Assembly: GCA_030829985.1 (NCBI GenBank)
Contig: JAURNW010000027.1
Coordinates: forward strand, 1 to 64,000
Direction of reading: 5' to 3'
From: Gammaproteobacteria bacterium
GTDB lineage: Bacteria > Pseudomonadota > Gammaproteobacteria > Eutrophobiales > Eutrophobiaceae
DNA length: 64,000 nucleotides
This document shows, piece after piece, positions 1 to 64,000 of this stretch. Both the position numbers and the translations under genes were made by a program. Below the pieces are notes generated by a model. That model was not told the origin of the DNA. It made no database searches and saw nothing but the letters and a program-made list of their open reading frames with translations. Position 1 is the first letter of the stretch; each line of letters starts with the position of its first letter.

Positions 1-2
1 AA

Positions 3-74
3 CGTGCATTGATTAAACAAAATACCTTGGCACTACGTAAACAGATGCATTACGATAAACAACACATTAACTAA
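3..74 (+). CDS. Possible 3' end of a truncated reading frame
   Basis: One frame stays open from the window edge for 23 codons to a TAA at 72-74. The residues are basic and polar and end in KQHIN. The start lies outside the window and no family is recognisable from so few residues, so this could be the C-terminus of a real gene or chance. It would be convergent with the small minus-strand frame at 96-254. Confidence 0.25.
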   Translation, partial: RALIKQNTLALRKQMHYDKQHIN

Positions 75-95
75 CCCGATGAACCGATCTGTCTC

Positions 96-254
96 TTAGT
101 TTATGCCGCTCTTTGTCCAAAAGGTTTTGACGACGTACACTGTAGCATTAACAACTTCATCTACAACTTCACCAACAACGGAACCACTATCATTAGCATA
201 GAGTGAATTCGATAACATTAATAAGAACAAAACAGTGGACAGGAAGAATTTCAT
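96..254 (-). CDS. Small putative secreted peptide, 52 aa
   Basis: This frame starts at ATG 254-252 and stops with TAA at 98-96. The first 20 residues look like a signal peptide: MKFF, a leucine-rich core, then a small-residue cleavage region ending LYA before N21. The mature part would be about 32 residues, rich in valine, with an acidic middle (VGEVVDEVV) and ending KSGIN. A Shine-Dalgarno-like AAGAGGT lies about 8 bases upstream. A perfect 15-bp palindrome sits at 279-293. No family is recognised and no function is assigned. It may be a small periplasmic protein, or a chance frame with a good start. Confidence 0.5.
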   Translation of the reverse strand: MKFFLSTVLFLLMLSNSLYANDSGSVVGEVVDEVVNATVYVVKTFWTKSGIN

Positions 255-278
255 GTTGGTACCTCTTAATTTTTAGAA

Positions 279-293
279 TAATTAGTCTAATTA
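279..293. repeat. 15-bp palindrome upstream of the small secreted-peptide frame
   Basis: TAATTAG-T-CTAATTA is a perfect inverted repeat in very AT-rich DNA, 25 bases upstream of the ATG at 254. Its position would suit an operator over a promoter. AT-rich palindromes also arise by chance. Confidence 0.35.
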
Positions 294-403
294 GAATTTT
301 TCAAAAAGTATGTGATTATTATCTCAAATAATAAATAATACGAAAATAATCTATGGGACAATGGGACAGCATTAGAATTGAAATGTCTTGAAAGCCTTTA
401 AAA

Positions 404-480
404 TGGCGCGCCCGGAGAGATTCGAACTCCCGACCCCCTAGTTCGTAGCCAGGTACTCTATCCAACTGAGCTACGGGCGC
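404..480 (-). tRNA. tRNA-Arg(ACG)
   Basis: A complete 77-nt cloverleaf is read on the minus strand from 480 to 404. The acceptor stem GCGCCCG (480-474) pairs with CGGGCGC (414-408). The discriminator is G and CCA is encoded at 406-404. The anticodon loop is CTACGAA with anticodon ACG, on a CCTGG/CTAGG stem with one G-T pair. The T arm contains TTCGAAT. After A34-to-inosine editing by TadA (encoded at 8212-8667) it would read CGU, CGC and CGA. Confidence 0.95.
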
Positions 481-569
481 GTTGTTTGAAACTGCTATGT
501 TGTTAACCTTGTTACTATATCTTGGAACTCTACGAGTTGCTGTGCTCTCGTCGCCTTTGAGGCATCACT

Positions 570-607
570 TGTGCATGCTGTACATCGTCCACTGAGCTAC
601 GGGCACG
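570..607 (-). pseudogene. tRNA-Arg-like 5' half remnant
   Basis: The plus-strand bases at 588-606 nearly repeat the 5' end of the tRNA-Arg gene at 461-480, with one deletion and one substitution. The similarity extends weakly through the D arm (GTACATCGTCC against GTACTCTATCC). On the minus strand it gives an acceptor 5' strand and a D stem, but no matching anticodon stem, T arm or acceptor 3' strand follows. It lies between two intact tRNA genes and looks like a decayed partial duplication. Confidence 0.65.
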
Positions 608-652
608 TATTTTAGAACGGCGAATAATATAGAACTTCGATTTTTAGTCAAA

Positions 653-744
653 TGGCGGAGAGAGAGGGATTCGAACCCTCGATACGGGATAAACCGTATA
701 CTCCCTTAGCAGGGGAGCGCCTTCAGCCGCTCGGCCACCTCTCC
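653..744 (-). tRNA. tRNA-Ser(GCT)
   Basis: A 92-nt class II tRNA is read on the minus strand from 744. The acceptor GGAGAGG pairs with TCTCTCC, the discriminator is G and CCA is encoded at 655-653. The anticodon loop holds GCT within CTCCCC...GGGAG. A long variable arm (TACGGTTTATCCCGTA) and a TTCGAAT T loop are present. It decodes AGC/AGU. Its place just after csrA is typical of gammaproteobacteria. Confidence 0.97.
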
Positions 745-890
745 ATTTATACCTACATTACGATAATTTTTTTACAGAAATTACAATAACAAAACTTTAT
801 TAAGCAATAATCCAGGGCAACAAAGTACAATTACATGAAAAATACGAGGTAAAACTATTAATGGTAATAATTATTTAATCTGTCTGGTGC

Positions 891-1070
891 TCAAACTTCA
901 TCCGTTTTTTCATCCTGAATACGGTCATAAATCTCTTCCCGATGAACCGCAACATCTTTTGGCGCATTCACACCGATACGAACCTGATTACCTCGAATCC
1001 CTAACACCGTAACGTTTACATCGTCTCCAATCATCAACGATTCGCCAACTCGTCGTGTTAATATCAACAT
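891..1070 (-). CDS. csrA: Carbon storage regulator CsrA
   Basis: CsrA is a small dimeric RNA-binding protein that binds GGA-containing hairpins near start codons and controls translation and mRNA stability. The 59-residue frame starts [18 protein letters not shown] and contains the [19 protein letters not shown] core, including the RNA-binding VHREEI segment near residue 42. Length is normal for the family. A strong ribosome-binding site (AGGAGA) lies about 8 bases upstream of ATG 1070. It follows lysC in the recA-recX-alaS-lysC-csrA order and precedes tRNA-Ser, a context conserved in many gammaproteobacteria. Confidence 0.96.
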
Positions 1071-1201
1071 CTCAATTCTCCTAAATCTTCCCTAAAGTTC
1101 TGTGCGTCCATTATATTATTATAAATACAGTCCCTAAACATAATCACTGTTTCTTAAGTATTATGATATTTCTTCACCATAACATACTAGTCGGGCACTA
1201 A

Positions 1202-2437
1202 TTATTTGCTATCTAAGATAGCGCCGCCATCCAGACCAAAGGCCGAATGTAATGTTCGAACTCCTAACTCTAAATATTTTTCGGCCACTACAACAGAGAC
1301 CTTGATTTCCGAGGTAGATATCATTTGAATATTTATGCCCTCATCAGCCAATGCCTTAAACATTGTACTGGCTATTCCAGCATGTGAGCGCATACCGACA
1401 CCTACCACAGAAATTTTTACTATCTTATTATCACCCGAAACGTCCTTCGCATCGATAGCTTTTGCAGTTTTCTTTAAAATTGCCAAAGCATTATCAAAAT
1501 CATTACGATTCACAGTAAATGTAAAGTCCGTACTATTATCCAACCCCACATTTTGCACGATCATATCGACTTCAATATTAGCATCTGCAATTGGTCCGAG
1601 TATTTGAGATGCAATACCTGGCTTGTCTGGCACACCCACAATGGTCAGCTTTGCCTCATCACGATTGTGGGCAATACCTGATATCAAAGCCGCTTCCATA
1701 TTTTCATCCTCATCGGTTATCAACGTGCCCGGACCTTCTTTAAAGCTCGATAAAACACGCAAATTAACATTATATTTTCTGGCAAACTCAACTGACCTAA
1801 TCTGTAAAACTTTGGAGCCAAGACTCGCCATTTCCAACATTTCTTCGTAAGTAATTACCGGTAAACGTTGTGCGTTGTCGACTATTCTTGGATCTGCGGT
1901 ATATACACCGTCAACATCCGTATAAATTCTGCATTCATCTGCTTTTAAAGCCGCGGCCATTGCCACTGCTGTTGTATCAGAACCGCCACGACCTAAAGTC
2001 GTGATGTTCCCGTCTTCATCGACGCCCTGAAAACCGGCAACAACGACAATATTACCTTCGTGCAACTTCTTATGCACCCGTGCCGAGTCGATATCGACAA
2101 TCCGCGCCTTATTATGTTCATTGTCTGTCCGAATATGTACTTGCCCGCCGGTATAGGAAACCGCAGGGTAACCTTTTTCCGCCAGCGCCATACTCAGCAA
2201 TGCTATCGTGACTTGTTCACCGGTCGATAAAAGCACATCGAGTTCTCTGGGCGTAGGAGTATGCGAAAGACTTTTTGCAAGCAACAAAAGACGATCAGTT
2301 TCACCACTCATAGCAGATACAACAACCACTATCTGGTGACCCTGTTTTTTTGATTCGATTACCTTGTCGGCAACTGCTTGAATTCGCTCAATTGTGCCAA
2401 CGGAAGTACCGCCGTATTTTTGGACTATTAATGCCAT
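1202..2437 (-). CDS. lysC: Aspartate kinase
   Basis: Aspartate kinase phosphorylates L-aspartate at the first step of the lysine, threonine, methionine and diaminopimelate pathway, so it also feeds peptidoglycan synthesis. The 411-residue protein opens with the KYGGTSVG nucleotide-binding motif (residues 7-14). Its amino-acid kinase domain includes GRGGSDTTAVA and ends near residue 250. Two ACT domains follow (roughly 265-340 and 345-405), the expected site of feedback inhibition by lysine and/or threonine. Length and layout fit the monofunctional class with no fused homoserine dehydrogenase. It lies 62 bases downstream of alaS and 131 bases upstream of csrA. Confidence 0.95.
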   Translation of the reverse strand: MALIVQKYGGTSVGTIERIQAVADKVIESKKQGHQIVVVVSAMSGETDRLLLLAKSLSHTPTPRELDVLLSTGEQVTIALLSMALAEKGYPAVSYTGGQVHIRTDNEHNKARIVDIDSARVHKKLHEGNIVVVAGFQGVDEDGNITTLGRGGSDTTAVAMAAALKADECRIYTDVDGVYTADPRIVDNAQRLPVITYEEMLEMASLGSKVLQIRSVEFARKYNVNLRVLSSFKEGPGTLITDEDENMEAALISGIAHNRDEAKLTIVGVPDKPGIASQILGPIADANIEVDMIVQNVGLDNSTDFTFTVNRNDFDNALAILKKTAKAIDAKDVSGDNKIVKISVVGVGMRSHAGIASTMFKALADEGINIQMISTSEIKVSVVVAEKYLELGVRTLHSAFGLDGGAILDSK

Positions 2438-2499
2438 ATATTGCTTCTATAAAAAGGCGTGCGATTCTAGCTGAACTGGAAGATATAAGAAATAGAAAA

Positions 2500-5106
2500 T
2501 CAGGTTGAAATTTGGCTACGAATCCAGTCCGGAACATTTTTCAGCGCTTCTTCCAGTCCTGAAGGGTCATTCCCGCCAGCTTGAGCCATATCCGGTCGCC
2601 CACCGCCTTTCCCACCGACTTGTTGCGCAACAAAATTCACTAAATCACCCGCTTTGATGCGTTTTGTCGTATCGTCAGTCACACCAGCAACTAAACTCAC
2701 CTTGGAATCCGTAACTGTCGCTAATATCAAGGCTGCTGTACCCAATTTGTTTTTCAATTGGTCGACTGTATCGCGTAAGGTTTTAGGATCAACACCTTCA
2801 AGCAATTTGGCGATAACCTTGATGCCATCAATTGATTCTGCTTCATTGAGCATATCCGAACCCGCGCTACTCGCCAGTTTTCCTTTGAGTTGTTCCAGTT
2901 CTTTTTCAAGTTTACGGGTTTTATCCATCTGTAAAGTCAGTCTGGAGTCAACCGACTCTATATCGGTTTTTAATATTTCAGCTATTCGTTGTAGTTTAAA
3001 TTCAGCATTTTCGATCCAGTTCAAAGCACCAATACCAGTGACTGCTTCGATTCGTCTTATACCTGAAGCAGTACCTGATTCAGAGACAATTTTGAAAAAA
3101 CCAATATCACCCGCACGTTCAACATGCGTGCCACCACAAAGTTCGGATGAGAAATCACCACCGATATTCAGGACACGAACGGTATCTTCATATTTTTCAC
3201 CGAATAATGACATCGCACCGGACGCTTTTGCATTGTCGAGTGACATAATTTGAACCTGAGTTGCTTCATTTTTCAGAATTTGTGAATTAACCAGTCGTTC
3301 AATTTCCTGAATCTGTTGTTTTGTTAATGGCTCGTTATGCGAAAAATCAAAACGCAATCGATCATCGGCAACTAATGAACCCTTTTGCAACACATGATCA
3401 CCCAGCAGCTCGCGTAATGCAGTATGTAATAAATGCGTCGCGGAATGGTTGCGCATGATGTCGATGCGTCTTATTTGGTCTACCGACGCGGTGACAACAT
3501 CACCTACATTGATATTGCCTGTTCTAAGAACACCCAAATGTATATGCGATAATCCTTGCTTCTTGGTGTCTTCAACCTCAAAAAATACATCACCGGCAAA
3601 CAATTCGCCTTTATCACCAACTTGACCACCGGACTGTGCATAAAAGGGTGTTTCTAATAAGATCACGCCACCAATATCGCCTTGCATTAAAGTTTTTACA
3701 TTTCGACCATCTTGATAAAGTGCGATTACAGTCGTTTTTTGTTGTAAACGATCGTAACCGGAAAACGAACTCACCAAACTTTCATCCGCATCAACCGAGA
3801 CACCCACATCAAACTTGCTCGCAGCACGTGCGCGTTGGCGCTGCTCGGCCATAGCTTTATTAAAACCATCCATATCAACTTTCAGGTTTCGTTCACGTGC
3901 AATATCTGCCGTCAAATCAAAGGGGAAACCGTAGGTATCATACAAACGAAATACATCTTCCCCCTGAATAACATCACCACCCATTTTACTGGTTACGTCT
4001 TGTAAAACTTTTAAGCCTTGCTCAAGTGTTTCAGCAAAACGTTCCTCTTCATTTAATAATACTCTTTCAATATTTAATCTTGATCTAATTAACTCAGGGT
4101 ATGCATCGCCCATCACTGCTTCGAGCGTCTCAACCAACTTATAAAAGAACGCTTCTTTAAAACCAAGTTTATTACCATGACGTATTGCACGACGTATTAT
4201 CCTGCGCAGAACATAACCACGACCTTCATTTGACGGAATAACACCATCAGCAATTAAGAATGAACATGAGCGTATATGATCTGCCACTACCTGACATGAG
4301 ATGACATCAAGCTCATCATTCCCTGCAAGCTCTTTTATTGACTCAATAATTTTTTCAAACAACTCAATTTCATAATTATTATGTACATCTTGCATGACCG
4401 CAGTAATGCGCTCCAACCCCATGCCAGTATCTACCGAGGGGTGCGGTATAGGCTTGAGTGTTCCATCTGCGTCACGATCATATTGGGTAAATACCAGATT
4501 CCAGATTTCAATATAACGATCTAGATCGGCATCTTTTGAACCCGGTGGCCCGCCAGGAATATCCTTTCCATGGTCGTAAAAAATTTCACTGCATGGCCCG
4601 CATGGACCCGTATCGCCCATAGACCAGAAATTATCTTTTTCTCCGCAACGACTAAAGCGATCCGCTGAAACGCCAATTTCCTTTAACCAGATATCCGCTG
4701 CCTCGTCATCATCTTCAAATACTGTTATCCATAATCTGGATTCAGGTATTTTTAATTCTTTGGTTAAATATTCCCAGGCATAAGTGATCGCTTCACGTTT
4801 GAAATAGTCACCAAAACTGAAATTGCCCAGCATTTCGAAAAAGGTGTGATGACGTGCGGTATAACCTACATTTTCAAGGTCATTATGCTTACCACCCGCC
4901 CTTACGCAGCGTTGAGATGATGCCGCACGTTTGTAAGCCCGGCGTTCTCTGCCTAGAAAGACATCCTTAAACTGCACCATACCTGCATTGGTAAATAACA
5001 AGGTCGGGTCATTAGACGGCACTAGTGAACTACTAGGAACTATTTCGTGATCTTTGGATTTAAAGAAGTCGAGAAAAGACTTGCGAATATCATTACTGGT
5101 TTTCAT
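2500..5106 (-). CDS. alaS: Alanyl-tRNA synthetase
   Basis: AlaRS charges tRNA-Ala with alanine in the cytoplasm. The 868-residue protein is near the usual length. The N-terminal class II catalytic domain carries [12 protein letters not shown] (motif 1 region, residues 39-50). The editing domain has the zinc and hydrolytic residues HSATHLLH (around residue 554) and CGGTHV (around 656), which clear Ser- and Gly-tRNA-Ala. The C-terminal C-Ala/DHHA1 domain ends with the glycine-rich [15 protein letters not shown]. It starts 8 bases after recX, as in many gammaproteobacteria, and is probably cotranscribed with recA-recX. Confidence 0.97.
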
Positions 5107-5114
5107 TAATAATT

Positions 5115-5555
5115 CTATCTGAAAAGTTGATTAATAAGTTCGGTGTTAAAACCGCGACTATATAAGAAACGTAGCTGTTTTGCTTTCTTTTGGTAATCAT
5201 CCGGTATCGAATCACCAAATTTTTTTAGCCTTACTTCGTTTGCCAATGATAACCAGTCGAAGGACTCAGCAGTTAATGCATTATCAATCAAAGCTTGATC
5301 AACACCACGTTGCCTTAATTCCTGCTGAATCTTTATAGGCCCCTGCCCCATGCCAATTCGATGATGAACAAAACTTTCAGCAAAACGTTCATCACTCTGC
5401 AATCCTTCACTTGCAAGTTTCTCGAGCAACTCTTCAATTAACGCTTCATCATCACAGCGACGTGCAAGTTTATGTTGCAGTTCCTTGCGACTATGTTCAC
5501 GTCTTGCCAGGAAGTCACAGGCGCGTTGTAAGACTTCCTGGCGTTCTGTACTCAG
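5115..5555 (-). CDS. recX: RecX regulatory protein, probable CTG start
   Basis: RecX binds RecA filaments and restrains their extension and activities. The frame encodes typical RecX three-helix repeats: [19 protein letters not shown] near residues 15-33, then [30 protein letters not shown]. Full similarity begins right at the recA stop, but the frame has no ATG, GTG or TTG before a TTG at 5429, which would remove the conserved first 42 residues. The best start is CTG at 5555-5553, overlapping the recA TGA (CTGA) and preceded by AGAGGT seven bases upstream. That gives 146 aa, a normal length. Translational coupling to recA is inferred; the exact start is uncertain. Confidence 0.88.
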
Positions 5556-6619
5556 GCGATTACCTCTTCTTCATCAAGCGCTTCCGCCGCGACTTCTTCC
5601 GCACTTACCGGAATGGATGGTAACAGTTTTTCCCTGATCAATGCTTCAATTTCCTGAGCCATTTTAGGGTTTTCTTTTAGATAATTACGCACATTATCCT
5701 TACCCTGACCGATACGTTCATCCCCGTAGCTATACCAGGCACCGGCCTTGTCTATAAGATCCAGCTTGACGCCTAAATCGATGACTTCACCTAGTCTTGA
5801 AATGCCTTCACCGTAAAGTATGTCGAATTCTGCCTGTTTAAAGGGAGGTGCAATTTTATTCTTAACTACTTTCACGCGTGTTTCATTACCAACAACTTCC
5901 TCACCTTTTTTGATAGCGCCAATTCTTCTAATATCCAGACGTACAGAAGCATAAAACTTTAACGCATTACCACCTGTTGTGGTCTCAGGACTACCAAACA
6001 TAACACCAATTTTCATACGAATCTGGTTGATAAAGATAACGCAACAGTTGGCGCGCTTGATATTTCCGGTTAACTTTCTCAATGCTTGAGACATTAAACG
6101 GGCAGCGAGCCCCATGTGTGAATCGCCCATCTCACCTTCAATTTCTGCTTTTGGCACTAGTGCAGCAACTGAGTCAATAACGACAAGCTCAACAGCACCA
6201 CTTCGCACTAACATGTCACAGATCTCCAATGCCTGTTCGCCGGTATCCGGTTGAGAAACCAAGAGTTCATCAATATTGACACCAAGTTTCTCGGCATAGA
6301 CCGGATCAAGCGCATGCTCCGCATCAATAAAAGCACAGGTTTTACCCTGTTTTTGAGCTTCAGCAATAGCTGACAAGGTTAATGTTGTTTTACCGGAAGA
6401 CTCTGGGCCATAGATTTCAACAACACGGCCATAAGGCAATCCACCTGCTCCCAATGCTATATCAAGACCCAATGAACCGGTGCTGACTGTCGGTATTTTT
6501 GCGACCGGTTGGTCACCCATTTTCATAACCGAGCCTTTACCAAATTGTTTTTCAATCTGGCTCAGTGCCATTGATAATGCTCTTTTTTTATCTTCTTCAA
6601 CCTTGTCTGCGTTTGCCAT
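5552..6619 (-). CDS. recA: Recombinase RecA
   Basis: RecA forms ATP-dependent filaments on single-stranded DNA, drives homologous pairing and strand exchange, and stimulates LexA self-cleavage. The 355-residue protein has Walker [10 protein letters not shown] (71-79), the [10 protein letters not shown] region (Walker B), the L2 loop [20 protein letters not shown] and an acidic C-terminal tail ending EEEVIA. Length and motifs are canonical. It is the promoter-proximal gene of recA-recX-alaS-lysC-csrA and is divergent from a WYL regulator. I see no enterobacterial-type CTG-N10-CAG LexA box in the upstream 200 bases, but there are TAGTA/TACTA inverted repeats. Confidence 0.98.
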
Positions 6620-6713
6620 GCTTATTCTCCATTTATTGCCTGATTAATATTCCGAAGCCATTCTCCGAACAGCTACCTTGGAAAGAACTATAGGCAATAC
6701 ATTTTTATATGTC

Positions 6714-6786
6714 AATACTTTTTATCACCTTAGTATTTTTTACTATGTAATATATTATATTAAGGTCTGGTCTGCTTTAGTATACT
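6714..6786. promoter_or_regulatory. Cluster of AGTAT/ATACT inverted repeats between recA and the WYL regulator
   Basis: The divergent recA/WYL intergenic region holds three related palindromes. AATACT-N12-AGTATT lies at 6714-6737. A perfect TAGTA-N5-TACTA lies at 6731-6745. A perfect AGTATACT lies at 6779-6786. The middle element is 107-126 bases upstream of recA and about 80 upstream of the WYL ATG. It is loosely like TTAG/CTAA-type LexA boxes remembered from Xanthomonadales, but the spacing differs. It may be an operator for LexA or for the WYL protein; the repeats are visible, the function is inference. Confidence 0.45.
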
Positions 6787-6826
6787 TTCGTGAATTCATT
6801 CATCTTTGGCACTATTTTGGAATCAA

Positions 6827-7699
6827 ATGCTAAACGAAATTAAATGGGCGACACGTCAGCGACTTCAATATATTGAACTGATGGCGTATTACACAGGTGT
6901 TGTGACACGTAGTGACGTGGCAAAGGCATTTGGAATCTCAGATGCAGCAGCAACTAAAGATTTGAAGTTCTATGGTGATATCGCCCCCGAGAACCTGTTA
7001 TACAAACATAATGTCTTCGGATTTGTTCCTACCCCGGGATTTAAGGAAGTGTTTGCTGATTTATCACCAGTGACAGTTTTACCGATGATTGAGGCTAATC
7101 TTACTGTTGTCGGAGGCCCAAATAAGGATAGTGCTGTTTTCGGGATTCCTGTTGATGGTCTGGCATTACCTAATAGATTGCCTGATAAATCAGTGCTGGC
7201 CGAGGTGACTCGCGCCATTCATAACCGAAAAAAACTACAAGTTAGTTATCATTCACTATCGCAAAGAACCCCAGATAAAAAAAGAATAATAGAACCACAC
7301 TCCCTAGCCAACACTGGTTTTCGTTGGCATGTCCGTGCCTACAACGAAGAGACGTTTGATTTTCGCGATTTCGTATTATCTCGGTTTGAAGACGCGCTCT
7401 GTCTAGACAAAGTGGCTGAATCCAGCATGCAATATGATGATGATTGGGTAGAGATCATTACCTTGAAACTCACACCACATCCGAAACTGGACGAAAAAAA
7501 CCGAACCAGCCTTTTGATCGACTACGGCAGTAATAACGAAATTATCGAAATCAGGATTAGACGGGCATTGATTGGCTATCTACTACAACAATTGGCTGTG
7601 GATACGACAAAAGATCATTCACTTAATCCCAAGAAATATCAATTGATAGTCCTTAATCGTGATGAAATTGAACCGTTTGCGAGTTGGGCGTTTAACTGA
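6827..7699 (+). CDS. WYL-domain transcriptional regulator, BrxR/CapW-like
   Basis: This 290-residue protein has an N-terminal winged helix (residues about 10-60, helix-turn-helix around VTRSDVAKAFGISDAAATKDL). A WYL domain (about 130-190) follows, with conserved-looking EPHSLANTGFRWHVRAY and FRDFVLSRF, and then a C-terminal WCX-like extension (about 205-285). This architecture matches the BrxR/CapW family, which represses phage-defence operons or responds to nucleic-acid ligands. No defence genes are adjacent: recA diverges upstream and pncC converges 12 bases downstream. ATG 6827 is chosen. A TTG seven codons upstream (6806) is in frame, but neither has a strong ribosome-binding site. The target is unknown. 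Confidence 0.85.
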   Translation: MLNEIKWATRQRLQYIELMAYYTGVVTRSDVAKAFGISDAAATKDLKFYGDIAPENLLYKHNVFGFVPTPGFKEVFADLSPVTVLPMIEANLTVVGGPNKDSAVFGIPVDGLALPNRLPDKSVLAEVTRAIHNRKKLQVSYHSLSQRTPDKKRIIEPHSLANTGFRWHVRAYNEETFDFRDFVLSRFEDALCLDKVAESSMQYDDDWVEIITLKLTPHPKLDEKNRTSLLIDYGSNNEIIEIRIRRALIGYLLQQLAVDTTKDHSLNPKKYQLIVLNRDEIEPFASWAFN

Positions 7700-7711
7700 C
7701 TTTAGGGGTAA

Positions 7712-8212
7712 TTATTCGGATTCTTTTTGCAATAAATCAACTAGTCCTTCCATTGCCAATAAACAAGCTTGTTCCCTTATCTTCAATCGATCACCTTTAA
7801 AACAGATTTTTGCTGTCTTCCCTATCTCATCGCGTTTAAACCACGCAAAACAGACTGTGCCAACCGGTTTCTCCTCTGTACCGCCATCGGGTCCGGCGAC
7901 TCCGGTAATTGAAACACTTATATCAGCGCGACTATTATCTAGTGCGCCTTTTGCCATGGCAATCGCCGTTTCTATACTGACTGCTCCAAATTCTTCAAGG
8001 GTCTCTATGGGAACACCAAGCATTTCTTGTTTTGACTCGTTTGAGTAAGTCACAAAACCACGTTCAAACCAGGCCGAACTGCCTGGGATACGAGTGATGG
8101 TTTCAGCAAGACCTCCACCTGTACAGGATTCAGCCGTAGTCAACCGAATGGATGACTTTAAAAATAATTCAGCGAGTTGTTCAGCTTGTCTTGTAGCAAC
8201 TTCACTCATCAT
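7712..8212 (-). CDS. pncC: Nicotinamide-nucleotide amidase, CinA C-terminal family
   Basis: PncC deamidates nicotinamide mononucleotide to nicotinate mononucleotide, recycling NMN made by NAD-dependent DNA ligase. The 166-residue protein is the stand-alone CinA C-terminal domain. It has TAESCTGGGLAETITRIPGS near residues 24-43, then FERGFVTYSNESKQEMLGV and SITGVAGPDGGT. The N-terminal molybdopterin-binding-like domain of full CinA is absent, as in E. coli PncC. Its ATG at 8212 overlaps the last base of the tadA stop (TAATG), so coupled translation is likely. A recA neighbour is common for cinA-family genes; here a regulator intervenes. Confidence 0.92.
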   Translation of the reverse strand: MMSEVATRQAEQLAELFLKSSIRLTTAESCTGGGLAETITRIPGSSAWFERGFVTYSNESKQEMLGVPIETLEEFGAVSIETAIAMAKGALDNSRADISVSITGVAGPDGGTEEKPVGTVCFAWFKRDEIGKTAKICFKGDRLKIREQACLLAMEGLVDLLQKESE

Positions 8213-8667
8213 TATTTCAATCTTTTTTCTTTAAAGAAATTTTGTATTAATGAACGACATTCATCTTCCATTACGCCCTTATCTATTACAACCTTATGAT
8301 TTAATTCTTCAGCTTGAAGTAGATTAAACACACTACCACAGGCTCCAGTCTTTAGATCTTCGACGGCATAAACAAGCTTTGTCAATCGTGAATGAACAAT
8401 TGCACCAGCACACATCGCACACGGTTCTAGTGTGACGTACATGGTCGCACCTGGAAGTCGATAATTTTTATTGGTTTGTCCGGCATGTCTTAATGCCATA
8501 ATTTCTGCATGTGCGGATGGATCATTAGATGAGATCGGTTGGTTCCAGCCCTCACCAATTATTTTTCCTTCAAGAACAATAACTGCACCGACAGGTACTT
8601 CATCCTGCTCCTTTGCATTTTGTGCTAATTCAAAAGCACGTTGCATCCAATAGGTATTTTCACTCAT
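8212..8667 (-). CDS. tadA: tRNA-specific adenosine deaminase
   Basis: TadA deaminates A34 of tRNA-Arg(ACG) to inosine, allowing one tRNA to read CGU, CGC and CGA. The 151-residue protein has the cytidine-deaminase-fold zinc motif HAE (H53, E55 in SAHAEIMALRHAG) and PCAMC (C83, C86). Length is typical. Its substrate tRNA-Arg(ACG) is encoded in this same window at 404-480. It lies 15 bases downstream of guaA and overlaps pncC by one base, so the four genes guaB-guaA-tadA-pncC look like one transcription unit. Confidence 0.95.
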   Translation of the reverse strand: MSENTYWMQRAFELAQNAKEQDEVPVGAVIVLEGKIIGEGWNQPISSNDPSAHAEIMALRHAGQTNKNYRLPGATMYVTLEPCAMCAGAIVHSRLTKLVYAVEDLKTGACGSVFNLLQAEELNHKVVIDKGVMEDECRSLIQNFFKEKRLK

Positions 8668-8682
8668 GCAATTAGCGAGGAA

Positions 8683-10257
8683 CTATTCCCACTCTATAGT
8701 TGCGGGAGGCTTTCCTGAGATATCGTAGGTCACGCGCGAGATACCATCAATTTCATTGATGATACGGTTAGAAACCTTTCCAAGAAACTCGTAAGGCAGA
8801 TGCGCCCAATGCGCTGTCATAAAATCTATCGTAACTACCGCACGCAATGAAACAACATAATCATATTTACGACTGTCACCCATAACACCGACAGATTTTA
8901 CTGGTAAGAAAACAACAAAGGCCTGACTGACTTCGTCATATAGTTTATTAGCACGAAGTTCTTCAATAAAAATATTATCTGCAAGACGTAATAGATCGGC
9001 ATACTCTTTTTTCACTTCGCCCAGAATTCTTACGCCAAGACCGGGGCCTGGAAAGGGATGGCGATAAACCATTTCTTTTGGTAAACCGAGTTGTACTCCC
9101 AAACGTCGGACTTCGTCTTTAAATAATTCACGTAGAGGCTCTACTAATTCCATTTTCATGGTGTCTGGCAGGCCACCTACATTATGATGTGATTTTATGA
9201 CATGCGCCTTACCACTTTTAGCACCTGCAGATTCGATCACATCAGGATAGATCGTGCCTTGCGCCAACCATTTCATATCATCAAAATCATTTGAATGTTC
9301 CTCAAATATCTTGATGAATTCACCGCCGATAATTTTGCGTTTTGCTTCAGGATCTTCTACACCACCAAGTGCCTCAAGAAAACGTTGCTCTGCATCCACG
9401 CGTATCACTTTAATACCCATGTGTTCAGCAAAGGTTTCCATTACCTGGTCACCTTCATGCAAACGCAACAAACCGTTATCGACAAAGACACAAGTAAGTT
9501 GATCTCCAATTGCTTCGTGTAACAGTGCAGCTACAACTGATGAGTCAACACCGCCAGACAGGGCCAACAAGACTTTATCGTTACCTACTTGTTGTTTAAC
9601 CCGTGCTATTGCATCTTCAACTATGTTTTCAGTCGTCCAAAGAGAGTGACAACCTGCTATTTCATGCAAGAACCGTTGCAGAATAGCTTGCCCTTGAGTT
9701 GTATGTGTTACTTCCGGATGAAACTGGAGGCCATAAAAACCACGTTTTTCATCTGCCATACCGGCGATCGGAGCATTATCAGTGGAGGCTATGATCTTGA
9801 ATCCATCAGGTAAGGCTTCAACACGATCACCATGACTCATCCAGACATTAAGTAAACCATGTCCTTCATCATTAGCTTCATCTTGAATATCTTTTAGTAA
9901 ATTTGAATGACCGCGTGCCCTTATTTGTGCATAACCAAATTCACGTAGCGTTGAAGTAGCGACTTTACCACCAAGTTGCTCGGCCATGGTTTGCATTCCA
10001 TAACAAACACCAAGAACCGGAACACCCATGCTGAAAACAAGATCGGGCGCTCTTACACCATTAAGCATGGTGACAGATTCTGGTCCACCGGAAAGGATGA
10101 TAGCATTAGGATGAAAGTCTTTTATAGCTTGCTCGTTCATATCAAAGGCATGTATCTCACTATAGACACCCGCTTCACGGACACGTCTGGCTATAAGTTG
10201 TGTGTATTGCGATCCAAAATCCAGGATCAAGATACGTTCGGAATGTATATCAGTCAT
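8683..10257 (-). CDS. guaA: GMP synthase, glutamine-hydrolysing
   Basis: GuaA converts XMP to GMP using glutamine and ATP, the last step of GMP synthesis. The 524-residue protein has an N-terminal class I glutamine amidotransferase with catalytic Cys85 in GVCYGMQ and its histidine partner in FHPEVTHT. An ATP pyrophosphatase domain with the P-loop [15 protein letters not shown] follows, and a C-terminal dimerisation domain ends TIEWE. Length is canonical. guaB lies upstream with a 147-base gap carrying an inverted repeat. Confidence 0.97.
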
Positions 10258-10321
10258 TCAATCTTCTACTTGTTAGTTGATTAACGGCACGGGTATTTTT
10301 ATGTTTTCAGTTCAGATGTAT

Positions 10322-10389
10322 AACCTAAAAGGTTAAATGTTGAATATAAAATTCTTTTATTTTCTATCTGGACATTAAACCTTTAGGTT
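10322..10389. repeat. Long imperfect inverted repeat between guaB and guaA
   Basis: The arm at 10322-10340 (AACCTAAAAGGTTAAATGT) is complemented by 10372-10389 (ACATTAAACCTTTAGGTT) with one bulged base, around a 31-base AT-rich loop. Each arm also contains its own small palindrome (AACCT...AGGTT). It could form a transcript hairpin downstream of guaB or act as a binding site. No run of T follows on the minus strand, so a simple intrinsic terminator is unlikely. Confidence 0.6.
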
Positions 10390-10404
10390 CACGCTTGAAA
10401 TAAA

Positions 10405-11901
<1,497 letters not shown>

Positions 11902-11976
11902 TTATAGTCTCAACTGAGATAACGGCAAACAGTCTTCTGCTTTGTTTCAGTATTCTTTTCGCTTAACATAAATATC

Positions 11977-13335
11977 ATGGCATTAATCAAGAATAAATCA
12001 CCTGATCCAGGCGATATATATACAATAAGTCGACTTAATCGTGAAGTTCGTAGAGTTCTCGAAGACGTTTTCCCCCTGATATGGGTCCAAGGTGAGTTAA
12101 CAAATCTTGCCAAACCCAATTCAGGCCATCTTTATTTCACTTTAAAAGATAACGCAGCGCAGGTTAGATGTGCAATGTTCAAGAATCGTCAATCAGGTGT
12201 ACGTTTTACTCCTGAAAATGGCATGCTGGTTATGGCCAGAGCCAATATTGGACTGTATGAAGGTCGTGGCGAATACCAACTCATTATTGAATCATTGGAG
12301 CCTGCAGGAACTGGCTCACTACAAATTGCTTTTGAAGCCTTGAAACAAAAACTTGCCACTGAAGGCCTGTTTGCTGAAGAACACAAAAAGCCGCTTCCGA
12401 TTTTTCCGAAAACTATTGGTATTATCACTTCTGCAACAGGTGCTGCAATTCAAGATATTCTTAGTGTTTTGAAGCGCCGCTATGCCTATGCCAAGGTCAT
12501 CATTTATCCTGTCCCGGTTCAAGGCGAAGGAGCAGCAATTAAAATAGCCAATGCGATAAAGCAGGCGGATCAACGTGAAGAATGTGATGTGTTAATTCTT
12601 ACGCGTGGTGGCGGTTCACTCGAAGACCTGTGGTCATTTAATGAAGAGATAGTTGCACGAGAAATTTTTGCCTGTGATACACCTATCATTAGTGGTGTTG
12701 GCCATGAAATTGATTTTACCATTGCTGACTTTGTAGCTGACCACCGGGCACCGACACCTTCAGGCGCAGCAGAATTAGTTAGCCCTGATAGCGTTGAAAC
12801 CATTACAAAATTCAAACAGACGGAGCAAAAGCTCATTCGCCAGCAACAACAATTAATTCAAAATCTTCATCGTCGTATCGAATACCTTTCAGTACAGATA
12901 CCACACCCAAAACAACGTCTCACGGAATTAATACAGCGCACTGATGAGTATGCAATGCGGTTAAAACATCATCTTGAAAATAAATTATCTGATAGAAAAA
13001 TGTTGTTATCAAGCTGGAGCCAGCGAATAAGTGAGTCGAATCCGGCACATAAAATTTCACAACAAATAGAAAAAGTTAAATACTTACAATCACAGTTTGA
13101 AAAATCTATTACTCATATCCTTGAAAAATCAAAAAGTGATATATCAAGACTACAGCATATCCTACAGACCGTCAGTCCTGTTTCTACTCTCGATAGAGGT
13201 TATGCCATCGTTACAGACACTAAAACTAATTCCATTGTTACTAACACCCGGAATCTACATATTGGCGATAAAATTCGTATCACCCTGTCAAAAGCAGATA
13301 TTGACACAACAATTGATGGTATCAATGAAAAATAA
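11977..13335 (+). CDS. xseA: Exodeoxyribonuclease VII large subunit
   Basis: XseA is the catalytic subunit of exonuclease VII, which degrades single-stranded DNA from both ends to oligonucleotides. The 452-residue protein has an N-terminal OB fold (VQGELTNLAKPNSGHLYFTL, about residues 28-47). The catalytic domain includes TSATGAAIQDIL, LTRGGGSLEDLWSFNEE and SGVGHEIDFTIADFVADHRAPTP segments. A long helical region (about 280-395) and a C-terminal segment (LDRGYAIVTD) follow. The start ATG 11977 has no strong ribosome-binding site. No xseB small-subunit gene follows; a peptidase gene overlaps its end instead. Confidence 0.95.
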   Translation: MALIKNKSPDPGDIYTISRLNREVRRVLEDVFPLIWVQGELTNLAKPNSGHLYFTLKDNAAQVRCAMFKNRQSGVRFTPENGMLVMARANIGLYEGRGEYQLIIESLEPAGTGSLQIAFEALKQKLATEGLFAEEHKKPLPIFPKTIGIITSATGAAIQDILSVLKRRYAYAKVIIYPVPVQGEGAAIKIANAIKQADQREECDVLILTRGGGSLEDLWSFNEEIVAREIFACDTPIISGVGHEIDFTIADFVADHRAPTPSGAAELVSPDSVETITKFKQTEQKLIRQQQQLIQNLHRRIEYLSVQIPHPKQRLTELIQRTDEYAMRLKHHLENKLSDRKMLLSSWSQRISESNPAHKISQQIEKVKYLQSQFEKSITHILEKSKSDISRLQHILQTVSPVSTLDRGYAIVTDTKTNSIVTNTRNLHIGDKIRITLSKADIDTTIDGINEK

Positions 13336-14146
13336 ATTGCTCATCTTGTTACTATTTTCAATATCCGTTTTATCAAGTGCCGATGCTCTAGAGTTACCGG
13401 TCGAATCACCCGTGCCTGGTGGCATAGTAATCATTCCAATTAATACGATAGAAAAACCGGAAGCTTACTTTCACGGGACGAAGGTCATGGTTATAGGAAC
13501 AAACAATCACTGGGTAGCCATTGTAGGGATCCCACTCGATGAAAATACTGGTTCTAATGAACTAAAAATCAAGATTGACAATATTGAAACGAGTTATAAA
13601 TTTGAAATCAAAAACAAAGATTATGAAACACAATATCTAACAATCAAAAACAAGCGGCAGGTTAACCCAAATGAACAGGACATGACACGCATAACAAAAG
13701 AGACAGCTTTAATTTCAAAAGCAAAGTCACACTGGAGTGAAAACGAAAGTATAGATTTAAAGTTCATCAAGCCCGCTACAGGGCCTTATAGCAGCCCATT
13801 TGGTTTACGTAGATTCTTCAACGACCAGCCGAGAAACCCACATAGTGGTTTGGATATTGCCGCAGCCAGGGGAACACCAATCATTGCACCAGCAAATGGA
13901 GTTGTGATTAATACTGGCAATTATTTTTTTAATGGCAATACCGTATTTATCGATCATGGGCAGGGATTAATAACAATGTACTGCCATATGGATCAGATTG
14001 ACATAAAAGAAGGCACACAAATAAAAGCCGGGGATATCATTGGCAAGGTAGGCTTGACCGGCCGCGTTACAGGAGCTCACTTACATTGGAGCGTTATATT
14101 GAATAATACAACAGTGGACCCGTTATTATTTCTCGCCCAGGATTAA
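13325..14146 (+). CDS. Secreted M23 (LytM-type) peptidase
   Basis: This 273-residue protein begins with a signal peptide (KNK, a leucine-rich core, likely cleavage near ADA-LEL, residue 21). A beta-rich N-terminal domain follows, then a C-terminal M23 domain from about residue 150. The zinc-site motifs are HSGLD (H173, D177) and HLHW (H252, H254), with H221 in YCHMD, so it should be an active periplasmic metallo-endopeptidase cutting peptidoglycan cross-bridges. The start overlaps the last codons of xseA in another frame; ATG 13316, three codons upstream, is an alternative. Coupled expression with xseA is likely. Its 3' end converges with an ElyC-like gene across 5 bases. Confidence 0.9.
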   Translation: MKNKLLILLLFSISVLSSADALELPVESPVPGGIVIIPINTIEKPEAYFHGTKVMVIGTNNHWVAIVGIPLDENTGSNELKIKIDNIETSYKFEIKNKDYETQYLTIKNKRQVNPNEQDMTRITKETALISKAKSHWSENESIDLKFIKPATGPYSSPFGLRRFFNDQPRNPHSGLDIAAARGTPIIAPANGVVINTGNYFFNGNTVFIDHGQGLITMYCHMDQIDIKEGTQIKAGDIIGKVGLTGRVTGAHLHWSVILNNTTVDPLLFLAQD

Positions 14147-14151
14147 TAAAA

Positions 14152-14904
14152 CTAATATCGAAGTTTGTACCAAAAAATACCAATATATTCATGTAATGCT
14201 ATATTTACATTTTGTAATGCATATGCGGCAGGCAAATAATAAGACGAGGATATATTGGTCATCATTTCAATGAACATCGTAGGTGCCGGGGTTACATTGA
14301 TACCTTGCTTTTCAAACATCATCACGGCACGTGGCATATGCCATGCATGTGTCACCAGATAAATTGTTTCGATATCATTTTCTTTTAAGATCGCTGCTGA
14401 ATACATTGCGTTTTCAGCGGTATTTCTGGATTTTGTTTCTTGCCATTTAACTTGCACCTTAAAACTATTACTTAATGTGTCAGTCATAATAGCTGCTTCA
14501 GAGCTGGTATTAAATCCAACAGTCCCACCAGAAACCAGTATAGGTAAGTCAGTCTGGTTTTGTAGAAACGCTGCGTACTGATTCCGTTGTAATGCTGCAG
14601 CGCCATCAATAGCTTTAGCATATTCCTTTGCGTAAGGATAACTGCCTGCAGATAATACAACAATTGCCTGCTCATTATGAACGGTTACTGGAGGTTCCAG
14701 GGGCGGATATTGCTCGAGTCCTTTAAGTAATAAAGCGGAAAATGGCGGAAAACAAAATAAGACCAGAGATAATGCACCGACCGTTATAAGAAGATAAGAA
14801 AAGTGTTTATTTATTTTATTCAGTAATAATCCAAATGCTATTATTATAAAATTAACAGTTGGTGGAAGAATTATCGCTTTGATAATAGCGATGAAAGATA
14901 ACAT
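14152..14904 (-). CDS. ElyC/SanA-like DUF218 membrane protein
   Basis: The 250-residue protein has two hydrophobic segments (about residues 4-28 and 34-58) and a DUF218 domain on the far side of the membrane. Typical DUF218 signatures are visible: AIVVLSAG, PILVSGG, SEAAIMTDTL, ESK-like KSRNTAENA and VTHAWHMPRAVMMF. The domain order resembles ElyC (YcbC), which affects envelope biogenesis and the lipid carrier undecaprenyl phosphate in E. coli. The exact role here is inferred from that family. It lies next to lipA and ends 5 bases from the convergent M23 peptidase. Confidence 0.82.
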   Translation of the reverse strand: MLSFIAIIKAIILPPTVNFIIIAFGLLLNKINKHFSYLLITVGALSLVLFCFPPFSALLLKGLEQYPPLEPPVTVHNEQAIVVLSAGSYPYAKEYAKAIDGAAALQRNQYAAFLQNQTDLPILVSGGTVGFNTSSEAAIMTDTLSNSFKVQVKWQETKSRNTAENAMYSAAILKENDIETIYLVTHAWHMPRAVMMFEKQGINVTPAPTMFIEMMTNISSSYYLPAAYALQNVNIALHEYIGIFWYKLRY

Positions 14905-14918
14905 TATATGCTCATAAA

Positions 14919-15887
14919 TCAGCTTTTGATGGACTCACCTGAAGCTTGCAGATCAGCATGATAAGAAGAACGTACCATCGGCGCACTCGCAACGTTACTA
15001 AAACCTAAACTTTCAGCATATTGTTTAAGCTCTTCAAATTCTTCGGGATGGACATAACGTTCTACTGGCAAATGATAACGACTGGGCTGCAGGTACTGGC
15101 CGATAGTTACCATATCGCAATCATGCTCTCTTAAATCGTGTAAGACCTGTTTAACTTCTTCTAGTGTTTCTCCGAGACCTAACATCAATCCGGACTTGGC
15201 CGGCACTTTAGTATTGTTCTGTTTAAACTTTTTTATCAACTCCAATGAGGCAGTATAGTCCGCACCAGGCCTGACCTTTTTGTATAAATTCGGTACTGAT
15301 TCAAGGTTATGGTTGAATACATCAGGTGGGGCATCCTGCAAAATATTGAGCGCTATATCAATCTTGGAACGAAAGTCAGGCACCAGTATTTCTATTTTTG
15401 TGTCGGGGCATGCTTTCCTTATTTCATTTATACAAGCCACAAAATGACCTGCGCCACGATCCAGCAAATCGTCCCGATCAACAGATGTAATCACTACATA
15501 TTTTAATTTCATTAATTTTATCGCATTGGCAAGATTCACAGGTTCGTCAGGATCGAGACCTTTTGGTTTGCCATGCGCGACATCACAGAATGGACAGCGA
15601 CGAGTACAGATATCACCCATAATCATAAACGTCGCTGTGCCGTGACCAAAACATTCACCAATATTAGGGCACGAAGCCTCTTCGCAGACGGTATGCAATT
15701 TATGTTCGCGGATAAGCTTCTTAAGATCTAATACTTTAGTATCGGTCGGTGCCTTTGCCCGAATCCAATTTGGCTTTCTTGAAACCGGGCCATCAACCGG
15801 TATTATTTTGACCGGATTTTTATTGGTCTTTAATTTGCCACGTTTGTCGCGTTCGGGTTGTTTATGAATATTATCTTGATACATCAA
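14919..15887 (-). CDS. lipA: Lipoyl synthase
   Basis: LipA inserts two sulfur atoms into protein-bound octanoyl groups to make lipoyl cofactors of the 2-oxoacid dehydrogenases and the glycine cleavage system. The 322-residue protein carries the auxiliary [4Fe-4S] cluster cysteines C68, C73 and C79 ([12 protein letters not shown]) and the radical-SAM CxxxCxxC at C94, C98 and C101 (CTRRCPFC). The conserved C-terminal VRSSYHA contains the serine that ligates the auxiliary cluster. It is 16 bases downstream of lipB, forming ybeD-lipB-lipA. Confidence 0.97.
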
Positions 15888-15903
15888 TTTATCCTTTAAT
15901 TAA

Positions 15904-16539
15904 CTATGCAACATCAGAAAAAATACCGGTTGCCTGGTCAAGGTGTTTAACCAGACACTCAGATAATTTAATCTTTACTTCGGCAAGTGTAATGTCTTTA
16001 TTATGTTCAATCATATGTGTACACACCATTTCCTTATAACCACAGGGATTAATACCTTTAAAAGGCATCAAGTCCATATCAATATTTAATGCAAGACCAT
16101 GATAGGCACAACCTTTTTTTACTCTAATACCCAACGCCGCAATTTTCTCGCCATTGACATACACCCCCGGTGCACCGTACAGACGTTCAGCTTTAATACC
16201 ATAATCACTCAAACAGTCGATGATTGATGCCTCTATTAGCGATACAAATTTTTTTATTGAGTAAGCACGCCGACTTAAATCAATCAATAGATAGGCTACC
16301 AATTGGCCAGGACCATGATAGGTCACCTGCCCTCCACGATCTGTGTTTATTACTGGAATATTATTTGTGTTCAGTAAATGTTCTGTTTTGCCAGCTAGAC
16401 CCAATGTATAAACGGGTGAATGTTCCAGTAACCATATTTGATCTTTCGTAGCGGAATCGCGGTTCTGGTTAAATACACACATGGCATCATAGGTCTCACC
16501 GTAATCCCGCATACCCAGATCTTTTATTTGGATAGTCAT
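15904..16539 (-). CDS. lipB: Octanoyl-ACP:protein octanoyltransferase
   Basis: LipB moves octanoate from acyl carrier protein to lipoyl domains, producing the substrate of LipA. The 211-residue protein has the RGGQVTYHGPGQL motif (68-80), K132 and H147 in the active-site region, and the acyl-thioester cysteine C166 in FKGINPCGY. Its ATG overlaps the stop of the upstream ybeD-like gene by four bases (ATGA), suggesting coupled translation. Confidence 0.96.
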   Translation of the reverse strand: MTIQIKDLGMRDYGETYDAMCVFNQNRDSATKDQIWLLEHSPVYTLGLAGKTEHLLNTNNIPVINTDRGGQVTYHGPGQLVAYLLIDLSRRAYSIKKFVSLIEASIIDCLSDYGIKAERLYGAPGVYVNGEKIAALGIRVKKGCAYHGLALNIDMDLMPFKGINPCGYKEMVCTHMIEHNKDITLAEVKIKLSECLVKHLDQATGIFSDVA

Positions 16540-16808
16540 AATGCCATTAATACTTTTTCATGTGCCGTAAGTTCAAGATAGATATTATCCAGTTGTTGTC
16601 TACTTTCTGCTTCCACAATAACCGTTACAGAAATATATTTTCCTTCCTGACTTTGTCGACTTTTTACGGCTCCTTCGGATAAATCAGGGGCATGTTTTCT
16701 AATTATGCTGACAACTAGAACATCAAAGCCCTCTTCTGCCATTCCCATAGCCTTTATAGGGAACTGACAAGGAAATGACATAATGCTATCTTCTTCAGTG
16801 TCTTGCAT
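16536..16808 (-). CDS. ybeD: DUF493 (YbeD-family) protein
   Basis: This is a 90-residue small protein of the YbeD/DUF493 family, with an ACT-like ferredoxin fold by family knowledge. Visible signatures are FPIKAMG near residue 16 and the C-terminal YISVTVIVEAESRQQLDNIY region. Family members sit beside lipB in many gammaproteobacteria and are thought to assist lipoate metabolism, but the biochemical role is not established. It heads the ybeD-lipB-lipA unit and is divergent from the MOSC gene at 16883. An internal ATG (MSFPCQFP, residue 10) is an alternative start. Confidence 0.9.
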   Translation of the reverse strand: MQDTEEDSIMSFPCQFPIKAMGMAEEGFDVLVVSIIRKHAPDLSEGAVKSRQSQEGKYISVTVIVEAESRQQLDNIYLELTAHEKVLMAL

Positions 16809-16882
16809 ATGATTCTACGGTTAATTAACGTTCTAATTTAAAGATTAACACATTTACGAAATCCCTCAATTATACTAAAAAC

Positions 16883-17386
16883 ATGGTACTCAAACATAAT
16901 CAAACTCTGTCAGACCTACGTGATAATCATGCATTTACGGGCGAATTGAGCTGGATCGGACTCAGACCTGCACATCAAGGGGCAATGGTAATGCCTGGTG
17001 AAGCTACTTTAATCGAGAATAAAGGCCTTAAGGGTGATCATATGGCCAATGGTTCCAGTAAAAAGCGCCAGGTTACGCTTATTCAGGTGGAGCATCTCGC
17101 GGTAATAAGCAAACTAATAAATAAGAATTCAATCAGCGCTGAAAATTTAAGGCGAAACCTCGTTATTGAAGGTATAAATTTACTGGCATTGAGAGACAGG
17201 CAATTTACCATCGGAGATTGTATTCTGCAGGGTACAGGCCATTGCCACCCTTGTTCGAGGATGGAAGAAGCTCTCGGTGAAGGCGGATATAATGCTATGA
17301 GGGGTCATGGAGGAATCACGGCTATCGTAATTCAAGGCGGAGCCATTAAGATTGGGGATATGGTTCGAAGTTTACCTGAAACATAG
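16883..17386 (+). CDS. MOSC-domain protein
   Basis: The 167-residue protein is a stand-alone MOSC domain, related to the C-terminal domain of molybdenum cofactor sulfurase and to YiiM-like proteins that handle sulfur or use molybdopterin. Visible signatures are LKGDHMANGSSKKRQVTLIQ, the NLRRNLVIEGINL segment and the conserved cysteine region GTGHCHPCSRME (C121, C124). The substrate is not known. It is the first plus-strand gene of a block (to 20704) that sits between ybeD and the dat/dacA cluster. The ribosome-binding site before ATG 16883 is weak. Confidence 0.88.
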   Translation: MVLKHNQTLSDLRDNHAFTGELSWIGLRPAHQGAMVMPGEATLIENKGLKGDHMANGSSKKRQVTLIQVEHLAVISKLINKNSISAENLRRNLVIEGINLLALRDRQFTIGDCILQGTGHCHPCSRMEEALGEGGYNAMRGHGGITAIVIQGGAIKIGDMVRSLPET

Positions 17387-17448
17387 CGGATAGAGAGATA
17401 ATCTGTTGAAATCAATTGCTAATTTAACACACTCGGTCAACTATTAAC

Positions 17449-17477
17449 TATAATAGACCAATCGATTATAGGAGAGG
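17449..17477 (+). promoter_or_regulatory. -10-like TATAAT and strong ribosome-binding site before the DUF4389 gene
   Basis: A perfect TATAAT lies at 17449-17454, and AGGAGAGG at 17470-17477 ends three bases before ATG 17481. The -35 region is poor. Together they suggest transcription starting close to the gene, with a very short leader. Confidence 0.5.
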
Positions 17478-17480
17478 AAA

Positions 17481-17846
17481 ATGGATATTAAAGAAAACGC
17501 CAAGAATATAGATGTATGGACTCGTGGTCTGTTCATTGTAATTTATGCTGTCATATTTTATTTTCTGTTTGCCCTGATATGGTTAGTAGTCATATTCCAG
17601 TTTCTGATGAAATTAATCACTACCGAGCTAAATGAACAATTATTCGATTTTAGTGATTCCTTAAATAAGTATGTCAGTCAGATATTACTCTATATCACTT
17701 TCAAATCTGAAGAACGCCCATTCCCTTTCAGCCCCTGGCCTAAAGGTGAAATCTCAGCCAGTGATAGTAAGCCCGTAGTGAGAAAGAAAAAAACAGCAAA
17801 GAAAAGAATAGCTAAAAAAGAGTCAGATGAAGATAAAGAATCCTAA
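17481..17846 (+). CDS. DUF4389 membrane protein with lysine-rich tail
   Basis: The 121-residue protein matches the pattern of DUF4389 proteins. A short N-terminal segment (DVWTRGLFIVIYAVIF) is followed by one or two transmembrane helices (about residues 13-52), an amphipathic stretch and the ERPFPFSPWP motif near residue 76. The last 25 residues are strongly lysine-rich and then acidic (KKKTAKKR ... DEDKES), probably cytoplasmic. The function is unknown in the family. It has its own promoter-like sequence and a strong ribosome-binding site. Confidence 0.8.
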   Translation: MDIKENAKNIDVWTRGLFIVIYAVIFYFLFALIWLVVIFQFLMKLITTELNEQLFDFSDSLNKYVSQILLYITFKSEERPFPFSPWPKGEISASDSKPVVRKKKTAKKRIAKKESDEDKES

Positions 17847-18022
17847 CATAAATTCATGTTGTGTATTTATGTGATGCAATTCTCTATTCAAACAACAAAC
17901 AAGTGAAACATGTGATATGGATAACAAACACTGACATTCGATTTATGAAAAAGAGGTGTATTATTCAGAAAACACAGACTTATTCTATTTATTGAATTTT
18001 AGAAATTTATCCAAGGTAAAAA

Positions 18023-18883
18023 ATGACAAACAAAAATATAACTCCAGACTATCTTCGTAAAGTCCCTATTTTTTCAACACTAAGTGATGCTGAATTACAA
18101 GAAATCATCAAGTCTTCTGATAATGGTTATGAAGAATACAATGCGAAACAAGCCATAATTCGTGAAGAAGAAATCGGTAATTGTATGTATGTCATTCTAG
18201 AAGGTTCTGTTGAGGTATCAATTCGAGGTGGTGGAGGTGGACGCGAAATATCTATTGCCACATTACGTGAAGGTGATTTCTTTGGAGAACAGTCTCTATT
18301 GCCAGGTGGCAGTGGGAGACGTAATGCCAGCGTAAAATCATTTCAGCCAAGCAAACTTTTCCGTATTGATAAAAAACATGTGTTATTGAATCTGGGTGGA
18401 TTAGAAGAATCTGAAGATGTCACTGTTCAGAATTTCAAGGTAGGCGATCCCAAAGTTCGGGAGATGTTGGGTAAATTACGACTATTCCAGTCTTTATCAG
18501 AGACTGAACTTGATGCTTATAATTCATGGACTGAAGTAGTGAAGGTTGGACCCGGTGATTTTGTTGTCAAAGAGGACGAACCAGGAGAACATCTGTTTGT
18601 CATTCTGGACGGTGTCGTCGAAGTTTTCATCATTGATGAGGATGGAAAAATAAATATTCTGGCCAAGTTAAAACCTGGAGAATATTTTGGTGAACAGGCC
18701 TTAATAGAAGGGGCTAGCGGTGAAAGAAACGCTTATGTTAGAACAGATAACGAAACCAGACTTATAAAGGTATCAAAAGATTATTTTAAAATTGCCTTAA
18801 AACGAGATAGTGTCCTGGCAATGGCCTTAAAAAAAGTAGGCCAGGCTCAAAAAGAAGAAATTTCGAAACTCGAAGGTAAGTAG
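18023..18883 (+). CDS. Tandem cyclic-nucleotide-binding domain protein
   Basis: The 286-residue protein consists of two cNMP-binding (Crp/PKA-R-like) domains, roughly residues 15-130 and 150-270. Each has a complete phosphate-binding cassette: GDFFGEQSLLPGGSGRRNAS (86-103 region) and EYFGEQALIEGASGERNAYV (220-239). Both keep the FGE glutamate and the R-N-A/S arginine needed for cyclic nucleotide binding. There is no helix-turn-helix, kinase, channel or other output domain, so it looks like a free sensor or regulatory subunit, as in PKA-R without its inhibitor arm. The partner is unknown; an ABC exporter follows 124 bases later. Confidence 0.9.
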   Translation: MTNKNITPDYLRKVPIFSTLSDAELQEIIKSSDNGYEEYNAKQAIIREEEIGNCMYVILEGSVEVSIRGGGGGREISIATLREGDFFGEQSLLPGGSGRRNASVKSFQPSKLFRIDKKHVLLNLGGLEESEDVTVQNFKVGDPKVREMLGKLRLFQSLSETELDAYNSWTEVVKVGPGDFVVKEDEPGEHLFVILDGVVEVFIIDEDGKINILAKLKPGEYFGEQALIEGASGERNAYVRTDNETRLIKVSKDYFKIALKRDSVLAMALKKVGQAQKEEISKLEGK

Positions 18884-19007
18884 TAAGCATATTGTTTTGA
18901 TGTGGTTCCCCAATCAAGCTATTACAAATCAATTCATTTATACTGTAAAATTTTGGCCACACAAGATGTAGCCTGTTTTATCTGTATGAATAAATCTATT
19001 AATTGTC

Positions 19008-19928
19008 ATGTCAGCGTTAGAAATAAAAAACTTAAAAAAAACATATCGAAATAAACTTGATGCCCTTAAAGGGATTAATCTCAATGTTCAGCAGGGTGAC
19101 TTTTTTGCTCTGCTGGGTCCTAACGGCGCTGGAAAGTCTACAACCATTGGGATAATTTGTGGATTGGTAAATAAAACTTCAGGCTCTATCAAAGTCTTTG
19201 GGCATGATCTAGACACAGCCACAAATGCCGCGAAAGCTTGCATCGGCATCGTTCCTCAAGAAATAAATTTTTCACAATTTGAGACATGTCTGGGTATCGT
19301 ACTTAATCAAGGTGGTTATTACGGAATCAAGCGCAGCATAGCCATGGAGCGTGCTGAAAAATATCTAGGAAAACTTGGTCTATGGGAAAGACGTAATGAA
19401 TATTCGCGCAACTTATCCGGTGGAATGAAGCGCCGTTTAATGATCGCAAGGGCCTTAATACATGAACCCAAAATGCTGATACTGGATGAACCAACGGCCG
19501 GAGTTGATGTTGAGTTAAGGCGTTCGATGTGGGACTTCTTAATAGACATAAATCAACAAGGCATAACAATTGTACTGACTACACACTACCTTGAAGAAGC
19601 AGAAAGTCTGTGTAAGAACATAGCCATTATTGATAAAGGAGACATCATTGAAGACACATCAATGAAAAACTTATTATCAAAATTGAATAAAGAAACCTTT
19701 GTATTTGATCTTGTTGATCCAATCGAATCACTACCGGAACTTAATGGTTATCAAGGCAGATTAAAAGATCCCTCCACCATAGAAGTCGAAATTGAACGCA
19801 AAAACAATATCAATGACCTATTTAATATTTTTTCAAAGCATGGAATTAATGTTTGCAGTATGAGAAATAAATCTAACCGTCTGGAAGAACTATTCCTTGA
19901 TTTATTAAATAACAATAAGACCCACTAA
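19008..19928 (+). CDS. ABC exporter ATP-binding protein (YadG-like)
   Basis: This 306-residue ATPase powers an ABC-2 type exporter. Walker A is GPNGAGKST (37-45), the signature is LSGGM (136-140) and Walker B plus the catalytic glutamate is MLILDEPTAG (156-165). The H-loop is in LTTHYLEEAE. A C-terminal extension of about 75 residues is typical of this subfamily (YadG/CcmA/NatA type). The permease gene begins 2 bases downstream. Substrate cannot be predicted from the sequence; YadGH-type pairs are poorly characterised. Confidence 0.92.
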   Translation: MSALEIKNLKKTYRNKLDALKGINLNVQQGDFFALLGPNGAGKSTTIGIICGLVNKTSGSIKVFGHDLDTATNAAKACIGIVPQEINFSQFETCLGIVLNQGGYYGIKRSIAMERAEKYLGKLGLWERRNEYSRNLSGGMKRRLMIARALIHEPKMLILDEPTAGVDVELRRSMWDFLIDINQQGITIVLTTHYLEEAESLCKNIAIIDKGDIIEDTSMKNLLSKLNKETFVFDLVDPIESLPELNGYQGRLKDPSTIEVEIERKNNINDLFNIFSKHGINVCSMRNKSNRLEELFLDLLNNNKTH

Positions 19929-19930
19929 AT

Positions 19931-20704
19931 ATGTATACCCAATCACTATTCATTCCATTCAGCACTATTGTTATTAAGGAAGTTTCCCGATTTACCCGTA
20001 TATGGGTACAAACGATCCTGCCGCCAGCTATAAGCATGACACTTTATTTTGTTATTTTTGGCAGTCTTATCGGACCAAGAATTGGCACTATGAACGGTTT
20101 TGATTACATCGACTACATAGCACCCGGCATCATCATGATGTCAGTTATAAATAACGCCTATGCCAATGTGGTGTCTTCTTTTTTTGGTGCTAAATTTCAG
20201 CGACACATAGAGGAGATGTTAGTTGCCCCTATACCTGTTTTTGTGATTTTGGCTGGCTACATTACTGGCGGTATTGTGCGAGGTTTTCTGGTTGGAACAG
20301 TTGTCACTATTGTTGCTCTTTTTTTCACAGACTTACATCTGTATAGTTTCCCCATTACAATTGCTGTCGTCCTTATGACATCGATTGTTTTTTCTCTGGG
20401 TGGTTTAATCAATGCCATCTTTGCAAAAAAGTTTGATGATATTTCTATCATCCCTACATTTGTATTAACGCCTTTAATCTATCTGGGAGGTGTTTTCTAT
20501 TCAATCGATATGCTGCCCGAATTCTGGCAAAAGGTATCGGTATTTAACCCTATACTTTACATGGTAAATGCCTTTCGATATGGCATGCTGGGGGAATCAG
20601 ATATTAGTATTACCCACGCGTTTATTATGCTGATAATTTTTACAATCACGTTATTAATAGTCTGTTTACAGCTTCTAAATAAAGGTATCGGTATTAAAAC
20701 CTGA
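19931..20704 (+). CDS. ABC-2 type exporter permease (YadH-like)
   Basis: The 257-residue permease has about six transmembrane segments and the ABC-2 family pattern: an N-terminal amphipathic stretch, FDYIDYIAPGIIMMS around residue 56, and the late FVLTPLIYLGGVFYSIDMLP and FNPILYMVNAFRYG motifs. It would form a homodimeric channel with the ATPase encoded two bases upstream. The exported molecule is unknown. Its stop is 26 bases from that of queD on the other strand, with no clear terminator between. Confidence 0.9.
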   Translation: MYTQSLFIPFSTIVIKEVSRFTRIWVQTILPPAISMTLYFVIFGSLIGPRIGTMNGFDYIDYIAPGIIMMSVINNAYANVVSSFFGAKFQRHIEEMLVAPIPVFVILAGYITGGIVRGFLVGTVVTIVALFFTDLHLYSFPITIAVVLMTSIVFSLGGLINAIFAKKFDDISIIPTFVLTPLIYLGGVFYSIDMLPEFWQKVSVFNPILYMVNAFRYGMLGESDISITHAFIMLIIFTITLLIVCLQLLNKGIGIKT

Positions 20705-20730
20705 TAAACGGCAAAGGAATAAAAACTGAA

Positions 20731-21087
20731 TCAGCTTCCAGTGTAAATACAACCCGCTGTACAGGTCTCTTTAACCACTACAGAGGTTAATAGTGGCAGT
20801 TTTAAATGCAGTTCCTGCCAAATCCACTTGGCAAGATTCTCACTGGTAGGATTTTCAAGACCTTTTATATCATTAAGATAATGATGGTCAAGCCGCTCAT
20901 ATAACGGCTTGAATGACTCGCTAATATCTGCAAAATCCATTACCCAACCAGTTATATCATCAACATCACCAGAAACATGTAACTCAATAGTAAATGAATG
21001 ACCATGTAAACGACTACATTTATGATCATCCGGTAAATTGGGTAAGCGGTGTGCCGCTTCAATAGTAAATGATTTGTATATTTCCAT
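20731..21087 (-). CDS. queD: 6-carboxy-5,6,7,8-tetrahydropterin synthase
   Basis: QueD converts dihydroneopterin triphosphate to 6-carboxytetrahydropterin, an early step to queuosine. The 118-residue protein has zinc-binding H13 (EAAHRL), H28 and H30 (RLHGHSF), catalytic C24 and the C-terminal CTAGCIYTG typical of QueD. Length is normal. It follows the D-amino-acid transaminase by 2 bases, so it is probably the last gene of the mre-to-dat unit. No queC, queE or queF is nearby. Confidence 0.93.
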
Positions 21088-21089
21088 CT

Positions 21090-21929
21090 TTAATTACAGT
21101 AATTAGATTTAAAATCCTGATATAGCTTATTAACGCTACTCCATAAAGCACCCGGCTTTCCGGAACCAACAGGCTTATTATCGAGTTTAATAACAGGCAC
21201 GATCTCCCAGGTTGAACTCGTTACCCAGATTTCATCCGCGACCCATAATTCTTTTTCAGTAATCGCTGTTTCAAAACAGGCAATCTCCTGTTTAGACAAT
21301 ATTTCAATAAGCAAATCTCTGGTTATACCCGGCAAGACATGTTTGTTTTTAGGCGGGGTAATTATTTTATTGTTTTTACAGATAAAGACATTACTGGCAG
21401 CTCCTTCTGTAACATATCCGTCTCTTATAAGAATAGCCTCCTTTGCGTTGCTTTGTTTTGCTTTATGCCTGAGTAATACACTGGGTAATAAAGTTATGGC
21501 TTTGATATCGCAATATTGCCATCGTATATCTTCATGCGTAATTGCGCTTATGCCGGAACTAAAATCTTTTTTGGAAATTGGTCGACTCATTGCAAATATA
21601 GTCGGTGTATCAGCAAGAGAAATATCGTGGTCTCGTTCTGAGACACCACGTGTAATCTGTAGATAAATTGATTGTTCAGTATCATCTACAGAAGCAATCA
21701 ATTTTTCAAAAATAGAAGACCAGCTTTCACTCGAATATGGGTTCTCGAGAAATATTGCTGTCAGACTATTTTCGAGCCGTCGCATATGTTCATCAAAGCG
21801 AAATACCTTCCGATTGAAAACCGGTATAACTTCATACACACCATCACCAAAGGTAAAGCCACGATCAAGCACGTTAACTGACGCCTCTGAAAGTGGTTTA
21901 TATTCACCATTTAGATATACGAGAGTCAT
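21090..21929 (-). CDS. dat: D-amino-acid transaminase (class IV PLP)
   Basis: The 279-residue fold-type IV PLP enzyme most likely interconverts D-alanine and D-glutamate with their keto acids, feeding peptidoglycan synthesis. The Schiff-base lysine is K143 in [10 protein letters not shown]. Other signatures are [12 protein letters not shown] (22-33) and the RGVSERDH segment (94-101) that favours D-amino-acid transaminase over branched-chain or aminodeoxychorismate lyase relatives. The [13 protein letters not shown]-phosphate loop and LPGITRDLL follow. It lies 8 bases after dacA, a cell-wall context supporting the call. PabC-like activity cannot be excluded. Confidence 0.85.
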
Positions 21930-21937
21930 CTTTAAAA

Positions 21938-23086
21938 TTATTCAAATAAAAGACGAACTTCATCTTTCAGACGATTAATAATCCCTCCTTCAGGGATAGA
22001 TTCCATTGCTAACAAAGGCATACTGGCAATAGTCTTGTTACCAAGCATGATATTTAACACTCCCTTTTGTTCACCTTGATCAACTGGTGCAATTACCTGA
22101 TTATCGATCTCAACAAGCGGTTCGAGTTTATCAAATTGACCTCGTGGAACTGTAATATAGAGGTCTTTATTAATACTTAATTTAAGATTATCAACATCCC
22201 CTTTCCAGACTTTCACGCTCGTGATTAAATCATCGGCACTATAAAGTTTATGTGTTTCATAAAAGCGGTAACCATAATTCAATAATGCCTGACTTGCTTT
22301 TGCACGAGTATTCGGTCCATCTGTACCCATAACTACTGAAATTAGTCGCATGTCTTCCCTGATCGCTGATGCGACCAAACAATAACCGGCCTCCTCTGTA
22401 TGCCCTGTCTTTATGCCATCAACACTACGATCTTGCCAGAGTAATTTATTACGATTATGTTGTTTTATCTTATTAAAGGTAAAATCTTTTATTTTATGAT
22501 AGTTATAAACTAGCGGATAATCCCGTATCAAAGCCTGTGCCAGTTTAGCTAAATCACCAGCTGTCGTGTAATGATCCGGATCAGGCCATCCGGTACTATT
22601 AACAAAATGTGTATTAATCATGCCCAAACGCTCTGCATGTTTATTCATCAAATCAGCAAACACTTCTTCTGTACCGGAGATATATTCAGCCAAGGCGACA
22701 CTGGCATCATTCCCTGATTGGATTATTACCCCGTGTAATAGATCATCCAGTTTGACTTTTTTATCAACCTCTATAAACATTTTCGAACCCTGTGTGCGCC
22801 AGGCCTTCTCACTAATCAGCACTTGATCTTCCAATGATATTTTTCCATTTTTAAGTTCACTGGCCACAACATAGATAGTCATGATTTTGGTTAAACTTGC
22901 CGGTGGTAATTTTTGATCTGTATTTTCCTGTACCAGTAAATCCCCACTATTAAAATCCATCACCAGATAAGATGAAGCATTTATTTTTGGTGCAGCGGGC
23001 ACAATCATATTGTCGGCATAAACCTGCAGACTATTGAGTGAAATAAAGACGATTAACGATAATATCCAGAATGCTTTTATTTTCAT
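21938..23086 (-). CDS. dacA: D-alanyl-D-alanine carboxypeptidase (PBP5/6 family)
   Basis: DacA removes the terminal D-Ala of peptidoglycan pentapeptides in the periplasm. The 382-residue precursor has an N-terminal signal peptide (cleavage near YADN, residue 25). The penicillin-binding motifs are SLTK (S64-K67), SGN (124-126) and KTG (226-228). The C-terminal PBP5-associated beta domain ends with a short amphipathic helix (about residues 365-382, NRLKDEVRLLF) that anchors these enzymes to the membrane. It is 12 bases after rlpA. Confidence 0.96.
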   Translation of the reverse strand: MKIKAFWILSLIVFISLNSLQVYADNMIVPAAPKINASSYLVMDFNSGDLLVQENTDQKLPPASLTKIMTIYVVASELKNGKISLEDQVLISEKAWRTQGSKMFIEVDKKVKLDDLLHGVIIQSGNDASVALAEYISGTEEVFADLMNKHAERLGMINTHFVNSTGWPDPDHYTTAGDLAKLAQALIRDYPLVYNYHKIKDFTFNKIKQHNRNKLLWQDRSVDGIKTGHTEEAGYCLVASAIREDMRLISVVMGTDGPNTRAKASQALLNYGYRFYETHKLYSADDLITSVKVWKGDVDNLKLSINKDLYITVPRGQFDKLEPLVEIDNQVIAPVDQGEQKGVLNIMLGNKTIASMPLLAMESIPEGGIINRLKDEVRLLFE

Positions 23087-23098
23087 ATTTTATAAATT

Positions 23099-23950
23099 TT
23101 AATTAATGACAATATGGTGTTCATAAACACCATAGTTAGTTAAATTTGAGACTATAGAATCGGACTGTTCAATGTCCGTTAGTGGGCCAATCCTCACTCG
23201 GTAAAGCGTATTACCAGACACAACAACCGGGCCAATATTGATCAAGCCCTCGCCAATAGGACTCAGCTTATTCTTAAGATTTTCAGCATTGACACGATTA
23301 CTAAATGACCCTACCTGGATATAAAAACCATTATTATCAGATACGCTCGTAACACTGCTAACAGGCGCTCCGACCTCGGAATCATCAGACAATATCTGTC
23401 CTGGTTCAACGACCTCGACTTCAACCAGACCAGTACCTTTTTTTACTATATCAAGCTTGATTGCTGCTGTATAAGAAAGGTCAATAATACGGTTTTCGTG
23501 AAATGGTCCACGGTCATTAACCTTAACAACAACATGCTTACCGTTGTTTAGATTAGTCACTTTCACATAAGTAGGTAATGGTAAGTTTTTATGTGCTGCT
23601 GTCATTGCATACATATCATATGATTCGCCGCTGGATGTGCGTTTGCCATGAAATTTGGTTCCATACCAGGAGGCAATCCCTCTTTCAACATGCCCCTTAC
23701 CACTTTCCATAACGTAATAACGCTTGCCAAAAACAACATATGATTTTGGATTTCCATAACGACTTTTCGGCTCATATTGAGGTACTGCATTCGGAATATC
23801 AGAAACATCAATTTGCTTGCTTGGCGCATTGTCACTGGACGATGGAACAACTTTAACATTACTACTACACGCAGATAAGACCAGGATAGAAGAAAGCAGA
23901 ATAAATCTTATTGCTATTTTAGCAGTAAGAACAGGCAAGCTCGACAACAT
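23099..23950 (-). CDS. rlpA: RlpA septal-ring/peptidoglycan lipoprotein
   Basis: RlpA is an outer-membrane lipoprotein; in some bacteria it is a lytic transglycosylase specific for glycan strands lacking stem peptides. The 283-residue protein has a lipobox LSAC with lipidated C28. A double-psi beta-barrel domain spans about residues 88-175 (GIASWYGTKFHGKRTSSGE ... VKVNDRGPF), keeping the conserved histidine and aspartate. A C-terminal SPOR domain (about 205-283, GFYIQVGSFSNRVNAENL) binds denuded glycans. It sits between mltB (2-base gap) and dacA. Confidence 0.95.
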   Translation of the reverse strand: MLSSLPVLTAKIAIRFILLSSILVLSACSSNVKVVPSSSDNAPSKQIDVSDIPNAVPQYEPKSRYGNPKSYVVFGKRYYVMESGKGHVERGIASWYGTKFHGKRTSSGESYDMYAMTAAHKNLPLPTYVKVTNLNNGKHVVVKVNDRGPFHENRIIDLSYTAAIKLDIVKKGTGLVEVEVVEPGQILSDDSEVGAPVSSVTSVSDNNGFYIQVGSFSNRVNAENLKNKLSPIGEGLINIGPVVVSGNTLYRVRIGPLTDIEQSDSIVSNLTNYGVYEHHIVIN

Positions 23951-23952
23951 CT

Positions 23953-24954
23953 TTATTTAGTTATGCTCTGAGATGCATTGTTGTACTTTTGCATTATCTC
24001 TGACGCGAGTTGATAAACAGCCATAGCATATAAGTGACTGTGATTGTAACGTGTTATAATGTAAAAGTTTTTATGCGCAAGCCAATATTCATTACTCCTT
24101 TCCTGCTCATACTCTAACAATTTTAATTTTTCATTCTTCTCAAAAATCGAACTGGAATTTATACCAAGGCTTTCCAAATCTGATTCATTAATATCCGGCT
24201 CCAGATCATTACTCAGTACCGTTTTATATTTTTCACCTTTCACTTTCACCATGGCAGCAACAGGCTTGCCTTTCTGCCAACCATGCTCGGCAAAGTAATT
24301 TGCAACACTGCCAATCGCATCATCGGAGTTATTCCAGATATCAATAATACTGTCCCCATCAAAATCGATCGCATAATGCCGGTAACTACTGGATATAAAC
24401 TGGGGCATGCCCATTGCACCCGCATAAGAGCCTTTCAAAGAGAGCGGATCAAACCCTTGTTCACGTGTCAGCAATAAAAACTGCTCGAATTCATTACGAA
24501 AAAAAGTGGCTCGTTTAGGGTAATAAAATGCCAGCGTATTCAATGCATCAAAGACGCGATAACTACCGGCAATACGACCGTAGAAAGTTTCAACACCAAT
24601 GATAGCGGTAATTATTTCAGGTGGAACACCAAATCTTTTTTCTGCAGCTTCGAGTTTTTTTCGGTTGCTTATCAGAAAATCGACACCTTCATCAATACGC
24701 TTAGTCTTTAAAAAAATATCCCTGTATTTGTACCAGGGCAGTCTCTTTTCTGCCGGTTTTGAAATAGCATCCAGTATTGACTGGGATACGGTAGCTTGTT
24801 CAAACAGATTGCGTAGGCTTTTTGAATCAAAGTTATGTTGTGATTCCATTTTTTTAATAAAGTCATTTTGAGATACAGGCACATCAGTATTAGCCTGAAC
24901 AAACGACAGCCATGAAAATAATGAAGTTATAATAATCAGATTAAATTTTTGCAT
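23953..24954 (-). CDS. mltB: Membrane-bound lytic murein transglycosylase B
   Basis: MltB cleaves the MurNAc-GlcNAc glycan backbone, forming 1,6-anhydro ends. The 333-residue protein has a signal peptide (about residues 1-21) and the catalytic glutamate E122 in GVETFYGR. The family motif GAMGMPQFISSSYRHYAIDF follows, and a calcium-loop-like DFDGDSIIDIW. No lipobox cysteine is visible in the signal region, so unlike E. coli MltB it is probably soluble periplasmic rather than lipidated. It lies 2 bases after rodA and 2 before rlpA. Confidence 0.94.
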   Translation of the reverse strand: MQKFNLIIITSLFSWLSFVQANTDVPVSQNDFIKKMESQHNFDSKSLRNLFEQATVSQSILDAISKPAEKRLPWYKYRDIFLKTKRIDEGVDFLISNRKKLEAAEKRFGVPPEIITAIIGVETFYGRIAGSYRVFDALNTLAFYYPKRATFFRNEFEQFLLLTREQGFDPLSLKGSYAGAMGMPQFISSSYRHYAIDFDGDSIIDIWNNSDDAIGSVANYFAEHGWQKGKPVAAMVKVKGEKYKTVLSNDLEPDINESDLESLGINSSSIFEKNEKLKLLEYEQERSNEYWLAHKNFYIITRYNHSHLYAMAVYQLASEIMQKYNNASQSITK

Positions 24955-24956
24955 AA

Positions 24957-26048
24957 TTAGAATGAGAGAAAACGTCTATGAGTGTGTATGGCCATAATGA
25001 TACCGAATCCAATCATCAATGTTACCATTGAGGTGCCGCCATGGCTAACCAATGGTAATGGGACTCCAACTACAGGCAACTGGCCGGTAACCATTCCCAT
25101 ATTGACGAAGATATAAACAAAAAAAGTCAGTGTTAATCCGCTTGCCAATAAACGTCCAAATGTATGTTGGGCATTTATTGCAATATAGAGTCCACGAGAA
25201 ATAATAAACAGGTAAATGCATAACAATAGCAGTACTCCTAACATACCGAATTCTTCGCAAAATACTGCAAAGATAAAATCCGTCGATCGCTCGGGCAAAA
25301 ATTCCAGATGTGATTGAGTACCGTTCAGCCAGCCTTTACCATAAAAACCACCGGAACCGATTGCAATCTTGGCCTGAATTGTATGATAGCCCGCACCAAG
25401 AGGATCATTCTCAGGGTTAAGAAATGTAAGTACGCGTCTTTTTTGATAGTCATGCATAAAATACCACAGGACAGGCGCACCCGCTGCACCTAACACGCCC
25501 ATGGATATAAGCAATCGCCACGAAATTCCTGCAATGAACAATACCGAGAACCCGGCGGCGCCGACTAATAAAGCGGTACCTAGGTCGGGCTGCTTGGCGA
25601 TTAACAATACAGGAATAACAATCAAGACACACACACTAGCAACCCTTAAAAACCTCGGCGGCAATGTTTTATCAGCAAGATAAAAGGCGACCATCATTGG
25701 GACAGATAATTTCATTAATTCTGATGGTTGAAAACGAAATACTTTCAAATCTAGCCAACGTTGAGCACCTTTACCTACATCGCCATAAAAGATAACGATA
25801 ATTAAAAGAATAATGCCGAAAATATATAACTTCAATGACCAGCGTGCGATCTCTGCAGGAGGTAATTGTGCAACAATTACCATCCCGACCAATGCAATTA
25901 ATAATTTTATTGCCTGTCGATAAACCAGATTAATATCTTGACCACCAGCACTGTAAATAACCACTAAACCGATTGCACATAGCGCAAAAATCCCAAAGAA
26001 TAATGGGAAATCTATATGCAAACGTTGTCCAAGGCTACGTTGTTCCAA
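24957..26048 (-). CDS. rodA: Rod-shape SEDS glycosyltransferase RodA
   Basis: RodA polymerises lipid II into glycan strands within the elongasome, paired with the transpeptidase PBP2. The 363-residue protein has about ten transmembrane segments. The SEDS signature GWLNGTQSHLEFLPERSTDF includes the catalytic-loop aspartate. The C-terminal PLVSHGGTSMVTLMIGFGI is characteristic. Length is normal. It starts 5 bases after mrdA, the gene for its partner. Confidence 0.96.
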   Translation of the reverse strand: MEQRSLGQRLHIDFPLFFGIFALCAIGLVVIYSAGGQDINLVYRQAIKLLIALVGMVIVAQLPPAEIARWSLKLYIFGIILLIIVIFYGDVGKGAQRWLDLKVFRFQPSELMKLSVPMMVAFYLADKTLPPRFLRVASVCVLIVIPVLLIAKQPDLGTALLVGAAGFSVLFIAGISWRLLISMGVLGAAGAPVLWYFMHDYQKRRVLTFLNPENDPLGAGYHTIQAKIAIGSGGFYGKGWLNGTQSHLEFLPERSTDFIFAVFCEEFGMLGVLLLLCIYLFIISRGLYIAINAQHTFGRLLASGLTLTFFVYIFVNMGMVTGQLPVVGVPLPLVSHGGTSMVTLMIGFGIIMAIHTHRRFLSF

Positions 26049-26053
26049 GAGTA

Positions 26054-27916
26054 TTATCCTTTGTTAATCAAGTCACGATTATGCATGAATTGATCAAGCA
26101 TTTTACGCGCAATAGGCGCAGCTGTTTTTGAACCACCGCCTCCGTTCTCAACGATAATTGCTATCGCAATCCTTGGCGCTTCTACCGGTGCAAACGCTAT
26201 AAATAAGGCGTGGTCTTGAAACTTTTCAGCGATTTCTTCTTTGTTATATTCTTCATCCTGTGCTATTCCAATTACCTGCGCTGTCCCTGTTTTGCCTGCA
26301 AATTTATATTCGGCATTTAAACCACTGCGCCAGGCAGTCCCGCCTACACCATGCACAACATCATACATTGAATTAATAACATCATCCCAATAGCTATTAT
26401 CAGAAACATTAATCTGGTTTTCAGAAATACTTGGCAATGTAATCACCTCATTCGTGATCGAATTACTAGTACTTGAAACTAACCTTGGACGAATAATATT
26501 ACCTTTATTCGCCAATGACGACGTCGCTTTGACTAATTGCATTGGGGTAGTTAATGCATAACCCTGGCCTATACCTAGAATTAATGTTTCGCCCGGATAC
26601 CACGCATGTCCTATTGCTTTTCGTTTCCACTCTCTTGATGGCATAAGACCTTTGTTTTCACCATCGATATCAATCCCGGTTATTTGCCCAAAACCAAATT
26701 CGGATAATCCCTCATAGATAAGGTCAATGCCCAAATCATACGCCAAACTATAAAAATACACATCACATGATCCCATAATTGCATGATGTAAATCGGTGTG
26801 CCCATGACCTTGTTTTTTCCAGTCTCGATAGCGATGCTCATGTCCCTTTAAAGTAAACCAGCCAGGACACCATGTCTCATCGGCCATAGTCCGAATGCCG
26901 TTTTGCAACCCAACTATTCCCATAAAAGGTTTGATCGTCGACCCCGGAGGATATTTCCCTTGAATAACACGGTTAATAAGCGGTTTATCCTTGGATGTTA
27001 GTAATGCTTTGTATGATTTACTATCAATCCCATTTACGAATTTATTTGGATCGTATCCTGGAGAACTTACAAAGCTTAATACATCACCGTTTCGAGGATC
27101 CATAGCCACGATTGCGCCGCGACGATTTTCTAATGCATCTATTGCGATTTGTTGTAAAGAAAGATCAATAGTTAAATGTATATTTTCACCTGGTTTGGGT
27201 GCCGTACGATCAAGAACACGAATGACTCTACCTTGCGCATTTACCTCTACCTGTTGATAACCCACTTCACCATGTAATAATGTTTCATACGATTTCTCAA
27301 TACCCAACTTACCAATGTGAGTTGTGCCACTATAGTTTGATTCGTTAAGGTTTTTAATATCATTCTCATCTATCCGTGCAACATAACCAATAGTGTGAAC
27401 TAACTTTTCAGCATAGGGGTAGTAACGATTCAAGCCTGCTACGATATCGACACCGGGAAAACGATGACGATTAACCGCAAATAATGCGACTTCTTCTTTA
27501 TTAAGATTTAGACGTAACGGTACATTCTCAAATCTTCTTTTCTTCTTAAGCGATTTTTTAAAGCGTTCAATATCACTAGCTTCAATTGTGATTATCTTTT
27601 GGAGTTGAGCAATAACTCTATCAACATCATCTATCTGTTCTGGCACTACTTCGAGACTAAAGGTAGGTTTATTCTCTGCCAAAATAACACCGTCACGACT
27701 GTATATAAGACCTCTTAAAGGTGGTATGGGTGTGATTTTTACCCGATTGGATTTTGATAAGGTTGTGTAATGTTCATGTTGCAACACTGTGAGATAAAAA
27801 ATTCTGGAAATAATCATGATGACTAGCATCAAAATGATAAATGCAGTGACATAAACACGCCTTGCTACCAGATTTGACTCATGATCTTGATCTTTGAGAG
27901 CAAACTCCTTAGCCAT
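26054..27916 (-). CDS. mrdA: Penicillin-binding protein 2
   Basis: PBP2 is the class B transpeptidase of lateral-wall synthesis. The 620-residue protein has one N-terminal transmembrane helix (about residues 20-45), a pedestal/dimerisation domain (LRGLIYSRDGVILAENKPTF region) and a C-terminal transpeptidase domain. Active-site motifs are STIK (catalytic serine around residue 326), SCDVYFYSLAYDLG and KTGTAQV (around 541). Length is as expected. Gene order mreD-mrdA-rodA couples it with the shape complex. Confidence 0.97.
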   Translation of the reverse strand: MAKEFALKDQDHESNLVARRVYVTAFIILMLVIMIISRIFYLTVLQHEHYTTLSKSNRVKITPIPPLRGLIYSRDGVILAENKPTFSLEVVPEQIDDVDRVIAQLQKIITIEASDIERFKKSLKKKRRFENVPLRLNLNKEEVALFAVNRHRFPGVDIVAGLNRYYPYAEKLVHTIGYVARIDENDIKNLNESNYSGTTHIGKLGIEKSYETLLHGEVGYQQVEVNAQGRVIRVLDRTAPKPGENIHLTIDLSLQQIAIDALENRRGAIVAMDPRNGDVLSFVSSPGYDPNKFVNGIDSKSYKALLTSKDKPLINRVIQGKYPPGSTIKPFMGIVGLQNGIRTMADETWCPGWFTLKGHEHRYRDWKKQGHGHTDLHHAIMGSCDVYFYSLAYDLGIDLIYEGLSEFGFGQITGIDIDGENKGLMPSREWKRKAIGHAWYPGETLILGIGQGYALTTPMQLVKATSSLANKGNIIRPRLVSSTSNSITNEVITLPSISENQINVSDNSYWDDVINSMYDVVHGVGGTAWRSGLNAEYKFAGKTGTAQVIGIAQDEEYNKEEIAEKFQDHALFIAFAPVEAPRIAIAIIVENGGGGSKTAAPIARKMLDQFMHNRDLINKG

Positions 27917-27934
27917 GCCTGCCTCTGGTTAACA

Positions 27935-28429
27935 TCAGGAGATGTTGTACTTACGACGTAAGTCTCTTAAGATAATGAATAGCCATGGCCACAACAACAT
28001 ACTCGTGAAAGCCGGCATCCAATAGGTCCAGTCACGGGTACCTTTTCCTAAATAACCTGCCACCCACAACATGATGAGTTCATAAAACAAGAGATAAAAA
28101 CCAATCAATACAGCCTGCTGTAAGAGTGGATATGCGCGCATACGCTGATAAGAATTAATAGTGAAAAATGCGATCAAGGTCAGGCCCAAAGCGTTTTGCC
28201 CTAATACTGTACTTTGTTGTACATCCAGTAATAAGCCTAAAAACCACGCGACAAGAATACCAACCCGATCCGGAACTGCCATACACCAGTAAATTAAAAC
28301 TATCGCAACCCATGAAGGCCGCCAATTTACTGCCCATTCAGGTAAGGGTAAGGCCGTTAACATAATTGCCATGATGAAACTGAGGACAATGATCCAGTTA
28401 CCCTGTCTGGATTCTTCAATACCGATCAT
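27935..28429 (-). CDS. mreD: Rod shape-determining protein MreD
   Basis: MreD is a small inner-membrane component of the elongasome linking MreB/MreC to PBP2-RodA. The 164-residue protein has about five hydrophobic segments and the family pattern RPSWVAIVLIYWCMAVP near residue 36, followed by GLLLDVQQSTVLGQNALGL. Its ATG overlaps the mreC stop by four bases (ATGA), indicating coupled translation. Confidence 0.93.
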   Translation of the reverse strand: MIGIEESRQGNWIIVLSFIMAIMLTALPLPEWAVNWRPSWVAIVLIYWCMAVPDRVGILVAWFLGLLLDVQQSTVLGQNALGLTLIAFFTINSYQRMRAYPLLQQAVLIGFYLLFYELIMLWVAGYLGKGTRDWTYWMPAFTSMLLWPWLFIILRDLRRKYNIS

Positions 28430-29283
28430 TGTATGGCAAGCCCATCGATTTCTTTATCAACTTCATTGTTATTTTCATATGGCCATACCATTAACACTTC
28501 ACGGCTCTGACTAAGTTTTGCGCTTGGTTTAATCATTACCTTTGCAAATGGCTCTCCGGGTTTGCGCGAGATGTTCTCAATTTGCCCGACCGGATAACCT
28601 TGTGGAAATCGACGCCCGAGGCCTGATGAAATAACCAGATCACCTACCCGTATATCAGCGTTGTTTGGAAGATGCTCAAGTAACAGTTTATCGTTTTGGC
28701 CCATTCCTACAGCAATAGCACGCAAACCATTCCTGTTAACTTGCACAGGCAAAGCATGGTTTGGATCTGTAATCAAAATAACCGTACTCGAAAATGGGCC
28801 CACATGTACTATCTGACCCATAATACCCGATGCATCTACGATCGGTTGCCCATCGTAAGCACCTTCACGTTGGCCTTTATTTATAACAATCTGTCGACGG
28901 AATGACTGTAATTCAACAGCAATCAATTCAGCAACAAGGACCTTGTCATTAATACGAAATGAAGACTCAAGTAATTCTCGTAAACGACGATTTTCGGTTT
29001 CTAGAACTTCATATCGTTGTAATTTCGAACTAAGCAATAAATGATCTTGTTTCAATCTATCATTTTCTTTCAACAGCGTGTTGTGTGTCACTAATGTAAG
29101 TGAGATCCATTCTGTTGCTTCGATAGGCAAATTAACAACATACTGCAAAGGGTAAACAAGCGCTGACAATGCGGAACGAATAACTTTTAAATGTCCCTGA
29201 TGATGGTCTACTACCATTAATATGATCGAGAGTATTACAAACACCACAAAACGGAGGTTAGGAGAAGAACTTTTTTGAAACAA
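28426..29283 (-). CDS. mreC: Rod shape-determining protein MreC
   Basis: MreC is a bitopic membrane protein that forms periplasmic filaments and activates PBP2. The 285-residue protein has one transmembrane helix (about residues 10-28), a coiled-coil segment (about 65-105, LKENDRLKQDHLLL onward) and the beta-domain region with GIMGQIVHVGPFSSTVILIT and SGLGRRFPQGYPVG. It lies 31 bases downstream of mreB and overlaps mreD. Confidence 0.95.
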   Translation of the reverse strand: MFQKSSSPNLRFVVFVILSIILMVVDHHQGHLKVIRSALSALVYPLQYVVNLPIEATEWISLTLVTHNTLLKENDRLKQDHLLLSSKLQRYEVLETENRRLRELLESSFRINDKVLVAELIAVELQSFRRQIVINKGQREGAYDGQPIVDASGIMGQIVHVGPFSSTVILITDPNHALPVQVNRNGLRAIAVGMGQNDKLLLEHLPNNADIRVGDLVISSGLGRRFPQGYPVGQIENISRKPGEPFAKVMIKPSAKLSQSREVLMVWPYENNNEVDKEIDGLAIQ

Positions 29284-29314
29284 TGTGTTAATAGACGTCC
29301 TCCGTCTTTACTAC

Positions 29315-30611
<1,297 letters not shown>

Positions 30612-30899
30612 ATGTCCCTCGATAAATCAGAAGTGCAAAAAATCGCCTGGTTGGCCAAATTGGCAATTGATGATCAGGATATCTCCACTTATAGCAATGA
30701 GCTCAGCAATATATTGGGACTGGTTGAGACCATGAATTCGGTCGATACCAATGGTATTTCTCCCATTGCGCATCCGCTGGATTTGACTGCACGATTAAGA
30801 CCCGATCAGGTAACAGAAACGAACCATCGTGACCAATTCCAAAAGAATGCACCACTGATAGATGATGGATGTTATCTCGTACCTAAAGTTATTGAATAA
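30612..30899 (+). CDS. gatC: Asp-tRNA(Asn)/Glu-tRNA(Gln) amidotransferase subunit C
   Basis: GatC is the small subunit that stabilises the GatA-GatB interface. The 95-residue protein begins MSLDKSEVQKIAWLAKLAI and contains the LSNILGLVETMNSVDTNGISP and TARLRPDQVTE regions of the family. Length is normal. It is first in gatC-gatA-gatB, 44 bases before gatA. Confidence 0.95.
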   Translation: MSLDKSEVQKIAWLAKLAIDDQDISTYSNELSNILGLVETMNSVDTNGISPIAHPLDLTARLRPDQVTETNHRDQFQKNAPLIDDGCYLVPKVIE

Positions 30900-30943
30900 T
30901 ATTTCGATAACCCTTTAAAAATAATCAGTAATAAAATTTAAAT

Positions 30944-32398
30944 ATGCATTTATCTACATTGGCGCAACTATCAACTGCCCTCGAATCCAAACAGATCAGC
31001 AGCGAAGAATTGACTCGTCTTTATCTTGATCGGTGTAATCAATTTAATGATTCATTGAATTGTTTTATAACTATTAATAAAGATATTGCATTGGCACAGG
31101 CAAAATCAGCAGACAAGCAACGTGCCGCTGGTAATGCTTTAGCTCTAACAGGTATTCCGATCGCACAAAAAGATATCTTTTGTACAAAAGGCATTAAAAC
31201 ATCATGTGGTTCAAAGATGCTCGACAATTTCATCGCGCCATATGATGCAACTGTAATCGAAAAAATGAATTTGGCTGGCATGGTAAACATAGGTAAGACC
31301 AACATGGATGAATTTGCTATGGGCTCATCCAATGAAACCAGTTTTTATGGTCCGGTTAGAAATCCATGGGATAAAGATACTGTTCCCGGTGGCTCATCGG
31401 GTGGATCGGCAAGTGCTGTAGCCGCACGATTAAGTCCTGCTGCAACAGGCACGGACACAGGAGGCTCTATTCGACAACCCGCTTCACTCTGTGGCATAAC
31501 CGGCTTAAAACCAACTTACGGAAGGGTTTCCCGCTATGGCATGATCGCCTTTGCCTCCAGTCTGGATCAAGGTGGACCGATGACACAGACTGCGGAAGAT
31601 GCAGCTTTAATGATGAATGTTATCGCGGGTTTTGATGAACGTGATTCAACATCCGCTGAACATCCCGTTGATGATTACACTGCAAATCTGAATGAGTCAA
31701 TCGAGGGCTTGAAGATTGGGTTACCAAAAGAATATTTTGGTGCGGGACTTGATAGTAATATTGCCAAAATTGTTGAAGATGGAATTAAAGAATTAGAAAA
31801 ACTTGGTGCAGTATGTAAAGAAATAGAATTACCGAATACACAATTATCAATTCCTGCTTATTATGTTGTCGCTCCCGCAGAATGTTCATCAAACCTTTCT
31901 CGTTTTGATGGTGTTCGTTTCGGTTATCGTTGTGAAGATCCAAAAGATCTTTCTGATCTCTATTGTCGGAGTCGCGGTGAAGGTTTTGGTAAAGAAGTAA
32001 AACGACGCATTATGATCGGTGCTTATGTTCTTTCAGCAGGATACTACGATGCTTATTATTTAAAAGCACAACAGATCAGACATTTGATTCGTGATGATTT
32101 TCAAAATGCTTTTAAAAACGTTGATGTCATTGCCGGACCAACCGCAACGGGTACTGCATTCAAGCTCAATGAAAAAATAAACGATCCAATAAGTATGTAC
32201 CTGTCAGATATTTACACCGTATCAGTAAATCTTGCGGGTTTACCGGCCATATCAGTACCCGCAGGATTCTCAAATAAGCTTCCAGTCGGGATGCAGTTAA
32301 TCGGAAATTATTTTGAAGAATCTCGTCTACTGAATATTGCTCATCGTTTTCAACAAGCGACAGATCACCACAAAGCAATACCCGGGGGATTTGAGTAA
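30944..32398 (+). CDS. gatA: Asp-tRNA(Asn)/Glu-tRNA(Gln) amidotransferase subunit A
   Basis: GatA hydrolyses glutamine and channels ammonia to GatB for amidation of misacylated tRNA. The 484-residue amidase-signature protein has the catalytic triad K76 (PIAQKDIF), S151 (PGGSSGGSA) and S175 (DTGGSIRQP). Length and motifs are canonical. Its TAA shares one base with the gatB ATG (TAATG), indicating coupled translation. Presence of GatCAB implies that Asn-tRNA or Gln-tRNA is made, at least in part, by the indirect route. Confidence 0.97.
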
Positions 32399-33846
32399 TG
32401 GAATGGGAAACAGTTATCGGGCTGGAAATTCACGCTCAACTAGCCACTAAAAGTAAGATTTTCTCTGGTGCAGCAACAACTTACGGCGCTGAACCGAATA
32501 CGCAGGCCTGTGCTGTTGATTTGGGACTTCCAGGTGTATTACCGGTAATTAATAAAGAAGTGATCTCTAAAGCAATTAAATTTGGCCTGGCTATAGAAGC
32601 TGAAATTCCGCCAAAATCTGTTTTTGCCAGAAAGAATTACTTTTATCCTGACCTACCTAAAGGCTATCAAATCAGTCAATTTGAATTACCTATCGTCAGT
32701 ACAGGACATATAGATATTCAACTTGAAGACGGTTCAACAAAACGCGTCGGTGTGACACGCGCACATCTTGAAGAAGATGCGGGTAAGTCCATGCATGAAG
32801 GTTTTGGTGGCTTCACCGGTATTGATCTCAATCGCGCTGGCACACCTTTATTGGAAATCGTATCAGAACCCGATATGCGTAATGCAAAGGAAGCAGTTGC
32901 CTACATGAAAAAGATTCATTCACTCGTTCGCTATCTGGAGATCTGTGACGGCAATATGCAGGAAGGATCATTTCGTTGTGATGCTAACGTTTCTGTTCGA
33001 CCAAAAGGGCAGAATGAATTCGGTACACGCGCAGAATTGAAAAACATCAATTCATTCCGTTTTGTAGAACAAGCAATTAACATCGAGGTCGAAAGACAAA
33101 TTGATATTCTTGAAGACGGTGGAAAAGTCATACAAGAAACACGTTTATACGATCCTAATAAAAACGAAACGCGTTCTATGCGCAGCAAAGAAGAAGCCAA
33201 CGACTATCGTTACTTCCCCGATCCGGATTTATTACCGGTAGAAATTGAAAACAGCTTTATTGAAGAAATTCGAACTCAATTACCCGAACTACCAGATGCA
33301 AAAAAACATCGTTTCATAAATGAATTTAAATTGTCTGAATACGATAGTACTGTATTAACAGCACAAAAAGAAATGTCAGATTATTTTGAGGCTTGTGTTA
33401 AAGCAGCAGATGGCGAAGCGAAACTCAGTAGTAACTGGATAACCGGTGAACTTGCTGCAGCTTTAAATAAAGAAAATAAAGATATTGCAGACAGTCCCGT
33501 TAGTGCCGAAATGTTAGGTGGCATGGTCAAACGTATTAAAGACGATACCATCTCCGGTAAAATCGCAAAACAAGTCTTCGAGGCTATGTGGAACGGCGAA
33601 GGCGACTCTGATTCTATTATAGAAAGCAAAGGGCTGAAACAAGTTACCGATACTGGTGCGATTGAAAAACTGGTCGATGACGTAATCGCAAATAGCCCAT
33701 CACAAGTGGAACTATATCAAGCCGCACCAGATGATAAAAAAGGAAAGCTAATTGGCTATTTCGTCGGCCAGATAATGAAACAGTCGCAAGGCAAAGCTAA
33801 CCCGAAACAAGTTAACGAATTGTTGAGTAAAAAACTTAAAAGTTAG
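32398..33846 (+). CDS. gatB: Asp-tRNA(Asn)/Glu-tRNA(Gln) amidotransferase subunit B
   Basis: GatB activates the mischarged aspartyl or glutamyl group with ATP and transfers the amide. The 482-residue protein begins with the [14 protein letters not shown] signature and has [16 protein letters not shown], the [18 protein letters not shown] segment and a C-terminal GatB/YqeY domain (about residues 330-482) ending in the tRNA-binding helical tail. Length is standard. It is the last gene of gatCAB; the SAM hydrolase gene converges 62 bases downstream. Confidence 0.97.
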
Positions 33847-33861
33847 TCTGCTAACGATCCA

Positions 33862-33887
33862 ACCTGTGTAAAAACGCATGAACAGGT
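33862..33887 (+). terminator. Weak hairpin after gatB
   Basis: ACCTGT (33862-33867) and ACAGGT (33882-33887) can pair around a 14-base loop, followed by an AT-rich, T-containing tract. The stem is short and the T run broken, so it is at best a weak intrinsic terminator for gatCAB. Confidence 0.35.
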
Positions 33888-33908
33888 ATTATTATTTGTT
33901 TAAAAAAA

Positions 33909-34634
33909 CTACGTAGAAAGCAGTATATGACTACCAATTTTTAATTGGAGATCATCTTCAGCATTTCCTTGATTAACCGCTATTTCTGTCATGCCATTTG
34001 AATTTTCATACCATAAGGCCTTGCCTGTTTTTACATCAGAAAAGGTATCTCCATTAACAACATCCTGGTGGTCAATGCGTAGTACTAACTGTTTATCTAG
34101 CGACTCTGCACGTATGCCGGTCATACAGTTACCAAAATGATCAATATAAATGATTTCATTCAGATCATCCGGCCATTGATGCTTATCTTTCCAGTCAAAA
34201 GAAAAAGAAGCTACTTCTTCTTTATTCGCAATCATGGCACACACTGGCGCATATAAATCTCGACCATGAAAACTGTTCGACATGGTTTCCGGTTTCCAGG
34301 TTATTTCAAATGCTTGTATTTCATTTGCTTGTTTTGCAACAATATCAAATAAACCATTATTTGCTCCAACAAACCAACGTTCATCTATGTTTAACATTAC
34401 TGGTTTATCTTTATCTGAACCTACTCCCGGATCAACTACACAAAACAGGATCGATCCTTCAGGGATATGCGAAACCAATGACGCCAATAGATAGGCACTT
34501 GCTTTGGGGTTATTACGGGGTGCATCTGATATTAGATTGATGACTTTATGTTCTGGCACCAGGACATGTAAAACTGTGTGAACCTGTCCTAAATATGGGC
34601 CTTCCAAACCATAGTCTGTAAATAGATATATCAT
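33909..34634 (-). CDS. SAM hydroxide adenosyltransferase (DUF62)
   Basis: DUF62 proteins hydrolyse S-adenosylmethionine to adenosine and methionine using an activated water; related fluorinases and chlorinases use halide. The 241-residue protein has the N-terminal FTDYGLEGPYLGQVH, VVDPGVGSD, GANNGLFD and the conserved FHGRDLYAP, whose R-D-H set is the hydroxide-activating signature. Length fits the family. The physiological reason for SAM hydrolysis is unclear in most bacteria. It stands alone between gatB and the alpha operon, and its end converges on gatB. Confidence 0.88.
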   Translation of the reverse strand: MIYLFTDYGLEGPYLGQVHTVLHVLVPEHKVINLISDAPRNNPKASAYLLASLVSHIPEGSILFCVVDPGVGSDKDKPVMLNIDERWFVGANNGLFDIVAKQANEIQAFEITWKPETMSNSFHGRDLYAPVCAMIANKEEVASFSFDWKDKHQWPDDLNEIIYIDHFGNCMTGIRAESLDKQLVLRIDHQDVVNGDTFSDVKTGKALWYENSNGMTEIAVNQGNAEDDLQLKIGSHILLST

Positions 34635-34697
34635 ACAGGTAGTGTAGAATTATCTGAGAGCAAAGATCAACTTATCAGACCACACTATCAGAAAGGA

Positions 34698-34724
34698 AAA
34701 AACCGGAGATATACCCCGGTTTTA
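34698..34724 (-). terminator. Intrinsic terminator of the ribosomal alpha operon
   Basis: On the minus strand, AAAACCGG and CCGGTTTT form an 8-bp stem around an 11-base loop, followed by a T run continuing TTTTTT. It lies 24-50 bases downstream of the rplQ stop and is the clearest terminator at the end of the ribosomal supercluster. Confidence 0.85.
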
Positions 34725-34747
34725 AAGTTACAAGCTTATAATTATTA

Positions 34748-35143
34748 TTATGCTTGTTCTTGTACCTCTACAACTTCTCCAATCTGTGGTCGATCAACTA
34801 ATGAGACAATTGCCATAGGAGCTTTATCTCCGGTACGGACACCACATTTAAGGATTCGTAAGTAACCACCAGGACGTTCTTTATAACGTGGTCCAAGTTC
34901 ATTGAATAACTTCGTGACAATTTCACGGTCACGTAACCGTGAAAAAGCAAGACGTCTATTTGCGACGCTGTCACTTTTAGCCATTGTAATCAATGGTTCT
35001 GCAACACGACGTAATTCTTTAGCTTTAGGCAAGGTTGTTTTAATAACCTCATGTTCCATAAGTGAAACCGCCATATTTTGAAACATCGCTTTACGATGTG
35101 AACTATTGCGATTCAGCTTTCGACCACTTTTACGATGACGCAT
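34748..35143 (-). CDS. rplQ: 50S ribosomal protein L17
   Basis: L17 binds 23S rRNA near the peptide exit tunnel. The 131-residue protein begins with the signature [20 protein letters not shown] and has the [19 protein letters not shown] segment; the last residues form a short acidic-glutamine tail (VVEVQEQA). It is the last gene of the alpha operon, 16 bases after rpoA, and is followed by a strong terminator. Confidence 0.97.
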
Positions 35144-35159
35144 TATTATTCTCTCTTTA

Positions 35160-36167
35160 TTATGCTGATACTGACGTAGTTTCTCTCGTCACTAATCCTG
35201 CAGGCGGCCAGTTTTCCAGACGCATACCCAGTGACAATCCACGTGATGCTAAAACATCCTTGATTTCAGTCAGGGATTTTTTACCCAGGTTCGGTGTTTT
35301 CAACAATTCAACTTCAGTACGTTGAATCAAATCACCAATATAGTAAATACTCTCTGCTTTCAGACAATTCGCGGAACGAACAGTTAACTCAAGATCATCA
35401 ACTGGACGTAACAGAATAGGATCAATTTCAGGTTCGCTATGTTGACTTGCTTCTATTGCTTCTTCTGCTTCAAGATCAACGAAGACTGCTAATTGTGCTC
35501 TTAATATTCTTGCAGCTTCACTTACCGCTTCTTCAGGATCAATGGTGCCGTTTGTTTCGATTTCGATAACCAGTTTATCCAGATTGGTACGTTGTTCAAC
35601 ACGTGCACTCTGAACCTCATAGGCAATACGTGTGACCGGGCTAAATGAAGCATCCAGTTTTAATTGACCAATAGTTTGTTCAACTTCATCGGTACCACCG
35701 ATTACGACTGGTTTGTAGCCACGACCACGTGCAACTTTCATAACAATGCTCAGCTCACCTGCTTTGGTAAGGTTCGCAATCAAATGATCAGGGTTTTTAA
35801 TTTCAACATCATGATCCAGTGTAATATCTCTTGCATAAACTTCACCGGGACCACTTTTCTTTAAGGTTAAAATTGCTTCGTCTTTGGCATGCATCATAAT
35901 TGCAAGGCCTTTCAGATTCAGCAGAATATCTGTGACATCTTCCTGCACACCCTCAATGGTAGTGTATTCATGTAAAACACCTTCAATCTCAGCCTCTACA
36001 ACAGCACAGCCTGGCATTGAAGATAAAAGAACACGACGTAGTGCATTACCCAGTGTGTGGCCAAAGCCTCTGTCCAAAGGCTCAATCGTGATCTTTGCAG
36101 AGGTATTGCTTATAGGTTCTACATCAACCCTTCTAGGTTTTAGTAATTCATTAAATGTCGATAGCAT
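35160..36167 (-). CDS. rpoA: RNA polymerase alpha subunit
   Basis: Alpha dimerises to nucleate RNA polymerase assembly and contacts UP elements and activators. The 335-residue protein has the N-terminal dimerisation/assembly domain (to about residue 235, with [18 protein letters not shown] at 33-50). A linker and the C-terminal domain (about 250-325) follow; the latter has the helix-hairpin-helix [12 protein letters not shown] used for DNA binding. It is between rpsD and rplQ in the classical alpha operon. Confidence 0.98.
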
Positions 36168-36191
36168 GCTTCATTATCCTCCACACGTTGG

Positions 36192-36812
36192 TTACTTGGA
36201 GTAAAGTTCTACAACGAGTTGTTCATTAATTTCAGATGGCAGTTCACTTCTTTCCGGAATTGATTTGAAAACGCCTTCCATATTTTTAGTATTCACATCA
36301 ACCCAGTCTGGCAATCCATATTGCTCAGCCACATTCAGTGCATCCTGAATTCTCAATTGCTTTTTACTCTTTTCACGTATAGCAATAGTGTCACTTGGTT
36401 TCACCTGGTAAGAAGGTATGTTTACGGTCTTTCCGTTTACCAAAATTGATTTATGGCTAACCAACTGACGCGCTTCATTTCGTGTAGAACCGAAACCCAT
36501 ACGATAAACAACATTATCCAGACGGCATTCAAGAATCTGTAATAAATTCTCACCTGTTGCGCCTTTACGACTTGCTGCTTCTTTATAGTATTTACGAAAC
36601 TGCTTTTCTAATACGCAATATATACGACGTAGTTTTTGTTTTTCACGCAATTGTAATGCGTAGTCAGACATCCTCTTGGGACGAGTGCCTTGTATACCAG
36701 GTGTTTTATCAATCTGGCATTTTGATTCAATCGGTCTAGCGCGACTTTTTAGAAATAAGTCTGTGCCTTCACGCCGACTAAGTTTACATTTTGGTCCGAG
36801 ATAACGTGCCAT
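36192..36812 (-). CDS. rpsD: 30S ribosomal protein S4
   Basis: S4 is a primary 16S rRNA binder that nucleates assembly of the 30S body. In E. coli it also represses translation of the alpha operon. The 206-residue protein starts [20 protein letters not shown] and carries the S4 RNA-binding domain (about 96-158, [20 protein letters not shown]). A CxxxC zinc motif is not present at the N-terminus, as in enterobacterial S4. It lies 24 bases upstream of rpoA. Confidence 0.97.
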
Positions 36813-36827
36813 TTTAAAGCTCCTGAA

Positions 36828-37217
36828 TTAAACCCGACGTTTTTTGGGTGGGCGACACCCGTTATGTGGAATCGGTGTCACATCAGTAATATTAGTGATT
36901 TTGAATCCGATTGAATTAAGTGCCCGTACCGCTGACTCACGACCCGGTCCTGGTCCTTTTATAAATACTTCAAGGTTTTGCATACCAAATTCACGTGCAA
37001 CTTCGCCTGCTTTTTGAGACGCAATCTGAGCAGCAAACGGTGTGCTCTTACGAGAACCTCGAAAACCACTTCCTCCGGAAGTAGCCCAGGAAAGAGTGTT
37101 TCCTTGACGATCAGTAATCGTAATGATTGTGTTATTAAATGAAGCGTGTATATGCGCTATACCGTCAACGACGGTTTTCTTTACACGCTTACGAGTCTTT
37201 GTTGCTGTTTTGGCCAT
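36828..37217 (-). CDS. rpsK: 30S ribosomal protein S11
   Basis: S11 lies on the 30S platform next to the mRNA exit and S7. The 129-residue protein has a basic N-terminus ([13 protein letters not shown]), [15 protein letters not shown], the [13 protein letters not shown] motif and the C-terminal [18 protein letters not shown]. Length is standard. It is between rpsM (18-base gap) and rpsD (15-base gap). Confidence 0.97.
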
Positions 37218-37235
37218 AGTTAAAAACCTGTAGTT

Positions 37236-37592
37236 TTATTTTTTAATCGCTTTTCTTGGACCTTTGCGGGTACGGGCATTAGTACTTGTACGCTGCCCTC
37301 TAACTGGTAATCCGCGACGATGTCGAATTCCCCGGTTAGTACCAAGATCCATCAAACGTTTGATATTCATTGAGACTTCACGACGTAGATCGCCTTCAAG
37401 ATCATACTTAGTAATCTCAGCACGAATCTTGTCAAGATCCGCTTCACTAAGTTCTCTAACCTTACTTGAAGGTTCCAAGCCTACCGCAACGCATATTTCT
37501 TGTGCGCGGGTACGACCAATACCATAAATATAAGTCATAGCAATCACTAAATGCTTATTATCCGGTATATTAACGCCTGCAATACGAGCCAT
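37236..37592 (-). CDS. rpsM: 30S ribosomal protein S13
   Basis: S13 sits in the 30S head and forms intersubunit bridges with L5 and 23S rRNA. The 118-residue protein has [14 protein letters not shown] at the start, the helix-two-turns-helix region and the basic [16 protein letters not shown] tail that reaches the P-site tRNA. It follows rpmJ by 37 bases; in E. coli this upstream region binds S4 for feedback, which was not tested here. Confidence 0.97.
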
Positions 37593-37629
37593 TATTCAAT
37601 CTCTCCAATATAATTTCTAGCGCCTGTTA

Positions 37630-37743
37630 TCATCCCTGGCGCTGCTTATGCCGCGGGTCGGTACAGATAACACGTACAATTCTATTACGTCGAATAATTC
37701 TACAATTTCGACAAATTCTTTTTACTGATGCTCTAACTTTCAT
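37630..37743 (-). CDS. rpmJ: 50S ribosomal protein L36
   Basis: L36 is the smallest 50S protein and binds helices near the GTPase centre. This 37-residue frame is short enough to be missed by automated calling. It starts [14 protein letters not shown] and ends RHKQRQG. C11, C14, C27 and H32 form the zinc ribbon, so this is the zinc-binding paralogue. It lies between secY (32-base gap) and rpsM (37-base gap), its conserved place in the spc/alpha junction. Confidence 0.96.
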
Positions 37744-37775
37744 CTAACTTTCTCCAACATGCCCAAGCTAACGAA

Positions 37776-39119
37776 CTAACGTCGCCCATGCCCCTTAAGG
37801 TTAGCCTTCTTCATAAGTCCCTCATATTGATGAGACATTAAATGTGCTTGAACCTGAGACATAAAGTCCATAACAACTACAACAATAATCAACAATGATG
37901 TACCACCAAAATAAAACGGCACATTAAATTTCAATATTAAAAATTCCGGCAATAAACATACAAACGTAATATACACAGCACCCGCTAACGTTAACTTGGT
38001 CAATACTTTATCAAGGTACGCTGCTGTTTGTTCCCCCGGACGCATGCCTGGAATAAAAGCGCCAGACTTCTTCAGGTTTTCTGCCGTCTCTCTTGGGTCA
38101 AACACCATCGCCGTATAAAAGAAACAGAAAAATATAATCCCTGCTGCATAAGTTAATACGTATATGGGTTGCCCCGGCGAAAGCGTGGTAGCAATATCCT
38201 GTAACCAACCCATACCTTCACTTTGACCAAACCAACCTGCAATCGTAGCCGGGAACAATATTAAACTCGATGCAAATATTGGTGGAATAACACCCGCCAT
38301 ATTCAATTTCAATGGCAAATGGCTGGCCTGACCACCATACATCTTTCGACCAACCTGACGTTTCGCATAATTCACCGTAATTCGGCGTTGTCCGCGCTCA
38401 ACGAAAACTACAAACGCTGTCACCGCGATAGCAAGCGCAAATAAACCTACTACTGCTAACAGATGCATTTCACCTGTTCTTGATAATTCAATCGTCCCAC
38501 CTATTGCAGACGGTAACCCGGCCACAATACCGGCAAAGATAATCATCGAAATTCCGTTTCCGATACCACGCTCAGTAATCTGTTCACCTAACCACATTAA
38601 AAACATCGTGCCGGTAACAAGTGTACTGACCGCAGCAATTCTGAATCCTATACCCGGGTCCATAACAACCGAGTAACCGGCTGCCTGTTGACCTTCCAAT
38701 GCCACTGCTACACCAAATGCCTGAAAGGTTGCTAATACTACAGTGCCATAACGTGTGTACTGAGTAATTTTACGGCGACCCGCTTCGCCTTCTTTTTTCA
38801 GTTGTTTTAATTTAGGCTCAACAACTGATAATAACTGCATAATAATTGATGCAGATATATAAGGCATAATTCCCAGCGCTACTACTGAAAAACGACTTAA
38901 AGCGCCACCTGAAAACATGTTAAACATATCCAGAATTGTACCGCGCTGTTGATTAAACAGATCGGCTAATGCCACTGGATTAATACCTGGCACGGGTATA
39001 TGTGTTGCTATCCGATAAACAAATAAAGCAAATAAAACAAACAACAAACGTTGTCGCAATTCTGATGACCGACCGAGACCCGAAAGCCCGCCAGAGATTG
39101 CTGGGTTAGACGCGGACAT
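37776..39119 (-). CDS. secY: Protein translocase subunit SecY
   Basis: SecY forms the protein-conducting channel of the Sec translocon. The 447-residue protein has ten predicted transmembrane segments, the plug region after the first ([12 protein letters not shown]), the cytoplasmic loop [17 protein letters not shown] and a conserved late segment ending [10 protein letters not shown]. It begins directly after the rplO stop with no intergenic base, so translation is coupled. Partner secE is expected beyond the window next to nusG. Confidence 0.98.
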
Positions 39120-39554
39120 TTATTCTTCTATCTTCCCACCAGCTGCTTCAATAGCCGCTTTTGCTCCTTTGGTCAGCATCAAACCTTTTACTGTGACTGC
39201 TTTTTCCAATTTACCGGAAAGGATAACTTTGACTCGTAATATACTTTTGTTTATCAAACGCGCTGCCTTGAGTGCATCAATATCGATAACATCCACATCC
39301 AGAGAAGCAAGTTCATTCAACCTAATCTCTTCTGTCACACGACCAATACGTGAACTAAATCCAACTTTAGGCAAACGACGTTGAAGTGGCATCTGACCAC
39401 CTTCAAAACCGACTTTATGATATCCACCGGCACGTGATTTTTGTCCCTTATGTCCACGACCACCCGTTTTACCAAGTCCGGAACCAATGCCGCGACCACG
39501 ACGCTTAGCATCTGAGGTTGAATCGGGATGTGGCTTAACTGTGTTTAAACGCAT
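39120..39554 (-). CDS. rplO: 50S ribosomal protein L15
   Basis: L15 binds 23S rRNA late in 50S assembly. The 144-residue protein has the glycine/arginine-rich N-terminus [18 protein letters not shown] and [18 protein letters not shown] 39554 is chosen over an in-frame codon eight residues upstream because it gives the family N-terminus [10 protein letters not shown] and has AGAGGA about 8 bases before it. It lies 4 bases after rpmD. Confidence 0.96.
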
Positions 39555-39558
39555 CTGT

Positions 39559-39753
39559 TTAGTCCTCTTCCACTGCAAGCAAATAGTCTACTTTGTTGAT
39601 CATACCGCGATTTTCCGGGGTATCACTGACAGTGACTGTATGACCAATACGACGTAGACCTAGTCCGCTAACACAGGCTTTATGTTTTTGAATACGGCGA
39701 TTAGTACTTTTAATCAACGTAACCTTTATTTGTTTGTCAGATTTATTAACCAT
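39559..39753 (-). CDS. rpmD: 50S ribosomal protein L30
   Basis: L30 is a small 50S protein with a ferredoxin-like fold. The 64-residue protein has [20 protein letters not shown] and [20 protein letters not shown], with the family's conserved GLGLR segment. It starts 1 base after rpsE and ends 4 bases before rplO, the normal spc order. Confidence 0.95.
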
Positions 39754-39754
39754 T

Positions 39755-40261
39755 TCAGCTGACCACTTCTTCTACAGATTTGCCACGTTTTGCAGCAATA
39801 TATTCAGGTGAAGACATCGACTTTAATCCTTCGATTGTTGCACGAACAACATTAATTGGATTTGTTGATCCGATTGACTTGGCCAAAACATTATGAATCC
39901 CAACCACTTCAAAAACAGCACGCATTGGGCCACCAGCAATAATACCGGTACCTTCGGATGCGGGTTGCATGTAAACCTTTGCTGCCCCATATTCTGCTGT
40001 AATAGGATATTGAAGAGTTCCTTCACTCAGGGGCACTGAAATCATATTCCGACGTGCATCTTCCATCGCTTTTTGAATCGCCAAAGGCACTTCTCGAGAT
40101 TTACCTCGGCCCACACCGACGCGCCCATTACCGTCACCTACAACAGTTAATGCTGCAAAACCAAATTGACGACCACCTTTCACAACCTTGGCAACGCGAT
40201 TTACGTTAACAAGTTTTTCCTGAAGATCTTCGTTACCGGTTATTGAGTTTCCTAATGCCAT
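39755..40261 (-). CDS. rpsE: 30S ribosomal protein S5
   Basis: S5 controls decoding accuracy and helps unwind mRNA at the entry site. The 168-residue protein has the double-stranded-RNA-binding-like N-terminal domain with [19 protein letters not shown]; the loop before it is where spectinomycin-resistance changes occur in other bacteria. [19 protein letters not shown] is typical of the C-terminal domain. It is 11 bases after rplR. Confidence 0.97.
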
Positions 40262-40272
40262 TAGACCCTTCC

Positions 40273-40626
40273 TTAAAATTCCATACCTTGTTCGCGCGCA
40301 GCATCTGCTAATGCTTTAATGCGACCATGGTATTTGAAGCCTGAGCGGTCAAAAGCAACTTTCGAAATGCCTGCTTTCTTCGCACGTTCAGCCAGAGCTT
40401 TACCGACAGTAATGGCTGCTTCGACATTACCGCTGTATTTGATCTGACCCTTGATTTCTTTATCCAAACTTGATGCACTCGCAAGCACCTGTGCACCATT
40501 AGGTGCGATCACCTGTGCATAAACATGTCGAGGTGTTTTATAAACACATAAACGGTTCACACCTAGCTGCTTGATTCTTGCACGTGCTTTTCTGGCACGA
40601 CGAATTCTTTCTGTTTTTTTACTCAT
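40273..40626 (-). CDS. rplR: 50S ribosomal protein L18
   Basis: L18 binds 5S rRNA with L5 and L25, attaching it to the 50S central protuberance. The 117-residue protein has the basic N-terminus ([18 protein letters not shown]), [16 protein letters not shown] and the C-terminal [20 protein letters not shown] signature. Length is standard. It is 5 bases after rplF. Confidence 0.97.
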
Positions 40627-40631
40627 ATTGG

Positions 40632-41165
40632 CTAGCTCTTCTTAGCTTCTTTGCGGATGATACGTTCATCCGAATAACGAACACCCTTACCTTTATAAGG
40701 TTCAGGCTGACGGTATCTGCGAATGTTTGCAGCTACCTGACCGACTTGTTGTTTATCAGAACCCTTAATAATAATTTCAGTTTGTGTCGGTGTTTCAATC
40801 GTAATTCCTTCTGGAATCTGAAATTCAACAGGGTGCGAAAAACCTAAAGTCAGATTCAGTACTTTTCCTGAAACTGCAGCTCGATAACCAACGCCAACAA
40901 TATTCAATTTACGTTCAAAACCTTCGCTCACACCGGTCACAAGATTCTGCAGCAACGCACGTGTAGTACCCGATAATGCCTTAGCTAATTTACTATTATT
41001 ATTGACCGTAGTTTTTAATTCGTTGTCTTCATGTTCAACCTTAACCAAAGGATGTACATCATGAGATAACTCACCTTTACTGCCCTTTACAGTAATCATA
41101 CTGCCGACGATATTTACATTGACGCCGTTCGGTATAGTTACTGGATATTTTGCTATTCTTGACAT
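40632..41165 (-). CDS. rplF: 50S ribosomal protein L6
   Basis: L6 sits near the factor-binding site by the sarcin-ricin loop. The 177-residue protein has two homologous domains and the conserved C-terminal [20 protein letters not shown]-binding motif. The N-terminus [17 protein letters not shown] is typical. It follows rpsH by 16 bases. Confidence 0.97.
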
Positions 41166-41181
41166 AATTCAATCCAATCTT

Positions 41182-41577
41182 TTATGAAACGTAACACAGG
41201 ACTTCGCCACCAACACCTTGTTCACGCGCTGATTTATCTGTCATGACACCTTTTGCTGTTGAAATAATTGACACACCAAGACCACCCATTACTTTTGGCA
41301 GGTCATCAGCACCTTTATAAGTACGTAGGCTCGGTCGGCTAACACGTTTAATCGTTTCGATAACCGCTTTGCCCTCAAAATACTTGAGTTCTATTGTCAA
41401 CGTGGCCTTCTTATCATGTTCCGCAACGCTGTAATCGATAATATAACCTTCTTGTTTCAGGATATTTGCAATCGCTACCTTTAACTTTGACGAAGGCATT
41501 TTCACATCACGCTTATTACGCTGTAATGAATTACGAATTCGTGTCAACATATCTGAAATCGGATCTGACATACTCAT
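41182..41577 (-). CDS. rpsH: 30S ribosomal protein S8
   Basis: S8 is a primary 16S rRNA binder of the central domain and, in E. coli, represses the spc operon by binding near the rplE start. The 131-residue protein has [18 protein letters not shown] at the start and the C-terminal signature [20 protein letters not shown]. It lies between rpsN and rplF. Confidence 0.97.
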
Positions 41578-41596
41578 TTTATAGTTCTCTCTTTAT

Positions 41597-41902
41597 TTAC
41601 CAGCTTGCTTTAACCAGACCTGGCACATCGCCACGCATAGCTGCTTCACGCAATTTATTTCTTCCCAAACCAAACTTACGATAATACCCGTGTGGTCGGC
41701 CCGTAATATTACAACGGTTACGAATACGAACAGGGCTTGCATCTCTTGGCATCTTATTCAACTTTTCACGCGCCATTGCACGATCTTCTTCACCCAGTGA
41801 AGTATCTTTAATCATTGCTTTCAATTCTGTTCTTTTTGCCGCGTATTTTTTAACCAAACGTATTCGTTTGACTTCACGGTTAATCATGCATGACTTTGCC
41901 AT
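41597..41902 (-). CDS. rpsN: 30S ribosomal protein S14, zinc-independent long form
   Basis: S14 helps assemble the 30S head. At 101 residues this is the long form, lacking the two CxxC pairs of the short zinc-binding form. The conserved C-terminal [19 protein letters not shown] is present. Zinc is therefore not expected to be needed for S14, while L36 here is of the zinc type. It is 12 bases after rplE. Confidence 0.96.
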
Positions 41903-41914
41903 ATTAAATAGACC

Positions 41915-42454
41915 TCAAGACCTTAACGGTAAATTAAATGCCGTTAGCAGAGCACGGCCTTCTTCATTTGTACGTGCAGAGGTAGTAATTGTTATATCCA
42001 TACCTCTTAATGCATCAATCTTGTCATAATCAATCTCAGGGAAAATAATCTGTTCCTTGATTCCCATATTGTAATTACCACGACCATCAAAAGATTTCGC
42101 ATTCAAACCACGAAAATCCCGGATACGCGGAATAGCGATTGAAATTAATCGATCCAGAAATTCATACATACGTTCGCGACGTAATGTAACTTTACAGCCC
42201 ACAGGCCAACCTTCGCGCACCTTGAAGTTTGCAACCGATTTTCTCGCATTACAGACAATAGGCTTTTGCCCGGCAATCTTCGTCATGTCTTCTACAGCAT
42301 GCTCAACCACCTTTTTGTCTGCAACTGCCTCACCAATACCCATATTAAGGGTTATCTTGGTAATCTTCGGGACTTGCATCGGTGACTTATAACCAAATTG
42401 TTCGGTTAACTGTTTTATCACCGTATTATTATAATGTTCTTGTAATCTGACCAT
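41915..42454 (-). CDS. rplE: 50S ribosomal protein L5
   Basis: L5 binds 5S rRNA and contacts P-site tRNA and S13. The 179-residue protein has [18 protein letters not shown], a [19 protein letters not shown] segment and the C-terminal [20 protein letters not shown] signature. Length is standard. It lies 12 bases after rplX. Confidence 0.97.
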
Positions 42455-42466
42455 GAATTTTGACCT

Positions 42467-42787
42467 TTATACATCCACTACTTCATTGTTTGACTTGAAG
42501 TATCGTACTTTTTGACCATCTTCCAGATGACGATATCCAACTCGATCACCTTTATTAGAAACTGGGTTCCAGATAGCAACATTAGAGACATGTATCGCTG
42601 CTTCTTTTTCGACGATACCACCTGGCGTACCCTGCATCGGATTACCCTTGGTATGTTTTTTTATCATATTGACACTTTCAACAAAGACTTTGTCCAGTTC
42701 ACTTACAACTGACAAAACAACACCACGCTTGCCTTTGTCCTTGCCAGCAATGACGATAACTTCATCACCTTTTTTAATTCGACTCAT
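42467..42787 (-). CDS. rplX: 50S ribosomal protein L24
   Basis: L24 initiates 50S assembly and lies by the exit tunnel. The 106-residue protein starts [20 protein letters not shown], containing the KOW motif. ATG 42787 is preferred over an in-frame codon ten residues upstream: it gives the family N-terminus, has GGAGGT upstream and begins one base after the rplN stop. Confidence 0.96.
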
Positions 42788-42788
42788 C

Positions 42789-43157
42789 TTAGAGTACCTC
42801 CGGCGCCAGAGAAACAATCTTCATAAATTGTTCACCACGTAGTTCACGTGTCACAGGGCCAAATATACGTGTGCCTATGGGTTGCAACTGAGCATTCAGT
42901 AACACAGCAGCATTACCGTCGAATCGAATCAACGACCCATCTGCTCTACGAACACCTTTACGGGTACGTACAACAACAGCATTATAAACATCGCCCTTTT
43001 TAACTTTGCCGCGAGGGATAGCTTCCTTGATGCTGACTTTAATTACGTCACCAACATTAGCGTATCGTCGCTTTGAGCCACCCAATACTTTCACACACAT
43101 CAGCCGGCGTGCGCCGCTGTTGTCTGCTGCATCAAGCATTGTTTGCATTTGAATCAT
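42789..43157 (-). CDS. rplN: 50S ribosomal protein L14
   Basis: L14 lies at the subunit interface and contacts 16S rRNA. The 122-residue protein has [20 protein letters not shown], the [17 protein letters not shown] segment and the C-terminal GPVTRELR signature. Length is exactly standard. It opens the spc operon portion after rpsQ (24-base gap). Confidence 0.97.
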
Positions 43158-43181
43158 GTGCGCTCTATCTCCCTAAACCGG

Positions 43182-43448
43182 TTATACAACTTGTGCCTTG
43201 CTGACCACTTTTTGCAAGCGCCAGGATTTATTTTTTGATAATGGTCGAGTTGCTTCTATAACCACAATATCACCTTCGTTACATTCATTAGCCTCATCGT
43301 GCGCCATCAATTTGGTCGAACGACGCATGAACTTACCATAAAGAGGATGCTTCACAGTACGCTCAATTAACACAGAAATGGTTTTATCCATTTTGTTACT
43401 AATAACTGTACCGGTTACTGTTTTTGCTTGTACTGTTTCAGTGCTCAT
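43182..43448 (-). CDS. rpsQ: 30S ribosomal protein S17
   Basis: S17 is an OB-fold primary binder of the 16S 5' domain. The 88-residue protein has the [19 protein letters not shown] strand region, [13 protein letters not shown] and the signature [18 protein letters not shown]. Its start overlaps the rpmC stop by four bases, indicating coupling. Confidence 0.96.
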
Positions 43449-43651
43449 ACTTCTTTACCTGATGCAATTTTTTTCTCGTTAATAAGCGTGTTAAGTCGTG
43501 CAATATTACGTCGTGTTTTTTTCATCTCACTTGGCTTATCAAGCTGCCCGGTGCCTTTTCGCATACGTAAATTAAACTGAGCACGTAACTCGTCCAATAA
43601 AATTGTCTGCAGCTCTTCAGCTGACTTTTCTCTTAATTCTGCTGCTTTCAT
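43445..43651 (-). CDS. rpmC: 50S ribosomal protein L29
   Basis: L29 is a small helical hairpin near the exit tunnel, part of the docking site for trigger factor and SRP. The 68-residue protein starts [15 protein letters not shown] and contains [20 protein letters not shown] and the [17 protein letters not shown] signature. It overlaps rplP by one base and rpsQ by four. Confidence 0.96.
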
Positions 43652-44064
43652 TACAGTATTGTCCTCGCAACAAATGCTGTTTTAATTGGTAACTTAGCCG
43701 CTGCTAATTCAAACGCTTCGCGTGCCAATTCTTCAGGAACACCTTCCATCTCATAAAGCATTCTGCCCGGTTGAATCTGGGCTACCCAATATTCAACATT
43801 TCCCTTACCTTTACCCTGACGAACCTCCAAAGGCTTTTTAGTAATCGGTTTATCTGGAAAAATCCTGATCCAGACTTTCGCGCCACGCTTTACTTTACGT
43901 GTTAGTGCACGTCGTGCTGCTTCAATTTGGCGGGCGGTAATACGACCTCTGCCAATTGCTTTCAAACCAAATTCACCAAAGCTGACCTTATTCGCGACGG
44001 TGGCAAGACCACGGTTGCGTAATTTACTTTGTTTTCTATATTTCGTTCTTTTTGGCTGTAACAC
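43651..44064 (-). CDS. rplP: 50S ribosomal protein L16
   Basis: L16 shapes the A-site tRNA-binding region. The 137-residue protein has [19 protein letters not shown] and the conserved arginine loop [15 protein letters not shown]; the site hydroxylated in E. coli (an arginine near residue 81) lies in the [15 protein letters not shown] neighbourhood. It follows rpsC by 33 bases. Confidence 0.97.
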
Positions 44065-44097
44065 GTCAAATTCCTAATTAGTTGTTTGCTCTTTTAC

Positions 44098-44778
44098 TTA
44101 TGCTTTAACTTCATCTTTCTGGGTTTCTTCTTCTGCATTTTGTTCGTGCCCAACAAACACTTCGCCTTTGAAGATCCAGACTTTTATTCCAATAATACCG
44201 TAAGTGGTATTAGCTTCAGCTGTACCGTAATCTATATCAGCGCGCAAGGTATGGAGCGGAACACGACCTTCGCGATACCATTCTGTACGTGCAATTTCAG
44301 CACCATTCAATCGACCACCTAGACTAATCTTTATTCCTTGCGCACCAAGACGCATGGTATTAGTGACAGCTCGTTTCATTGCTCGACGAAACATGATGCG
44401 GCGCTCTATTTGTTGAGCAACACTTTCAGCAACCAGAAAGGCATCCAGTTCCGGTTTACGAATCTCTTCAACACTAACATGCGCAGGGACACCCATCATT
44501 TTTGAAATCTCAAAACGAAGACGCTCAATATCTTCACCTTTTTTTCCAATTACAATTCCAGGGCGAGCAGTATGAATAATTACACGTGCGTTTCCTGCTG
44601 GTCTTTCAATCTGAATACGGCTCACAGATGCATTAGCCAGTTTTTTACGGATATATTCTCTGACCTTCAAATCTGCGTTCAGATAATTTGCATAATCCTT
44701 GCTATCTGCATACCAGGTTGAGGTCCAGTCTTTAATAATGCCGAGGCGTATCCCCGTTGGATGTACTTTTTGACCCAT
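44098..44778 (-). CDS. rpsC: 30S ribosomal protein S3
   Basis: S3 lines the mRNA entry channel and has helicase-like activity with S4 and S5. The 226-residue protein has [18 protein letters not shown], a KH domain with [13 protein letters not shown] near residue 65, and the C-terminal [19 protein letters not shown] signature. A short acidic tail follows. It is 5 bases after rplV. Confidence 0.97.
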
Positions 44779-44783
44779 GCTGT

Positions 44784-45125
44784 TTATTGATCTCCGTTTT
44801 CAGAAACCGTCACGGTAAGATGACTGGTTCTTTTTATAATTCTGTCGGCACGGCCTCTGGCACGTGGACGTAAGCGCTTCATAGTTGGTCCTTGATTCAC
44901 TTGTATTGCGCTGATTCGTAGTTCATCAATATCTGCGCCATCATTATTTTCAGCATTGGCTATCGCAGACTCGAGCACTTTTTTAATGATATCTGCACCC
45001 TTTTTATTGCTGAAAGCAAGCAGGTTGATTGCACGGTCAACTGCCATCCCGCGAACCTGATCTGCTACCAACCGCAGTTTTTGCGGAGACAAATGTGTAA
45101 ATTTTAATGTTGCTGAAGTTGCCAT
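44784..45125 (-). CDS. rplV: 50S ribosomal protein L22
   Basis: L22 reaches into the exit tunnel with a long beta hairpin; changes there give macrolide resistance elsewhere. The 113-residue protein has [16 protein letters not shown] and the hairpin region [19 protein letters not shown]. Length is standard and no unusual insertions are seen. It lies between rpsS and rpsC. Confidence 0.97.
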
Positions 45126-45143
45126 AATTTTGTTTTCTAATTA

Positions 45144-45413
45144 TTAAGATTTTCTATCTGCAATGTGACCACGAAAGGTACGCGTTAATGCAAACTCACC
45201 TAACTTGTGTCCCACCATATTTTCAGTGATATAAATAGGCATATGGTCACGACCATTGTGTACGCCTATAGTCAAACCCACCATCTCCGGCATTACCATA
45301 GAGCGACGAGACCAGGTTTTAATTGGACGCTTGTCATTATTTTCCCTTGCTACTTCAACCTTCTTTACAAGGTGATGATCAATAAAAGGACCTTTCTTAA
45401 CTGAACGTGGCAC
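45144..45413 (-). CDS. rpsS: 30S ribosomal protein S19
   Basis: S19 pairs with S13 in the 30S head. The 89-residue protein has [36 protein letters not shown] and the [17 protein letters not shown] signature. Length is standard. It is 16 bases after rplB and 18 before rplV. Confidence 0.97.
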
Positions 45414-45429
45414 TATTTATCCCTCTCGA

Positions 45430-46251
45430 TTACTTACGTTTACGAATGATTAATTTATCGGTTCGTTTATTCTTTCTGGTCTTATAACCTTTAGTAGGTG
45501 TACCCCATGGACTAACAGGGTGACGACCACCAGAAGTACGACCTTCACCACCACCATGTGGGTGATCAACCGGGTTCATAGCAACACCACGTACTGTTGG
45601 TCTAATACCGCGCCAACGTGTTGCACCTGCTTTACCCAGGGATCTGAGTGAATGTTCTCCATTACCAACTTCACCTATGGTGGCACGGCAATCAGACAAT
45701 ACTTTTCGCATTTCGCCAGATCTTAATCTGAGCGTTGCATGTTGACCTTCTTTGGCAACTAACTGAACACCTGCACCGGCACTACGTGCTATTTGCGCAC
45801 CCTTGCCCGGCTTCAACTCTATACAATGAATCGTTGTACCTAATGGAATGTTTCTCAGTGGCATACAATTACCAATCTGAATAGCCGCTTCCGAACCTGA
45901 TGTGACCTGGCTACCTTCTTTTACGCCCTTCGGTGCAATGATGTAGCGTCTTTCACCGTCAACATATAAGAGTAAAGCAATATGTGCGGTTCTGTTCGGA
46001 TCATATTCAATTCGCTCAACCTTGGCCGGGATCCCGTCTTTGTTTCGCTTGAAATCGATCACGCGATAACGTTGCTTTGAACCACCACCACGATGACGGA
46101 CCGTTATGCGACCGTTATTATTACGACCAGAATGTTTACTTTGCTTCTCCAACAGGGGTTCATAAGGTTTGCCCTTGTATAATTCCGGGCTAACAACCTT
46201 GACCATTGAACGACGGCCTGCTGATGTTGGTTTTGGATTAACTAATGCCAT
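45430..46251 (-). CDS. rplB: 50S ribosomal protein L2
   Basis: L2 is essential for subunit association and peptidyl-transferase activity. The 273-residue protein has the N-terminal [19 protein letters not shown] and the conserved C-terminal [14 protein letters not shown], whose histidine is the functionally important residue near the catalytic centre. Length is canonical. It lies 11 bases after rplW. Confidence 0.98.
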
Positions 46252-46262
46252 AATTTTTTCCG

Positions 46263-46559
46263 TTAGGCCCCCATGAAATCAATATCAAAACCAGGCTTTA
46301 ATTTGACATAGGCTTTTTTCCAGTTAACACGCTGCCCTGGTTTACGTGCAAACATTTTTCTTTTGCCTTTTACATTAGTGACCTGAACCGATTCGACTTC
46401 TGCGCCTTCAAACATTAGTTCTACCGCTTTTTTTATTTCCGGCTTGGTCGCATCTTTGGCTACTTTAAATACATATTGATTATAAGCTTCACCAACCATA
46501 GTTGACTTCTCAGTCACTCTGGGCTCAAGCAAAACTGTCATTAATTTTTCCTGATTCAT
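46263..46559 (-). CDS. rplW: 50S ribosomal protein L23
   Basis: L23 lies at the tunnel exit and docks trigger factor and SRP. The 98-residue protein has [19 protein letters not shown] and the [18 protein letters not shown] segment. ATG 46559 is chosen because it overlaps the rplD stop (ATGA); a codon three residues upstream is in frame but less likely. Confidence 0.95.
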
Positions 46560-47173
46560 GATAACCATGCCTCAACTTTTTGTACGGCAGCCTGTGTCAT
46601 CAACACTTTCTCAAATCCAATCAATGAATAAGGATCAATTTCATTAGTATCAATCACATCGACTTTAGGAATATTTCTTACACCCAAATAAAGATTCTCG
46701 TTTAACTCTTCGGTCACAATCAAAACTTCACCAAGGTCAAAATCAGCCAATTTTTCTAGCACCAACTTCGTTTTTGATTCAGCAACATCGAACTGATCAA
46801 CGCAAATAAAACGTTCTTGACGTACAAGCTCTGAAAGAATCGAACGCATCGCTGCACGATACATTTTTTTATTCAACTTCTTGCTGTAGTCACGTGGCTT
46901 AGCAGCAAAGGTAATACCACCGCCACGCCATATAGGGCTACGTATAGTGCCTGCTCGTGCACGACCGGTTCCTTTTTGTTTAAACGGTTTTTTACCACCG
47001 CCCCTGACTTCAGCACGGGTTTTTTGCGCCTTGGTGCCAGAACGAGCACCCGCCAGATACGAGGTTAAAACCTGATGTATCAATGGCTCATTAAATTCAG
47101 CCGAGAAAACAGTATCGGACACATTCATAGTGCCTGCTTTCTTTTTGCCTGATGTTTGAATCGTAAGTTCCAT
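46556..47173 (-). CDS. rplD: 50S ribosomal protein L4
   Basis: L4 extends into the exit tunnel. In E. coli it also represses the S10 operon through a leader upstream of rpsJ. Here rpsJ follows tuf by 7 bases, leaving no room for that leader. The 205-residue protein has the tunnel-loop [17 protein letters not shown] and [11 protein letters not shown]. It is 13 bases after rplC. Confidence 0.97.
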
Positions 47174-47186
47174 TATTACTGCCTTA

Positions 47187-47828
47187 TTATCGTGTTTTTA
47201 CCGAAGGTTTAATTATCACCTTGCCACCTTTAACTGAAGGCACTGAGCCTTTAATCAAAAGTAAATTTCTTTCACTATCAACGCGGACTACCTCAAGGTT
47301 TTGGGTTGTACGTTGCACGTTACCCAGATGCCCAGCCATTTTTTTGCCTTTGAAGACACGACCTGGCGTTTGACATTGACCTATAGAACCCGGTGCACGA
47401 TGTGATAATGAGTTACCGTGTGAATTACGTTGGTGACTAAAATGATGACGTTTTATGGCGCCAGCAAAGCCTTTACCATTCGTCGTACCAGTTACATCAA
47501 CCTTCTGACCCGCTTCAAACATATCAACCTTAATTTCGGTTCCGGCAGAGTACTGCTCGAGCTCTTCACTAGTAACCCGGTACTCTAAAAGCCCTTCACC
47601 TGTTTCAAGGTTTGCCTTGGCGTAGTTACCAGCTTCTGATTTAGTCAGTGCTGATGATTTCTTTGCACCCCAGGAAACCTGTATAGCTGTATATCCTTTA
47701 TTATCGGCTGTTATCAAACCAGCTATATGATTAGGGCTAGCTTCAACTACGGTCACAGGCACAGAATGTCCCTCTTCAGTGAACACACGTGTCATACCAC
47801 GTTTTCGACCTACTATTCCTATTGTCAT
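47187..47828 (-). CDS. rplC: 50S ribosomal protein L3
   Basis: L3 is an early 50S assembly protein reaching toward the peptidyl-transferase centre. The 213-residue protein has [20 protein letters not shown] and the [18 protein letters not shown] loop with the glutamine that PrmB methylates in E. coli. Length is normal. It follows rpsJ by 22 bases. Confidence 0.97.
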
Positions 47829-47850
47829 TATCTATATCCGCCAGTCTTTA

Positions 47851-48165
47851 TCAGTTAAGTTTAATCTGGACGTCAACACCTGCCGCCAAGTCTAGTTTCA
47901 TTAACGCGTCTACCGTTTTATCGGTAGGGTTAATAATATCCATCAATCGTTTATGAGTTCGAATCTCATACTGATCACGCGCATCCTTATTTACATGCGG
48001 AGAAACCAAAATAGTAAAACGTTCTTTCTTGGTCGGCAGTGGTATAGGACCCTTAATCTGGGCACCTGTACGTCGCGCAGTTTCGACAATCTCCTTTGTA
48101 GATTGATCGATCAGTCGATGATCAAATGCCTTAAGGCGGATCCTGATTATTTGTTGTTCGGCCAT
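47851..48165 (-). CDS. rpsJ: 30S ribosomal protein S10 / NusE
   Basis: S10 is a 30S head protein and, as NusE, pairs with NusB and links NusG to the ribosome. The 104-residue protein has [20 protein letters not shown] and the [19 protein letters not shown] loop. It starts only 7 bases after tuf, so the str and S10 operons are fused, with no S10-type leader. Confidence 0.97.
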
Positions 48166-48172
48166 TTAATAT

Positions 48173-49363
<1,191 letters not shown>

Positions 49364-49403
49364 GGCTTATCACCTCTTCAATATATTTAGTTATTAATAA
49401 AAA

Positions 49404-51506
49404 TTATTGGTTTTTACTGATCATACTTTCAGCAATATTTGCTGGTACTTCGTTATATTTTTCAAATTCCATTGTGTATACAGCACGCCCCTGTGTAGCT
49501 GAGCGAAGGTCCGTTGAATAACCGAACATTTCGCTTAGAGGCACTTCTGCCTTAATTATTTTTCCTGAAGGCGTCTCTTCGGTACCTTGTAAAATGCCAC
49601 GACGGCGATTCAAATCACCGTTAACTGTACCCATGTATTCTTCAGGGGTGACTATTTCTACTTTCATTACAGGCTCTAGTAAAACAGGATTTGCCTTCCT
49701 TGCACCTTCCCTGAATCCCATCGAGCCGGCGATTTTAAACGCCATTTCGCTGGAGTCAACATCATGATAAGAACCATCATATAAAGTCACCTTCACATCG
49801 ACCACCGGATACCCTGCTACGATGCCATTTTTCATTTGTTCTACGACACCCTTTTCTATCGCAGGTATATATTCTTTTGGGACAGTACCGCCAACTATTT
49901 CATTGACGAACTCAAAACCACCACCAGCCTGTTTAGGCTCAATTTTGAAAACAACATGACCATATTGGCCACGTCCACCTGATTGACGAACAAACTTACC
50001 TTCCGCCTTCTCAAGTGTTGAACGAATGGTTTCACGATAAGCTACCTGTGGTTTACCAACATTAGCGTCAACTTTGAATTCGCGCTTCATGCGGTCAACA
50101 ATAATTTCCAGATGAAGTTCGCCCATTCCGGAAATAATCGTTTGTCCTGATTCTTCATCCGTATGCACACGAAAAGAAGGGTCTTCCTGTGCGAGCTTAC
50201 TAAGTGCCAACCCCATTTTTTCCTGATCCGGTTTAGTTTTCGGTTCAACTGCAACCGCGATAACCGGCTCTGGAAATTCCATTCGCTCCAATGTGATGAC
50301 GTTATTAATATCGCAAAGCGTGTCACCTGTCGTCACATCCTTTAACCCAACTGCCGCAGCGATATCTCCCGCGCGAACCTCTTTAATTTCTTCACGACTA
50401 TTGGCATGCATTTGTAATAGTCTGCCAATTCGTTCCTTTCTTCCTTTGACTGGATTAAGAACAGTATCGCCAGATTTAATCACGCCTGAATAAGCACGTA
50501 AAAAAGTTAATGTGCCAACAAATGGATCCGTTGCAATCTTGAATGCCAACGCAGAAAAGGGCTCATCATCAGAAGGATGTCGTTCTCCAACTGTCTCATT
50601 ATTATCATCAAGGATCCCTTTAATTGCAGGCACATCTACTGGTGATGGCATATATTGCACGACTGCATCCAGCATTGTCTGCACACCTTTATTTTTAAAG
50701 GCTGAACCGCAAAACACAGGCACTAGTTCATTCGTTAATGTCCGCGCACGTATACCTTCAATTATCTGTTCCTGTGAAAGAGCACTGTTTTCAAGATACA
50801 ACTCCATAAGAGTTTCATTCGCTTCTGCAGCACTTTCAACAATGTTTTCATGCCATTGCTGGGCTTCAGTCAACAAGGCATCGGGAATGTCCTTTTCATC
50901 GAACCTAATTCCCATATTTTCATCTTCCCAGTAAATGGCTTTCATTTTCACCAGGTCAATCACACCTTCGAACTTTTCTTCTGCGCCGATCGGTAACTGC
51001 ATTGGAATAGCATTACTACCCAATCGTTCACGTATCTGACGAACAACCCTGAGAAAATCCGCGCCGGCGCGATCCATTTTATTTACAAACGCCATGCGTG
51101 GAACAGCGTATTTATTTGCTTGACGCCACACTGTCTCTGACTGTGGCTCGACCCCGCCGACTGCACAAAACACTGCACAGGCACCATCTAATACACGAAG
51201 TGAACGCTCAACTTCAATGGTAAAATCAACATGCCCCGGCGTATCAATAATGTTAATGCGATGTTCTTCAAACTGGGCAGCAGCTCCTTTCCAAAAACAA
51301 GTCGTCGCAGCTGAAGTAATTGTTATACCTCGTTCTTGTTCTTGCTCCATCCAATCCATGGTTGCAGTGCCATCATGTACTTCACCAATTTTATGTGACA
51401 CACCTGTATAGAACAGCACTCGCTCAGTAGTGGTTGTTTTACCAGCGTCAATATGAGCCATAATCCCGATATTACGGTAGCGCTCGATTGGTGTGTGACG
51501 TGACAT
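49404..51506 (-). CDS. fusA: Elongation factor G
   Basis: EF-G drives translocation and, with RRF, ribosome recycling. The 700-residue protein has the P-loop AHIDAGKTT (17-25), [26 protein letters not shown], and domains II-V with the domain IV tip [18 protein letters not shown]. Length is canonical for the housekeeping form. It follows rpsG by 28 bases in the str arrangement. Confidence 0.98.
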
Positions 51507-51534
51507 GATAGTTTATATATTTAATGTCTATTCA

Positions 51535-52008
<474 letters not shown>

Positions 52009-52050
52009 TCAAACTATTCCTGTATCTATATATTATGAATATCAAGCAAA

Positions 52051-52425
52051 CTATGACTTGGGTCGTTTGGCGCCGTATTTAGAACGGCCCTGGCGTCTAT
52101 CACTGACACCCGATGTATCCAAGGTACCGCGAACAGTATGGTAACGAACACCAGGTAAATCCTTTACACGGCCACCTCTGATCAAGATCACAGAGTGTTC
52201 TTGAAGATTATGACCCTCACCGCCGATGTAAGTGGTTACTTCCTGGCCATTAGTCAGACGAACACGAGCTACTTTACGTAATGCCGAGTTCGGCTTCTTT
52301 GGTGTAGTTGTATATACACGAGTACACACCCCACGTTTTTGAGGACATGCCTCTAGTGCGGGAACATTACTCTTTACACGTTGTCGTTTACGTGGATTTC
52401 TAACTAATTGATTAATCGTTGCCAT
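52051..52425 (-). CDS. rpsL: 30S ribosomal protein S12
   Basis: S12 monitors decoding. The 124-residue protein starts [15 protein letters not shown] and has the [14 protein letters not shown] and [17 protein letters not shown] loops. Both streptomycin-relevant lysines (the PKKPNS lysine and that in RVKDLPG) are wild type, so S12-based resistance is not predicted. ATG 52425 is chosen for the family N-terminus; the frame stays open 27 codons upstream, which looks non-coding. The ribosome-binding site is weak. Confidence 0.97.
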
Positions 52426-52611
52426 AAAAAAGTTCTTATATTTCAGTTTATTAAGTGCGCAGACCACCTCACCTGCCCGGACTGTTCGTATTCTTATTGA
52501 ATACAATTTAAAAATCCCAGTACGGACATGCGGAGATATTTCTTCGGATATCCTGGAGGCGTTGTCTGGCGTTTTAGTTGATTTTTCTAAAATCTACTAA
52601 TATTTCCAGTA
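52426..52611 (-). promoter_or_regulatory. rpsL upstream region and probable str promoter/leader
   Basis: This stretch separates the rpoC terminator from rpsL and should contain the str-S10 promoter if transcription restarts. A GTATTC-ttatt-GAATAC hairpin lies at 52488-52504. A second imperfect stem involves GGAGATATT and GGATATCCT near 52531-52554. No clear -35/-10 pair was recognised. Confidence 0.4.
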
Positions 52612-52654
52612 CTTAAAACAAAATGACAGGCTGAGAAAACTGACTCAGCCTGTC
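52612..52654 (-). terminator. Intrinsic terminator after rpoC
   Basis: GACAGGCTGAG (52625-52635) and CTCAGCCTGTC (52644-52654) form a perfect 11-bp stem with an 8-base loop. On the minus strand it is followed by ATTTTGTTTTAA, a T-rich tail. It lies about 62 bases past the rpoC stop and would end the rplKAJL-rpoBC transcript before the str genes. Confidence 0.88.
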
Positions 52655-52715
52655 AAAGAGGCGGGATTTTATGTCTTTGAGGACAACCCTGTCAAGGAAG
52701 ATTACAGCTTATTTT

Positions 52716-55700
52716 TCAAGTTCCTGTCGTACCTTCCACTGGTTCAGAATCAGAACCGGTCAAAGGTATTTCAACATCCTCTATTTCTACATTTTCTACG
52801 CTTGCTTCTGGCTGCAGCCTCTTATCCAGTCGTTCGCGGCGTTCAGCGTGATAAGCCAGACCTGTACCGGCTGGAATCAGGCGACCAACAATGACATTTT
52901 CCTTCAATCCTCGCAAATCATCACGTTTACCACTAACACTTGCTTCAGTTAACACTCGAGTTGTCTCCTGAAATGATGCAGCAGATATAAATGATTCCGT
53001 TGATAAAGAAGCCTTGGTGATACCCAGCAAGATAGGCGTCCATTGTGCAGGTGTTTTTCCTTCAGCCTCGATTCGCTCGTTTTCTTCCAATACTCTGGGG
53101 CGTTCTATTTGTTCACCTTTAAGGAAAGCAGTATCACCGGCATCAGTAATCTCAGCCTTACGCATCATTTGTCGTACGATAATCTCAATATGCTTGTCAT
53201 TGATCTTAACGCCCTGTAAACGATAAACATCCTGGATCTCGGTACTAATAAAGTTTGTCAGCGCAACAACACCTTTCAAACGCAGAATGTCATGCGGGGT
53301 CGGAGGTCCATCCGCAATACTTTCACCCTTCTCGACATGCTCACCTTCGAAAACGCTGACATGACGCCACTTTGGAATGAGTTCTTCATGAACAAGATCA
53401 TCCTTACCAGTTATAACTATACGTTGTTTACCTTTGGTTTCTTTACCAAAACTGATGATGCCCGAAATTTCCGCTAATACTGCAGGCTCTTTAGGCTTAC
53501 GTGCTTCGAATAGATCTGCAACTCGTGGTAAACCACCGGTAATATCACGTGTCTTGACCGATTCCTGTGCAAGACGTGCAATTACATCACCAATATTCAC
53601 TTCTTTCCCATCACTGACATTGATTACAGCTTTTGATGGCAGTAGGTAATGTGCAGCCTGATCAGTTCCAGGTATCTTGAGTTCATCTCCATTTTCATCA
53701 ACCAATTTAACCGTTGGTCGCAAATCTTTTGCGTTAGCTGGCCGTTGTTTTGGATCCAGAATAACAGTATTGGTTAGACCGGTAATTTCATCAACATGGC
53801 GAGTGACCGTCACACCTTCAACAATATCAGAGAATTGAACTCGGCCTTTAACTTCAGTAATAACCGGGTGAGTATGAGGATCCCAAGATGCGATTTGTTG
53901 GCCTGAGGTTACATTTGATCCATCATCAATGGTTAATACCGCACCATATGGGATTTTGTAACGTTCGCGCTCACGACCCACATCATCAATGATCGTAATT
54001 TCACCTGAACGTGAAATTACAACATTATTACCACTTTCTTGATTCAAAATCTTAATATTTTGTAAACGGACTGTTCCGCCATTTTTGACCTGGATATTAC
54101 TAATTGCCGCCGCACGAGATGCAGCGCCACCAATATGGAAGGTACGCATCGTCAACTGTGTGCCAGGCTCACCAATAGATTGTGCTGCGATTACGCCAAC
54201 AGCTTCACCAATATTGACTAAATGCCCGCGGCCCAAATCACGGCCATAACACTGACGACAGATTCCGTAACGTGTTTCACAAGTAATTCCCGAACGGACA
54301 ACAACCTGATCAATACCTTTTTCATCAAGAATATCTACCCAGCGTTCATCAAGTAGAGTACCCGCCTCAGCGACGACTCCACCATCAAGCTTGACGGCGT
54401 CAACCGACAATACTCGACCCAGTACACGTTCTCTCAAGGGCTCAATAACATCACCACCTTCAATGATAGGATTCATTACCAAGCCTTCGGTGGTACCACA
54501 ATCTTCTTCCGACACGACCAGATCCTGAGAAACATCAACCAGTCGTCGAGTTAAGTACCCAGAGTTCGCCGTCTTCAGTGCTGTATCTGCAAGACCTTTA
54601 CGTGCACCGTGTGTAGATATGAAGTATTGAAGTACGTCTAGACCTTCACGGAAATTTGCCGTAATTGGTGTCTCAATAATTGAACCATCGGGCTTAGCCA
54701 TCAGGCCACGCATGCCGGCTAACTGCCTAATCTGTGCTGCCGATCCTCGCGCACCGGAATCAGCCATGATATAGATCGAATTGAAAGACGGTTCCTTCAC
54801 TTCTTTACCATCAGCGTCGATATGAATATCAACACCGAGTTTATCCATCATCGCTTTGGCAACCTGATCATTTGTATGGGACCAGATATCAACAACCTTG
54901 TTATAGCGTTCACCGTCAGTAATAAGACCTGATGAATATTGTTCCTGGAAATTTTTGACCTGTTCTTCTGCCTTACCAATGATCTCGTCTTTACTTTCAG
55001 GGATGACCATGTCTTCTACACCAATCGACACACCGGCACGCGTTGAGTATTTAAAACCGGTATACATTAGCTTGTCAGAAAATATGACTGTATCTTTTAA
55101 TTCCAGTTTTCGATAACAGGTATTAATTAGTTGTGAAATAGTTTTTTTCGTCAGCACCTTATTGATCAGTTCAAACGGCATTTCATCAGGCAAGATGCGA
55201 GATAATAATGCTCGTCCGACTGTCGTATCATAACGTGTCATTTTTACCTGCTTTTCACCTTCTTCATCAAAAGTAACTTCTCGTATACGTGCACGAATAT
55301 TTGCTTGTAAATCGATAGCGCCCGTTTCATAAGCGCGATGTACTTCATCAATATCAGCAAACGCCATCCCGGTACCTTTCGCTCTAACTGATTCACGAGT
55401 TAAATAATAAAGGCCCAGAACCACATCCTGAGTTGGAACAATAATCGGCTCACCATTCGCGGGTGATAATATATTATTGGTCGACATCATTAATGTTCGT
55501 GCTTCGAGCTGCGCTTCTATAGACAAAGGCACATGCACAGCCATTTGGTCACCATCAAAGTCAGCATTAAAAGCAGTACAAACCAGTGGGTGTAACTGAA
55601 TCGCTTTACCTTCAATCAATACAGGTTCAAATGCCTGTATGCCTAATCTATGCAAAGTAGGCGCACGGTTTAGCATAATTGGGTGTTCACGAATAACTTC

Positions 55701-56939
55701 TTCTAATACATCCCAAACTTCAGAGCCTTCACGTTCAACTAACTTCTTTGCCGCTTTGATAGTAGTTGCCAGACCTCGTCTTTCCAACTTACTAAAAATG
55801 AACGGCTTGAATAACTCCAACGCCATTTTCTTTGGAATACCGCATTGATGTAAACGTAGTGTAGGACCAACAACAATTACAGAACGACCCGAATAATCGA
55901 CACGTTTACCTAACAGGTTTTGGCGAAAACGTCCTTGCTTACCTTTAATCATATCTGCCAATGATTTCAATGGCAGCTTGTTGGTGCCGGTAATCGCACG
56001 ACCACGTCGACCATTATCGAGTAATGCGTCAACAGATTCCTGTAACATACGTTTTTCGTTACGAACGATAATATCCGGTGCATTCAAATCTAATAATCTT
56101 TTCAAACGATTATTTCTGTTGATAACACGACGATACAGGTCATTCAGATCAGAAGTTGCAAAACGACCGCCATCAAGCGGAACTAGCGGACGCAATTCAG
56201 GTGGTAAAACTGGTAATATTTTCAGTACCATCCACTCAGGTTTGTTTCCTGATTTCATAAACGCTTCAAGCAATTTAAGACGCTTGGTCAGTTTGCGCAG
56301 TTTTGTTTCAGAATTAGTGTTCGGAATCTCTTCACGCAGGCCGGCAACTTCAGCTTCTATATCGATAGACATAAGCAATTCACGAATGGCTTCCGCACCC
56401 ATCTTTGCTTCAAACTCATCACCATATTGTTCAATTGCTTCAAGATAATTTTCTTCAGTCAGCATTTGACCACGTTCAAGCTCTGTCATACCGGGATCAA
56501 TCACGGCATAAGCTTCGAAATAGAGAATACGTTCAATTTCTCGTAGCGTCATATCCAGCATCAAACCCATTCTGGACGGTAATGACTTAAGGAACCAGAT
56601 GTGTGCCACAGGGCTAGCTAAATCAATATGCCCCATACGCTCACGTCGTACTTTGGAGAGAGTTACTTCAACACCGCACTTCTCACAGACAACGCCACGA
56701 TGTTTTAATCTCTTATATTTGCCACACAAACATTCATAGTCCTTAACCGGACCAAAAATCTTGGCACAAAAAAGACCATCGCGTTCTGGTTTAAACGTTC
56801 GATAGTTTATCGTTTCGGGCTTTTTAACTTCTCCAAAAGACCAGGATCGAATTTTTTCAGGGGAAGCTAATCCGATTGTTATTGCATCAAATTCCTCAAC
56901 CTGTCCTTGTTGCTTTAAAAGCTTGAGTAAGTCTTTCAA
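52716..56939 (-). CDS. rpoC: RNA polymerase beta' subunit
   Basis: Beta' forms half of the RNA polymerase active-site cleft. The 1407-residue protein has the N-terminal zinc ribbon (cysteines in CLCGKYKR and CEKCGVE), the clamp, the catalytic magnesium loop [12 protein letters not shown] near residue 460, the trigger-loop region and the second zinc site [16 protein letters not shown]. Length equals that of the E. coli subunit, including the gammaproteobacterial insertion in the trigger loop. It follows rpoB by 86 bases and precedes a strong terminator. Confidence 0.98.
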
Positions 56940-57025
56940 GGTTTATTACCTCCTTAGGAGATCTGTTCGGGATACTGCCCGAATTTAAAATCGTTAATTT
57001 TCATATCTTTCATCATGGTCAATCT

Positions 57026-60000
57026 CTACGTATCAAGCTCGATATCAATACCAAGTGATCGGATTTCTTTAACCAGTACATTGAAAGATTCAGGCATGCC
57101 AGCTTCCATCTGATGGTCACCATCAACAATGTTCTTGTACATTTTGGTACGACCATTAACATCATCCGATTTGACAGTTAACATTTCTTGTAATGTGTAG
57201 GCTGCGCCATAAGCTTCCAGAGCCCAGACTTCCATTTCACCGAAACGTTGACCACCAAATTGTGCCTTACCACCCAATGGTTGTTGTGTGACCAAACTAT
57301 ATGGACCCGTTGAACGTGCATGCATTTTGTCATCAACAAGATGGTTTAATTTGAGCATGTACATATAACCAACTGTCACTTTACGATCAAATGGTTCACC
57401 GGTTCGGCCATCATAAAGCACGGTCTGACCATCTTCGGGAAGATCAGCCAGTTTTAACATAGCCTTTATCTCTCCCTCAGTAGCACCATCAAAAACTGGA
57501 GTTGCCATTGGCACACCACCTTTTAGATTAGTTGCTAATTCAGTGATTTCATCATCAGTGAATGACGCAAGATCTTCCTGCTTACCACTCGTGTTATAAA
57601 CCTGATCGAGAAATTTTCGTACTTCAGTAGTTTGAACATGCTGTTCTAGCATCTTACCTATTTTGATACCGACACCTTTTGCTGCCCAACCGAGGTGGGT
57701 TTCAAGTACCTGACCTACGTTCATTCGGGAAGGCACACCAAGTGGATTCAAAACAACATCCACAGGGGTTCCATCTTCCATATGCGGCATATCTTCGATA
57801 GGAACAATAGTAGATATAACACCCTTGTTACCATGACGACCTGCCATCTTGTCACCCGGTTGAATGCGGCGTTTGACTGCAAGATAAACTTTCACCATTT
57901 TCAAAACACCTGGCGCCAGATCATCACCGGAAGTTAACTTGGCTCGTTTTTCTTCAAAGCGTCCATCAAACTCTTCCTTCAATGAACCGATCTGTTCTGC
58001 GGCAAGTTCCAGTTGATGATTTGCCTCATCATCTTTAAGACGAATATCAAACCATTTATCACGTGAGGTTTCGTCAAGATATTCCTGCGTAATCTTATCA
58101 CCAGCGCTTAACCCTGATGGACCACCAGCTGCAACCTTACCCACTAATAATCTTCCGATACGCTGATAAACACCATCTTCCATTATTCGAAGCTGATCAT
58201 TTAAATCCTTTCTGACACTGTTTAATTCTGATTCTTCTATTTCAAGCGCACGGGCATCTTTCTCAACGCCATCACGGGTAAAAACCTGAACGTCAATGAC
58301 GGTTCCATTCATACCTGATGGCACACGAAGTGAGGTGTCTTTTACATCAGACGCTTTTTCTCCAAATATTGCCCTGAGGAGTTTTTCTTCTGGTGTGAGT
58401 TGTGTCTCACCTTTTGGTGTTACTTTGCCCACCAGAATATCGCCTACATTAACTTCAGCACCAATATAAACAATTCCCGACTCATCGAGTTTATTAAGGG
58501 CGCTTTCGCTGACATTTGGAATATCTGATGATACTTCTTCGGAACCTAATTTTGTGTCACGTGCAACACAGGTGAGTTCTTCTATGTGTATTGAGGTATA
58601 GCGATCATCTTTTACTAATCGCTCAGACAACAATATTGAGTCTTCAAAGTTATAACCATTCCATGGCATAAAAGCGACCATCATATTTTGACCTAATGCC
58701 AGTTCACCCATGTCAGTTGATGGTCCATCTGCCAATACATCACCCTTGGCAACCTGATCTCCCGGTTTCACTAACGGTTTTTGATTAATACAGGTATTTT
58801 GGTTGGAACGGGTATATTTGGTCAGATTATAAATATCGACACCGGGCTCACCAGCAACGACTTCATCATCATTGACACGTACAACAATACGACTTGCATC
58901 AACAGAATCAACAATACCACCGCGTTCTGATATCACAGTAACGCCCGAATCGATTGCTACTCTTCTTTCCATTCCGGTTCCGACCAACGGCTTATCTGTT
59001 CTTAAGGTAGGAACAGCCTGACGCTGCATGTTTGAGCCCATCAATGCGCGGTTCGCATCATCATGCTCAAGGAATGGGATCATAGACGCCGCGACTGATA
59101 CGATCTGACGGGGCGAAACATCCATATAGTTGACTTTATCCGGTGTCGACATTGCGAATTCATTACGATGTCGGCAGGAAACAAGTTCATCAACCAGGTT
59201 ACCTTTCTCATCAATGGTTGCACTAGCCTGAGCGATAACAAAATCGCCCTCTTCTATTGCAGAAAGATATTCGATTTCATCAGTCACCTTACTATCAACA
59301 ACCTTACGATAAGGTGTTTCAAGAAATCCATAGCTATTCGTTCTTGCGTAAACTGCTAGTGAGTTAATCAAACCAATATTAGGTCCTTCCGGCGTTTCAA
59401 TAGGACAAACGCGACCATAATGCGTTGGATGCACGTCACGCACTTCGAAACCGGCACGTTCACGCGTCAAACCACCAGGGCCAAGCGCAGAAATACGTCG
59501 TTTATGAGTAATCTCTGACAATGGATTATTCTGATCCATAAACTGAGACAACTGACTTGATCCAAAGAACTCCTTAATGACGGCAGAGACTGGTTTAGCA
59601 TTAATAATCTCTTGTGGCATTAAGCCTTCTGATTCAGCCAGACTCAAACGTTCTTTTACTGCACGCTCAACTCTGACAAGTCCAACACGGAATTGATTTT
59701 CAGCCATTTCCCCAACACTGCGCATGCGCCTATTTCCGAGATGGTCGATATCATCAATAATGCCTTTACCGTTACGAATATCTAATAAGACTTTTACTAC
59801 AGCAACGATATCTTCGTTTGATAATACGCCTTCTCCTTCAACCTCTTTACGACCAACTCGACGATTAAACTTCATTCTACCAACAGCAGACAGGTCATAA
59901 CGATCAGGACTAAAAAACAGATTTTTAAATAAATTTTCAGCCGCATCTTTTGTTGGTGGTTCGCCAGGACGCATCATCCGATAAATTTCAACTTGCGCCT

Positions 60001-61102
60001 CTAATTGATTAGTACTTGGATCATCACGTAATGTGTCAGCTATATATGGCCCATTATCGAGATCGTTGGTATAGATAGTTTCCAGTTCAAAACCTGTTCG
60101 CTCGGTGATTTTTTCGAGAAATTCTTCAGTTATCTCGGTATTCGCTGGAAATTCAATTTCACCCGTTTCTGTATCGATAATATCTTTAGCGATGACTTTA
60201 CCGATCAAAAATTCTGATGGGATCATTAATGAAGTCAAACCTGCTTTTTCAATTTCCCGAATATGACGTGCCGTAATTCGGCGTTCCTGTTCAACAATTA
60301 CATTGCCTTTTTTATCCTTAATATCGAAGGAAGCGGTTTCACCACGTAATCGTTCTGGAACCAGTTCAAGAGTAATACCCTTGTTGGTAAATTTAAACTT
60401 ATCGGTATCGAAGAAAATATCGAGAATTTCTTCCGTTGTGTAGCCAAGTGCACGTAGTAAAATCGTTGCATGTATCTTGCGACGGCGATCAATTCGACAA
60501 TAGACGAGGTCTTTCGCATCGAATTCAAAATCTAACCATGAACCACGATAAGGTATTACGCGTGCCGAATAGAGTAATTTTCCTGATGAATGAGTTTTGC
60601 CCTTATCATGCTCAAAAAATACGCCTGGTGAACGGTGCATCTGTGAAACAATAACGCGTTCAGTTCCATTAATAACGAAGGTACCTGTGCGAGTCATTAA
60701 TGGCATCTCACCCATGTACACTTCTTGTTCTTTAATGTCTTTAACAACCTTGTTATTCAGACCAGCATCTTTGTCATAAATAATCAGCCGGACCTTTACA
60801 CGTAGTGAAGCTGCATAGGTTAGCCCCCTCAATTGACATTCTTTAACGTCAAATACCGGAGTTCCAAGTTTGTAGCTAACATATTCCAATGCCGCGTTAC
60901 CAGAAAAACTGGCTATTGGAAAAACAGATTTAAAAGCCGCTTGCAAACCAACATCAGTTCGCTCCTCAGGCTTTGCTTCAACTTGTATGAATTGATTAAA
61001 TGACTCAATCTGAGTCGCAACCAAATAGGGAACCTCTAAGATACTAGGACGCTTTCCAAAATCCTTACGAATACGTCTTTTTTCAGTATAGGAATAGGCC
61101 AT
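57026..61102 (-). CDS. rpoB: RNA polymerase beta subunit
   Basis: Beta forms the other side of the cleft and the rifampicin pocket. The 1358-residue protein has the rifampicin region [20 protein letters not shown] with no common resistance change. It also has the fork loop [18 protein letters not shown] and the C-terminal [20 protein letters not shown]. Length is typical of gammaproteobacteria. It lies 175 bases after rplL; that gap carries a large hairpin. Confidence 0.98.
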
Positions 61103-61212
61103 TACAATTCCTCATCGTGTTTGTGCAAAGTAGATTCCTGACAGTCAAAATGTCTGTCTGAAATTCTTTACACATAAATAATTTAAACCGGGTGATATCA
61201 ATAAGCGCACAG

Positions 61213-61244
61213 AACCAACAGGCAGCTATTGCTGCCTGTTGGTT
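61213..61244. promoter_or_regulatory. Perfect 14-bp hairpin between rplL and rpoB
   Basis: AACCAACAGGCAGC and GCTGCCTGTTGGTT form a perfect 14-bp stem with a 4-base loop, about 34 bases past the rplL stop. No T run follows on the minus strand, so full termination is unlikely. The place corresponds to the E. coli rplL-rpoB attenuator and RNase III processing region, and a similar role is inferred: cutting or partly reducing transcription into rpoBC. Confidence 0.8.
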
Positions 61245-61277
61245 ACGCTTTAAGTTTATTAAACGCTGCAATTGAAA

Positions 61278-61658
61278 TTATTTAATTTCAACAGCTGCAC
61301 CAGCTTCTTCAAGCTGCTTTTTAATTTCCTCAGACTCATCTTTGTTAACGCCTTCTTTCACTGTCGCAGGCGCGCTTTCAACAAGATCTTTTGCTTCTTT
61401 AAGACCAAGTCCAGTTATGGTGCGAACTGCCTTGATAACTGCAACCTTGTTTTCACCAAAACTCGACATTACCACATCGAACTCTGTCTTTTCTTCAGCT
61501 GCTGCACCATCACCACCAGCTGCGGGACCTGCTGCTACAGAAACTGCTGCTGCTGCAGACACACCCCATTCATCTTCAAGCTCTTTGATTAAATCAACGA
61601 GTTCAAGCACAGGCATTTGACCTAATGCTTCTTTTATTTCTTCTCGTGAAACTGCCAT
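61278..61658 (-). CDS. rplL: 50S ribosomal protein L7/L12
   Basis: L7/L12 forms the flexible stalk that recruits translational GTPases; it is present in four to six copies. The 126-residue protein has an N-terminal dimerisation helix pair, an alanine/glycine-rich hinge (about residues 35-56) and the C-terminal domain with [20 protein letters not shown] and [17 protein letters not shown]. Length is normal. It lies 54 bases after rplJ. Confidence 0.98.
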
Positions 61659-61712
61659 TTTAAAATTCCTCCAAATATAAAAACTAAACTGATATAAAGA
61701 TTGTTATCTAGA

Positions 61713-62240
61713 TTAAGCTGCTTGTTGTTTGTCACGCTGTGCAGCTAGAACTCTGGCAAATTTTGCCGGTGGTTCTGCCAATGTACGTACAAATTTTCCA
61801 AGCGGAGCAGATAACAATCCAAGTAACATAGCGCGTGCTTCATCAAGAGATGGCATACTAGCGAGCCTGCCAAGTTCAGACGGATCTAAAAGATTACCAT
61901 CCAAAGCAACAAGCTTGACCACCAGTTTGTCATTACCTTTTGCAAAATCGCGAACAACTCGTGCAGCACTTCCCGGTTCATCATTGGAAAATGCCAATAC
62001 TAATGGCCCGACTAATCCATCACGCATACATTCAAATTGTGTATTTTCGAATGCACGACGAGCAAGCGTGTTACGTACCACTTTCAGGTATACACCCGCT
62101 TCACGCGCCGCGTTACGCAGTTCAGTCATTTGAGCCACCGTTAAGCCGATATACTCGGCCGCGATTGCAGAAGGAGCCTCTGTCGCAACACCAGCAATCT
62201 CTTCAACGATTGCCTTTTTTGCAGTTAGATTAAGACTCAC
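61713..62240 (-). CDS. rplJ: 50S ribosomal protein L10, GTG start
   Basis: L10 anchors the L7/L12 stalk and, with it, represses its own translation via the rplJ leader. The 175-residue protein has MSLNLTAKKAIVEEIA, the EYIGLTVAQMTELRNAAREA segment and the C-terminal helix that binds L7/L12 dimers. The start is GTG at 62240-62238, preceded by GGAGGCGAA. A long leader lies upstream. Confidence 0.97.
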   Translation of the reverse strand: MSLNLTAKKAIVEEIAGVATEAPSAIAAEYIGLTVAQMTELRNAAREAGVYLKVVRNTLARRAFENTQFECMRDGLVGPLVLAFSNDEPGSAARVVRDFAKGNDKLVVKLVALDGNLLDPSELGRLASMPSLDEARAMLLGLLSAPLGKFVRTLAEPPAKFARVLAAQRDKQQAA

Positions 62241-62536
62241 TCTTCGCCTCCTGTTAAGTTAAGCATGTAGAAACTACATACTTTTACTAAATAGTTTGTC
62301 ATCACATATTGTTCTGACAAACCGGTTTACGGTGACCAACACTGAATATTATGTGTGTGATTACACCGTCTGCGCAGGTAAATTTAAATTACATTAAGAC
62401 CTCTACAAAGAAAGGCCACCTACGGTCTTTGACGTCTGGCGATTAACTGCCAGTTCACAAAGTCTTTAAAACGCTATTAGTTAAATTAATTACAAAAACT
62501 AATAACGTTATTATTCACTAATAATTACTGATAATT
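62241..62536 (-). promoter_or_regulatory. rplJ leader region (L10-type autoregulation) and rplA-rplJ intergenic
   Basis: The 296 bases between rplA and rplJ hold no gene. On the minus strand, CTGCGCAGACGGTG (62377-62364) matches a conserved block of gammaproteobacterial L10 leaders as I remember them. AAGACC-GTAGGTGGCC with a downstream GGTCTT gives a supporting 6-bp stem around 62396-62437. A promoter near the rplA end is also expected but not pinpointed. The leader probably binds L10(L7/L12) to repress translation. Confidence 0.65.
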
Positions 62537-63232
62537 TCAAATAGACAAACTGGACTGGTCAACTAATACACCAGGACCCATGGTTGTCGAAAGACTTACC
62601 TTCCCCAGATAAATGCCTTTAGCAGAACTGGGCTTTGCTTTTTTCAAATCGATTAATAATGAGTGCAGATTTTCAACCAATGAATCTGCATCAAACGATA
62701 CTTTGCCAATCGTACAATGGATAATACCGTTCTTATCTGTACGGTAACGAACCTGACCACCCTTCGCATTTTCAACAGCTTGTTTTACATCGTTGGTAAC
62801 TGTTCCTACTTTAGGGTTTGGCATTAAGCCACGTGGACCCAGAACTTTGCCTAATTTACCAACAACTGGCATCGCATCCGGTGTCGCGATCACAACACCA
62901 TAATCGATATCGCCCTTTTGCATCGCTTCGGCTAAATCTTCAAACCCAACGGCGTCAGCACCCGCTGCTTCTGCTATTTTCGCATTCTCACCCTGCGTGA
63001 AGACCGCAACTCTTACTGTTTTACCGGTACCTTTTGGTAAAACAGTTGAACCTCTAACCTGTTGGTCAGATTTACGCGCATCAACACCAAGGTTTACTGC
63101 AACATCAACAGACTCATCAAATTTAACTGATGAAATGTCTTTTAATAATTCCAGAGCATCCTTTACCGGATAAAATTTGCCAGGCTCAATCTTGTCCTGA
63201 TATGACTTTGTACGTTTGGATAGTTTTGCCAT
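62537..63232 (-). CDS. rplA: 50S ribosomal protein L1
   Basis: L1 forms the stalk that moves E-site tRNA. In E. coli it represses rplK-rplA translation by binding the rplK leader. The 231-residue protein has the RNA-binding segment [20 protein letters not shown], the [19 protein letters not shown] strand and the conserved [20 protein letters not shown]. It starts 2 bases after rplK. Confidence 0.97.
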
Positions 63233-63234
63233 GA

Positions 63235-63669
63235 TTAGAATACTCCCTCGGTCTCGATACCCATGCTACGAGCAGTTCCTGCAATAGTTCGTACAGCGGT
63301 GTCCATATCGGCAGCAGTCAAATCAGGCTCTTTAGTTTTAGCTATCTCTTCAAGTTGTGCACGGCTTACCTTACCCACTTTTTTACTATTAGGGGTACCA
63401 CTACCACTTTTTATTCCTGCCGCTTTTTTCAATAATATTGCTGCAGGGGTAGTTTTACTGACAAATGTGAAACTTTTATCACTATACACTGTAATAATAA
63501 CCGGCACGGGTAAGCCGGCTTCCAAACTTTGAGTTTGAGCATTGAATGCTTTACAGAATTCCATGATGTTGACACCCTTTTGCCCTAATGCAGGCCCCAC
63601 AGGTGGACTCGGGTTTGCCTGACCTGCAGGCACTTGTAACTTAATATAACCATCAATTTTCTTGGCCAC
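63235..63669 (-). CDS. rplK: 50S ribosomal protein L11
   Basis: L11 lies at the GTPase-associated centre and is needed for RelA activation. The 144-residue protein has [20 protein letters not shown], including the proline-rich thiostrepton region, [15 protein letters not shown] and the C-terminal [18 protein letters not shown]. Length is typical. It lies 61 bases after nusG; that gap could hold the L1-binding site. Confidence 0.97.
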
Positions 63670-63730
63670 AGCCTTTCTCCCTGGGTGCGAACGCCTTACG
63701 GCTCCCCGTTATCTAATCAAAACAATAAAA

Positions 63731-64000
63731 CTATTCTTTCTCTACTTGACCGAACTCTAATTCGACCGGGGTAGATCGCCCAAAAATTAAAACTGATACT
63801 CGCAAACGACTTTTTTCGTAATTCACTTCTTCAACAACTCCATTGAAATCAGTGAATGGACCGTCTTTAACACGAACCACTTCGCCTGGCTCAAACAATA
63901 TTTTCGGTCTCGGTTTATCTACACCTTCTTCAACACGTTGTAATATTGCATTTGCTTCTTTTTCGCTGATTGGTGCCGGTCTATCGCTGGTGCCACCAAT
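63731..64000 (-). CDS. nusG: Transcription termination/antitermination protein NusG, C-terminal part
   Basis: NusG binds RNA polymerase and Rho or S10, modulating pausing and coupling. Ninety codons are visible, ending TAG at 63733-63731; the N-terminus is beyond the window. The C-terminal KOW domain is clear ([19 protein letters not shown], then [19 protein letters not shown]), ending FGQVEKE. The start, the NGN domain and presumably secE lie to the right. Confidence 0.96.

Follow-up and report, generated by a model that had tools for sequence, protein, structure and literature searches.

The BrxR/CapW regulators are known for switching anti-phage immunity and are reportedly released by ssDNA. 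CapW/BrxR represses until ssDNA is bound (PMC13373217, citing Blankenchip and Corbett 2024), and structure 9c5g carries the title R. leguminosarum CapW bound to ssDNA. Published accounts cover both the WYL pocket and the palindromic operators that overlie promoters (PMC9122588, PMC9122601), and phage-defence genes lie downstream of 48% of the family (PMC9122601). BrxR sites consist of half-sites 5 nt apart that overlap the -35 element; the 5 bp spacer has a narrowed minor groove, and higher-order shifts suggest dimers of dimers (PMC9122589). DriD of Caulobacter crescentus, likewise a wHTH-WYL-WCX protein, has ssDNA as its effector and is reported to regulate recA, a precedent, but by an activator (PMC11804915, PMC12340889). 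In their passages on DriD, those papers do not say that its gene adjoins recA. PafBC of mycobacteria is also a WYL regulator; it acts in the DNA damage response and is activated by ssDNA, but is an activator with two tandem or paired subunits. In the SOS response the repressor at the recA promoter that answers ssDNA is LexA, an unrelated protein. No description of a BrxR/CapW-type gene paired with recA was found in the full-text literature searched, which left subscription papers mostly uncovered.

The window analysed here is a 64,000 bp stretch of contig JAURNW010000027.1 from a gammaproteobacterial assembly (GCA_030829985.1). On its forward strand, positions 6827..7699 encode a 290 aa WYL regulator. 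An in-frame TTG is present at 6806, but orthologues favour the ATG at 6827 as the start. The only Pfam match is a WYL domain at residues 123-190 (E 2.2e-13); an NCBIfam search of the protein returned no match, and PADLOC returned two, both to generic CRISPR-associated WYL models. When solved structures in the PDB were searched with phmmer, nearly full-length matches were returned to BrxR (7t8k from Acinetobacter, E 1.3e-37; 7qfz, E 2.5e-37) and CapW (9c5g, E 4.1e-34; also 7tb6 and 7tb5), and full-length BrxR/CapW relatives spanned E 1.3e-37 to 1.4e-29. The match to PafBC was restricted to the WYL domain (E 8.8e-5). The regulator therefore satisfies the full-length homology criterion of the family, for which the published threshold is a BLASTP E < 1e-5 to BrxR (PMC9122601); phmmer was used here instead of BLASTP. 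A structure model built from 54 aligned sequences (pLDDT 83.9, pTM 0.79; low confidence at residues 92-113) is predicted to have the wHTH-WYL-WCX architecture and fold of the family. Compared by fold via Z scores, it is closest to BrxR (7qfz, 17.9; 7t8k, 16.9) and CapW (9c5g, 16.3), with a weaker match to DriD (13.2). As the rmsd of the superpositions is large (13-16 Å, about 15 Å for BrxR), the orientation of the domains in the model differs or is uncertain and is not reliable.

Across 49 recA-linked members, residues S38, A41, A42, T43 and K44 of the predicted recognition helix are invariant, as are Y141, S143, R166, W167, H168, R170, R180 and R186 (the final R of FVLSR) in the WYL pocket. 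Pocket position F182 varies (F in 44, Y in five). The family pocket set (Tyr, Ser, Arg, His, Arg, Phe, Arg) is present; correspondence to BrxR and CapW was read by eye from the phmmer alignments. Both by sequence and by fold, BrxR and CapW outrank DriD and PafBC, and we conclude that the regulator is a member of the BrxR/CapW family. CapW (7tb6, 7tb5, 9c5g) belongs to the same family over its full length, shares the pocket residues (W-H, R, F, R) and is a repressor with a palindrome over its own promoter, as is proposed for the regulator. CapW, however, stands at the head of the CBASS or other immune operons that it controls, whereas the regulator is divergent from recA, its inferred target, has four putative tandem sites rather than one or two, and carries its own recognition-helix signature, S-D-A-A-A-T-K-D. 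BrxR (BREX; 7t8k, 7t8l, 7qfz), the top match by sequence and fold, has half-sites with the 5 bp spacing that is read, from sequence alone, in the putative sites of the regulator, but the regulator has no defence genes nearby and a repeat array spaced 18 bp. DriD has the same domain order but is an activator with a three-helix bundle and a full-chain identity of only 15-17% (Z 11-13).

The regulator gene is divergent from recA (5552..6619, reverse strand, 355 aa), from which it is separated by a 207 bp intergenic region (6620-6826), and is flanked on the other side by pncC (7712-8212, reverse strand). Next to recA, the listed recX ORF (5115-5549, reverse strand) starts late (TTG, 104 aa), and its frame is open further upstream, giving about 144 aa of RecX-like sequence with no obvious ATG. 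The regulator is present as a single copy, with no further match in its own genome. When 116 related genomes were searched, a match was found in 35, of which 26 were at ≥62% identity. A class sample of 369 genomes contained 25 with matches of 56-100% identity, the next best being only 39%, and a phylum sample of 398 genomes contained just one besides the source genome (G618, 67%). Combined, these samples yield relatives of 56-100% identity in 45 genomes from 15 coded families of one class, which the named relatives identify as Gammaproteobacteria. Within the order, 21 of 53 genomes have the regulator at E 1e-60, and a truncated copy is found in G032.

A divergent recA adjoins the regulator gene in 25 of 26 loci from the relatives, in all 18 from the class sample and in the single locus (G618) from the fresh phylum sample. 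In the lone exception, L022 (G049), the contig ends before recA would be reached; the contig carrying recA in that genome starts with a 70% fragment of the regulator. Among 19 named loci from metagenome-assembled genomes (Gammaproteobacteria, Thiotrichaceae, Chromatiales, Ectothiorhodospiraceae and one labelled Thiobacillus), several of which duplicate genomes already counted in the 26- and 18-locus sets, recA is visible in 18, and the contig of the 19th stops 82 bp upstream. As the gene is kept at this identity in 45 genomes, beside recA wherever that can be seen, it is not a chance ORF. At seven distant loci (L027-L030 and L057-L059), recA is absent from flanks of up to 1.5 kb, with the L029 contig beginning at the gene, and in a protein tree a branch with SH-aLRT support of 92 separates 54 recA-linked rows from seven others. 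Of 43 loci, 40 have a gap of 162-269 bp between recA and the regulator gene, and three have one of 365-477 bp. By contrast, the gap to pncC could be measured in 34 of 44 loci, where it varies between -17 and 1182 bp; in the remaining 10, pncC is outside the examined flank, with some contigs ending. With the recA gap constrained and the pncC flank variable, the pairing is more than leftover synteny.

No defence gene was found by PADLOC among the ten genes around the regulator (1.2 to 14.1 kb), the sole weak match being tadA to a dCTPase model (5e-9), so the regulator does not stand at the head of a phage-defence operon, the position that marks the BrxR/CapW regulators of such operons. Distant homologues in the same class (<40% identity) had defence genes beside all six loci scanned: type I restriction-modification (L163, L166 and L169), BREX BrxC (L164), a DrmD/BrxH-like helicase with an AbiU match (L165) and an HKD+Snf2 helicase (L168). 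The scan took in six of eight distant loci, leaving out L162 and L167. These two are second, distant BrxR-type homologues in genomes that also have the recA-linked one (G017:C43:17168-17962 and G007:C27:14673-15446, respectively). A phage origin was considered and rejected, as 31 viral loci share at most 37% identity and none has recA in the available flanks. Plasmid homologues (668 records) are all below 60% identity. The earlier note had read a winged helix, WYL domain and WCX-like tail of BrxR/CapW type lying between recA and pncC without a defence operon, and all of this held. Of the results that it had named as telling against it, that of homologues lacking a conserved link to recA came out the opposite way.

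Alignment of 43 intergenic regions on TGTCAA revealed a core of approximately 78 bp (6686..6763 in the window) that is kept in all of them, with 22 invariant columns and flanks that mostly hold <0.3 bit per column. The core model, R1, matches the window at 66.1 bits (E 1.5e-19), by construction since this locus belongs to the model. Within the core lies a recA promoter on the reverse strand, with a -35 of TTGACA (6710..6715) and a -10 of TATAGT (6687..6692) separated by 17 bp. In all 43 loci the best-scoring promoter falls here and is close to consensus, with TTGACA in 42 and a spacer of 17 bp in 41 and 16 bp in two. The promoter is embedded in four tandem 15 bp pseudo-palindromes spaced 17-18 bp apart: repeat A (6695..6709), with the weakest symmetry, between the -35 and -10; repeat B (6713..6727), a 5-5-5 pseudo-palindrome overlapping the -35; repeat C (6731..6745), TAGTA-N5-TACTA; and repeat D (6748..6762), TAATA-N5-TATTA, on the side of the regulator's own promoter. 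A and B thus cover the recA spacer and -35, and C and D are placed 5' of the -35, toward the regulator's own promoter. For the regulator gene a candidate -10, TATACT (6781..6786, forward strand), has TATAAT nearby in relatives; it is weak, and another call scores higher in the window locus. Autocorrelation of the core is 0.557 at a lag of 18 bp and 0.525 at 36 bp, against 0.28-0.46 at the remaining lags.

Individually, the repeats are weak palindromes (mean complementarity 0.62-0.67, compared with 0.32 expected). In L055 the second and third units form a perfect 13-5-13 inverted repeat, AATACTTTTTATC-N5-GATAAAAAGTATT, and L056 is near-perfect; BrxR half-sites are reported to have this same spacing. 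The sequence over the recA -35 can be read as putative inverted half-sites with 5 bp spacing, with symmetry that is modest in most loci and no binding data to support them. By analogy, the T-rich repeat centres agree with the narrowed-minor-groove spacer of BrxR (PMC9122589). The core is A+T rich and may partly mirror promoter needs.

When the 116 genomes were searched with the core model, 27 places were returned at E 3.5e-11 or better, all in 26 genomes, and the next best match had E 0.0036. These are the same 26 genomes that have the regulator at ≥62% identity; in them the array sits only at recA, including on the recA contig of G049, and the other 90 have neither array nor regulator. The model was built from sequence only; presence in the training loci is by construction, but absence elsewhere is not. 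Outside the training set, the array was found in 18 of the 19 named loci, a set that partly overlaps with the training genomes, and in G618 (61.7 bits), and it was in none of 20 recA upstream regions from genomes lacking the regulator.

A wider regulon gained no support from the 12 sub-threshold array matches read in relatives, of which nine fall wholly within ORFs and the others have no gene in common. Single-site targets remain possible because one 15 bp A+T-rich site is too weak for searching. An orphan defence regulator acting on a remote defence locus, the alternative raised in the earlier note, draws support from the distant homologues that head defence operons. It is all but excluded by the array occurring once in the genome, at recA, by the constant linkage to recA and by the location of those nine matches.

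It is also conceivable that the array is read by another factor, such as LexA or a nucleoid protein, and that the regulator is a mere neighbour with no role there. This has no direct support beyond the A+T-richness of the array, and we regard it as very unlikely given that the same 26 genomes have both array and regulator, while the other 90 of the 116, many of which have LexA, have neither. The LexA of the source genome (198 aa; G000:C2:36732-37313, L079:1230-1826) is of a short, divergent type with alpha-proteobacterial-like boxes, GTTC-N7-GTTC, and LexA of the lineage scores 163 bits to TIGR00498. A direct repeat of this kind is present at 18 of 20 lexA promoters; in the recA-regulator intergenic regions GTWC-N7-GTWC was found in none of 43, even with relaxed letters. 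CTG-N10-CAG occurs in one of the 43, close to the regulator start codon. LexA was therefore rejected as the reader of the array, which its box does not resemble. In the source genome, the 17-mer GTTCTC-N5-GTTCTC with one mismatch occurs at three places, two at lexA and one within a coding frame, and is not enriched genome-wide since a reversed control pattern gave seven matches. As the pattern is found only at lexA, which is apparently monocistronic, the LexA regulon may be very small.

That the regulator has replaced LexA is likewise unsupported. A LexA match is present in 24 of the 26 regulator-bearing genomes (none in G002 and G032), and upstream of 20 recA genes lacking the regulator the direct repeat is in none and the CTG-N10-CAG word in four, of which only L113 resembles a real canonical LexA box. 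Because these upstream regions, which have a different promoter, also mostly lack a box, the regulator would add control rather than substitute for a visible LexA box, and it is no simple LexA substitute, a point against the model below. A recurrent GTGGGATAAT/ATGGGATAAT-like word was seen just 5' of recA in relatives lacking the regulator (e.g. L100, L101, L103-L106, L108-L111), whose common recA promoter is unlike that of regulator-bearing genomes.

Our preferred reading, held by a modest margin, is that the regulator represses recA, to which it is dedicated, as well as its own gene, and that ssDNA releases it. Binding to the array, repression and ssDNA as the ligand are all inferred, as there are no binding or expression data. 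In an undamaged cell, homodimers would sit on the tandem pseudo-palindromes over the recA promoter and toward the regulator's own promoter, holding down both genes. DNA damage or replication trouble would expose ssDNA, short pieces of which would bind the basic WYL-WCX groove, which is conserved. This would put the wHTH domains out of the geometry needed to bind DNA, and both recA and the regulator would be induced. As RecA polymerised on the ssDNA, the ligand would disappear and the loop would be closed, and the outcome would be direct ssDNA-responsive control of recA without need for LexA. This reading is favoured because of the invariant helix and pocket residues and the published operators and ssDNA release of CapW/BrxR, and a near-consensus recA promoter in all 43 loci fits it, as expected of a repressed promoter. 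Against it, dimers 17-18 bp apart would occupy different helix faces given that BrxR covers about 25 bp, the palindromes are weak, and the WYL relatives DriD and PafBC are activators. The suggestions in the earlier note of a control region common to recA and the regulator, and of ssDNA sensing tied to recombination, are supported, the former by the conserved core, though DNA binding and ssDNA sensing by the regulator are still inference.

Alternatively, the regulator could be a DriD-like, ssDNA-activated activator of recA, with dimers 5' of the -35 recruiting RNA polymerase when ssDNA is present. Repeats C and D are in an activator position, and regulation of recA has been reported for DriD, itself a WYL activator, whose fold the regulator resembles. 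However, the regulator is nearer to the repressors BrxR and CapW (best Z 16-18, 28-34% identity), and the recA promoter, which is close to consensus as it stands, is overlapped in its -10/-35 region by repeats A and B, making this unlikely. A regulator acting only on its own gene, with the recA promoter merely inside the array and little affected, is less likely still. Published BrxR/CapW members do regulate their own promoters, but the recA -35 lies at the centre of the array's invariant part, the gap to recA is kept while the other flank varies, and the pair seems to move together.

The inheritance of the pair bears on this last point. Within the family, recA identity to that of the window is 87-100% in regulator-bearing members and 74-81% in others, and GuaB (82-94% in most regulator-bearing members) gives the same grouping. 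As GuaB divides the same groups, the split in recA largely reflects vertical descent, and recent transfer as the sole explanation was rejected. Three genomes deviate (G087, from another family, G019 and G032), with recA at 85-88% but GuaB at 73-76%. This may reflect transfer, though misbinning is possible because the G032 and G019 contigs are only 3.1 and 7.5 kb. A recA tree groups the family's regulator-linked recA genes with that of G087 in one clade (support 100), which excludes the remaining recA genes of the family. An AU test rejected a single clade for all recA genes of the family (p 0.001) but not one origin of all regulator-linked recA genes (p 0.34). The test rested on a quick tree of 67 rows, from which six long or short rows and eight duplicate records had been removed beforehand, and the group was picked after viewing a tree. 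The recA-regulator pair perhaps travels as a unit. Two such loci were seen in each of two metagenome-assembled genomes (L069 and L072, JAGLTQ010000145.1 and JAGLTQ010000018.1; G043 contigs C1 and C5), representing either mixed strains or true duplication of the pair.

A bolder reading, which we raise only as a possibility, treats recA and the regulator as one self-contained cassette for ssDNA sensing that has spread from lineage to lineage, displacing the resident recA, and that constitutes a LexA-independent branch of the damage response. It would tie CapW/BrxR to core repair, through either one recruitment of an immune switch or an older role of the family. With sensor, operator and output within about 2 kb, the system would be compact and testable at once. 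A subfamily of these immune switches is locked to recA in 15 coded families, along with a tandem control region that is strongly conserved. If the proposed model is true, the same sensor would run core DNA repair, and ssDNA would act directly on recA in bacteria whose LexA seems to control hardly more than itself. The pairing with recA would then point to an unrecognised way of sensing DNA damage.
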